From: a virus
Length of the DNA: 37,656 bases
IMG/VR virus record: IMGVR_UViG_3300024054_000537
Location: 1-37,656 of that record
Strand: one strand, 5' to 3'
The notes beneath the pieces are model-generated. The model was given only the letters and a program-made list of their open reading frames with translations. It searched no databases and was not told the DNA's origin. Made by a program: the position numbers and the translations under genes. Every line of letters starts with the position of its first letter. The stretch's first letter is position 1. Positions 1 through 37,656 of this stretch are shown here, in pieces.

Positions 1-768
1 TTACATTTCCCAATTCTTGATAATCAGCTCCCGCCTCATTGTCCTCTTGTCAGCCCCTCCCACCGTATAAACCAGATCAACCTCCGTCACGCTGAAACCT
101 GTAAAAATCGCTCGGATATCTGGGTGATCATTGATGCTCAGAATCGCTTTGCCCTTGATCGTGCGCAAAAGGTCGGCCATGGCATGATATTGCTCAAGCG
201 GGAACGGGACGCCATAGCCCTCGGTCTGCCAATATGGCGGATCAAGATAGAACAGCGTACCAGGACGATCATATTTATTGATACAAGCCTGCCAGTCGAG
301 ATGCTCAATGCAGGTCCGAGCCAACCTGAGATGTGCGGCGGAGAGATCCTCCTCGATCCGGAGCAGATTAAGCCTGGGGGCAGAGGTGGCGGATGTGCCA
401 AAGGTCTGGCCGGACACCTTACCACCGAAAGCCAGCTTTTGCAGGTAATAGAACCTAGCCGCTCGCTGAATGTCGGTCAGAACCTGAGTCGGCGTATCAT
501 GCAGCCATTTATACATCTCACGGCTGATCAGTGCCCATTTGAATTGACGGATAAACTCCTCGAGGTGGTGTTGAACAACCCGATACAGGGTCACCAGCTC
601 AGAGTTGATGTCGTTGATGATTTCGCAATGGCTTGGGGCCTTGAGGAAGAAAATAGCGCCTGCACCGCAGAACGGCTCGCAGTAGCAGTCATGGGCTGGG
701 AACAGCGGCAGAATGGCATTGGCAAGGCGGCGTTTGCCGCCGATCCAGGGGATAATTGGCTTGGACAT
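1..768 (-). CDS. Orphan DNA adenine methylase (D12 class N6-MTase)
   Basis: The 255-residue protein transfers methyl groups from SAM to adenine N6 in DNA. The D12-class motifs are visible: PWIGGKRRL near residues 7-15, the SAM-binding EPFCGAGA at 31-38 and catalytic DPPY at 176-179. The length is normal for Dam-like enzymes and the gene is complete, with its stop at base 1. A strong AGGAGG Shine-Dalgarno lies 5 bases before the ATG. No restriction endonuclease gene adjoins it, so it is an orphan enzyme, probably protecting phage DNA from host restriction. It is the last gene beyond the tail cluster, the position of the DNA-modification gene mom in Mu. The target site cannot be read from sequence. 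Family call is confident; role is inferred. Confidence 0.93.
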   Translation of the reverse strand: MSKPIIPWIGGKRRLANAILPLFPAHDCYCEPFCGAGAIFFLKAPSHCEIINDINSELVTLYRVVQHHLEEFIRQFKWALISREMYKWLHDTPTQVLTDIQRAARFYYLQKLAFGGKVSGQTFGTSATSAPRLNLLRIEEDLSAAHLRLARTCIEHLDWQACINKYDRPGTLFYLDPPYWQTEGYGVPFPLEQYHAMADLLRTIKGKAILSINDHPDIRAIFTGFSVTEVDLVYTVGGADKRTMRRELIIKNWEM

Positions 769-850
769 GTAAACCTCCTAATGCAAAATGGCATTATGTA
801 TGGTAGGCTCGCCCGGCCGTGTACATGGCGGGGAAGCCTTGGCCTGGTTT

Positions 851-911
851 ACAGTGTCGATTTCACTGTAGCTGGGCGGCCGTGGTTGTGCTCCAACACA
901 GCCACGGCCGC
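851..911. other. Two hairpins between tail operon and methylase
   Basis: The 160-base gap between the last tail gene and the methylase holds two inverted repeats. One is a 15-bp stem at 876-890/897-911 (GCGGCCGTGG arm, one G-T pair) with a 6-base loop. The other is ACAGTG/CACTGT at 851-856/864-869. The large hairpin lies 18 bases past the stop of the 100-residue tail gene, as a terminator would, but no T-run follows it on the minus strand. It may attenuate read-through into the methylase; the small dyad could be an operator. No convincing promoter was found for the methylase. Confidence 0.5.
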
Positions 912-928
912 TTCCTTCTCTTGTTGTC

Positions 929-1231
929 CTACACCCCCATCAAATTGATCAAACTGTACCTCAATTCGGAAGTGATCTCTTCGCCGCCGCTATGCGTGGC
1001 CTTAATGGTCAGGTACCGGGCAGTCTTGCCGCCGGTGATGGTATTGTGCGACCCGGAGATCACAACTTCCCGTGCCGACACTGGCAGCTGAGTCCAATCG
1101 ATAATTGTCTCAGTCTCAGAGGCCATCAGCCGGTACTGCAACGTCTCTGGGTTGCCGGGTATCGGCAGTCCATTAGCGCCATCGAGCGTGAATTGGTGGT
1201 GAGAGGCTGACCCCTCGTTTACCTTGTCCAT
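929..1231 (-). CDS. Hypothetical small tail-region protein
   Basis: This 100-residue protein is not recognised. It is predicted to be mostly beta-strand (IIDWTQLPVSAREVVISG, ARYLTIKATHSGG) with no signal peptide, TM helix or cysteine pair. The start ATG at 1231 lies just past the stop of the preceding 137-residue gene, so it is the distal gene of the tail-fibre operon. It is followed by the hairpins at 851-911, suggesting the end of the late transcript or an attenuator. A role as a small fibre-associated or decoration protein is inferred only from position. Confidence 0.6.
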   Translation of the reverse strand: MDKVNEGSASHHQFTLDGANGLPIPGNPETLQYRLMASETETIIDWTQLPVSAREVVISGSHNTITGGKTARYLTIKATHSGGEEITSELRYSLINLMGV

Positions 1232-1233
1232 GA

Positions 1234-1647
1234 TTAAGCGTTCCCGGCGGTCAGCGTGCCGCTGGTAATCCGGATGATGCCACCAACAGTAAACGTCGTG
1301 CTGTTGAGCTGAATGTCTCCGCCCCCTCCATTGCCGGTAACTGAAGCGTCGCAGACAAATCCGTCATTGCTGTCCGTGATCCGCGCCCAGGTGGCTGGCC
1401 CCACGGCGGCGGCATTGGGGTCTTCTCTTGGCATCCCAGCCAACGTCAAAACACCGTTGACCACTGTGCCGCACGGGTCGCTCAGGACCACGGTGCCAAG
1501 TAATGTCTGGCTGGTGATAGCCGCCCCGGTGGCTGGCCTGGCCCCGTCATAAAATTGTATCTTGCCGCCAGTCGCTCCGGCGTCGATGGCATCGGCAACT
1601 GTTTGCACCCAAGCGTTTCTGATAGATGTCTTAACCCCGATTGTCAT
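1234..1647 (-). CDS. Hypothetical tail/structural protein
   Basis: A 137-residue protein with an N-terminal helical segment (SIRNAWVQTVADAIDAG) followed by beta-rich, Gly/Thr-rich sequence (GKIQFYDGARPATG, GGIIRITSGTLTAGNA). Similar small proteins with a KIQFYDG-type strand occur in tail-fibre clusters of prophages, but I cannot name a family with confidence. It lies 13 bases after the 922-residue fibre gene and 2 bases before the next gene, in one operon with both. It probably is a virion component of the distal tail. Confidence 0.6.
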   Translation of the reverse strand: MTIGVKTSIRNAWVQTVADAIDAGATGGKIQFYDGARPATGAAITSQTLLGTVVLSDPCGTVVNGVLTLAGMPREDPNAAAVGPATWARITDSNDGFVCDASVTGNGGGGDIQLNSTTFTVGGIIRITSGTLTAGNA

Positions 1648-1660
1648 AGTGAATCCCCCG

Positions 1661-4429
1661 CTAGTCTGTAGTTATTGTTATCTGCCCGGTTTTTGTTGAG
1701 AAGGAAATCCTGTAAATCCGCTCGCCAATAGCGACATTAATCAGTTGCAGATTGAGCGCCTCCATTGCTGCGGCAAGAGTAGCGTTACAGCCTGAATTGC
1801 CAACGCCATCGAGTATCGCCTCAATGGCAGCCGAAATGACACCGTCCACTCCTGATGCTCCAGCCAGGTTGACGTCGCAGGAAAGTGCAATATTAATGGC
1901 TCCACTATTTCCGGCACCGCCGCCACTTGTGTACGAAATCTCCCCCGCTGTGCATGAAACTCCGCCGCCGCACCCTATCTTGCCTAAAATCTCGGGTTCC
2001 ATGGGCGACAACGCGGCCGTGAAGACACCCTCGACAGCGGCGGATAAAACACTCACCGCCCCGATGTCCACTCCGCCAAAGCCAGCGGACTTCAATTGGC
2101 TATTCTGCGGGGCGTATCCTCCTTTCACCCAGGCCAACAGATTGGCGATGGTGGCATTTGAGAGATATCCAGTGGTGGTCATGCTAGTCTTGCGAATCTC
2201 CGCGACCCCTTGAAACTCCCAATAGTTACGCCAGCTATGCCGCGCCGAGGCGGTGCCGGTTGCGGTATCGCTGGAACCGTCGAGTGAGTATGAGTTGGCG
2301 TCAATAACCGTTATTGTCCAAGTACCCATCAACCCCGTCCGGGAGGCGGCCGCAATCTGCATCCGGTCGCCCGTAACCTTCCCGTGAGCTGGATGTGCCA
2401 CCACTACCGGCGTCGCGGCGCTGGTAGTGACTGCGGTGAGGGTTTCGGTCAAGCTGCCAGGCTTGTTGTTGGCGGTGCTGATATGAGGATGAGTGCAAAC
2501 GTAATTGATTGGCCTGCCCCCGTAGTAGCCGGTGACGCTTGCGGCCCTTTCATCACCGGCAGCATAGGCGGTGCTTGTCGCCCAGGCCGTGGCCTCTGCC
2601 TTGCCCAGATAAGCGGTAGCAAATGTAGATACGCTGCGGGTGGTATCGACAAAATTAGGGCTTGCCACTGACAGATCGTTGGCACCGATGCTCGTTGGGG
2701 TGGTGTTGTAAAATCCGCTGTACCCCTTCTTGGTATTGGCGGTCACCACGCCGTCAGCATCACCCTGGCTGCCGTTGGTCAAAAATCCATACCAGGCGTT
2801 GTATCGTGACGAAACAACCACATCAACAGGGTAGGCGATATAGGTCTGGCCGAGGGTAGAGTTTGGGAACGCCGGAGAGACGGTGAAGGTGGTGGCGGTA
2901 TTACTTGCCACGCTCCTGATCAGGCCAGCATCCGGGCCGCTGGTGATCTTGACCTTGTAGGTGCCATCGAGCGACCTGTCCCCGGTGGTGAGCGTGGTGG
3001 CCGAAACAATGGCCGTAGCGGTTGATCCCGCCAGTGCCGTCCCTGAAACGACGCTACTTGAGAGCGCAAATATGCCATAGTCGCCGCTATCCTGCCGCTT
3101 GCCGTCAGGTATCCAAAATAGATTATTGAGAATGTCCTCATACTGACCGGCAAACACATTGCTTGCGGCTCCACTCCCGGCAATAGCCCCGCCGAACTGC
3201 GGTGACACGGCGCCAGTAATTGGGACGGTGTTATTTTTCAAGGTTACACCGGACCACTTGGTGCCTTTCATCTGGATGATGCCAGCGGAACCAACACCGT
3301 CCGGAGATAGAGTGATCAGCCAGTGCGATATTTCCGACGGCGCATCGGAGGCTACGGAGATGGCGTTATTGTTGGTAGCGATCCACGACCCGCCGTTGCC
3401 CTGGGGGTTGGCCAGGGCTGACTCATAGACTCCGCCCTTGAGGTTGGCGCGTGTATAGGTGATCTTGCCCTCAATGTGATCGCGGGTCACCCCCATATCA
3501 AGGATATAGGTGTCCTCGATGTCGCCCACGCAATCAGCCAGGGCCATGGCCCCGGTCCGCTGAATCGGGTCGATGATCATGTTATTCTTTACTGAGACGG
3601 GGGGATTGCTGGACGTTGTAAAACCAATCCGGGCAAAAATGCTCCCTTCCAGTTTCCATCGTGAGAGCCTGTATAGACGGACATATCCGTCGATGTCGGA
3701 GTTGGTGATCTCCCTCCTTCCTGTAGTACCCTCGGTGGGAGCAACGTCAAAAAGGATATTATCGCCATAGCGATTGTCGTAGGCGTGAATACGATTAAGT
3801 ACGAAATCCTCGCTACCAGTCCAGCCAATACAATCGAAGAACACCTTGCCTCGCAGTCTGGTATAGACCCCGTTGGTGACACTCAGACTCTGACCCGCGC
3901 CTGGCCTGTACTGGACGGCGGTGAGGTGGCTTGGGTTCCCCAGGTCGGTGTATTTAGCATGGGTGATGAGCACATCACCGCAACCTCCCGACTCGATATA
4001 ACCGTTTGCCCCTCCAGCGTTGGAACGGAAGAGAACTGGACTGGCCTCGGTGCCATTCGCCGTGACATTGGCTGAGGTATGGGTGGACGAGGTTCCCTGC
4101 TTCCACTTATAGCTTGTGGTAGACGGCGAGACAGAAGCGGATGAGTCGAACTCAAGGGTTGATCCAGCCCCGAATGTTATCGGGACGTTACCAAGCGTCA
4201 TGTCTCCTCTTAGGGTGAGCTTGGCTCCGGCAGATAGCGTTATCGATCCTGCTGTTGCAGAAAGAGCAGATGTCCCCTCGGCTCCGCTGGTGCCTATGAT
4301 GGCATTGGACGAAATAGTAACATTGTGCGTGAGCGCAGAGATGCTATCCCCGTCCCCAGGAATACCGTTTGGGGTCCACGTTCCCGGAGCTGACCAATCA
4401 CCATCTGCAGCAGAAGCATACGTTGTCAT
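1661..4429 (-). CDS. Large tail fibre / adhesin with G8-like N-terminus and beta-helix
   Basis: The 922-residue protein starts with a G8-domain-like segment: DGDWSAPGTWTPNGIPGDGD near residues 8-27, then short strands (HNVTISSNAII, GSITLSAGAKLTLRGDM). G8 domains are carbohydrate-associated and found in surface adhesins. The next several hundred residues read as repeated short strands with Asn/Gly turns, as in right-handed beta-helix fibres. The C-terminal quarter has low-complexity Gly/Ser stretches (GGGAGNSGAINIALSC) and a short strand-rich tail. No signal peptide is present, fitting a cytoplasmically assembled phage fibre rather than a secreted adhesin. It sits distal to the kelch fibre, so the phage has two putative host-contact proteins. 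Fibre role inferred; the G8 assignment is by pattern. Confidence 0.72.
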   Translation of the reverse strand: MTTYASAADGDWSAPGTWTPNGIPGDGDSISALTHNVTISSNAIIGTSGAEGTSALSATAGSITLSAGAKLTLRGDMTLGNVPITFGAGSTLEFDSSASVSPSTTSYKWKQGTSSTHTSANVTANGTEASPVLFRSNAGGANGYIESGGCGDVLITHAKYTDLGNPSHLTAVQYRPGAGQSLSVTNGVYTRLRGKVFFDCIGWTGSEDFVLNRIHAYDNRYGDNILFDVAPTEGTTGRREITNSDIDGYVRLYRLSRWKLEGSIFARIGFTTSSNPPVSVKNNMIIDPIQRTGAMALADCVGDIEDTYILDMGVTRDHIEGKITYTRANLKGGVYESALANPQGNGGSWIATNNNAISVASDAPSEISHWLITLSPDGVGSAGIIQMKGTKWSGVTLKNNTVPITGAVSPQFGGAIAGSGAASNVFAGQYEDILNNLFWIPDGKRQDSGDYGIFALSSSVVSGTALAGSTATAIVSATTLTTGDRSLDGTYKVKITSGPDAGLIRSVASNTATTFTVSPAFPNSTLGQTYIAYPVDVVVSSRYNAWYGFLTNGSQGDADGVVTANTKKGYSGFYNTTPTSIGANDLSVASPNFVDTTRSVSTFATAYLGKAEATAWATSTAYAAGDERAASVTGYYGGRPINYVCTHPHISTANNKPGSLTETLTAVTTSAATPVVVAHPAHGKVTGDRMQIAAASRTGLMGTWTITVIDANSYSLDGSSDTATGTASARHSWRNYWEFQGVAEIRKTSMTTTGYLSNATIANLLAWVKGGYAPQNSQLKSAGFGGVDIGAVSVLSAAVEGVFTAALSPMEPEILGKIGCGGGVSCTAGEISYTSGGGAGNSGAINIALSCDVNLAGASGVDGVISAAIEAILDGVGNSGCNATLAAAMEALNLQLINVAIGERIYRISFSTKTGQITITTD

Positions 4430-4447
4430 TTTATTTCCTTACAGGTG

Positions 4448-4633
4448 TTATCCCTTAACCCCTGCCGCCTCGGCGGCGGTGATATAGGCAATCATCCCCT
4501 CTGCCAACTCCTTGGCCCGGGCTGGCGTCAACGGAGTGCCAGGACCGGCGTCCGGCTCATCGACCTGGCGCAGTACCTCAACGCCGTCTTTTATCAGGAT
4601 AAAACCATCTGCGATTAGCTCGTAGGTAACCAT
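4448..4633 (-). CDS. Small fibre-associated protein (possible fibre chaperone)
   Basis: A 61-residue ORF starting MVTYELIADGF. An upstream in-frame start exists, but the ATG at 4633 is chosen because it overlaps the stop of the kelch fibre gene (TAATG) and has GAGG ten bases before it. The N-terminal half resembles the short two-strand head of fibre-assembly or fibre-tip proteins (ELIADGFILIKDGVEVLRQ). The C-terminal half is one helix (PARAKELAEGMIAYITAAEA). Coupling to the fibre gene suggests a dedicated chaperone or cap. No named family is recognised. Confidence 0.65.
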   Translation of the reverse strand: MVTYELIADGFILIKDGVEVLRQVDEPDAGPGTPLTPARAKELAEGMIAYITAAEAAGVKG

Positions 4634-6204
4634 TAGGCTGCCCTCTTCCAGGTGTTGATTGTCTCGAGGATATAGGTTGTGGACAGGTCGGCAGTGCCGT
4701 TTGATCCGCCCACGGACATCACTCGTCCATCGGCCAAGGTGCCCACGGCAGCAGCGGCACAAGCCACCGGCAAGCTCTGGCGGGTCAGCCAGACATTGGC
4801 TGTTGGGTCATAGAGATAGCAGCTCGATAAAATAGCAGAACTGCTTGAGCCGCCAACCACCAACACCCGGCCATCAGCCAACCTGCCGCCGCCATGGTCG
4901 AACATGGCCACCGGTAATCCAGCCACGGCCGACCAGACATTGGTGGTTGGGTTGTAGACGTGGGCTGTAGCCACAGCCGTGGTGGTATAGCCACCGGTCA
5001 CCAAGACATTGCCATTGGCCAAGAGCACGGCTAGAGCATACCTCTTTGCCTCAGGGTGCGCGGCTTTGGCGGTCCAGACATTGGTTGTCGGGTCCCAGAT
5101 ATGGCATTCCGAGGTGTTGGCTGTGCCGTTGGTTGTGCCGCCCACCACCAACACCCGGCCATCGGCAAGCGTGCAGCAGGCCGCGCCTGCCTTGGCCGCC
5201 GAGGGATGGGATGCTTTGGCGGTCCAGGTGTTGGCGGTGGGGCTATACAGGTACGAGGAAGAAAAGTAGGCCGAGTCGCTTTCGCCGCAGGTCACGAACA
5301 CTGTGCCATCAAGCAGCCTGGCAATGCAGGCCCGGTACCTGGCCCCGGTGAGCGCGGCCTTCGCTGTCCAGTTTTCGGTGGCAGGATCAAAGATGTGGCA
5401 TTCAGCCGTAGCCGTAGACGTGTGGCCGCCTACCTGCAAGAACCGGCCATCAAGCAAACCCACCCCCATGGCGGCCGCTTTGGCCGTAGGGATGGATTTA
5501 TGCATTGCCCAGGCAATGGGCGCCGACGAGATACAGGCGTAATTCGCATCGGTGGTGATGCCGGTATAGTAGGGCTCGGTGGGGGATAGAGCCGTATCAC
5601 GGGAGCGTGCCGAACTTTTCCAGTTTGCCCCGTCACTGGTCAAGGCGACAGCTTCTCCGGCCAGTAAGACGAGGCCGTTTACGGTGATCGTGCCGGTGCC
5701 ATCATTTTTGACAACAATGGTCCAGCCGTTGCCTGCCAACGCCGCATCCGGCAAACCAAACGTCCAGGTGCCGGTGCATTTGAACATCCGGCCCTTGTCG
5801 GTGGTCAGCGCCGTGTAGGCCGAGGCCTTGGCAACGACGGTATTGTAGAGCGCCGTGACACCTGGGGTCAGTGACACCCAATTGCCGGTTCCTGACCCAA
5901 CCGGGTTGTCGCCGGTGACGTTTGTCCCCTTGCAGCGGTAGGTGTAGCCGTCCGACCCGGCGACGATATCCGGATAGTTGTACATGGCGCCATTATCATA
6001 CGGCGGCGCGGCCGAGATCCCGGCGTTGGCCACGGCGCTTTCGATGGCGGCCAGGTTGCTGTTGATGGCTTCACCCACCGCATTCAGCTCGCGGGCCAAG
6101 GCAGGCAAAGCGCCCATGAAGGCGTCGCCCCGGGTTGAGAAGTTGGCCGGGTCCTGCCGGGACGGCGGATCTGGCAATGTGGTGATTGGCGGGATGGTGT
6201 TCAT
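4633..6204 (-). CDS. Tail fibre with C-terminal kelch-type beta-propeller
   Basis: A 523-residue protein. Residues 1-65 are a helical attachment segment (RGDAFMGALPALARELNAV) of the kind found at the N-terminus of phage fibres. Residues 66-215 are a beta-rich linker with carbohydrate-binding-like strands (YPDIVAGSDGYTYRCKG). From about 240 to the end there are six kelch motifs, each with L-x-DG/NG-x-V-x-x-x-GG followed about 20 residues later by a conserved Trp (for example LADGRVLVVGG). Six motifs predict a closed six-bladed propeller, a good scaffold for glycan or receptor binding. The start overlaps the stop of the tail-tip gene (ATGA). Host-recognition role is inferred. Confidence 0.85.
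   Translation of the reverse strand: MNTIPPITTLPDPPSRQDPANFSTRGDAFMGALPALARELNAVGEAINSNLAAIESAVANAGISAAPPYDNGAMYNYPDIVAGSDGYTYRCKGTNVTGDNPVGSGTGNWVSLTPGVTALYNTVVAKASAYTALTTDKGRMFKCTGTWTFGLPDAALAGNGWTIVVKNDGTGTITVNGLVLLAGEAVALTSDGANWKSSARSRDTALSPTEPYYTGITTDANYACISSAPIAWAMHKSIPTAKAAAMGVGLLDGRFLQVGGHTSTATAECHIFDPATENWTAKAALTGARYRACIARLLDGTVFVTCGESDSAYFSSSYLYSPTANTWTAKASHPSAAKAGAACCTLADGRVLVVGGTTNGTANTSECHIWDPTTNVWTAKAAHPEAKRYALAVLLANGNVLVTGGYTTTAVATAHVYNPTTNVWSAVAGLPVAMFDHGGGRLADGRVLVVGGSSSSAILSSCYLYDPTANVWLTRQSLPVACAAAAVGTLADGRVMSVGGSNGTADLSTTYILETINTWKRAA
4650..5502 (-). repeat. Six kelch repeats within fibre gene
   Basis: Six imperfect repeats of about 48 codons encode the propeller blades. 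Each carries an LADGRVLVVGG-like strand pair and a Trp ending in NVW or NTW. The repeat units are similar at DNA level, so recombination could change blade number. Confidence 0.8.
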
Positions 6205-7103
6205 ATCAGGCCCTCGATTTCCAGGTTACAGTCGCTGACAACCGGGCCAGGGATGACGACCCCGAAGTCCCGGGCAAAGCCAAAGATCAGGAGCGGCTCA
6301 AACCCGCCCGAGTCGTTGTTATTGCAGTTCCACAGGGTTGGCTTGCTCCGCACCGAGGCAAGCAGCGCATAGGCGTCGTTGATATTGGCGTTGTCCATCT
6401 GCACAGGAACCGATGCCTTCTTGGCGTAGGCGCCTTGCGACAGGTAGGTGTTGCCAAACTCGTCCGTTGATTTGCGCGAGTAGTCCAATATCCCGGCCGA
6501 GACCCCGAAGCCTGTGTCGCCCAACTGTTTCTTTTCGCCAGCCACCAGCATGCCGCAGGCAGCCTGGCCGGTAAGCGGGTAGATGGTCACGCGGAACACA
6601 GCATATGGCAGCTTCCGCCAGCCGGACTCCACCAGGGCCGAGCGCACCGACAACCCGGTGACGAAATAGCTGTACCAATCAACGATGTCTTCTGTGTGCA
6701 GATCGACCAGGGATGACGTCAGCGCTTCGACCAAGTCGTTGCCGTAAAACTGCTCGATGGTGATCCGGCTGGCCACGACATTCATCAGGACCACGGTGTC
6801 GATCATGGCCCCGGACACGGTAGCGACAATGGACCCGCTGCTGGTGGATTGGGACGAGTTCATGGTGTCGAGCATGGCCCAGCGGTTGGTGGGCCCCAAG
6901 TCTTCCCAGGCCGCCTTGCTGGTGGCCGGGGCATTGCCCACATTGGGGCTGATCAACGACTTGTAGGTATGCACCGGGGTGGCGCTTGAGACCTTGACCA
7001 CGGATCCAACGTCATAGGTGGCGGTGGCGCTGTACTCGGACGCCGAGGCGTCAGGCAGGTTCGAGCCTTCAAGGGCGAGGGGTGATGGCTTGACCAGATA
7101 CAT
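6201..7103 (-). CDS. Putative distal tail / tail-tip protein
   Basis: A 300-residue protein directly after the tape measure (7103 is shared between the two genes) and coupled to the kelch fibre gene by an ATGA overlap. The N-terminus has a short beta module (YDVGSVVKVSSATPVHTYKS) like carbohydrate-binding or collar modules; PTNRWAMLDT near residue 71 is reminiscent of tail proteins of other phages. No protease, NlpC or hub motif is visible. In siphophages this position encodes the distal-tail or tip proteins, so a link between tube and fibres is likely. Function is inferred from synteny. Confidence 0.65.
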   Translation of the reverse strand: MYLVKPSPLALEGSNLPDASASEYSATATYDVGSVVKVSSATPVHTYKSLISPNVGNAPATSKAAWEDLGPTNRWAMLDTMNSSQSTSSGSIVATVSGAMIDTVVLMNVVASRITIEQFYGNDLVEALTSSLVDLHTEDIVDWYSYFVTGLSVRSALVESGWRKLPYAVFRVTIYPLTGQAACGMLVAGEKKQLGDTGFGVSAGILDYSRKSTDEFGNTYLSQGAYAKKASVPVQMDNANINDAYALLASVRSKPTLWNCNNNDSGGFEPLLIFGFARDFGVVIPGPVVSDCNLEIEGLI

Positions 7104-10100
7104 TACTGCGTCACCAAGTCAGCCACCGGCAGGCCGTTGATGTCCCAGCGCTGGTGGACTTTGAGCAGCGTATGGACGTGCAGGGCGATGGCCTTGGTGG
7201 CCGCTGTCAAGGCCTGGACCTCGGCCCGCAACGCCTTGGTATCGCCGTTTGATGCCGTGGCCCCTTTGAGGGAGGCAATGATGCCGCGCACATTGGCCGC
7301 CTCACTCTCGGTGAGGATATGCTCTTCCGGTTGCACGGTCAGGAATCCTTCATCGTTGCGGATGTTGGTGATCCTGCCGCCGGTATGGCCATAGGTCAGG
7401 CCCTTGGCAGAGGCAGCCAGTGCCCCGCCGATCAGGGACTGGATAAAGGCGAAGTCGCTGGCATAGCCGGATGCGGTGCCATTGACCTGCTTGCTCAAGG
7501 ACAGGAACTCACCGGCTGCCCGTTGCAGTTTTTCCATGGCCTCCGGGTCTCCGCTCTTTGACTGCTTGGCGTAGGTGGTCAGGTCGGAGCGCAAGAGGTC
7601 GTATTCCGCCTTGATCCCGAACGGGCTGGCCGCCGAGGTGAGTAGCTCCTTCTGGTACTCGGCCAAGGATTTCCGCTGGGACTCTGAGGCCTGTTCGATG
7701 GCGATCCGCTTGGCCTTCTCCAGATCGGTGTACTTCGCAAGATCGACGCCTGCCGCCTTGAGCTGCTCGGCGTAGTCGGCGAACTGCTGGTTGATGCCCC
7801 ACAGGCTCTTCTCGAACTCGGTCATGCCATGGGTGGCGATGATATCGGCGATGGGCGATTTGGCCTGTGCCTGCTCCTTTTGCAGCTCGGCCTTGAGGTC
7901 GCCGATGAGCAGGGCCCTGGCCTTCTCGAGACTGGTGTACTTCGCAAGATCAACCCCTGCCGCCTTGAGCTTGGCCGAGTAATTGTCGTATTGCGCGTTG
8001 ATGCCGCGCAGAGACCGCTCGTAGTCGGAGAGGCCATGGGTGGCGAGGATCTCGCTGATTGGGGCCATGGCCTGGTCGATGGCCCCGAAGAACTGCTGCA
8101 TGGTGGACAGATCGGCAGCGGAAAAATTTGCTGAGTCAATCTGGGCCTGGATGTTCTTTTGCAGATCAGCAGCGAGGTAGGAGTAAACCTTGTTGTCCTT
8201 CGTCAACGTCTTGGCGATGGAGGGCAGCACGGCCTTAATGGCCTTGCCCATGGCGGCGTCGAGCTTTTCGGCGTAGGCCGTGGCCACTTCGGTGATACCC
8301 TTTTGCTGATCCTCCCAGCGGCCATCGGCCATCACGGAGAAGTCCTGAGCCTCGACAGCCCGCAGGAACTGGTCGCGGACTGCGCCGGTCAGGCCATCGG
8401 CCACGCCTTTAACCTGGTCGGAAAACTTGCTTTGGAGCGAGGCGATGGTGTCAAGGTAGGTGCGGGTGGGCCTGGTGCCGTCGGCCTCAGCCCCTTTGCT
8501 TGTGGTAGTGAATCCGTTGTAGCGGCTGTAGCTCTTGTCAATGAAGCTGCTCAATTCGTCCAGGGTGAACGAGGGGGCGTCGCCACCGCCCAAGAGACCG
8601 CCGAGCTGTGACCCCAGCATGGAGCCGACAATGGTGCCGATCCCCGGCATGATCATTGAGCCGATGTAGGCACCTGCCGCCGATCCTGCCCCTGAAACGG
8701 CGGCGTGGGTGAAGTCTTGGCCGGAGAGGAGACTGGTGACAAAGGTGCCAATCCCGGCGGTGGACGCGCCAAAGGCGTTTGTGGACATCAGGTGCAGCGA
8801 GTCGGCGGCTCCATCAAATCCGTACTTGGCCAAGCCGATCTCAAGGCCGGTCTTTGCCGTGCCAAGGGCCGCGCCGTAGGCCCCGGGGTTGAACAACTCG
8901 GTTACCACGCCCAGGCCTGCAGAGGCATACTTGGCATATGAGGTGGTGCCGCCAAGCATGGTCCCGGCCATGGCCAAGTTGCCGCCCAACTGCGCCGACT
9001 GCGCTGAGGTCATCTGATCCTGGCCCATGATCCAGGTGGCCACCATCTGGACCACCATGCGCTCGAAGGACTTCTCAAACCCGGCCAGGCCGTTCTCACC
9101 GGTGGCCAGCCAGTCGGCCAGGGTGTCGGTCATCCGTTCTCCTGCATGCTCCCAGAGTTTGGCTACCTTGTCCGAGGTCTTCTTGTGTTTCTGCTCCGAC
9201 TCATACAGGGCTGCCAGTTCGGCGTCGGCTCTGGCCTTGAATTTCGCCTGCCACTGGTCGGCCTCATCGAATGACAACCGGCCAGCCTCCACCAGGGAGA
9301 CCAGCCTTTCTTCGAGGACGGCGCAGCTCTTTTCGATGTCGTAGACCTTGCGCTCATGCTCGGTCATGGCGCCGGTGGTGACGGCTTCGAGGTTTGATTG
9401 GTAATCCTTCCAGGCCTCGGTGCCTTTCTTGATCGCGTCCTCTTCTCGTTTTTTCCTCGCCCGGCTATAGTCTTCAAGCATGTCGAGCTGGTGCTTGAGA
9501 CGGTCTTCGTCATCCTTGAACTCTTTGTCCGCCTCACGTTTCCGGTCTTCGGCAAACTTCTTGCGCAGCTCGGCAAGATCACGCTGTTCTGCGGCATCGA
9601 GTGCCGCCAAATCGCTCAGTTCCTTTTGCGATGTTGCCTGGCCCTTATACTGTTCCTCCACCGCCTCCCGCTTGGCGTCATAACTTTTGGTAAGCTTGTC
9701 AATCTCGGCTGCCTCTCCGGAGAGGGTAGAAGCCATGGCGGCTTGGTAATCCTTCCATGTGGCGGTTAGTTCCTTAAGCGTCTTCACTCCCCTTACCGAG
9801 CCATCGGATAACGGCTTGACCGGGTCATCAGTCGGCTGGCGCAGGTAGTCGAGTTCTTCATTGAGGCTGACAAGCTCGGCCGCCAGGTCTTGAATTTGCT
9901 TTTTTGCCCCTTCCTTGAAGACCCCCAGCTCATAGGGAGAGTCCAATCTGCCAGCCGCATCGGCCATCTCCTTCTGGACCTCGCCGATGCGGCGTTTAAC
10001 GTCGTGTTCCAGGCCGGCAACCGTAACATGCCCGGCCCGGCCGGAGATGATATCCAGCAAGTGCGAAACGTTTTCGAGGCGATCCGCAAGAAGGCTGGTG

Positions 10101-10870
10101 GCACCTGACGCCTCGTTAAAGCGGGAAACCAGCCCGCCGAATGAGTTGCCGACCTCGGCCATAGCCCGGGAGACGGTAACCGGCAGCTGATCGAACTCCG
10201 ACATGATCCCATCCCCGGATTTCTCTATAGCGGCCAGCACCTTATCCGCAGTCAACGCACCGTCCTCGCCCAGTTTGCGCAGTTCGCCGATTGAGACGCC
10301 AAGGCCGTCGGCAATGGCTTTTGCCAGCCGGGGGGTCTGCTCCATCACCGAACGCAGCTCGTCACCGCGTAGGGCCCCGCTGGCGAGTCCTTGGGAAAAC
10401 TGGATCAACGCCGCGTTGGCCTCGGTGGTCGAGGCCCCGGATGCGATCATCGATTTGTTAATCAGGCCGGTGATGTTGACCAAGCGGTCTTGGCTGATAT
10501 TCAGGTCTTCAGTCGACCTGGCCAGCCTGGTATGGAGTTCAATCGTATTGGCATAGCCAACCCCTGCCGCTTGACTCTGGGCGAACAGCATCGTCTGGGT
10601 GTCTGCCAGTTCAGCAGAGGACTTGGTGACCAGTTTAAGACGGGCATCAAGGGTTTGATATTTGTCCGCCAGTAAAATGGTATCTTTTGTCCAGGTGGCC
10701 ACTTGCCAAGCACTAAAGGCCCCGGCCAGAGCCGTCGCTGCGCGGGTCAAACCGTCAAGCGACGTCTTGCCACGCCGCCCCATCTCCTCAAGGTCACGAG
10801 TCGTGCCCTTGATATGAGCTTGGCCGGTCGCGCTATCAACCGCGATGACTATTTCGACTTTGTTGCCCAT
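7103..10870 (-). CDS. Tail tape measure protein
   Basis: The ATG at 10870 (MGNKVEIVIAVDSATGQ) is chosen over an upstream in-frame ATG because it follows the tail-chaperone stop by 4 bases; the product is 1255 residues. Residues 1-250 match the tape-measure N-terminal domain (SGALRGDELRSVMEQTPRLA, ADKVLAAIEKSG). Long charged coiled coils follow (EEQYKGQATSQKELSDLAALD), then a Gly/Ala-rich hydrophobic region coded around 8590-8740 that could enter the host membrane. A 69-residue tandem duplication lies near the C-terminus. At the usual 0.15 nm per residue the tail would be about 190 nm. It sets tail length and is ejected ahead of DNA. Family call is firm. Confidence 0.93.
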   Translation of the reverse strand: MGNKVEIVIAVDSATGQAHIKGTTRDLEEMGRRGKTSLDGLTRAATALAGAFSAWQVATWTKDTILLADKYQTLDARLKLVTKSSAELADTQTMLFAQSQAAGVGYANTIELHTRLARSTEDLNISQDRLVNITGLINKSMIASGASTTEANAALIQFSQGLASGALRGDELRSVMEQTPRLAKAIADGLGVSIGELRKLGEDGALTADKVLAAIEKSGDGIMSEFDQLPVTVSRAMAEVGNSFGGLVSRFNEASGATSLLADRLENVSHLLDIISGRAGHVTVAGLEHDVKRRIGEVQKEMADAAGRLDSPYELGVFKEGAKKQIQDLAAELVSLNEELDYLRQPTDDPVKPLSDGSVRGVKTLKELTATWKDYQAAMASTLSGEAAEIDKLTKSYDAKREAVEEQYKGQATSQKELSDLAALDAAEQRDLAELRKKFAEDRKREADKEFKDDEDRLKHQLDMLEDYSRARKKREEDAIKKGTEAWKDYQSNLEAVTTGAMTEHERKVYDIEKSCAVLEERLVSLVEAGRLSFDEADQWQAKFKARADAELAALYESEQKHKKTSDKVAKLWEHAGERMTDTLADWLATGENGLAGFEKSFERMVVQMVATWIMGQDQMTSAQSAQLGGNLAMAGTMLGGTTSYAKYASAGLGVVTELFNPGAYGAALGTAKTGLEIGLAKYGFDGAADSLHLMSTNAFGASTAGIGTFVTSLLSGQDFTHAAVSGAGSAAGAYIGSMIMPGIGTIVGSMLGSQLGGLLGGGDAPSFTLDELSSFIDKSYSRYNGFTTTSKGAEADGTRPTRTYLDTIASLQSKFSDQVKGVADGLTGAVRDQFLRAVEAQDFSVMADGRWEDQQKGITEVATAYAEKLDAAMGKAIKAVLPSIAKTLTKDNKVYSYLAADLQKNIQAQIDSANFSAADLSTMQQFFGAIDQAMAPISEILATHGLSDYERSLRGINAQYDNYSAKLKAAGVDLAKYTSLEKARALLIGDLKAELQKEQAQAKSPIADIIATHGMTEFEKSLWGINQQFADYAEQLKAAGVDLAKYTDLEKAKRIAIEQASESQRKSLAEYQKELLTSAASPFGIKAEYDLLRSDLTTYAKQSKSGDPEAMEKLQRAAGEFLSLSKQVNGTASGYASDFAFIQSLIGGALAASAKGLTYGHTGGRITNIRNDEGFLTVQPEEHILTESEAANVRGIIASLKGATASNGDTKALRAEVQALTAATKAIALHVHTLLKVHQRWDINGLPVADLVTQ
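7649..8062 (-). repeat. Tandem 69-residue repeat in tape measure
   Basis: Two consecutive 207-base units encode PISEILATHGLSDYERSL... and PIADIIATHGMTEFEKSL.... Both contain KAAGVDLAKYT, and GGTGTACTTCGCAAGATC occurs at 7727 and 7934 on the + strand. An in-frame duplication lengthens the protein without breaking the helical register. Confidence 0.88.
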
Positions 10871-10874
10871 GTTC

Positions 10875-11620
10875 TCACTTGGCGCTGGCAGGGGTCTGCA
10901 CGCTGGCAGAGGGCTGCACGCTGGCAAATCCGGTTTTGATCGCCTCAAGGCGGCGGATCATCAAGGGTGTGTCTTCGATATACAGCCGGTCCAGGAGTTC
11001 AAAAGCGGCCGGATAATCCACCTTCCATCCGTCCATGCCGTTCATGATCAGGCTGGGGTACTCACAACAGAGCGACCAGGCCTCACGATTGACCGGCCAG
11101 AGGTCGGTCTTGCCGCAGGCCTCACAACTGGCGGGCAGCTTGACCGTCTGGACATCGGCGGCCAAGGCCCGCAGGGCCGTACAGGCCTTGCAACTTATGC
11201 TTCGCCCGTCTTTTCGCCGGGGGCGCTGGGCATGCCAGCGGGCGAATCCCCGGAGTTTCCCAACTGCTCCTCGACGGCCTTGATCTGGGCCTCGGCAACC
11301 CGGTCGCTCTCCGGCAGTAGCCAGGCCTTGACCCCTGGCAGCAGATTGACCAGGGCGAATTTGTTGGCCTTGGTCACGGGCAGCTTGGCACGGGCAGGGG
11401 TCACCGGGCCGCGCCAATCGCGGATCACGTGATCGGCCATGCGGGCATCGAGTTCATTGGCTGCCGCCATCTCGTCAAGGCCAAGGTCGGCCACCTCCTT
11501 GCGGATCCGCCGCACGTCGGTGACCAGCATGGGGGCAATCAGAAAGTCCAGGCCGTTATAGGTTCGCCATTCAGCGGGGCAGGATGGGTTGGCAGGGTCG
11601 ATGATCAGTATTTTTTGCAT
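10875..11620 (-). CDS. Tail assembly chaperone fusion (GT-type) made by -1 frameshift
   Basis: The short chaperone frame (start 11620) can shift -1 at GGGAAAC (11261-11255) and continue to a stop at 10875, giving about 248 residues: 122 from the first frame and 126 from the second. The added part carries two CxxC pairs (CKAC, CEAC), probably a zinc knuckle, then WPVNREAWSLCCEYP, resembling the DUF1799/T-type domain of tail chaperones. The second frame has no good start of its own upstream of the overlap. The stop is 4 bases before the tape-measure ATG, the canonical G-GT-tape measure order. In lambda the minor GT product recruits tail-tube subunits to the tape measure; the same is inferred here. 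Confidence 0.85.
11195..11620 (-). CDS. Tail assembly chaperone, short form (G / Mu gp41-type)
   Basis: A 141-residue protein starting MQKILIIDPANPSCP, with the conserved helical core VTDVRRIRKEVADLGLDEM and a flexible acidic C-terminus. It follows the tail-tube gene and precedes the tape measure, the fixed place of tail chaperones in long-tailed phages. It is the abundant product; the rare frameshift fusion shares its first 122 residues. Chaperones of this class coat the tape measure before the tube polymerises and are absent from mature virions. Confidence 0.8.
   Translation of the reverse strand: MQKILIIDPANPSCPAEWRTYNGLDFLIAPMLVTDVRRIRKEVADLGLDEMAAANELDARMADHVIRDWRGPVTPARAKLPVTKANKFALVNLLPGVKAWLLPESDRVAEAQIKAVEEQLGNSGDSPAGMPSAPGEKTGEA
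11217..11261 (-). promoter_or_regulatory. -1 ribosomal frameshift site with downstream stem-loop
   Basis: On the minus strand the heptamer G GGA AAC (11261-11255) is in the X XXY YYZ register of the upstream frame: Gly GGA re-pairs with GGG and Asn AAC with AAA. Immediately downstream is a compound hairpin: outer CCGGGG/CCCCGG (11253-11248/11222-11217) and inner CGCTGG/CCAGCG (11240-11235/11229-11224) with a 5-base loop. The outer stem begins one base after the heptamer, closer than usual, so the inner stem (14 bases on) may be the stimulator. Confidence 0.85.
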
Positions 11621-11659
11621 GAGTGTTTCCTTTGGCTGTTGGTTGTATGGGTATTACGA

Positions 11660-12604
11660 TCAGGTAAAGGCGATGGACAGTTCGTCGTCGCCGAGATCCT
11701 TGCACAGCTTGCCGGTGACCTGGAGCAGGGCCAGGCTTTCCCGGTCGCTTTCGGTGATCCCCTGGTACTGCAGCTTAGGCGCGGTGATGGTGCAGCGCTT
11801 GCCAGCGCCGGAGCCCAGCGGCCCAATGCTTAAGGCCACCGTGGCCCCGGCCTTCCAGACGCCGAAGAAGTCGATCTCTGAATTCAATACCTGCTCCGGA
11901 TCGAAACTTAAGGTCGGGTTGCGGTCGGTGATCATGGCCGAGAGGTAGCCGCTGTCGGCGTTGACCGACTGCCGGAGGGTGACCTTGGCGCCCAGGTCAA
12001 TATCAATCCCGGAGAGGTTGAGATCGTCCCCGGAACCGTTCAGGGTCAAGGTGGCGGCCTGGAACATGGTCTCGCTGATTGCCGTGTAGGTGACGCCAGC
12101 CATGAGACCACCATCCACCTCCTCCCAGTCCGCGCCGGTGAACTCGAAGGAGAGCAGGATGGCTTCGCCGACCGTGGCCTTGATCTTCACCGAGCCACGC
12201 GCCCCCCAGATGCGTTTGATCTTGCCGTCCCGGCGCAGTTCCAGCGTTACCGACGGCGGGGTGGTGGTTTGCGGGGCCGGGGTATAGGTCACTGAGGTGT
12301 TGGCGACGATGGTCTCCTTGAGCCCGCAGGCCCTGAGCGCCACCCCGAGCTCCGGGGCGGTCCCGGCTGCCGAACCGCCGCGCAGGTAAGCGTCGAAGGA
12401 GATCTTGCCGGAACGCAGGCCCGGGCGGTTGGGTGCCTTGCTCATGGTGCCGGTGGAGCTCTTCATCTCCGCCATTTTCACATCAGGCGTAAACTTGGCG
12501 TTGTGGGCGGTGATAAAGTCGGCAGCCAGGAGGGCGATCTTGGTGCCCTCGTTGGTCTCGATCTTGATCCCGATCTGATAAATCTCGTTTCTGATGATGG
12601 TCAT
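11660..12604 (-). CDS. Major tail tube protein
   Basis: The 314-residue product is beta-rich, with two similar strand-rich halves. The N-terminal part (NEGTKIALLAADFITAHNAKF, RSGKISFDAYLRG) and VTLELRRDGKIKRIWGARGSVKIKATVGE are typical of tube proteins of transposable siphophages. It precedes the chaperone/frameshift pair and tape measure. No tail sheath gene adjoins it, in contrast to Mu, where sheath and tube lie together, so the tail should be flexible and non-contractile. It overlaps the upstream 66-residue gene by ATGA. Confidence 0.82.
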   Translation of the reverse strand: MTIIRNEIYQIGIKIETNEGTKIALLAADFITAHNAKFTPDVKMAEMKSSTGTMSKAPNRPGLRSGKISFDAYLRGGSAAGTAPELGVALRACGLKETIVANTSVTYTPAPQTTTPPSVTLELRRDGKIKRIWGARGSVKIKATVGEAILLSFEFTGADWEEVDGGLMAGVTYTAISETMFQAATLTLNGSGDDLNLSGIDIDLGAKVTLRQSVNADSGYLSAMITDRNPTLSFDPEQVLNSEIDFFGVWKAGATVALSIGPLGSGAGKRCTITAPKLQYQGITESDRESLALLQVTGKLCKDLGDDELSIAFT

Positions 12605-12801
12605 GACAGGACTCTCCTCTTGGATGGTGGTGGCGCTTCCTCAACCGTGACGATGCCAGGATCGGCAGCCATGAGCCGCTCCGCAAGCTCCGGGTCGTCG
12701 ATGGCGCATGGTGCGTCCTTGGGCAAGGACAGATAACTGGCCGGACCAACGGCGACTTCTTGGCTCATGGCGCCCGGCCCGGTGTAGATCAGATTTGGCA
12801 T
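12601..12801 (-). CDS. Small head-tail connector region protein
   Basis: A 66-residue protein (MPNLIYTGPGAMSQEVAVGPA). Short proteins of this style, with an IYTGPG-like strand and basic C-terminus (PPPSKRR), lie between gp37-like and tube genes in Mu-like phages. It is coupled to the tube gene (ATGA) and follows the gp37-like gene by 12 bases. The function is unknown; virion role inferred from position. Confidence 0.65.
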   Translation of the reverse strand: MPNLIYTGPGAMSQEVAVGPASYLSLPKDAPCAIDDPELAERLMAADPGIVTVEEAPPPSKRRVLS

Positions 12802-12813
12802 GGCAATCTCCTC

Positions 12814-13236
12814 TTAGCTGGTTACTACCGCCTGGTAGACCTTGGTGCGGTAGGTGTGGGTGTACTCGATCATGCCATCCTCGTCGTCGTAGTCGGTGCA
12901 GCGGCGGGAGAGGCAGACAAAGGGGGTGATGCTGGCAAGGCCCAAGGTCTTGCCCCGGATACGATCCCGCAGGGCGTCGTTGATGGCATAGGCGTCCTGG
13001 GCGGCCAGACTCTCGCCCGCCAGGTTGGCGGTCTGCACCACCACCTTGAAGTCAACCGTGTCAATCGCCCGTGATTGGCCCGCCACCTCGCTATCGTTGT
13101 CCCAGAAGATGAAACACGCTGGGTAGGAGTAGCTCTCGGGAATGGCCTTGCGGCCGGAGCTCTGCACGGTGAAAAACTGACCCAAGGCCTCGGCCTCGGC
13201 GATCAACGCATCCTCGATCTCGGCGACGGCTGGCAT
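12814..13236 (-). CDS. Mu gp37-like protein (DUF1834), probable tail terminator
   Basis: This 140-residue protein has the helix-start pattern EIEDALIAEAEALGQFF followed by alternating strands (SYPACFIFWDNDSEV, IDTVDFKVVVQTANL) and a closing strand MIEYTHTYRTKVYQAVV, as in DUF1834 / tail-terminator folds. It overlaps the upstream gp36-like gene by TGATG and precedes the tube genes. It probably caps the tail tube at the head-tail junction. Family call is by pattern and synteny. Confidence 0.78.
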   Translation of the reverse strand: MPAVAEIEDALIAEAEALGQFFTVQSSGRKAIPESYSYPACFIFWDNDSEVAGQSRAIDTVDFKVVVQTANLAGESLAAQDAYAINDALRDRIRGKTLGLASITPFVCLSRRCTDYDDEDGMIEYTHTYRTKVYQAVVTS

Positions 13237-13673
13237 CAGAAGTCCTCCAAGGTTTCAGGGCCAAAGACCGAGGCTGCGGCAATCACCTGAGCGCCGCTAT
13301 CAGTGGCGGCTGGCGCTGAGTCTCCGGCCTGGGTGACGCCGATGGACACAGCGCCGGTCTGGATTTTCTCCAGCCGCTTCATGGCGTCGGCATAGGCATC
13401 CTTGACCGCCTCAGGCACCCCTCGTTTCTTGCGGCGGACGAAAAGGCGGTAGACAGCGATGTCGACAGCCAAGTTCCGCACCAGCACCGGCACCACGGTC
13501 AATGGCAGCTGGTAGCGGCCAAGAAACCCGTCGATCAGGGCTCCGGCGTCGGCGATGGCCTTGGTCACCACCGCGCTGTTCACCCGCACCGGCGGCACCA
13601 TGTCGTCGGTGAGTTGGATCAGTTCGGCCTCCGTGAGTTCGGCCTCAATGTCAGCCCGGGTACAGTAGTCCAT
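13236..13673 (-). CDS. Mu gp36-like protein (DUF1320), head-tail adaptor
   Basis: A 145-residue helical protein. The opening YCTRADIEAELTEAELIQLTDD and central AGALIDGFLGRYQLPL with LVRNLAVDIAVYRLFVRRK are hallmarks of DUF1320 (Mu gp36), a helical-bundle head completion protein at the portal vertex. The gene sits between gp35-like and gp37-like genes, as in Mu. The start is 4 bases after the 95-residue gene's stop. Confidence 0.85.
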   Translation of the reverse strand: MDYCTRADIEAELTEAELIQLTDDMVPPVRVNSAVVTKAIADAGALIDGFLGRYQLPLTVVPVLVRNLAVDIAVYRLFVRRKKRGVPEAVKDAYADAMKRLEKIQTGAVSIGVTQAGDSAPAATDSGAQVIAAASVFGPETLEDF

Positions 13674-13676
13674 GGC

Positions 13677-13964
13677 TTAGGCTGACAACTCATCCCAGCG
13701 CCGGGCAATGGCGGCCAGCACCCCCTTGCGAGTCTCGCCGCGGCCCAGCTGATCCAGCTCATCGAGCGTGACGCAGGCATTGACCCGCTCCACGGTAGCG
13801 GCGACATTGAGGGACTCTTTGCCGCCTGGCCCGGGAGCGGCCTCGCTCAAGACCCCTTTGGCGACCAAGGGGGCCGCCGCCTCGGGGTCCATGCTGACGG
13901 CGCTGCCTGGCGGGTACGGTTGATTGTCGTATAACAACGGTTCAATTACGCTGTAATCGGCCAT
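13677..13964 (-). CDS. Mu gp35-like small protein
   Basis: A 95-residue protein with YSVIEPLLYDNQPYPPGSAVSM at the N-terminus, a motif seen in small proteins after the capsid gene of Mu-like phages (gp35 / FluMu class). The C-terminal half is a small helical fold resembling a HeH-type DNA-binding module (VNACVTLDELDQLGRGETRKGVL). It lies 10 bases after the capsid stop. Function is unknown; virion or packaging role inferred. Confidence 0.65.
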   Translation of the reverse strand: MADYSVIEPLLYDNQPYPPGSAVSMDPEAAAPLVAKGVLSEAAPGPGGKESLNVAATVERVNACVTLDELDQLGRGETRKGVLAAIARRWDELSA

Positions 13965-13974
13965 GGGGGTCTCC

Positions 13975-14901
13975 TTATTTAACCGCCTGAATCAGGTAGC
14001 CAGAGGTAATGCCGGAGAGCACCGGCGCCCGCTCGAAGCTGACGCCGTAGATCCAACTCTTGGCGTTGTTGTCGTAGTAGGGCTCCTCAACCAGCGGATG
14101 ACCCTGCATGGTATAGGTGTAGCCGTAGGACGGCTGCTCCATGCCGGAGGGGCTGTCCGGGACATAGGCCAGGACAGCGTTGTTGCCCCAGACGTCGGAG
14201 ATAACGCCGGCGTCGTCAGACGTGATCGCCTCGCCCACCACGATCTTCTGGACATCGAAGACCCTTTTCAGCATCTCCAGGGTGATGCTGTCGGGGTTGG
14301 TGTACTGGAACTGGGCGCGGATCTTGGCGTTGGTCTTGGCGGCGGAAAAGGCCTGGGCCGAGAGCAGCAAGGTGTTGGGCCGGATGCCGACCGTGGAGCG
14401 GATGGCCTCTTTGTAGGTGTCCATCTGGGCAATCGGGTCGGAGGCGGGGTCGGACCACTTCGAGGTGCCGGCCAGGGTCACTTTGTGGTTGGCATCGTAT
14501 TGGGCGGCGTCAGTGGCCAGGGTGGCCTGGGCCACCTCCAGCCCCAGCAGCAGGGAGCGCATGACGAGCGAGACTGCCCGCTGGCCGAGGTCGATGCCGG
14601 GCATGACCTTGGCGTCGCGCAAGAATTCGCGCGGCACCGGGGCCTCCAGCGAATCGTTGAGCAGCGAGAACGGTTTGCCAAGATACCCGAAGGAGATGCG
14701 TTTGGTGCCAGCGCCAGGGGCGCGGCGGGCGCTGTACAGCTTGAAGCTCTCCTTGCCGAACTCGAGTATCTGGCCGCCGGAGATCTCCACCGGCACTCGG
14801 GGGAACAGGGTGTCGCCGACCAGGTCGGCTTGCTGGTAGCCTTGCACATAGGTGCTGAGGATCGGATTGATGATGCGGGTTGCGGCTGCGTTCATTCCCA
14901 T
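13975..14901 (-). CDS. Major capsid protein
   Basis: The 308-residue protein follows the protease/scaffold and decoration genes, the fixed place of the capsid gene. It begins MGMNAAATRIINPILSTYVQGY and has a beta-rich body including an E-loop-like YSARRAPGAGTKRISFGY and a helix-strand alternation (RPNTLLLSAQAFSAAKTN, VWGNNAVLAYVP) consistent with an HK97 fold. It does not resemble Mu gpT in its opening residues, so the capsid is of the type found in other transposable siphophages rather than Mu itself. It would be the most abundant late product. Confidence 0.83.
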   Translation of the reverse strand: MGMNAAATRIINPILSTYVQGYQQADLVGDTLFPRVPVEISGGQILEFGKESFKLYSARRAPGAGTKRISFGYLGKPFSLLNDSLEAPVPREFLRDAKVMPGIDLGQRAVSLVMRSLLLGLEVAQATLATDAAQYDANHKVTLAGTSKWSDPASDPIAQMDTYKEAIRSTVGIRPNTLLLSAQAFSAAKTNAKIRAQFQYTNPDSITLEMLKRVFDVQKIVVGEAITSDDAGVISDVWGNNAVLAYVPDSPSGMEQPSYGYTYTMQGHPLVEEPYYDNNAKSWIYGVSFERAPVLSGITSGYLIQAVK

Positions 14902-14952
14902 GGGGTTTCTCCTAAAGTCATTAAGTTGATCTTGATCGAAGCTGGATGAATC

Positions 14953-15297
14953 TTAGTTGGGGATCAACAGCACTTCGACAAACTGGCCTGCCGCCGTGGC
15001 GGTCTGGCCGGGGAGCAGTCGAGCGACCGCGACCCCCGCGGCCTTATTGACGGCCCGGCCCGAGGCGTCGGTCTCCAACAGGCTGTTAGCGGTCAAGGCC
15101 GCTCCGGCCTCGACGATGGCAGTGCCCAAGACGTCCACCGGGATGACGTCACCGCTGGCCGCTGCCATGCGGGCCACCCCCAGGGTATTGACCGCCGCGC
15201 CCGCCTGCAGGCTGGCCGGGGTAACGAAACGGTATTCGCCAATAGCGCCAGCGGCAGTGAGGCTGATCGACATAATCGTTTGTGCTTGTCGTGACAT
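14953..15297 (-). CDS. Capsid decoration protein (DUF2190-like)
   Basis: A 114-residue protein rich in Ala, Gly and Val with the DUF2190 pattern: AAGAIGEYRFVTPAS, GVARMAAASGDVIPVDVLGTAIVEAG and a closing AGQFVEVLLIPN. Such proteins form trimers on the capsid surface like lambda gpD or SHP. It lies between the protease/scaffold and the capsid, the usual location. Confidence is good for the family, moderate for surface location. Confidence 0.8.
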   Translation of the reverse strand: MSRQAQTIMSISLTAAGAIGEYRFVTPASLQAGAAVNTLGVARMAAASGDVIPVDVLGTAIVEAGAALTANSLLETDASGRAVNKAAGVAVARLLPGQTATAAGQFVEVLLIPN

Positions 15298-15348
15298 AGT
15301 GTTCTCCTTGTCTGGTTAAGGGCTTGGATAATGGTGATTTACAATAGG

Positions 15349-15831
15349 TCATTGCACCGCCTTGACGGCGTCCATATACCCGGTTCCTGGATGCTGGGCC
15401 TGGTAGGCCAGCGCCTTGTTGTGCAGGGCGAGCCCCACGGCGTCCACGCTGTAGCCGGGCGCGGCGGCGAAGTTGACGGTCTGGGCCTCGGCTTCAGGGC
15501 CTGCCGCCTCGCCAAAGTCGACGATCTTGGGTTGGGCGCTGAGAAAAGCCTTGAGCGCATCGGCCATGGGCTGCGACTGCTTGCCGTCTCCTTCGCCGAA
15601 CTCGACCACTGACCCGGCCGGTACCTCCGCAGCAAAATCGAGCATGGCCACGGTCAGGTCTTTTTGTGCCGGTAACAGCTTGCCCGCCGTAACCAGGCCA
15701 TCGGCAAAACTTACGTGGTCGGCATGGCGCTGGGCCGCCTCGCGTTGGGTCAGCGCCTTTTCGCGTTCGGCGAAGGAGGTCGCCTGTTGGTCGAGCGCCG
15801 CTTTCTGAACGGCCAGGTCCTGTGGGGTCAT
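15349..15831 (-). CDS. Z: Scaffold protein from internal start (Mu gpZ analogue)
   Basis: The in-frame ATG at 15831 (MTPQDLAVQKAALDQQ) has AGGAG at 15842-15838, spacing 6 bases, stronger than chance within a coding sequence. It would give a 160-residue protein equal to the scaffold part of the protease gene. Mu I/Z and lambda C/Nu3 use the same nested arrangement to make more scaffold than protease. Confidence 0.75.
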   Translation of the reverse strand: MTPQDLAVQKAALDQQATSFAEREKALTQREAAQRHADHVSFADGLVTAGKLLPAQKDLTVAMLDFAAEVPAGSVVEFGEGDGKQSQPMADALKAFLSAQPKIVDFGEAAGPEAEAQTVNFAAAPGYSVDAVGLALHNKALAYQAQHPGTGYMDAVKAVQ

Positions 15832-16467
15832 AATGTTCTCCTGTGCGGTGTTGTCGGCATAGGCCGGGGACAATGCGCCTCCAGCCATGTCCGGCTCTGG
15901 TTGATAGGCCTCGTGGGCCAGTGATTCCAACTCGTACTCGGGGATGAGCTGGTCGGCGGCGTCCTGGCCCTTTTCGCCGATCAAGAAGTTCTTGATCCGT
16001 CGCCAGAGCCCCAGTTCGATGCGGTCCGTCCAGCTGCCGAACTCCACCACCCCCTCATCGCTGCCTGCGAAGCAGGCCGGTTTGAGACCTTTGACCGCCG
16101 GGGCGGTGGCGCCCAGGAAACCGACGTGCCGCAGGTACCAGACGCCGGGCACCGGGTTGTTGGGGGCATCCGGCCGGAAGAATGAGGCCGAGATGCGCTT
16201 GTAGCGGCCGGCGTTGACCAGGTCGGCGAAAGCCGGGTCGACCTGGCCGGGGGTTGCCTCCATGATGGGGTCGGCGAAGTCTAGGCCCTGTACCCAGCCG
16301 TAGGCCGGATCGTCGAGTTTTGGGTGGCCGACCACTAGCGGGGCCGGATGATTGACCGGGTCGTAGGCCCGGGCCGAGGCCATAAGGTCTGCGGCGCTGA
16401 ACTCGATGGTCTGGCCGCGCATCGGGGTGTGTTTGCCGGCCTTGAAGATTTCCAATTTCTTTGTCAT
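15349..16467 (-). CDS. I: Prohead protease / scaffold (Mu gpI)
   Basis: A 372-residue Mu I-type protein. The N-terminal half has EIFKAGKHTPMRGQ, the LVVGHPKLDDPAYGWV segment and RYKRISASFF, which characterise these self-cleaving capsid maturation serine proteases. The C-terminal 160 residues are a charged coiled coil (LDQQATSFAEREKALTQREAA) acting as scaffold. A strong AGGAGG lies before the ATG at 16467. As in Mu, an internal start inside the gene can make the scaffold alone. The protease would cut scaffold and itself before DNA packaging. Confidence 0.87.
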   Translation of the reverse strand: MTKKLEIFKAGKHTPMRGQTIEFSAADLMASARAYDPVNHPAPLVVGHPKLDDPAYGWVQGLDFADPIMEATPGQVDPAFADLVNAGRYKRISASFFRPDAPNNPVPGVWYLRHVGFLGATAPAVKGLKPACFAGSDEGVVEFGSWTDRIELGLWRRIKNFLIGEKGQDAADQLIPEYELESLAHEAYQPEPDMAGGALSPAYADNTAQENIMTPQDLAVQKAALDQQATSFAEREKALTQREAAQRHADHVSFADGLVTAGKLLPAQKDLTVAMLDFAAEVPAGSVVEFGEGDGKQSQPMADALKAFLSAQPKIVDFGEAAGPEAEAQTVNFAAAPGYSVDAVGLALHNKALAYQAQHPGTGYMDAVKAVQ

Positions 16468-16512
16468 CTGATCCTCCTGTCGAGAGCTGGCCCGCCCAAC
16501 GCGGAACCCCGT

Positions 16513-16611
16513 TTAAAATATCTTTAATTTCGCCTGAGCTGCGAGATTGGTCACGCTGGCGGACCATGGGGCGTCCGAAGGGGAACGCGCCGCAAATCGC
16601 CTATTTTTCAT
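16513..16611 (-). CDS. Short coupled ORF, 32 residues, unknown
   Basis: The ATG at 16611 overlaps the gpG stop (ATGA) and opens a 32-codon frame beginning MKNRRFAARSPSDAPWSASV and ending AKLKIF, stop TAA at 16513. The basic N-terminus and the coupling suggest translation; otherwise this would be a 140-base gap in a tightly packed operon. No family is recognised. Confidence 0.45.
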   Translation of the reverse strand: MKNRRFAARSPSDAPWSASVTNLAAQAKLKIF

Positions 16612-17189
16612 TCTGCTGCCATCCAGGCCTCAAGGCGCTTGAGCACCATCCGCCGGTCACGCTCCGAGAGCGCCATGTCCTTGCCCTGGTTCTGCGCCAG
16701 ATAGGGCCGGGCCGGGATGGTAATGCTGTGAGCGCCACGCATAACCTTCATGGCCCGGTCCGCCTTCGAGGGCTTCGAAAACAGGGTGCGGCCCTTGCGC
16801 TTGCCGCTTTTGAACATCTTAAAATGCAGGACCTGCCCACGGCCCGGCATCTGTGTTGTGCCGCCAAACTGATGGACGGCGGCGTAGGGAATGCCGCCCG
16901 AGACGCCGATAGCGACGCTGGCCGCCGCTGCCTGGTAATGGACCGAACCACGCAGGTGATGCTTTTCGGTCAGGATCGACGGCCCTCGCTTTCTCTTCCT
17001 GGTCTTGGGCGACAGCGGCGCCCAGGGTGTGCCGTCCGGGCCGGACTGGGAGGCGAAGTTGCCCTCGACCGCCTTGGCGTAATCCTCGCCGATGTCCCGC
17101 ATCACCGGCGTCAGGTCGGTGAGCTTACGGCGCAGGGCGCTGAATTTGCCTTGCATCTCCTGCTCGTTGATGGTGACGGAGATTTGCAC
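16608..17189 (-). CDS. G: Virion morphogenesis protein (Mu gpG, phage_tail_S)
   Basis: A 193-residue protein with the family core: NFASQSGPDGTPWAPLSP, a KRKRGPSILTEKHHLRGSV segment, GIPYAAVHQFGG and a C-terminal IPARPYL followed by a helix (SERDRRMVLKRLEAWM). These are the signature elements of the gpG / P2 gpS tail-completion family, thought to act at head-tail joining. It lies between MuF and the protease, as in Mu. Its start has a GAGGAAGGAAG Shine-Dalgarno. Confidence 0.92.
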   Translation of the reverse strand: MQISVTINEQEMQGKFSALRRKLTDLTPVMRDIGEDYAKAVEGNFASQSGPDGTPWAPLSPKTRKRKRGPSILTEKHHLRGSVHYQAAAASVAIGVSGGIPYAAVHQFGGTTQMPGRGQVLHFKMFKSGKRKGRTLFSKPSKADRAMKVMRGAHSITIPARPYLAQNQGKDMALSERDRRMVLKRLEAWMAAE

Positions 17190-17220
17190 GTTTGACTTCC
17201 TTCCTCGTTGTGGCTATACT

Positions 17221-17346
17221 TTATCCAGAGATTCGTTTACCGGTTCGGTCATAGGCTGCCGACGCCTTCGGGGCTTCCCCGTTGATGAGCGCTTGCGAGG
17301 CCGCCGCCCTCGCCCGGTCAACGGATCTTTTTGTATTTTGCGGCAA
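17221..17346 (-). CDS. Possible small ORF overlapping MuF 3' end
   Basis: In the +1 frame relative to MuF a 41-codon ORF runs from TTG at 17346 to TAA at 17221 and reads like protein (RARAAASQALINGEAPKASA, AYDRTGKRISG). Its start is uncertain: only TTG, no clear Shine-Dalgarno, so it may depend on coupling to the MuF stop or on a frameshift. It fills the otherwise empty MuF-gpG gap. Position downstream of the toxin-bearing MuF would fit an immunity peptide, but it is very short and this is speculation. Confidence 0.35.
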   Translation of the reverse strand: MPQNTKRSVDRARAAASQALINGEAPKASAAYDRTGKRISG

Positions 17347-18463
17347 CCTGTTTCATGGCTTTGCTGTCGTTGCCACCAGCAAACAGCGACAAAAGATAGT
17401 TTTCACCGCCATCAGCCGTCCTCTTCAGCACCGCCCGGTACAACGTCTCTCCGCGCAATAGATAAATCAATTTTTCCTCGTTTCGCTGATAGGCCTCGCC
17501 TTGGTCAATGATCTCCGGGATCATGCGATAATCAGCCAGCGTCAACTCTGGATGCCCTTTGCTCCTGGTAGGGATCTCTCCTTTGTTTTTCAGCAGGCTG
17601 TCCTGGCTCATCCACACCGTCTGGGCCTCCGTGCCCAGGGCCGCTTTGTCCGCCTCCGCCAACACCGCCACCGGAAACTCGCCGCTGATCTTGCCCTCGA
17701 CAAATCGCTCGAAGGCCGGGCCTTGCACATGCTCTGTCATCCACGCCCGGGCAATGTCGTTGGGCAGCGTCTCGAATTTGCGCCCCAAGACCTGGTAGGA
17801 GCGATCGGCTGCCTGCCCCACGTTATAATCCCAGCCCGGGTCGATGCCCTTTGGCGCCCCGGTCGAGGGGTCGATGGGCGAGGGTGGGGCCTCGCCCATG
17901 CCCATGGCAATGGCGGCTTGGCGCTCCTCCTCGCTCGCCCTGAACACCTTGCAATGACACCTCCAGCCGTTGGGCGGGTAGTGGGTCATCCACCAAGGGT
18001 CGGTGGACGGCAGGACGATGCCATCCCAGGCCACATGCTCGGGCCGGGGATGGCGCACGCCGTCCGCGTGCCGGTAGAGCAGGTACGGCAAGGTCGTGGG
18101 GCCAGGAGCTGTCAACTGCTGCCAGCGCCCGGCCATGTGGGCGGTGCGCATGTTGGTCGACCAAATCAGCTCGCTCCGCCAATTACGCGAGCCGTTGTAG
18201 CTCCAGCCGTGTTTGGCAACGATGTCGTCAAACCGCCGTTGGAAATCCCGCAGGCTCATCTGGCCGTCAATCGATTGTTGCACCGCGGCCCGGAAGTCGG
18301 CCACAAGCTCGGCCTTATAGGCCCCGGCCACCATAAAGCCCTTGGCGTGCTCGCCCCGCCACAGATCGTCCCAGCTCCGGGTCGGGATCGACAGCTTCTG
18401 CCGGAAGAAGGCCGCGGCCTCGTCGAACGGCAGCGTGAAGACCCTGTCCGCCTGATCCATCAC
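17318..18463 (-). CDS. F: MuF head morphogenesis protein with C-terminal nuclease-like toxin domain
   Basis: A 381-residue fusion. Residues 1-180 are the phage Mu F domain: helical start, RRFDDIVAKHG, RSELIWSTNMRTAHMAGRW and the typical NGWRCHCKVF near 165-174. This is a minor head protein bound near the portal. Residues 260-381 form a separate domain: FPVAVLAEADKAALG, HPELTLADYRMIPEIID, KLIYLLRGETLYRAVLKRT and YLLSLF. This matches the PBECR (phage Barnase/EndoU/ColicinE5/RelE-like) nuclease folds known to be fused to MuF as polymorphic toxins. It is coupled to the portal gene (ATGA overlap). Delivery into the host with DNA is the proposed role of this class. Confidence 0.87.
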   Translation of the reverse strand: MMDQADRVFTLPFDEAAAFFRQKLSIPTRSWDDLWRGEHAKGFMVAGAYKAELVADFRAAVQQSIDGQMSLRDFQRRFDDIVAKHGWSYNGSRNWRSELIWSTNMRTAHMAGRWQQLTAPGPTTLPYLLYRHADGVRHPRPEHVAWDGIVLPSTDPWWMTHYPPNGWRCHCKVFRASEEERQAAIAMGMGEAPPSPIDPSTGAPKGIDPGWDYNVGQAADRSYQVLGRKFETLPNDIARAWMTEHVQGPAFERFVEGKISGEFPVAVLAEADKAALGTEAQTVWMSQDSLLKNKGEIPTRSKGHPELTLADYRMIPEIIDQGEAYQRNEEKLIYLLRGETLYRAVLKRTADGGENYLLSLFAGGNDSKAMKQVAAKYKKIR

Positions 18464-20010
18464 TCGCCGTCCTTGACGTCCAGGCGGCCGGCGCAGTGGG
18501 CCAGTGTCGAGGCCTGGGCGATGAGCGCCCCAAGATCGGCGGGGGGCAGATCAGGGTAGAGGCTGATAATGGAGTCCCGGAGCGCCTCCAGGCTCTCCGC
18601 CGATCCGGCCAATTGCCTCAGCCGGTCAATCCAGGGAGTGGTGGCGGCCATGGCCTCCTGGCCAACTTTTTCGGCAAGCTGGTCTGCCGCGTCGACAGCG
18701 CTCGGCTCGGCAAAGGCCGGGCTGCCATCGCCTTGACTGCCAGCCTTGGGCGGTGGCAGGGCAGCGGCGCGCACCGATATGATGTCGCCCGCCTCGAATC
18801 CGTACTCGCGCTCATAATAGGCCTGGGACAACGTCACTCCGCACTGTACGGTCAGCACCCCGTCCCGGTCCGCCCTGGCCTTCAGATCCTGAGGCTCGGA
18901 GCAATCGCGCCATACCGATGGCGGCGTGGCCCCTGGCAGATTGAGCATGGTGATCCACTTGACCAGGGTGCTGTTCAGAGTTGCGCACAGCAGGTCGCTG
19001 TCGGCCTTGACCAGCTCCAGCCGCACCTCGTTGCCCACCTCATCCCGCGCCCGGCTGCCGCCTGATCCGTGCTGGTTGGTCGATCCTGTCTCGCCCAGCA
19101 CGCACTCGGACACCTGTTCGTCCATGTAGCGGGCCAGCTTCTCGTAACTGTCGATTGACCCGGACCGTGCCGCCTCCAGCAGAGAGGCATCCATGGTGTC
19201 GGGGATGCCGACCACCGACTCGCTCCGCATGGCCGCCGCCGCGTTCATGGCCTTGTCCCGTTCCGTTTTTTCGGTGCCTGCTGGCCAGGTGACCTTGACC
19301 GTGGGCGCGGCGAACTTGTCCACAAAGGCCAGCCAGAATTTTAAATCTTGATTCTTGAACAGCACCGGCCAGAAGAGCCGGGTGCCAAGGCCAAGCCCGA
19401 ACGGGTTGCCGTCCTTGGCGCCAAAGCTATGGACAATGAACTTCCGGGCTGGCACCGGCACGCCCGGCAGCAGATTGCTCCAGGTTTTCAGCATGAGCCG
19501 GTAGCCCATGTCGCCTTCGGAAAATTCGAAGCGGCGCTGGTCCTTGGCCCGTACCTCGCTGGCCACGAGCTCGGAACCGTCGATGCGCCAGATGATCTCG
19601 CCGACGGCGAAACCCTTGAGGATGGCGTCCAAAAGATTCAGGCACATGGCGTCGAAGCCGGAGAGCTGCGGCAGCACCTCGTCATCAGGCGTGTTCATCG
19701 ATAGTTGTGAGAGCTGGCGCTTGACCAGCTCCGCCGCCTGTTTGTCCAGACGGCGGGAGGACGCCGGATCGACGTCCCATTCGCGGGACACCACTGCCAT
19801 CTTGCGCTTTTGCAGCACCGCGAAGGCGTGGGGGTCGCGCTCAATCTGGTCGTAGATCTTGAGGCCCTGTCCGCCGCCACGGGTGAGCAGGGTGTCGTCG
19901 TTGGGCCTCAGCACCCCGCCAAAGGTGGGGCTGATGATATCCTGGGCGATAGTGGCTATCTCGATCAGCGGCACAGCCCGAGAGGAGACGGCGTTTTTCT
20001 TTTTACCCAT
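18460..20010 (-). CDS. Portal protein (DUF935, Mu gp29)
   Basis: A 516-residue portal of the DUF935 class: the early PLIEIATIAQDIISPTFGGVLRP, YDQIERDPHAFAVLQKRKMAV and LDAILKGFAVGEIIW segments, a central LFWPVLFKNQDLKFWLAF, and a C-terminal helical tail. It forms the dodecameric ring through which DNA enters the head. It lies between terminase and MuF as in Mu. The gap to the terminase stop is 6 bases, with only a weak Shine-Dalgarno, suggesting coupling. Confidence 0.93.
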   Translation of the reverse strand: MGKKKNAVSSRAVPLIEIATIAQDIISPTFGGVLRPNDDTLLTRGGGQGLKIYDQIERDPHAFAVLQKRKMAVVSREWDVDPASSRRLDKQAAELVKRQLSQLSMNTPDDEVLPQLSGFDAMCLNLLDAILKGFAVGEIIWRIDGSELVASEVRAKDQRRFEFSEGDMGYRLMLKTWSNLLPGVPVPARKFIVHSFGAKDGNPFGLGLGTRLFWPVLFKNQDLKFWLAFVDKFAAPTVKVTWPAGTEKTERDKAMNAAAAMRSESVVGIPDTMDASLLEAARSGSIDSYEKLARYMDEQVSECVLGETGSTNQHGSGGSRARDEVGNEVRLELVKADSDLLCATLNSTLVKWITMLNLPGATPPSVWRDCSEPQDLKARADRDGVLTVQCGVTLSQAYYEREYGFEAGDIISVRAAALPPPKAGSQGDGSPAFAEPSAVDAADQLAEKVGQEAMAATTPWIDRLRQLAGSAESLEALRDSIISLYPDLPPADLGALIAQASTLAHCAGRLDVKDGE

Positions 20011-20016
20011 GGCCAG

Positions 20017-21534
20017 CTAAAACCCCCAGGTGTCCCGGCCGTGAGTGGCGCCGCTGAAATCGTCACACCCGAGGTGCGAGCGCTGCTGGCCGGAGGTTTG
20101 ATAGTCGATGGGGCCGCCCTCCCGCCTGGTGGCGGCCACGGCCAGGGCCACGGCAATACCGGCGTCGCCGTGGCGTTGCCTGCCGTCGGCGCCCTTGGTC
20201 TTGGTATCCGGCAGCTTGGCCACGCCCTTGATCATTTTGATGGCCCGGTAGTCGTCCATGTGGTCGGCGTCCTGGGCCACCTCGATAATGCCGTCATCGA
20301 AAAACGACTTGAAACGCGGCATCTCCTCCCGGTACCAGGCGTCCGACAGCATGACCTGAGCGATGCGGCTGGGGCTGTACTTCTGCATGGCTCGCTCGGC
20401 CAGATACTGACCATTGCCGCGAGAGTCCAGACAGCCGAAGGAAAAACGCGGCAACCGGTCGACAATGTACAGAAGGATCAACTCCTGCTCACGGAAGGGC
20501 ACATTGGCCAGCTCGACCACGAAGGGCTGGCGCCAGGTCATGCTCTGGCGTTCGGCAAGCGGGCTGATCACGGTCAGGTCGCCGCTACGGGCGAAGTCCT
20601 CGCCGAAGTAGTGGCGGCGCTTGGTATCGAGCGCGGCCAGTAGATCCGCCAGATTGGCCTCGCACCAGTCGCGGGCCTCGGCCTGGCGGATATGATCGGG
20701 CAGCAAGGCGAACTCATCGCGGCAGGCCCAGCGCAGCACCGGGATGTCCGGCCGCATGCAGCGCTCGATCACCGCCCGGGTGAGATAGGCGCCGCCGCCT
20801 TGGCTCGGGACGCAGAACAGCTCTTCATCGGCTGCCGTTCCATACTGAGAGATGAGCTTCCACCGCCAGTCGGCCTCGGCCTGGGCCGACCACTCCCTGC
20901 CCAGCCGCAGACAGATACGCTGGTAGAGACCTTCGTTCAGGGCATCGTCCAGGGTGACGCGGTGCAGGCTATACGGCTTCTTGCCCGCCCTGATCTCATT
21001 GACCAGCTCGTTGAACGGGTTGACATCGCCGTCGTGGGTCGAGATGATCACCACCCGGCCGCCCCACATGAGGAGCGCCATGGCTGCCTTGATCAACTCC
21101 CCGAGGTCGTCGTGGAATGCCGCCTCGTCGATCACCACCTTGCCCTGCTTGCCGCGCAGGTTGGAAGGGCGCGACGACAGGGCGGTGATCTTGTGACCGG
21201 AGGCACAGTAGATGCGGAAGGCCAGGATGTCCTTGTCCTCATCCTTGAGCACGATCTCCTCGGCCTCGCTGGCCGCCTTGCCGTAATGCTTCAGCCAGTC
21301 GCCGCAGTCGCCGATGAACTCCTGGGCCATGTCCTTGTTGTAGCCGATGTACCAGACGTCCATGCCGCTCTGGCTGGCGGCCAGCAGGGCATCGTCCGCC
21401 GCCTCGCCCCAGGAAAGACCGATCCGGCGGCTCTTTTCGATCACCTTGACCTCGGCCTGGTCCGCCAGCCAGCGTTGCTGGTAGGGCAAGAGCGCCATGG
21501 GGACGCGCTTGTCTCTGGAGTCTTGGCCGGTCAT
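20017..21534 (-). CDS. Terminase large subunit (Mu gp28)
   Basis: A 505-residue packaging motor. The ATPase motifs are visible: EKSRRIGLSW (residues 33-42, deviant Walker A as in Mu gp28), VVIDEA (133-138, Walker B) and VVIISTHDG (161-169, coupling motif). The C-terminal half contains the acidic RNase H-like nuclease elements (FARSGDLTVI, FGCLDSRGNG). In Mu it cuts host DNA beyond the phage end for headful packaging. It overlaps the small terminase by ATGA. Confidence 0.95.
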   Translation of the reverse strand: MTGQDSRDKRVPMALLPYQQRWLADQAEVKVIEKSRRIGLSWGEAADDALLAASQSGMDVWYIGYNKDMAQEFIGDCGDWLKHYGKAASEAEEIVLKDEDKDILAFRIYCASGHKITALSSRPSNLRGKQGKVVIDEAAFHDDLGELIKAAMALLMWGGRVVIISTHDGDVNPFNELVNEIRAGKKPYSLHRVTLDDALNEGLYQRICLRLGREWSAQAEADWRWKLISQYGTAADEELFCVPSQGGGAYLTRAVIERCMRPDIPVLRWACRDEFALLPDHIRQAEARDWCEANLADLLAALDTKRRHYFGEDFARSGDLTVISPLAERQSMTWRQPFVVELANVPFREQELILLYIVDRLPRFSFGCLDSRGNGQYLAERAMQKYSPSRIAQVMLSDAWYREEMPRFKSFFDDGIIEVAQDADHMDDYRAIKMIKGVAKLPDTKTKGADGRQRHGDAGIAVALAVAATRREGGPIDYQTSGQQRSHLGCDDFSGATHGRDTWGF

Positions 21535-22097
21535 GGTTTGATCCCTAGGATCTGGGAGCGAATGGCCTCGGCCGCCTCATCTGACAGCCCGGCACGCTTG
21601 CCAGCGGTTGTCGCTTCGTCCGCCGCCTCGGCCAGTGCCTGTTTGCGAATCTCCGACTCGCGCTTGACGTTCTCTGATGCCGCCTTCTCCAGCCGCATGG
21701 CCACTAAGCTGAGGTGCCTTAGCTGGCTCACCACCTCCGGCATGGTCTCCTCGGTGAGGTCCATGTCCTGGAGCTTCAAGGAGATGTCAAAGGCAAGCGT
21801 CCGCAGGATCTCGTTGACCAGATGCCCCACCTGGCCCTGGGGGGCGGCCCCGAGCGAGCCGATCCACATCTTGGCCACCTCGCGGGATTGGGCGAGCTTG
21901 GCCCCTGCCTCCCGCATGGACAGGGCATAGCGGTTGACTGCGCTCTTGCTGATCCGGTCGTCCGAGCCTTGCTCCTCGAGCAGGGCATTGATCCGGGCGG
22001 TGATCTCAAGCTGGCTGCAACGCTGGTCGCGGAGCAGGGCCTGGAGCTGGTCGCGGATGTCGTCCGGCAGCCGGTTGATGCTGGAGAGCTGGCCCAT
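21531..22097 (-). CDS. Small terminase subunit (DUF3486, Mu gp27)
   Basis: A 188-residue protein beginning MGQLSSINRLPDDIRDQL, the characteristic DUF3486 opening, followed by a helix-turn-helix-like region (SQLEITARINALLEE, SKSAVNRYALSMREAGAKL) and a helical C-terminus. It recognises phage DNA and regulates the large terminase. It lies just upstream of gp28, as in Mu. Confidence 0.92.
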   Translation of the reverse strand: MGQLSSINRLPDDIRDQLQALLRDQRCSQLEITARINALLEEQGSDDRISKSAVNRYALSMREAGAKLAQSREVAKMWIGSLGAAPQGQVGHLVNEILRTLAFDISLKLQDMDLTEETMPEVVSQLRHLSLVAMRLEKAASENVKRESEIRKQALAEAADEATTAGKRAGLSDEAAEAIRSQILGIKP

Positions 22098-22101
22098 GGC
22101 C

Positions 22102-22404
22102 TTACATCCCCTCCGGCTCGGGCCGGGCCACGCCCGGCGCCAGGGCCAAGCCTTCCGCCGTGTCCTTGCCCCGGGCGGTGAGTTTGGCCACCTGGAGCGC
22201 CCCGGCCACGGTGGTGACCGTAACCAGGCCCTGCTCGGCGAGCCAGGCCAGCTGCGACCGCAGGCCGTCCCGCGACACGGTGTGGCCCAGGCTGTTGACG
22301 ACCTTGGCGAGGATCGTTTCGTTCAGGTCGTAGCCCGGGTCTTGGGCCAGGACCTGGAGGATCGCCAGCCGGAGGTGTTCGGTCTGTAAGGATTGGAAGC
22401 TCAT
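22102..22404 (-). CDS. Mu gp26-like winged-helix protein
   Basis: A 100-residue protein with a winged-helix pattern: LRLAILQVLAQDPGYDLNE, a recognition-like helix (SRDGLRSQLAWLAEQGL) and a beta wing (VTVTTVAGALQVAKLT). It matches the gp26 class immediately before the small terminase in Mu-like phages. Its role is unknown, perhaps DNA recognition in packaging. It overlaps the DUF2730 gene by ATGA. Confidence 0.82.
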   Translation of the reverse strand: MSFQSLQTEHLRLAILQVLAQDPGYDLNETILAKVVNSLGHTVSRDGLRSQLAWLAEQGLVTVTTVAGALQVAKLTARGKDTAEGLALAPGVARPEPEGM

Positions 22405-22778
22405 GATTTGCCCTCGCCCATGTGGTGGCGGACCAGCAGCCCGACCTGGGTGCCGATCCCCTTCAGTGTGCCGCTCATTTCGTCGACCGCGCCCTTGACC
22501 ACGTTGATCCGGTCATAGACCTTGCCCAGGTCTTCGTGGGAGGGCGAGTTCTCTACCTTGACCTCCAAGGTGGTGGTCCTGGCCTTGTGCTTGCCACAGT
22601 TATCGGCTTGGTCCTTCGTGTAGGAGGCCAGGCTATCGCGGAGCTCTTTGATTTCGGCTCTGGTCGCCTTTTGGCGGTTGACGATCCAGACATAGGCCCC
22701 GAGGATGAGATAACCCACCACCTGGGCCACGGAGAGCCAGAACTGGAGGGCACGGTAGTCGATGATCGATTCAGTCAT
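22401..22778 (-). CDS. DUF2730 membrane-anchored coiled-coil protein (Mu gp25)
   Basis: A 125-residue protein from the ATG at 22778 (MTESIIDYRALQFW); a longer in-frame ORF exists upstream but overlaps two other genes, and this ATG has GGAGGG before it. One TM helix (residues 12-32, FWLSVAQVVGYLILGAYVWIV) is followed by a charged coiled coil. This layout is that of DUF2730 and of spanin-like lysis accessories, and the gene lies next to holin and lysozyme. The lysis role is inferred. Confidence 0.8.
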   Translation of the reverse strand: MTESIIDYRALQFWLSVAQVVGYLILGAYVWIVNRQKATRAEIKELRDSLASYTKDQADNCGKHKARTTTLEVKVENSPSHEDLGKVYDRINVVKGAVDEMSGTLKGIGTQVGLLVRHHMGEGKS

Positions 22779-23013
22779 TGCTGCCCTCCGGCAGTCTCTC
22801 TTTGGTCGCCTGGCACTGGACGCACAGGCTACACCCGGGCACGGCAAGCCTCCTGGCCTCTGGTATGGCCTCGCCGCACCACAGGCAGGAAAACGCCGAG
22901 TCGTAGCGCTGGCTGTGGGCAGCACGCTGTTGGGCGGCCAGGCGTTTGATGGCATCGATACTCATGTTGCGGAAGCGGGCCTCCTGCTCCTGGGCTTGAT
23001 CGAACTGGTCCAT
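22771..23013 (-). CDS. DksA/TraR-type C4 zinc-finger protein (Mu gp24-like)
   Basis: An 80-residue protein from the ATG at 23013 (MDQFDQAQEQEARFR). The canonical DksA zinc finger is present: C43-x2-C46-x17-C64-x2-C67. A short helical N-terminus precedes it, far shorter than the DksA coiled coil, as in TraR. Such proteins enter the RNA polymerase secondary channel and can mimic DksA-ppGpp. The start lies 5 bases past the holin stop and the end overlaps the DUF2730 start. Confidence 0.88.
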   Translation of the reverse strand: MDQFDQAQEQEARFRNMSIDAIKRLAAQQRAAHSQRYDSAFSCLWCGEAIPEARRLAVPGCSLCVQCQATKERLPEGSND

Positions 23014-23017
23014 CGGT

Positions 23018-23548
23018 TTAGCCCCTAAATGCCTTGATGGCCGAGGCAAGGATGCCCCCGCCAGATTCCCCGGCCTTGGCGCGCTTCTCCTTGCCCCGGT
23101 CCCAGGTGGCGACGCCGAGGATGGCGGCCCAGCCCATCCAGATCCACTCAGGGACCTCTGGCACTGGTTTGTCACACACGGGGAGCAGGAAATAGATGAG
23201 GACGACGGCGGTGCCGAATAAGAAGCCGTTGTAAGGGCGCCACGAATACTGCGGCCAGTGCTCGCTCTTGGCCTCGGCCTGCATGGTGGCGTTGACAGCG
23301 GCAAGCTGTTGCAGCTCGATATTGGCCATGTCTAGTTCATGGTCCATGGCCTTTTTCTGCAACTCCACCAGTAAAGCAGGATCGGCGGCGATCTTGGCGG
23401 CCACCTGCTCGATGGGGGTGTCCGGGCCATCGCCGGTCACTGCCCTCATCAGGTCATGGGCCAAGGGGCCGGAGCCGGGGACGATACAGTTGGCCACCTT
23501 AGGGGCGAGAGCGGCAAGGCCTGAGAGGATGGAGTCAAGGACGTCCAT
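23018..23548 (-). CDS. Holin (3TM GTA-type)
   Basis: A 176-residue protein. After a helical, partly amphipathic N-terminal region (PIEQVAAKIAADPALLVELQKKAMD), the SEHWPQYSWRPYNGFLFG motif and two TM segments (GFLFGTAVVLIYFLLPV and EWIWMGWAAILGVATW) match the holin family named for gene transfer agents. The basic tail is KEKRAKAG. It would permeabilise the inner membrane to time lysis, and adjoins the lysozyme gene with a 4-base gap. Confidence 0.85.
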   Translation of the reverse strand: MDVLDSILSGLAALAPKVANCIVPGSGPLAHDLMRAVTGDGPDTPIEQVAAKIAADPALLVELQKKAMDHELDMANIELQQLAAVNATMQAEAKSEHWPQYSWRPYNGFLFGTAVVLIYFLLPVCDKPVPEVPEWIWMGWAAILGVATWDRGKEKRAKAGESGGGILASAIKAFRG

Positions 23549-23552
23549 GGGT

Positions 23553-24023
23553 TCACCCCTCCTCGATCATGGCGGCCAGGGTGACGGCCCGTTGGCCTAC
23601 CTGCTTGGCCCATTGGGAGTCGAGCATCTCCGAGGCTGCCAGGGCGTAGTCCCCGGCGATGAGAGCGGCCAGCATGTTGGTGAATTTGAGCAGGCCGTTA
23701 AGCCCCAGGTTGAAGGCCATGTCGATCAGGGCCATGCGCCGTCTGGGGCTTAAGGCCAGGAAGCCGGGCACGATCTTTTCCAGGCCAAGGCGGGTCTTGA
23801 GGATATCGTTGCGCAGCAGGAACTTGATCTCGCCGGCAGTGAGGCCGACATCGTCCAGGTTGCGGCCGGTGCCGATGCTGAGCTTGCCTTTCTTCGCGCA
23901 GGTGCATTCGCGCCAGTACTTGCCGCAACAATCGAGATATGGTCGGGTACGGACGTCTTCGTGCTCGGCGAGCTGCCGCTCAAGGGTAGACTGGAACTCG
24001 TCGTTGGAGATGGGGGTGGGCAT
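23553..24023 (-). CDS. Endolysin, GH24 lysozyme with Cys-rich insertion
   Basis: A 156-residue T4-type lysozyme cleaving peptidoglycan. E22 and D31 keep the Glu-9-Asp spacing of T4 E11/D20, and T52 (SIGTGRNL) matches T26. C-terminal helices MALIDMAFNLGLNGL and FTNMLAALIAGDY follow the family. Between D31 and T52 there is an insertion of about 15 residues with four cysteines (C32, C33, C40, C42), possibly a metal or disulphide loop. No signal peptide is seen, so export would need the holin. It opens the late operon. Confidence 0.92.
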   Translation of the reverse strand: MPTPISNDEFQSTLERQLAEHEDVRTRPYLDCCGKYWRECTCAKKGKLSIGTGRNLDDVGLTAGEIKFLLRNDILKTRLGLEKIVPGFLALSPRRRMALIDMAFNLGLNGLLKFTNMLAALIAGDYALAASEMLDSQWAKQVGQRAVTLAAMIEEG

Positions 24024-24107
24024 AGGTATTCCTCCATACGGATCTAGCGGCCAAGGTCAAACCCAGGCCGCGAATGGTGCTGCTGATCGATATGGGGAGA
24101 TACTACT

Positions 24108-24125
24108 GGAGGGGGGAGGAGGGGG
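24108..24125. other. Polypurine / G-quadruplex-capable tract
   Basis: The + strand reads GGAGGGGGGAGGAGGGGG, about 85 bases upstream of the lysozyme gene. A 13-base core, GGGGAGGAGGGGG, recurs exactly at 27885-27897. In late mRNA it would be a C/U-rich leader. Confidence 0.6.
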
Positions 24126-24143
24126 CGAGTAAAGGGCTTTGCA

Positions 24144-24171
24144 GTTTTATGGGGGATGCTGCTCCCGTCAA
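24144..24171 (-). promoter_or_regulatory. Candidate late promoter
   Basis: On the minus strand TTGACG (24171-24166), a 16-base spacer and TAAAAC (24149-24144) lie about 120 bases before the lysozyme ATG. The -10 is weak, as expected for an activator-dependent (Mor/C) late promoter. Confidence 0.4.
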
Positions 24172-24195
24172 GCTATGGGAACACGAAATGTTTTG

Positions 24196-24232
24196 ATGTC
24201 AATACCGGTTGGCATAGGAAAATAATTGACAT
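24196..24232. promoter_or_regulatory. Dyad between cargo operon and late operon
   Basis: A perfect 8-bp inverted repeat, ATGTCAAT (24196-24203) and ATTGACAT (24225-24232), has a 21-base spacer and begins at the stop of the membrane-protein gene. It lies about 25 bases upstream of the candidate late -35. It could be an activator site or a weak stem-loop closing the cargo transcript. No further gene is seen in the 208-base gap. Confidence 0.4.
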
Positions 24233-24768
24233 TATTCATCAGCGCTGTGCTGTCCATCAATACATTTTGCGAGAGTAAAAATAGAAAAAACTGCAGCTAC
24301 TGATGTCAATAACGCATAGATGAAAAAGGTAAAACCAAGATATGCAAAAAATCCTTCGGTGATCTTGTATGATAAATACAACAACGCGTAAATTATCGAC
24401 GTTAATTGAACGAGGATAAAATGAACCATCGAGCCGTTAATCGTCATGAAAGGAGATGGTGACCCATCTTCATCAGGCCCACAGATGAGTTTGAGAAACT
24501 CTTTATCTCCGAATGCTAGAAGAATCGCATATCCTCCCAAGGTGAAACCTAGGATATTTGGCATGACTGACAATACTATATCAAACCAACATTTATCTCC
24601 ATGATCAGGCAATCCTGGGAATATTAGGGAGCCAATAAAGATGGAAATCGTAATATAAGGCGACCTTATGCAGGCTTTCCAACCTCCATAGTTCGCCCAA
24701 TATGAGTCAAGGGAACTGCGGAATCCCTTATATTGGGCGAAAAAATAATCTTTTTCGATTTCACTCAT
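24232..24768 (-). CDS. Four-TM membrane protein, partner of DUF4747-like gene
   Basis: A 178-residue unrecognised protein with four predicted TM segments: about residues 38-52 (YITISIFIGSLIFPGL), 63-86 (FDIVLSVMPNILGFTLGGYA), 113-131 (HFILVQLTSIIYALLYLSY) and 140-165 (AYLGFTFFIYALLTSVAAVF). The start overlaps the upstream stop (ATGA), so both proteins come from one coupled message. AT content is visibly higher than in the flanking phage genes, a sign of recent acquisition. Membrane proteins paired with a soluble partner are common effectors in abortive-infection systems; that role here is inferred and no known family is claimed. Confidence 0.8.
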   Translation of the reverse strand: MSEIEKDYFFAQYKGFRSSLDSYWANYGGWKACIRSPYITISIFIGSLIFPGLPDHGDKCWFDIVLSVMPNILGFTLGGYAILLAFGDKEFLKLICGPDEDGSPSPFMTINGSMVHFILVQLTSIIYALLYLSYKITEGFFAYLGFTFFIYALLTSVAAVFSIFTLAKCIDGQHSADE

Positions 24769-25631
24769 ATGCGACTAATTTCAGACCATAATCTCGAGGA
24801 GAGAGCGTCTAATACATTTATTGCTGGCTGCCGGTCTGGATCATATTTTTCACTTTCGACCAAAGGATGCGGGATGGTATCCTCAATTATTTTTTTTTCA
24901 CCATCATATCCGATGGCGGTTATTCTCCCATTTGATCTGGCAACTTGCATCAAGGCGATAGTTTCCTCGTCCGGCTCTAATCCGATATGCTTATCAGAAG
25001 TGTATTTTTCGGTAAGCGTTTTTGCCCGTTGACTAGCCAAGCGATTCCGGATTTTGGTCTCAAGGTGACTCGTTTCATCTGGGTTGGGAAGGCTGATATA
25101 AATTTCAAGTCGTGTTTTGGTTGGTATTTTTAGAATTTTTTCTATTGCTTCATGGGATGTTTCTACGATGACGTCGACCGGGCCATATTTTGTAACAATA
25201 TGGTCTGAACCAAACAATCCTTGGAAAATTTTCCCAGCACTGCTCGGGGATAGTTTGCTAGAGTCAAAAAACAAACGATGTTTTTGAGGATAAAAAATAA
25301 AGAGAACCCTGCGGAGGTTTGGTTTCAAATAATCTGGAACAGGGGGCGGGTCGTTTTCTCCAATCTCGAGGATCTCTCTTGATCTATTATCAAACCATGG
25401 GTCTCGGCTATTTATATTTACGAATCTGTACAACTCGCCAACTAAGCCCTCCATAGGATCAACATGGTTAAGCGGACGCATCCAACCTATTGTTCCCCAA
25501 TCCGTCCCCCTGATTTTCACACAATCTCTTTTTTGATAGACATCATCAAACAGTGCACGATATAATTCGGGGGTGTGCGGATGTAATTTTATATTCAAAG
25601 CACTCGCGCTCATGACTCGTCTTCTCGGCAT
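24765..25631 (-). CDS. DUF4747-like protein, cargo gene
   Basis: A 288-residue soluble protein. The start at 25631 has GGAGGAG five bases upstream. Recognisable pieces are LNIKLHPHTPELYRALFDDVY at the N-terminus, RVLFIFYPQKHRLFFDS, GKIFQGLF, VDVIVETSHEAIEKIL and RLEIYISLPNPDE near residue 175, which I associate with DUF4747, a family of unknown function on mobile elements. The alternation of helix and strand with a conserved PNPD suggests a nucleic-acid-binding or nuclease-like fold, not proven. It is AT-rich, forms an operon with the four-TM gene and diverges from the NYN gene. It has a candidate promoter at 25678-25707. Confidence 0.72.
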   Translation of the reverse strand: MPRRRVMSASALNIKLHPHTPELYRALFDDVYQKRDCVKIRGTDWGTIGWMRPLNHVDPMEGLVGELYRFVNINSRDPWFDNRSREILEIGENDPPPVPDYLKPNLRRVLFIFYPQKHRLFFDSSKLSPSSAGKIFQGLFGSDHIVTKYGPVDVIVETSHEAIEKILKIPTKTRLEIYISLPNPDETSHLETKIRNRLASQRAKTLTEKYTSDKHIGLEPDEETIALMQVARSNGRITAIGYDGEKKIIEDTIPHPLVESEKYDPDRQPAINVLDALSSRLWSEISRI

Positions 25632-25935
25632 TTTACTCCTCCATTCGTTGACCGGTTGATATTTTATTTATTCTGGCCATTTACTGGGAGTTAAGCCACC
25701 AAGTCAAATGTTTTCTAGGGAATCAATCAAGTTCCTTGTTTGGTTGTTTGCGGCCCGACATTACATGGGGTGGCGGCGAGATCTTTGAACGACTTAACCC
25801 CACCGTTACTGGTAAGGCGTTCATTGAAGCGTGTCGCCCATATGTAACCTAACCTCTCGGCCAACCGGTCCGTCAACAATCTGCGCTTGCCGGCGGTCGG
25901 TTACCTCAAACTTTATCGCTCATAAAGGTCTCACT
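25632..25935. other. 304-base divergent intergenic region
   Basis: This gap separates the DUF4747-like gene (-) and the NYN gene (+). It holds the candidate minus-strand promoter and imperfect inverted repeats, including GTAACC at 25855-25860 with GGTTAC further on. The ORF continues in frame upstream of the NYN GTG, but that stretch has no protein-like character. No RNA gene or recombination site was recognised. Confidence 0.5.
25678..25707 (-). promoter_or_regulatory. Candidate promoter for cargo operon
   Basis: TTGACT (25707-25702), an 18-base spacer and TAAATG (25683-25678) on the minus strand, about 50 bases before the ATG. The weak -10 makes this tentative. Confidence 0.35.
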
Positions 25936-26475
25936 GTGGACTACATCTACGTTGACAACTCCAACCTCTACATCGAAGGTTGCCGCGTTAGCGCTGTGGC
26001 TTCAGGGATGGCATCGAACATCGTTGAGGCTATGAACTACGGCATTCTTGATCACGGCTACACCATCAGCTTTGGCAAGCTGCATCAGTTTTTGACGGGT
26101 AATGATCTTTCAAAGATCAAACGTGCAGCGCTGTACGGATCGCGCCCGCCGCCAAATGACTCAATTTGGCAATATGCAAGGAAAGCAGGCTTCGAGTTAC
26201 ACCTTGAAGATCGCAACGCTGCCAACAAGGAGAAGAAAATCGACACGAGCATTGCTACGCTGATTACCAAAGACGCATACAAGCATGGCAAGCCAGCTGA
26301 AGACGTTTTCGTTTTGGTAGCCGGGGATAAAGACTACGTACCCACCCTCAAAGAACTCAGGAAAGATGGCTATAACGTCGAGGTCGTATTCTGGAATCAT
26401 GCCGCCCAGGAACTCAAAGATGCTGCAACCAGGTTCATCCCACTCGATAGCTTCTTGGACAGTTTGCGTCTATAA
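25936..26475 (+). CDS. NYN-domain (LabA/DUF88-like) putative RNase
   Basis: The GTG at 25936 is preferred (AAAGG seven bases before it) over an upstream ATG, giving 179 residues. The NYN/PIN-like acidic site is complete: D7 in YIYVDNSNLY, D103 in KKIDTSIATLITKDA, and D131/D133 in LVAGDKDYVPTL. The fold cleaves RNA in related proteins. The gene runs opposite to every neighbour and has intermediate GC, so it is probably a moron expressed independently of the lytic programme. It shares a divergent region with the DUF4747-like operon. RNase activity is inferred from the preserved residues; its target is unknown. Confidence 0.85.
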   Translation: MDYIYVDNSNLYIEGCRVSAVASGMASNIVEAMNYGILDHGYTISFGKLHQFLTGNDLSKIKRAALYGSRPPPNDSIWQYARKAGFELHLEDRNAANKEKKIDTSIATLITKDAYKHGKPAEDVFVLVAGDKDYVPTLKELRKDGYNVEVVFWNHAAQELKDAATRFIPLDSFLDSLRL

Positions 26476-26501
26476 ATAAATGCCTCCGACGTTATGCCGC
26501 T

Positions 26502-26837
26502 TCAAAAGATCCTCATCTGTCTCGCCGCCACATGTTCGGCCCGCAACTTAGCCAGTATCTGATAGAGGCGCTGCTCTGTAATGTCATACTCCTGGCATAG
26601 CGCCGCCTTATTGCCTCCATTCCAGCGGCGGCCGATCTCCCGGTCACGGCGACATAAGTCTACCGATTTCCCCTTGGGCAGATACATGCCTCCCCAGCGC
26701 TCGCGGAGGATTTCCACGGAGTCATGGGCGATGTTCTTCGCCAGGTCATGATCTACTCCTTGGAGGACAAGGAGTTCAATCAGGTCGTCGCGCAGGCCAA
26801 TTAGGGCCTCGGGATATTTTTCCCGCTCACCTGCCAT
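26502..26837 (-). CDS. mor: Mor-family transcription activator
   Basis: A 111-residue protein from the ATG at 26837 (MAGEREKYPEALIGL). It has the Mor/C dimerisation region (IELLVLQGVDHDLAKNIAHDSVEILRERWGGMYLPKG) and a C-terminal helix-turn-helix (WNGGNKAALCQEYDITEQRLYQIL). In Mu, Mor activates the middle promoter and its relative C the late promoters; here only one member is seen, so it probably drives late transcription directly. The last gene of the early operon, it overlaps the gemA 3' end by 11 bases. Confidence 0.93.
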   Translation of the reverse strand: MAGEREKYPEALIGLRDDLIELLVLQGVDHDLAKNIAHDSVEILRERWGGMYLPKGKSVDLCRRDREIGRRWNGGNKAALCQEYDITEQRLYQILAKLRAEHVAARQMRIF

Positions 26838-27267
26838 TGTCCAATCCCCTGTGCAGCCTACTGCCTTTGCGTTTGCTGTCATACTCGAAGGCGGCCACGA
26901 TCTTCCACAGCATCTCCTCGTCGCAAAACTCGATGGCGTCCACTTTACAAATCTTCTTGGCCATACCATTGGCATAGCTCCAGGGCAGGTCGCGCTCGGC
27001 CAGGTGGGCCTCGATCTTGGCCAGCAGCGGGCCGCGTCCGGCAGGCGGCCTGGTGTTTTTGAACGGCGCTTTCCCGGCTTTTTTAGGTTTCTTCGACTGC
27101 CATCCCTTGGCCTTGAAGTGGTTGAGCAGCACGGCCTGCTGCCGGGGAGAGAGCTCCTTGGCGCTGGTCTTGCCGCCGAAGTGGAAGGCGATCACCGCCC
27201 GGTATTCGTCGTCGGTTAGCCTCAAGTCTTTCTTGGCGATGTGGATCTTGGCGAGTACGGCACTCAT
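26827..27267 (-). CDS. gemA: Regulatory protein GemA (Mu gp16, DUF1018)
   Basis: A 146-residue protein with the GemA core: LAKIHIAKKDLRLTDDEYRAVI at the N-terminus, SAKELSPRQQAVLLNHFKAKGW, and a C-terminal DLPWSYANGMAKKIC with EMLWKIVAAFEY. GemA in Mu alters host gene expression and DNA supercoiling. The start overlaps the upstream stop (ATGA). It lies next to mor, as in Mu. Confidence 0.93.
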   Translation of the reverse strand: MSAVLAKIHIAKKDLRLTDDEYRAVIAFHFGGKTSAKELSPRQQAVLLNHFKAKGWQSKKPKKAGKAPFKNTRPPAGRGPLLAKIEAHLAERDLPWSYANGMAKKICKVDAIEFCDEEMLWKIVAAFEYDSKRKGSRLHRGLDNGR

Positions 27268-27773
27268 GGCATGTCCTCCATCAGATGGGCCAGCGGGTTG
27301 ATGCTGGCGATGTTGGTTGGGCCGGTCTGGGCGGCCCCTGGCCGTCTATGGTGCTGCTCCGCCTCCACCCGTCTCCGTTCGCTGGCCGCGTCCTCCATCC
27401 CGGCCATGTCATGGGCCACCTGGCGCAGGTAGTTGTGGTTGGGCAGGGGCCTGGTCAGCCGGTCGCGGCGGTTGACCATATCGTCCATGGCCTGCGCCCA
27501 GATCCGGGGCGGGCAATCACGGTCGGCCCGGCCCTTGACCTGAACGTAACCAACAGCCACCAGGGAGTGCAATGACTCAAGCACCGAGCAGGCCTTGCGC
27601 CAGACCAAGGACCGTTCGGCTGGGCGGAACAGGCTGAGGTAGGCAGGGATGGCGGCGGCAACCGGCTGGGGGAAAGTGGCAATCTTCGCCTCGGCGCGTT
27701 TGGCGTCGGCATCGGTGGTGAACATCTCAAAGGAGCCTCTTGCTCCGCAACATTGGCAAATCAACTCCGTCAT
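27264..27773 (-). CDS. Hypothetical early protein with N-terminal CxxC
   Basis: A 169-residue protein, not assigned to a family. It opens with MTELICQCCGARGSF and continues helical (ATFPQPVAAAIPAYLSLF, RSLVWRKACSVLESL), then a region resembling a small winged helix and a flexible Arg/Gln-rich tail. Only one CxxC pair is present, so a zinc site would need other ligands. It is the first gene after the folded element at 27817-27923, directly upstream of gemA and mor, and may be co-regulated with them. Confidence 0.65.
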   Translation of the reverse strand: MTELICQCCGARGSFEMFTTDADAKRAEAKIATFPQPVAAAIPAYLSLFRPAERSLVWRKACSVLESLHSLVAVGYVQVKGRADRDCPPRIWAQAMDDMVNRRDRLTRPLPNHNYLRQVAHDMAGMEDAASERRRVEAEQHHRRPGAAQTGPTNIASINPLAHLMEDMP

Positions 27774-27816
27774 TATCTGCTATTTCCTTAGGTTATTGTT
27801 TTGGCTTGCTCATCAG

Positions 27817-27923
27817 TGCCGGATCGCCACATCCGGCAGACCGCACCATGGGACTCTTTTCAGTACCCCCTTGAGGGGTAGGCAGGGGAGGAGGGGGAAC
27901 CTGCCGTGGTCCCATGGTGCGGT
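27817..27923. other. Highly structured intergenic element (hairpin plus three-way junction)
   Basis: A perfect 8-bp hairpin (TGCCGGAT/ATCCGGCA, 27817-27824/27831-27838) abuts a perfect 15-bp outer stem (ACCGCACCATGGGAC, 27840-27854, with GTCCCATGGTGCGGT, 27909-27923). The outer stem encloses two further inverted repeats, TACCCC/GGGGTA and GGCAGG/CCTGCC. In either transcript this can fold as a three-way junction. It begins 5 bases after the zinc-ribbon gene's stop. No U-run follows it on the minus strand, so it is not a standard terminator; attenuation, mRNA processing or a small RNA are possible. Confidence 0.75.
27885..27897. repeat. Second copy of 13-base polypurine repeat
   Basis: GGGGAGGAGGGGG, identical to 24113-24125 and in the same orientation. 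It lies in the loop region of the structured element, about 110 bases before the next minus-strand gene. Confidence 0.7.
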
Positions 27924-27928
27924 TTCGC

Positions 27929-28087
27929 TTAATTCACTAGGGAGAAATCCTCTGTTTTCAGTACGGCATAGTGTTCGTTCCGGCACCACGGGCATTGATA
28001 ACCGACCTCGATGCCATCCTCTTCCGCGTCCCGCTCTATGCCCATCAGCGTCACATCGACCTCTCCGTCACAGGTTGGACATTGCAT
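27929..28087 (-). CDS. Small zinc-ribbon protein
   Basis: A 52-residue protein from the ATG at 28087 (MQCPTCDGEVDVTLMG). Two CPxC pairs (C3/C6 and C32/C35 approximately; QCPTC and QCPWC) form a zinc ribbon. The start follows the DUF3164 stop almost directly (TGATATG). An early gene of unknown role; Mu Com is also a small zinc protein, but Com acts at mom and lies elsewhere, so homology is not claimed. Confidence 0.72.
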   Translation of the reverse strand: MQCPTCDGEVDVTLMGIERDAEEDGIEVGYQCPWCRNEHYAVLKTEDFSLVN

Positions 28088-28088
28088 A

Positions 28089-28700
28089 TCACACCGCCGC
28101 CATGTCCAGCGGGATCTGCTGGTAGCTGCCATCGGCCTGCCGCACCGAAAAGCGCACGTAGGGCTCGCCGTATTCGGTGGTCACCGCGTCGTTGATCGCC
28201 GCCACCGCCTGCTGCCAGCTCTCGGACTGGCTCTTGACCCGCCTGGCCAGGGAGAGCAGGGCCGAGGGCGAGAAGTTGCCCTGGTCGTCGCAGCGGAAGG
28301 CCGCCCGCACCAGGCGCTTGGTCTCCTCGGCCAGATCGCCGGAGAGCGATTCCACGTGCCTTGACACCAGCTCCTTGGCCACCACCACCCGTTCGTTGAC
28401 CTCCAGCCTGCGGCTGTGCAGCCGCTCGACCCGGATCGATCCGTCGAATGATTGCAGCGCCACGTTGCCGCTCTTGCCACCGATCGTTACCCGGTACTGG
28501 TCGGCAGCGAGCTGGACATGGGCCTGGATGGTGTCCAGCCACTCCTGCTTTACCTGGCGCATGTAATCTGCCAGGTCGCGGGCCGAGTCGAGCATTGCCG
28601 TGACGACCGTGTCCCGCTGCTGGTCCAGGTCCGAGATGTCGGTTAGCGGCACCAGGTGGCCGCGATGATCTTTCTTGTATCCCTCGGGGATCTTCTCCAT
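28089..28700 (-). CDS. DUF3164 protein from internal start
   Basis: The in-frame ATG at 28700 has a perfect AGGAGG at 28713-28708 with a 7-base spacing, within codons for LGGKK. It would yield a standard-length 203-residue DUF3164 protein. Both the fused and the short form are likely made. Confidence 0.7.
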   Translation of the reverse strand: MEKIPEGYKKDHRGHLVPLTDISDLDQQRDTVVTAMLDSARDLADYMRQVKQEWLDTIQAHVQLAADQYRVTIGGKSGNVALQSFDGSIRVERLHSRRLEVNERVVVAKELVSRHVESLSGDLAEETKRLVRAAFRCDDQGNFSPSALLSLARRVKSQSESWQQAVAAINDAVTTEYGEPYVRFSVRQADGSYQQIPLDMAAV

Positions 28701-28874
28701 CTTCTTTCCTCCTAATGTTTCCATGACCTTGGCCTCGATGTTGCCGGTCGAGGCCGGATATTCGCCGCGCTTGGCAAGGCTGACGGTGGAGACCGAAACC
28801 CCCAGCCGCCGCGCCACCTCCGCCTGGCCCAGGGCCGCTATTGCCTCGTTCAATACTGCCGTCCAGTCGCTCAT
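28089..28874 (-). CDS. HTH-DUF3164 fusion protein
   Basis: A 261-residue protein. Residues 1-57 are a Cro/XRE-like HTH domain (ALGQAEVARRLGVSVSTVSL, with recognition helix TVSLAKRGEYP). From residue 59 a complete DUF3164 protein follows, beginning MEKIPEGYKKDHRGHLVPL and including DGSIRVERLHSRRLEVNERV. DUF3164 is widespread in Mu-like early operons and normally stands alone. There is no stop between the parts. The start has GGAGG five bases before it and overlaps the upstream stop (ATGA). The function of DUF3164 is unknown; the HTH suggests DNA binding. Confidence 0.85.
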   Translation of the reverse strand: MSDWTAVLNEAIAALGQAEVARRLGVSVSTVSLAKRGEYPASTGNIEAKVMETLGGKKMEKIPEGYKKDHRGHLVPLTDISDLDQQRDTVVTAMLDSARDLADYMRQVKQEWLDTIQAHVQLAADQYRVTIGGKSGNVALQSFDGSIRVERLHSRRLEVNERVVVAKELVSRHVESLSGDLAEETKRLVRAAFRCDDQGNFSPSALLSLARRVKSQSESWQQAVAAINDAVTTEYGEPYVRFSVRQADGSYQQIPLDMAAV

Positions 28875-29305
28875 GCCGCCTCCAGCTCCACTGGTTTCAC
28901 AGCTGTTATGCGGGCCTCCGCTACTATGCGGGCCTCCGCCTCGGCGGCGCGGATATACTTGTGCATGGTCTGGGCGGTGAGGTTGAGCATCGCCAGACAC
29001 AGGCTCAAGACTTGTGGATTACCGGCCTCGGTCGCTGGCAGTCTGCCGATCAGCTCCATAATGGCGCTGAGGTTGCGCTTGGCAGCGGTCAGGTAGCCCT
29101 CGGCGATGGCCGTTTCCACAGTGTCGTCCAGTGATGATGCCTGGAGCGACTCCTCGTCGTCGGCCAGGAGGTGGCGGCCTATCCGCTGCAGGGACTCGAC
29201 CTGGGTGGAAATAGCGCCCCAGGGTGCATGGGCCTGTAGGGAGGTGACGATGTCGATCAGCGCGCGGCCGAGGTCGTGGGTGGTCTCAGGGTGCTTGGTG
29301 TTCAT
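28871..29305 (-). CDS. Hypothetical early helical protein
   Basis: A 144-residue, mostly helical protein from the ATG at 29305 (AGGAGA before it). Segments such as LGRALIDIVTSLQAHAPWG, AAKRNLSAIMELIGRL and LCLAMLNLTAQTMHKYIRAA predict a helical bundle. The C-terminus contains an 18-base tandem duplication (TATGCGGGCCTCCGC at 28907-28921 and 28925-28939) encoding a repeated EARI. No family recognised. It sits where Mu carries kil/gam-like genes, but no Gam signature is visible. Confidence 0.65.
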   Translation of the reverse strand: MNTKHPETTHDLGRALIDIVTSLQAHAPWGAISTQVESLQRIGRHLLADDEESLQASSLDDTVETAIAEGYLTAAKRNLSAIMELIGRLPATEAGNPQVLSLCLAMLNLTAQTMHKYIRAAEAEARIVAEARITAVKPVELEAA

Positions 29306-29315
29306 AGCGGTCTCC

Positions 29316-29864
29316 TTATAGTTCGTTGAGGGCGTCATGGGCCTTGGCGATGGCGTCTGCCGCCGTCACCAGGGCGGAAAGCGCCGCCTGTTTTTTCTTG
29401 TCCCGCATGGCGCGGAGCCGGTCGGCGTTGTCGGTCAGCTCCGGCATTGCCACGGTGTCCTTGATGAGCCGGAAGGTGTCTCCGTCCTGGCGGACCACGC
29501 CGCGCCGGACCAGCGCTCGCAGCCATTCTGCGGCGTAGTCGCGGACGGCGCCGGAGAGTTCCATCAGATCCTCCACCGATACGGCGCGCCGCATCCTGAG
29601 GAGACTCCACATCACCTGCCGGAGTTCCGGCGGCTTGGGCGGCTGCTTAGCCAGGGTGTAGACGCCGGGGCTGACGCGGGTCAACTCCCCGGCCTTGGCC
29701 ATGTCCCGCAGGGCGGTCAATATCCGTTTGCGGCTTACTTTGGTGTCCATCACCAGGGCCTCGGCCAGGTCGCCGGTCGTGCAGGAGGCATGGCCGCTCT
29801 TGATCCTGGCCTTAATGGCGGTCCTGACTGCGTTGGCGAAACTGTTCTTTTGCGGTGTGCCCAT
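29316..29864 (-). CDS. Winged-helix early regulator
   Basis: A 182-residue protein from the ATG at 29864 (GGAGG before it). Two HTH-like units are visible: TTGDLAEALVMDTKVSRKRILTAL with a wing ending ELTRVSPGVYTL, and VEDLMELSGAVRDYAAEWLRALVRRGVVRQDGDTFRL. The lysine-rich C-terminus is helical. It follows MuB immediately. Tandem winged helices suggest DNA binding; the target is unknown. Confidence 0.72.
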   Translation of the reverse strand: MGTPQKNSFANAVRTAIKARIKSGHASCTTGDLAEALVMDTKVSRKRILTALRDMAKAGELTRVSPGVYTLAKQPPKPPELRQVMWSLLRMRRAVSVEDLMELSGAVRDYAAEWLRALVRRGVVRQDGDTFRLIKDTVAMPELTDNADRLRAMRDKKKQAALSALVTAADAIAKAHDALNEL

Positions 29865-29865
29865 C

Positions 29866-30600
29866 TCAGCCTCCCTGCAAGCCGGATTTGACGGCGATGG
29901 CTGCCGTTTCGCCGCTGACCTCGCCGGTTCGGTCCATGGAGGTGACCACATGGACCAGGTTGATGGTGTCCCGGCGGATGATGCGCAGATCTCCACCCGA
30001 GGCCTTGTGCATCACCGTCATGGCCTCGGGCGTCAGTTTGAGGCCGGTGGTCTGGTTGACGAAGGTCACCACATCGACGGCGGAGGCGGCCTGGAACTCC
30101 ATCTCCCGGTAGGTGCGGGACCAGACCCGGCGGTTCTGCTTCATCAGGTGGGGCAGCTCCTCCTCGCCGACCAGCACCACGATGCCGCCGCTCATCTTGG
30201 CCAGGTCCCGGATCACCTCCAGGAGCCGCTGGCCGAAGCGCTCGATCTCGTCGATAAAGACCGGCCTGGGGTTGATCAGCATGGCGTCCAGGCAGTCGGC
30301 AAAGGCCTTGCCCCGGCGGCCCGCCGGGTGGCGGATGCCGAGCTCGACGCTCAAGGCTCGGAGGAAATCGAGCTCGCTCCAGATCGATACCGTCTCCAGG
30401 TAGACGGCGGCGTGGTTGGCCGCCCAGGCCTGGACGGTGCGGGTCTTGCCCCGTCCGGCCCGGCCCCAGACGCAGGCCAGGCGCTCGTCGCCGTCCCGGT
30501 GTCCGCCCTTGGCCAGCAGCAGGCCGTCCATCATCGACTGGAAGCCGCCGACGTTCCGGGTGTTGACAAACTTTGGTGTGAATTGTATTTTTGCTGCCAT
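29866..30600 (-). CDS. B: MuB-like transposition ATPase
   Basis: A 244-residue AAA+ ATPase from the ATG at 30600, which has GGAGGTGA as Shine-Dalgarno. Walker A is GRAGRGKT (46-53) and Walker B PVFIDEI (113-119); VVLVGEEELP provides a sensor-1-like strand. It binds target DNA and delivers it to the MuA transpososome. It is shorter at the N-terminus than Mu B (312 residues), lacking the N-terminal HTH domain. It lies downstream of the transposase, separated by a 96-base structured gap. Confidence 0.93.
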   Translation of the reverse strand: MAAKIQFTPKFVNTRNVGGFQSMMDGLLLAKGGHRDGDERLACVWGRAGRGKTRTVQAWAANHAAVYLETVSIWSELDFLRALSVELGIRHPAGRRGKAFADCLDAMLINPRPVFIDEIERFGQRLLEVIRDLAKMSGGIVVLVGEEELPHLMKQNRRVWSRTYREMEFQAASAVDVVTFVNQTTGLKLTPEAMTVMHKASGGDLRIIRRDTINLVHVVTSMDRTGEVSGETAAIAVKSGLQGG

Positions 30601-30601
30601 G

Positions 30602-30646
30602 TCACCTCCATCCGTAGTGTGATATCTCAATGAACCGGGCTGCCAC
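30602..30646 (-). CDS. Possible 14-codon leader ORF before MuB gene
   Basis: A GTG at 30646 preceded by AAGGAG (spacing 6) opens a 14-residue frame, VAARFIEISHYGWR, whose TGA overlaps the MuB Shine-Dalgarno. The GTG lies within the 30632-30653 hairpin, so its use could be conditional. It may couple MuB translation; existence is uncertain. Confidence 0.3.
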   Translation of the reverse strand: MAARFIEISHYGWR

Positions 30647-30662
30647 CCGGTTCTCCTTTTTT
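30632..30662 (+). terminator. Rho-independent-type terminator facing +
   Basis: GAACCGGG/CCCGGTTC (30632-30639/30646-30653), a 6-base loop, then TCC and six T on the + strand. No + gene precedes it, so it may block antisense transcription into the transposase gene. On the minus strand the same hairpin lacks a T-run. Confidence 0.55.
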
Positions 30663-30669
30663 CAGTCCC

Positions 30670-30698
30670 AGAAACGTCCACCAGTGGTGGACGTTTCT
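30670..30698. other. 29-base palindrome at the transposase stop
   Basis: AGAAACGTCCACCA (30670-30683) and TGGTGGACGTTTCT (30685-30698) are a perfect 14-bp inverted repeat around a single G. It overlaps the transposase stop codon (30697-30699). With a one-base centre it is more likely a protein-binding site in DNA or a cruciform than an RNA hairpin. Confidence 0.7.
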
Positions 30699-32925
30699 AT
30701 CCCTCCATCTGGTACATGATTGCCGTCCTGGCCCGCAGGTCGTCGTAATAGGCTGCCCGCTGGGCGTAATACTGGGTGGTCTCGAAGTAGTCGATAAAGG
30801 CCTGCCACTCCCGGCAGAGCAGCTGCCCCCGCACCTGCATCTCGATCAACTCCTCGTAACGCTCGGGCTCCGTCATCCGGGAAAGCCGCTGGCGGATCAT
30901 CCCGGTCTCGAAGTCGCCCTGGGCCGCGATCGCCGCCTCGGCCTCGGCCATGGCGGCCTTGGTTTCGGCTTCGTTCATCGTGCAGCCCCCTGCCATCTCT
31001 GGTGCGGGCAGGGCAGAGTGCTGCCAACAGCCCTTGATCCGGATTACCTTGTTCCTCTTGGCATCCTGGGCTGGCCCAGGCTCGGGCAAGAGTCCTATGG
31101 CGGCCAGCCGCTCCTGCTCCGCCGGGATGATCTCCTGCTCCAGGAACTGGCGGCACAGCGCGGAGGCGTCTTTCTCCTGGCCCTTCTTGTATTCGATCTG
31201 GGCCGTGAGCTTGGCCTGATCCGCCTCGGTGCCCAGGGCAAAGGCCGCCGGGTGGACCATGTCCGGCGGCAGGGCCTCGCACAGAAATTCCCCGTCCGGT
31301 TCGTAGACCAGGAGACGGCTCGGGTCCTGATAGTCGTAGCGGATCAGGACCGGGTGCCGCCGGTCGCACAGGGCGGGCGCGTAGTAGTCCTGCTTCCTGA
31401 AGCGGATGCCGTTCTTGTTGATGTGCTTGATCGAAAGGCTCATCATCAAAAAGTCGAGTTCTGCCCGATCGACGCCTGGCCCCTGGCCCGCCTCGAAGAC
31501 CTCCAAGGGGCAGGCCCCGGCCAGGTGGCCGCTCTGGGGACGCTGGGCGTACTCGTCAAACCAGGTGGCGATGGCCAGGTTGGCCTGCTCGTAGCTCAGG
31601 CAGCCGTCGCCGAAGGCCTTGGCAAAGACCTTGCGGTGCAGGGTCTCGCCCCGGTGCATCCGGGCCGGTTTATTGGCGATTGAGGTGCCGGTGTAGGTCG
31701 GGCACAACCGCTCGAGCTCGGCGAAGGTGCCGAAGAAGCGCTCGACGGTCTTCGACTGGCCGTGGTAGGGCCAGGCGTGGATAGTCTTCATCCCCAGCCG
31801 TTCGTACAGGCCGCTGATCCCCATCTCCTCGAAGCTGGACGAGCCCTTGAAGTGCTTGGCCCGGAAGGCCTTGCCGTTGTCGAGATAGGCCACCCACGGG
31901 TATTTTCCTAAGCGGATAATCGCCCAGCGCAGGGCCGCGTGGATGGCGGCGGTGTCCTCCTCCGGGGCCAGCACCCAGCCTAAGGGGTAGTTGGAGCGCA
32001 TGTCCTTCCAGACGATCAGCTTCAAGCGGCAAGGTTGGCCGGTGAGCGGGTGGCTGGCGGTGAAGTTTAAGGTATGGCCATCGGCCACCAGCACCGCGCC
32101 CACCGGAATCAGGCTGATGTCGCGGACAATGTCCTTGGCGCAGTTGTCATTCCAGGCCTTCTTGCCCTCGCGGGTGAAGGTCCAGACGCCGATATTGCGG
32201 CCCTTCCAGGCCTCTAGCAGGCGGCGGTAGGTGGCATCGTGGTGGCTGTCGCCATCCATGCCCCTGGCCCGCATGACCACTCTCGCCCGGCGGATGGCCT
32301 CGGCTATCCTGAGCTGGTTGGGGTGGAGGGCGAAGGCCAGGACCACCTTGAACTGCTCCGGGGTGACGGCGGTGGTGCCTTTTTTGCCCTTGCCCCGGCG
32401 GTCCGCCAGGTGGAGGCAATCGCCGTTCCTGGCGATCTCGCCCTTCCAGCGCTCGATGGTCTGCCAGGAGACGTCGCCCAGCAGCTCTCGTAACAGCGGC
32501 CAGGCATCGGCCTCGTACGCCAGGAGGAAATCGGCGCGGGCCTGCTCCTTCTTGCCCCAGGGCGCGGCTGCCATCCATTGGGCGTAGCGTTTGACCAGGT
32601 CGTCCTTGGCCAGGGCGTTCTTGATTTGCGCCTCGGTCAGGGCCAGTTGTTTGGCCTCCTTGGAGACGGCCTTGACTGGGAGCTGACTGGTGACGGCCAG
32701 GGCCAGGTTGCCGTCACGTTTGAGCTCGTGCATGGTGATGGCGGTTTGGACCTCGGCGGGCAGGTGTTCGGAGAGGTAGCTGTGTTGATGGCCGCCCCTG
32801 ACCCGCTCGTAGGTTCGTGGCCAGTGTTCACCCTTGGCCCGCCTGCCGATCCCGCTGATAGTTTTAGGCAGGCATGGCAACTCCATGGCCAAGAGTTCAG
32901 CGGCGGTGTAGGTCGCCCGTCGCAT
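30697..32925 (-). CDS. A: MuA-like DDE transposase
   Basis: A 742-residue transposase that integrates and replicates the phage by transposition. Residues 1-50 form the Mu-type DNA-binding winged helix (YTAAELLAMELPCLPKT, GIGRRAKGEHW). The DDE triad is clear: D282 (LVADGHTLNF), D349 (VAYLDNGKAFR) and E395 (SKTVERFFGTF), close to Mu D269/D336/E392. The C-terminal beta-barrel and a helical tail (ERLAAIGLLPEPGPA) follow. The length is slightly above Mu A (663). The start has no strong Shine-Dalgarno, and it follows the upstream stop by 6 bases. Confidence 0.96.
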   Translation of the reverse strand: MRRATYTAAELLAMELPCLPKTISGIGRRAKGEHWPRTYERVRGGHQHSYLSEHLPAEVQTAITMHELKRDGNLALAVTSQLPVKAVSKEAKQLALTEAQIKNALAKDDLVKRYAQWMAAAPWGKKEQARADFLLAYEADAWPLLRELLGDVSWQTIERWKGEIARNGDCLHLADRRGKGKKGTTAVTPEQFKVVLAFALHPNQLRIAEAIRRARVVMRARGMDGDSHHDATYRRLLEAWKGRNIGVWTFTREGKKAWNDNCAKDIVRDISLIPVGAVLVADGHTLNFTASHPLTGQPCRLKLIVWKDMRSNYPLGWVLAPEEDTAAIHAALRWAIIRLGKYPWVAYLDNGKAFRAKHFKGSSSFEEMGISGLYERLGMKTIHAWPYHGQSKTVERFFGTFAELERLCPTYTGTSIANKPARMHRGETLHRKVFAKAFGDGCLSYEQANLAIATWFDEYAQRPQSGHLAGACPLEVFEAGQGPGVDRAELDFLMMSLSIKHINKNGIRFRKQDYYAPALCDRRHPVLIRYDYQDPSRLLVYEPDGEFLCEALPPDMVHPAAFALGTEADQAKLTAQIEYKKGQEKDASALCRQFLEQEIIPAEQERLAAIGLLPEPGPAQDAKRNKVIRIKGCWQHSALPAPEMAGGCTMNEAETKAAMAEAEAAIAAQGDFETGMIRQRLSRMTEPERYEELIEMQVRGQLLCREWQAFIDYFETTQYYAQRAAYYDDLRARTAIMYQMEG

Positions 32926-32931
32926 GGTTGG

Positions 32932-33816
32932 CTAGTCCTGCAGGTATTTGGCGTTATCGTTGAGAAGATCGGCCAGGGCCTGTTCCATCTCATCGGCTGT
33001 CTTGTGGCTTGAGACGTGCTGCCAGTCGAAGTGGCTCGCGTCCTCCTTCTCGATCACATGCCGCTGATGGTCGCAGCGGACAAAGGCGTAGCCTGCCGCC
33101 AGCAGCTTCTCGCGGTTGCCGCGATTGAGGCGTGGTTCCTCGATCATTTCTCCATCCTCGGCCAACAGGCGGCGCAAGCCATCCAGCATCTTGACAATGG
33201 CCAGGCGCGGGGCGCTTTTATATCCCTCGGCCTTGGCCTTGCGAATCTCGTCGGTAAGGGTGTCGAAGGCCGTCTTGATCTCGGCGTTGATCTGACGGTG
33301 GGCCGGGACCTGCTGCTTAATGTCGCGGATGCGGGTTTCGGTTTTTTCGTTAAGGTAGCCCTTCACAACCCTGTCAACCAGTCCGCCCGAGGGCTTGCCC
33401 GCCTTGCTCTCCAGGGCTACGAAGACAGCGTTTTCCCAGGCCTCTGCCCTGATCTTCTTGTCGCTGATTTTGAGCAGCGGCCTGATCTGGCGCTCGTTGG
33501 CTGGCAGCATCTTTTTCCCGCCATTGGTGGGCAAGGAGCTGCCCGCTGCCAAGTCGTCATACACCAAGGCTGCGTCGATGAGCTGATAGGCCCTGGTCCT
33601 GGCCAGTTCGAATACCTGGCGGCAATACCCCTCGAAGGTCCGGCACTTTTCCCGGTGCAGGCGTTTGTCGCGGATTTCAGCCAGGGCCTTGCCCACCTCG
33701 TAAAAGGCCCCGATTAGCTCAGAGGCAATCGTCTGCTCCAGCTCTTCCAGCCGCTTTCCCTCATTGACGGTCAACGGCTTGTACATGTCTGCGTCGTCGT
33801 GCATCAGTTCGCTCAT
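32932..33816 (-). CDS. Phage/plasmid-type DNA-binding-like protein
   Basis: A 294-residue protein whose N-terminal third, LIGAFYEVGKALAEIRDKRL then TFEGYCRQVFELARTRAYQLIDAA and NERQIRPLL, is a common module in phage and plasmid regulators with ParB-like helical folds. The rest is helical with a long charged region. It lies just upstream of the transposase in the early operon and has AGGAG before its ATG. A role in DNA binding or replication control is inferred; the family has no settled name I can give. Confidence 0.7.
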   Translation of the reverse strand: MSELMHDDADMYKPLTVNEGKRLEELEQTIASELIGAFYEVGKALAEIRDKRLHREKCRTFEGYCRQVFELARTRAYQLIDAALVYDDLAAGSSLPTNGGKKMLPANERQIRPLLKISDKKIRAEAWENAVFVALESKAGKPSGGLVDRVVKGYLNEKTETRIRDIKQQVPAHRQINAEIKTAFDTLTDEIRKAKAEGYKSAPRLAIVKMLDGLRRLLAEDGEMIEEPRLNRGNREKLLAAGYAFVRCDHQRHVIEKEDASHFDWQHVSSHKTADEMEQALADLLNDNAKYLQD

Positions 33817-34280
33817 CCCCTCATCTCCTTTAAGAACAGCATCCGTTTACGTTTTTCGGTCTGTATGGCCTTGGCCTGCTCGTCGAGCTTCTGAATCTCG
33901 GCCCGCAGGGCATCAGGCCCCGGCAGGGTGAACACCCCGGTTGCCTCGGCCTGGATCTCGATCAAGGCATTGTCGCCGGTCACCCTGCAAAAGGCCGGTA
34001 TCCACTCCCCAGGCATCCGGTGCGGATGGCTTTCCGCCGTCCAGTTATTGATCATGCTCACCGTGATGGTGTCCCCGGTTAGCTCGCTCATCTCCTCGGC
34101 TATGATCTCCCGGCTCTTGGGTGCGCTGCGGATCGCCATGCGCGCCGCCTGGGTCATCCTGGCCGAGACATTGAGCCTGCCGGGGGCGGTTGCCGCCCGT
34201 TCCTCCTGGGCCTGGACCAGGAGGTCGAACAGGCTGAGCTGGTTGGATGGTCCGACAATTTTCTTTCGCGCCTTAGTCAT
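33813..34280 (-). CDS. Putative early regulatory protein (CII-like pattern)
   Basis: A 155-residue protein. The central part (MAIRSAPKSREIIAEEMSEL, TVSMINNWTAESHPHRMPGE, IPAFCRVTGDNALIEI) resembles phage regulatory proteins that read partial HTH signals, including the CII/CP76 group; the C-terminus is a coiled coil (AEIQKLDEQAKAIQTEKRKR). It overlaps the next gene by ATGA. Its position between ner and transposase fits an early regulator. Family assignment is tentative. Confidence 0.62.
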   Translation of the reverse strand: MTKARKKIVGPSNQLSLFDLLVQAQEERAATAPGRLNVSARMTQAARMAIRSAPKSREIIAEEMSELTGDTITVSMINNWTAESHPHRMPGEWIPAFCRVTGDNALIEIQAEATGVFTLPGPDALRAEIQKLDEQAKAIQTEKRKRMLFLKEMRG

Positions 34281-34325
34281 TGTTTCCCGCGTCTTTTTTT
34301 GTTATGGTCAGGTTGACAAGTGAAC

Positions 34326-34541
34326 TTAGGCCGCTTTGCGCCACAGCCTGCCTGGCGTGGTGTTCAGCTTGGCCGCCACTGCCTGCTGGATGCGGGCTGA
34401 GGTGCTGCGTCCGGCCAAGACGGCGCAGACTGCGGAGCGGCTGACCTCAAGCTCGTCGGCGATCTCTTTCTGAGAGATCCCAGCATCGGCCAGCCTGCCC
34501 TTGATCTTGTTGCGGGTGATGGTTTTTGATTGCATCGGCAT
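34326..34541 (-). CDS. ner: Ner-like HTH DNA-binding protein
   Basis: A 71-residue HTH protein: GRLADAGISQKEIADELEVSRSAVCAVLAGRS is a clear helix-turn-helix, followed by a short LNTTPGRLWRKAA tail typical of Ner/Nlp proteins. In Mu, Ner represses the early and repressor promoters during lytic growth. It is the first minus-strand gene of the early operon. A 10-base gap separates it from the divergent + gene. AGGAC lies before the ATG. Confidence 0.82.
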   Translation of the reverse strand: MPMQSKTITRNKIKGRLADAGISQKEIADELEVSRSAVCAVLAGRSTSARIQQAVAAKLNTTPGRLWRKAA

Positions 34542-34551
34542 GGTCCTTTAG

Positions 34552-35061
34552 ATGAAAAATGAAACTCTAGTCGCTATAATCGCCGCATCATCCGCCATAT
34601 CTGGCGGATTAATTGTGCAAGTCGGCTCATTTTTCCATTCGCTTTTCGACCGGAAGAACAAGCGAGATGCTCTTCTCCGCGAGAAACTTGAGGAATTGGC
34701 TGATAACATTCAGCAGACGGTAAACTGGTGCGATTCTGCGTTAAGGATTGCTCTCCCTTCCCTGTCAAAAGCTCACGGATTATCGCACGGGCGGGCGCAA
34801 TCGCCTCCTGCCGCTTCAGCCACTCTATCTTTATCCGTCGAAGCTCGGAGGGTGTATGTCCTCGCCTTAATCTATTTCCCCGATTTACGGCCCGCAGCCC
34901 GCAGACTTTTGAACGCCTCAGCCACAATTTATTCTCTCCTAGGAGGATTCGGTCCGTTAGACGATGACGAGTTATCGGCGGCTGCAAATGAATTCTCCCA
35001 ATCGATATCAGGTATTGATGATCTCGTTGCCAAGACCGCCAAAAATACCGTCGCGGTCTGA
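34552..35061 (+). CDS. One-TM hypothetical protein (possible lysogenic gene)
   Basis: A 169-residue protein with an N-terminal TM helix (about residues 5-27, TLVAIIAASSAISGGLIVQV) followed by a basic FDRKNKRDALLREKLEELAD and a cytoplasmic helical domain. No family recognised. It runs opposite to the early operon and is antisense to the leader of the early transcript. It ends in a probable terminator. An N-terminally anchored protein expressed outside the lytic programme suggests superinfection exclusion, which is only an inference. Confidence 0.72.
   Translation: MKNETLVAIIAASSAISGGLIVQVGSFFHSLFDRKNKRDALLREKLEELADNIQQTVNWCDSALRIALPSLSKAHGLSHGRAQSPPAASATLSLSVEARRVYVLALIYFPDLRPAARRLLNASATIYSLLGGFGPLDDDELSAAANEFSQSISGIDDLVAKTAKNTVAV
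34590..34609. promoter_or_regulatory. Dyad upstream of ner
   Basis: ATCCGCCA (34590-34597), TATC, TGGCGGAT (34602-34609): a perfect 8-bp dyad 49 bases before the ner ATG and inside the start of the + gene. The size suits an operator bound by Ner or the repressor, but it also lies in coding sequence. Confidence 0.4.
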
Positions 35062-35071
35062 CTATTTTTTT
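35033..35071 (+). terminator. Terminator of the one-TM gene
   Basis: AGACCGC/GCGGTCT (35033-35039/35053-35059) overlapping the stop, then seven T at 35065-35071 on the + strand. The 13-base loop is long, so strength is uncertain. Confidence 0.5.
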
Positions 35072-35097
35072 ATCTTTCGTGGTCAACTTGTGAAGTG

Positions 35098-35126
35098 AGA
35101 ATAGCGCGACGAAAATATTGCGTCAA
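35098..35126 (-). promoter_or_regulatory. Probable early promoter (Pe)
   Basis: TTGACG (35126-35121), a 17-base spacer and TATTCT (35103-35098) on the minus strand. The palindromic operator at 35106-35140 covers its -35 and spacer, so a bound regulator would block polymerase. The predicted transcript has a leader of about 550 bases before ner. Confidence 0.6.
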
Positions 35127-35162
35127 CATATTTTCGTCGCATAGCTTAATTTTTTTCGTCGC
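35106..35162. promoter_or_regulatory. Operator cluster 1 (TTTTCGTCGC boxes)
   Basis: Perfect 13-bp inverted repeat GCGACGAAAATAT (35106-35118) / ATATTTTCGTCGC (35128-35140), plus a third half-site TTTTCGTCGC at 35153-35162. It overlaps the candidate early promoter. Likely binding site of the phage repressor or Ner. Confidence 0.7.
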
Positions 35163-35222
35163 ACTGAGATATTTCACGTATCTTCTTGTTATTTAACAAA
35201 AAGTTATTTTTCTGCTTTTTAA

Positions 35223-35276
35223 AATTCACGCACAGCTTTACGCACAGCTTTCGTGAATTAAGCTGTGCGTAAAGCT
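35223..35276. promoter_or_regulatory. Operator cluster 2 (ACGCACAGCTT boxes)
   Basis: Three copies of ACGCACAGCTT: two in tandem (35228, 35240) and one inverted (35260-35270). The second and third form a perfect 17-bp inverted repeat (35234-35250/35260-35276) around a 9-base spacer, and AATTCACG/CGTGAATT (35223-35230/35252-35259) is nested in it. It ends 13 bases before the repressor ATG. Its boxes differ from cluster 1, pointing to a second regulator. Confidence 0.7.
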
Positions 35277-35289
35277 TTTCTTTAATATT

Positions 35290-35961
35290 ATGGACGTCGA
35301 CGGGTTCAGAGACAGGCTCCGTATTGCTATCGGGGACAAGAGTATTCGAGGGATCGCGCCCCTGTGCGACTCTACTGATGGCACACTGCGACGATATTTA
35401 AGCGGCGAATCGACGCCTACATTAGATCGCATAGTCCCAATTGCCAAAGCAACCAACACCGATGTTGTTTGGTTGGCATTCGGCGAAGGCCCAATGCGGC
35501 CAGGAAGGGATCATCCTGATGAGGAGCACGCACCGGGAGACTGGTCCGTGGTGCCACAATATGGCGATCGGCTCTCCGCCGGGGCTGGGTCATTCATTGA
35601 AAACGGCAACAATGTCGAGGTGGTGGGAAGCTTTGCCTTTAAGCCGAAGTGGCTCAACCGCAAGTGTCCTTCAGGCAAATGTGCCGTCTTCCGGGTGGCA
35701 GGTGACTCCATGTTCCCCATCATTCAAGACGGGGACGTGGTGCTGGTGGACATGAGCCAGAACGATCCGCTCATGGTGCGGGATGGCAAGATTTACGCCT
35801 TCAGCGAGGGAGATTTCATCAAGGTGAAACGGTTAGTGCGGCAAGGGAGTGAACTTTGGGCCATCAGTGACAATAAGGCGGTAAGCCCAGACTGTATTAT
35901 TGACATGAGCATCTTCTCGCTGATCGGAAGAGTGATCTGGATCGGGCACGAGGTGTGGTAG
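35290..35961 (+). CDS. Phage repressor, HTH plus S24 peptidase domain
   Basis: A 223-residue CI-like repressor. Residues 5-65 are an XRE-type HTH (KSIRGIAPLCDSTDGTLRRYL). A linker with SAGAGS (96-101) offers Ala-Gly bonds for cleavage. The S24 domain has the catalytic pair S140 (AGDSM) and K180 (IKVKRL). It maintains lysogeny and may respond to RecA after DNA damage, unlike Mu c, which lacks an S24 domain. No Shine-Dalgarno is seen before the ATG, so translation may be leaderless or weak. It diverges from the early operon. Confidence 0.93.
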   Translation: MDVDGFRDRLRIAIGDKSIRGIAPLCDSTDGTLRRYLSGESTPTLDRIVPIAKATNTDVVWLAFGEGPMRPGRDHPDEEHAPGDWSVVPQYGDRLSAGAGSFIENGNNVEVVGSFAFKPKWLNRKCPSGKCAVFRVAGDSMFPIIQDGDVVLVDMSQNDPLMVRDGKIYAFSEGDFIKVKRLVRQGSELWAISDNKAVSPDCIIDMSIFSLIGRVIWIGHEVW

Positions 35962-36058
35962 GGCATGAGGAGGGGGGCACAATACAAGTAACAAAACGTA
36001 CCCCCCAACCACATGAGTGATCTTGGAGAAGTGACATTGCTAATCGGAGCCAATTTGC
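35962..36058. other. 97-base gap after repressor
   Basis: Contains GAGGAGGGGGG (35967-35977), similar to the two polypurine repeats, and CCCCCC at about 36001-36006 that could pair with its G-run. GGAG nine bases before the TcmP ATG is the likely ribosome site. No phage end was identified here. Confidence 0.45.
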
Positions 36059-36937
36059 ATGGCAAATAAATTCGGCGGAGAGTGGACGGCTCAAAAACTG
36101 GCAATAATCAAAAGCTATCTTGATTTTTACACAACAGCATTAAAAGGCCAACCTTTTAAGCTATGCTACATTGATGCCTTTGCAGGAACTGGGAATTGCG
36201 AAACAAAGGCAACAATTAACAAGGCCGAGCCGACCTTGTTTCAAGAACCTTGCGATCAAGAAGCAGCTAATTTTTTAGAAGGTTCAGTACAAATAGCCCT
36301 TGAATTGAAGCGTCCATTTGACGAATACGTATTTATTGAAAAAACTCCAACTCGATACAATGAGTTGAATGAGTTTATAAAAAACTACTCGCATCTGGCA
36401 GATAGAATCACAATAGCCAAAGCTGATGCTAATCAATATATAAAAGGATTATGTCGTGAAAAATCATGGAAAAACACACGAGCTGTTCTTTTTCTCGATC
36501 CATTCGGAATGCAGGTAGAATGGTTAACTCTTGAATCTATTGCTAAAACACAAGCAATAGATCTGTGGTTTCTTTGCCCAATCAACGCAATGAACAGAAT
36601 GCTAACATCTAATGGAATTATTGATCCAGGATGGAAAAATAGACTTAATATTGTTTTTGGAACAGAAGAATGGTATAATTCCTTTTATAAGGAACCACTA
36701 CAATACTCAATATTTGGCGAATCATCGTCTGTTGTGAAAGATGCTAACTACACATCTATCACTAATTATGTTATCTCAAGGCTTAAAACAATTTTTGCCG
36801 GTGTTTCAAATAAGCCGAAGATGCTTTATAATTCCAAGGGACAACCATTATTCTCACTTTGTTTTGCCATCGGCAATCCAGCGCCAAGAGCAATGGGGTT
36901 GGCATTAAAAGCCGCAAATCATATACTAGATAGTTAA
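36059..36937 (+). CDS. tcmP: Three-Cys-motif partner protein TcmP
   Basis: A 292-residue protein of the TcmP family, named for constant pairing with three-Cys-motif proteins. The opening FGGEWTAQKLAIIKSYLDFY is diagnostic, followed by a methyltransferase-like glycine motif YIDAFAGTG (37-45), the acidic strand VFIEKTP and LFLDPFGMQVEW (144-155), where DPFG resembles motif IV. It is probably a Rossmann-fold nucleic-acid or protein modifying enzyme; the substrate is unknown. It is strongly AT-rich relative to phage genes. The next gene starts within its stop (TAATG), so the pair is co-translated. Confidence 0.92.
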   Translation: MANKFGGEWTAQKLAIIKSYLDFYTTALKGQPFKLCYIDAFAGTGNCETKATINKAEPTLFQEPCDQEAANFLEGSVQIALELKRPFDEYVFIEKTPTRYNELNEFIKNYSHLADRITIAKADANQYIKGLCREKSWKNTRAVLFLDPFGMQVEWLTLESIAKTQAIDLWFLCPINAMNRMLTSNGIIDPGWKNRLNIVFGTEEWYNSFYKEPLQYSIFGESSSVVKDANYTSITNYVISRLKTIFAGVSNKPKMLYNSKGQPLFSLCFAIGNPAPRAMGLALKAANHILDS

Positions 36938-37656
36938 TGTCATCAAAATCAGATATAGAATGGACTGAAGCTACTTGGAACCCTGTCACAGGATGTTCTC
37001 CTTTCAGTGACGGATGCAAGCATTGCTATGCTTTGAGGATGGCAAAACGACTGCAGGCAATGGGGAACAAGCGTTATGTCAATGGCTTTAATGTCACGCT
37101 TCATCACGACTTAATCTCTTTACCTTTGACATGGAATAAACCTCGATTGATTTTTGTCAATTCAATGAGTGATCTTTTCCATGAGCAAATTCCTTTTGAT
37201 TTCATCAAAAGAATTTTCCTCACAATGGAAAGAACAAGTCATCATACGTATCAAGTGTTGACGAAACGCGCTGAACGATTGGCCGAACTTGCTAAGATGT
37301 TAGATTGGCCTGATAATGTTTGGGCAGGAGTCACCATTGAATCGGGCAAATATACCTATAGAGCTGACTTGCTTAGGTCTGTGCCTGCTGCTGTTCGGTT
37401 TCTATCGGTAGAGCCGATGGTAGGCGAGATTGAATCAATAAACTTAAGTGGAATAGATTGGGTTATCACCGGCGGAGAATCCGGTCCTGGCGCGAGGCCT
37501 ATGCTTAAAGATTGGGCAAGATCAATGCGTGATCAATGTATAACTTCCAAAGTGCCTTTTTTCTTTAAACAATGGGGAGGGGTACATAAGAAAAAATCCG
37601 GCAAGATGCTCGATGGAAAACTTTGGGAAGAATATCCAGAAATTTGCCTCTCTTGA
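36937..37656 (+). CDS. Phage Gp37/Gp68 (DUF5131) three-Cys-motif protein
   Basis: A 239-residue protein starting with the family signature IEWTEATWNPVTGC; its cysteines C20, C27 and C30 (C-x6-C-x2-C) make the three-Cys motif, followed by HCYA. Further family elements are IFVNSMSDLFHEQIP, YQVLTKRAERL, VWAGVTIE and WVITGGESGPGARP. Three cysteines of this spacing recall a 4Fe-4S radical-SAM-like centre, and a TIM-barrel pattern follows, but the activity is not established. It forms an overlapping operon with tcmP. The stop is the last base of the window, so nothing further downstream can be seen. Confidence 0.93.
   Translation: MSSKSDIEWTEATWNPVTGCSPFSDGCKHCYALRMAKRLQAMGNKRYVNGFNVTLHHDLISLPLTWNKPRLIFVNSMSDLFHEQIPFDFIKRIFLTMERTSHHTYQVLTKRAERLAELAKMLDWPDNVWAGVTIESGKYTYRADLLRSVPAAVRFLSVEPMVGEIESINLSGIDWVITGGESGPGARPMLKDWARSMRDQCITSKVPFFFKQWGGVHKKKSGKMLDGKLWEEYPEICLS

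Follow-up and report, generated by a model that had tools for sequence, protein, structure and literature searches.

Genes at the locus

The window analysed here, by which is meant the whole stretch of DNA, is 37,656 nt long and corresponds to positions 1 to 37,656 of IMG/VR record IMGVR_UViG_3300024054_000537. Its early genes lie on the minus strand, starting beside a CI-like repressor (35290-35961, plus strand), and follow one another in the order two small regulators, Mu-type transposase, transposition ATPase, DUF3164, a small ORF, a folded element identified below as a putative ribozyme, a phrog_2161 family gene, gemA and mor. The element fills the gap between the small zinc-ribbon-like gene and phrog_2161-gemA-mor, on their strand, and the recognised genes flanking it on both sides are minus-strand coding. 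The initial annotation of this DNA had placed the element before a gemA-mor operon. GemA and Mor do come after it, but the gene directly downstream is the phrog_2161 ORF and not gemA. The genes concerned are as follows.

29866-30681, minus strand: transposition ATPase
28089-29000, minus strand: DUF3164 gene, upstream in the operon (Pfam PF11363, 3.5e-50)
27929-28132, minus strand: upstream small ORF, 67 amino acids as listed, its ATG possibly internal, with two CxxC motifs, zinc-ribbon-like
27264-27773, minus strand: phrog_2161 family gene, the first after the ribozyme (PHROGs, 9.1e-30)
26827-27267, minus strand: gemA (Pfam PF06252, 3.3e-20)
26502-26975, minus strand: mor, transcription activator (Pfam PF08765, 4.4e-20)

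The upstream small ORF has a weak match to Pfam DUF7351 that falls below the cut-off. A DUF4747 gene (24765-25631, minus strand; Pfam 4.7e-61) lies soon after mor. Single-protein searches with the phrog_2161 and DUF3164 proteins of the window found no relatives. Between 26400 and 29100 the minus strand holds no terminator-like site (a GC-rich hairpin followed by a T-run), and the one promoter-like site on that strand in the same interval lies past the element, in the gemA/mor stretch. The element should therefore be transcribed within the early operon.

Identity of the folded element

For the region 27790-27945 the fold is better than those of dinucleotide shuffles whichever strand is taken. 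The minus strand gives z -4.86, with 0 of 200 shuffles reaching its level; the plus strand is less clear, at z -3.17 and 2 of 200. A covariance model search of the whole window with cmscan returned a single Rfam match, to RF02276, on the minus strand from 27930 to 27799 (53.3 bits against a gathering score of 37, E 2.1e-8). The alignment is full length, model positions 1-66 being complete. The route used for searching genomes scored the same ribozyme at 36.7 bits, just under the cut-off, probably as a consequence of its long stem III. Stems I and III are closed and stem II is open, which is the layout of a type II hammerhead, and the core contains CUGANGA, GAAA, an A15.1-U16.1 pair (A27923-U27840) and C27839 at H17 (C17), in the usual hammerhead numbering. 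The core bases are all intact, as are the three stems. Judged on its sequence, the folded element is a type II hammerhead ribozyme encoded on the minus strand, with the following parts.

27799-27930, minus strand: type II hammerhead, whole match (RF02276, 53.3 bits; covariance model R1, described below, 39.7 bits, E 3.7e-9)
27929-27931, minus strand: UAA stop codon that closes the upstream small ORF, immediately ahead of stem II (sequence)
27927-27928, minus strand: first strand of stem II (GC), pairing with 27808-27809 (sequence and Rfam alignment)
27923-27926, minus strand: catalytic GAAA, the last A of which (27923) pairs with U27840 (Rfam alignment and sequence)
27909-27923, minus strand: first strand of stem III, 15 bp with 27840-27854 (inverted repeat, fold and Rfam alignment)
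27855-27908, minus strand: 54-nt insert at the end of stem III, with hairpins 27900-27905/27881-27886 and 27874-27880/27864-27870 (folds)
27840-27854, minus strand: second strand of stem III (inverted repeat and Rfam alignment)
27838-27839, minus strand: predicted cleavage site, after C17 (27839) of GUC and before U27838 (position in the Rfam alignment)
27817-27838, minus strand: stem I, 27831-27838/27817-27824, with loop GUGGCG at 27825-27830 (repeat, fold and Rfam alignment)
27810-27816, minus strand: catalytic CUGAUGA (Rfam alignment and sequence)
27808-27809, minus strand: second strand of stem II (GC) (Rfam alignment and sequence)
27802-27805, minus strand: 3' tail GCCA, which can pair with UGGC of loop I (27826-27829) as a type II pseudoknot (sequence)

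The initial annotation described the secondary structure well. The perfect 15-bp inverted repeat (27840-27854/27909-27923) is stem III and the perfect 8-bp hairpin (27817-27824/27831-27838) is stem I; the two hairpins reported within the 15-bp stem appear in the computed folds, and the gap contains no terminator-like site, as had been remarked. The span given, 27817-27923, holds these stems but leaves the catalytic strands outside at both sides. As to function, the suggestion of a processing site agrees in kind with a self-cleaving ribozyme, to which all sequence tests point, although neither the strand nor the ribozyme had been named. The other suggestions did not fare as well. An attenuator is not borne out by any terminator-like or promoter-like site at the element on the gene strand. 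A small RNA finds no support either, there being no promoter-like site and no matching Rfam family besides the hammerhead. An RNA switch finds no counterpart among known riboswitch families, since RF02276 was the only Rfam match in 27700-28100 at E values up to 1; antisense RNA families were likewise without a match in that interval and at that threshold. That the element may act directly on Mor and so on the lytic programme, as had also been put forward, is suggested only by its position in the operon.

Relatives and covariation

The pattern GTCTGCC...GGCACTGATGAG...GCC was found in 118 viral contigs and in 29 bacterial genome contigs. Model R1 confirms 22 of the latter (E < 1e-6) and the other 7 may be chance matches. 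Hits in the viral contigs were checked by script alone, which recognised a stem III connecting GAAA with the cleavage triplet at 119 of 125 places (viral contigs and the window together); the 6 places at which it found none were left out. R1 was built from 49 viral places with a short regular stem III, with no sequence repeated and with the window excluded.

Covariation among relatives, which had been proposed as a check on the structure, proved to be strong in these 49 sequences. In the alignment 97.1% of cells are paired, and the number of cells in which both partners have changed is 162 as against 55.2 +/- 5.0 after shuffling, with 0 of 500 shuffles as high. The covariation score is 0.509, compared with 0.125 for shuffled alignments and at most 0.175 when the pairing is slid by 1-3 columns. 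Each of the three stems holds pairs that have changed on both sides, and this includes the outer pair of stem II, which covaries between G-C and U-A. R1 recovers the window, yet it scores the window below most of the relatives.

The pairing between loop I and the 3' tail is a different case. The window can form 4 bp, and a pairing of at least 4 is possible in 72 of 78 unique pairs of loop and tail; shuffled tails gave a mean of 69.1 and a maximum of 74. The observed number is not above that for shuffled tails, so that covariation lends the pseudoknot no support. A pseudoknot of the loop I-tail type was tested through mutation in work reported in part of Perreault et al. (PMC3088659).

Several relatives depart from the usual form. 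Two loci (L175 and L176, both at 3416-3493, plus strand) have the core CCGAUGA in place of CUGAUGA (U4C) in an otherwise intact ribozyme. The locus with the closest GemA (L156) carries a divergent match at 2159-2222, plus strand (43.8 bits in Rfam), and no GAAA was found in its first strand. Locus L086 has four consecutive type II hammerheads at 6983-8420, plus strand, each followed by a small ORF that has no Pfam match, as if each gene had its own cutter. Four hammerhead matches also occur on one contig of a Lachnospiraceae MAG (L143, 959-3318, minus strand).

The long stem III

The spacer from GAAA to the cleavage triplet could be measured in 162 of 184 ribozymes, the 22 without an exact GTCTGCC being left out. 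That of the window, at 81 nt, is the longest, the median being 21 and the 95th percentile 28. The next longest (67 nt) belongs to L086, where a shorter alternative stem exists. Such a length, together with the three-way junction that the insert forms, might indicate an allosteric ribozyme in which the two-hairpin insert binds a ligand or a protein and so switches cleavage. We regard this as extremely unlikely. Folded alone, the 54-nt insert is little better than expected (z -1.36, with 20 of 200 shuffles as good) and it matches no Rfam family; a pattern for the exact stem matched 0 viral contigs (viral_contigs), so that no relative with the long stem III of the window was found there; and the 15 bp of stem III that separate the insert from the core would insulate the core from it. 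The insert is taken as harmless growth of a stem that tolerates changes in length.

Operon position and the fit to stop and start codons

The position of the hammerhead in the operon recurs among its relatives. In the pattern-derived loci, with the window excluded, all matches to GemA, Mor and DUF3164 are on the strand of the ribozyme. Counted by pairs of ribozyme and gene, GemA is downstream in 88 of 88 and Mor in 77 of 78, and DUF3164 is upstream in 72 of 73. At 49 places at least 3 kb of sequence is available on both sides. GemA is downstream at 35 of these, 34 of which have DUF3164 upstream as well, and at 12 of the 49 GemA, Mor and DUF3164 are all absent nearby.

The hammerhead also keeps a register with the gene before it. 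In the commonest register, seen in 77 of 181 nonredundant ribozymes and in the window among these 77, the stop codon of the longest upstream ORF starts 5 nt ahead of GAAA. The stop falls 4-6 nt before GAAA in 102 of 181, as compared with 30 of 1395 control GAAAC sites, 6 of 117 GCGAAAC sites and 105 of 6450 GAAA sites; for 4-12 nt the figures are 138 of 181 against 73 of 1395, 12 of 117 and 262 of 6450, respectively. The upstream ORF ends later in 6 of 181. Control sites were taken from the same contigs with likely ribozymes excluded. An unfiltered GCGAAAC control (62 of 236) was discarded, being contaminated by further ribozymes on those contigs. Control ORFs had at least 45 codons, and the same rule applied to the ribozymes drops 1 of 181 and leaves the quoted counts unchanged. 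Three of 184 ribozymes were too close to a contig end and were dropped, and L156, L195, L220, the second site of L200 and L170 (in which the script did not match the core) were excluded. The stops comprise TAA, TGA and TAG, so the register is not merely the conservation of a letter of the RNA.

On the other side, a downstream start lies within 40 nt of the start of CUGAUGA in 137 of 180 (43 nt in the window). A Shine-Dalgarno sequence was counted in 152 of 180, which is an upper estimate because gene boundaries were chosen by script (the longest ORF and the best-looking start).

This fit might reflect a ribozyme coupled to translation, in which a ribosome ending the upstream gene or starting the downstream one decides whether the RNA folds, such that cleavage reports translation. 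Given the size of the ribosome footprint, GAAA and the beginning of stem III would lie under a ribosome terminating in the commonest register, and the downstream starts are close to the other end. In some folds of the RNA from the window, stem I can be masked by a segment of the small ORF. That masking is lost, however, when more of the ORF is folded (probability of stem I 0.94 from 28090 and 0.02 from 28020), and a noncoding element among tightly packed phage genes would show this register in any case. Coupling of this kind is rather unlikely on our assessment, and the close packing of phage genes could alone explain the register. A broader form of the idea holds that a large Mu-like clade has a translation-gated cutter, with the upstream stop set close against one end of the ribozyme and the downstream ribosome-binding site against the other. 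Ribosomes finishing one gene or starting the next would then block folding, and the early mRNA would be cut before gemA-mor only if translation lags. Although we think it unlikely to be correct, such gating would, if true, mean that ribosomes control a ribozyme in nature.

When stems I and III are imposed on the RNA of the window, the fold lies 0 to 6.3 kcal/mol above its optimum, and with stem II added 1.3 to 8.6 kcal/mol above it, depending on where the RNA is taken to start. The codons of the second CxxC of the small ORF (27976-27992) can pair with stem I and stem III. A switch based on pairing of the small ORF with either stem was considered and rejected, its effect being contradictory between transcript starts.

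The adjoining genes are far from uniform. Grouping by homology divides the 179 genes directly downstream into 52 groups, six of which hold 121 of them, and the 177 directly upstream into 66. The ribozyme is retained where the genes beside it often differ, and this favours a role in the transcript as a whole over one tied to a single gene.

Distribution among phages

Because the pattern itself selects ribozymes, loci were also picked by GemA alone. Eight GemA proteins near that of the window (set A2, viral_contigs) led to 80 loci kept of 561 confirmed relatives. R1 has a match in 71 of the 80, always on the gemA strand, and in 70 the match is upstream of gemA at a distance of 24-2789 nt. For one of the 71 (L195) the match is a fragment of 26 nt where the contig ends (E 0.0015). 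With GemA clustered at 90% identity, 41 of 48 clusters have the ribozyme. In 25 of the 80 loci (L161, L165, L177 and L230 among them) gemA is preceded by a pair of hammerhead matches, both on the same strand and separated by roughly 250 to 1170 nt. Locus L183 (945-1017 and 2090-2159, plus strand), in which the sequence upstream is cut short, has its hammerhead downstream of gemA and not upstream, and it also has a C4 antisense RNA match just after gemA.

At the remaining 9 of the 80 loci no hammerhead was found, nor any other Rfam family at gathering scores. The absence of the ribozyme from these loci, and the low R1 score of the window relative to most of its relatives, would be expected of a decayed ribozyme that has no function and has been kept by chance. 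The intact core and stems in the window and the strong covariation in relatives argue against decay, which we hold to be very unlikely.

With the GemA of Mu as the query a hammerhead was found in 0 of 33 loci, and with that of the B3-type phage Fc02 in 1 of 50. Both sets consist of close relatives and were counted without clustering; on the upstream side of gemA, sequence is lacking altogether in L311 and extends for less than 1 kb in L269. The hammerhead is a trait of some clades of Mu-like phages and not of all. It is mostly absent from the Mu-type and B3-type loci and is missing from 9 of 80 loci in its own group, and thus it is not essential to the gemA operon.

Among seven named phages Rfam detects a hammerhead in five, namely LPB1 and Nox (Pseudomonas), YPCBV-1 (Chromohalobacter), B23 (Alteromonadaceae) and Mae-JY22 (Microcystis); it found none in the stretches examined of Mu and of Leptolyngbya phage Lsp-JY19. 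In phage D3112, R1 has a match at 9438-9514 (63.4 bits) that starts on the TGA of orf16 (annotated 9171-9440). The stretch of Fc02 that was examined contains no convincing ribozyme (12.2 bits with R1 and none in Rfam); part of PMC9936078 indicates that RNA-Seq exists for this phage.

A proposed role in processing the early transcript

The reading that we favour, and consider likely on the sequence evidence, is that a type II hammerhead in the early polycistronic mRNA of a Mu-like phage cuts that mRNA so as to part the replication genes from gemA-mor. As RNA polymerase copies the stretch, the RNA of minus-strand sense would fold during transcription, the fold being held by stem II and the pseudoknot between loop I and the tail, and would then cut itself between 27839 and 27838. 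The upstream messenger would carry the transposase, the transposition ATPase, DUF3164 and the small zinc-ribbon-like gene, and the downstream messenger the phrog_2161 gene, gemA and mor; the cut would probably fall just ahead of the genes that set off later phage development. Hammerhead cleavage leaves a 2',3'-cyclic phosphate and a 5'-OH. The cyclic phosphate would accordingly terminate the upstream piece, at the long hairpin of stem III, and the 5'-OH would be the first group of the downstream piece, at the hairpin of stem I. Structured ends of this kind may slow decay, and the two halves could be used and degraded separately.

Comparison with known systems

The preference of hammerheads for Mu-like phages is already in print. 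Passages of a 2023 paper (PMC10085705), citing Roth 2014 and Weinberg 2015, name genes of Mu-like phages as those with which hammerheads and twisters show their strongest association, and call the biological reason for it still unknown. In the relevant parts of Perreault et al. 2011 (PMC3088659) the processing of long phage transcripts is proposed as one possible role, cleavage products are reported for three tandem arrangements, and the precise functions of such ribozymes are called unclear. Among the matches listed in our literature search, which covered work outside subscription papers, no title or abstract describes the interval before gemA-mor, the stop-codon register or the clade distribution.

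The present observations narrow the question of why phages keep self-cleaving ribozymes. They place the hammerhead in one operon interval, mostly just outside reading frames and, at every site with GemA, Mor or DUF3164, on the coding strand, among neighbours that change more than the ribozyme does. One GemA group often carries it and two others seldom do. Since D3112, a cultured P. aeruginosa phage, carries the ribozyme at the orf16 stop, the question can be tested in a known phage.

The HHphage hammerhead of the haloviruses HF1 and HF2, as described in part of PMC3088659, lies 13 nt before a helicase gene, and a mapped transcript 5' end near its cleavage site suggests activity in vivo. It resembles the ribozyme of the window in its place before an early phage operon, and differs in being a core variant from an archaeal virus. 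The hammerheads of Mu-like phages in PMC10085705 belong to the same ribozyme class and the same kind of phage as that of the window, and the passages concerned are without the operon map, stop-codon register and clade distribution given here. With the type II hammerheads of RF02276, to judge from the sections of PMC3088659 that treat them, the window shares the core bases, an open stem II of 2 bp, closed stems I and III, a possible pseudoknot between loop I and the tail, and an intergenic setting in a prophage. It differs from them in its stem III, which bears the 54-nt two-hairpin insert and has the longest spacer of the 162 measured.
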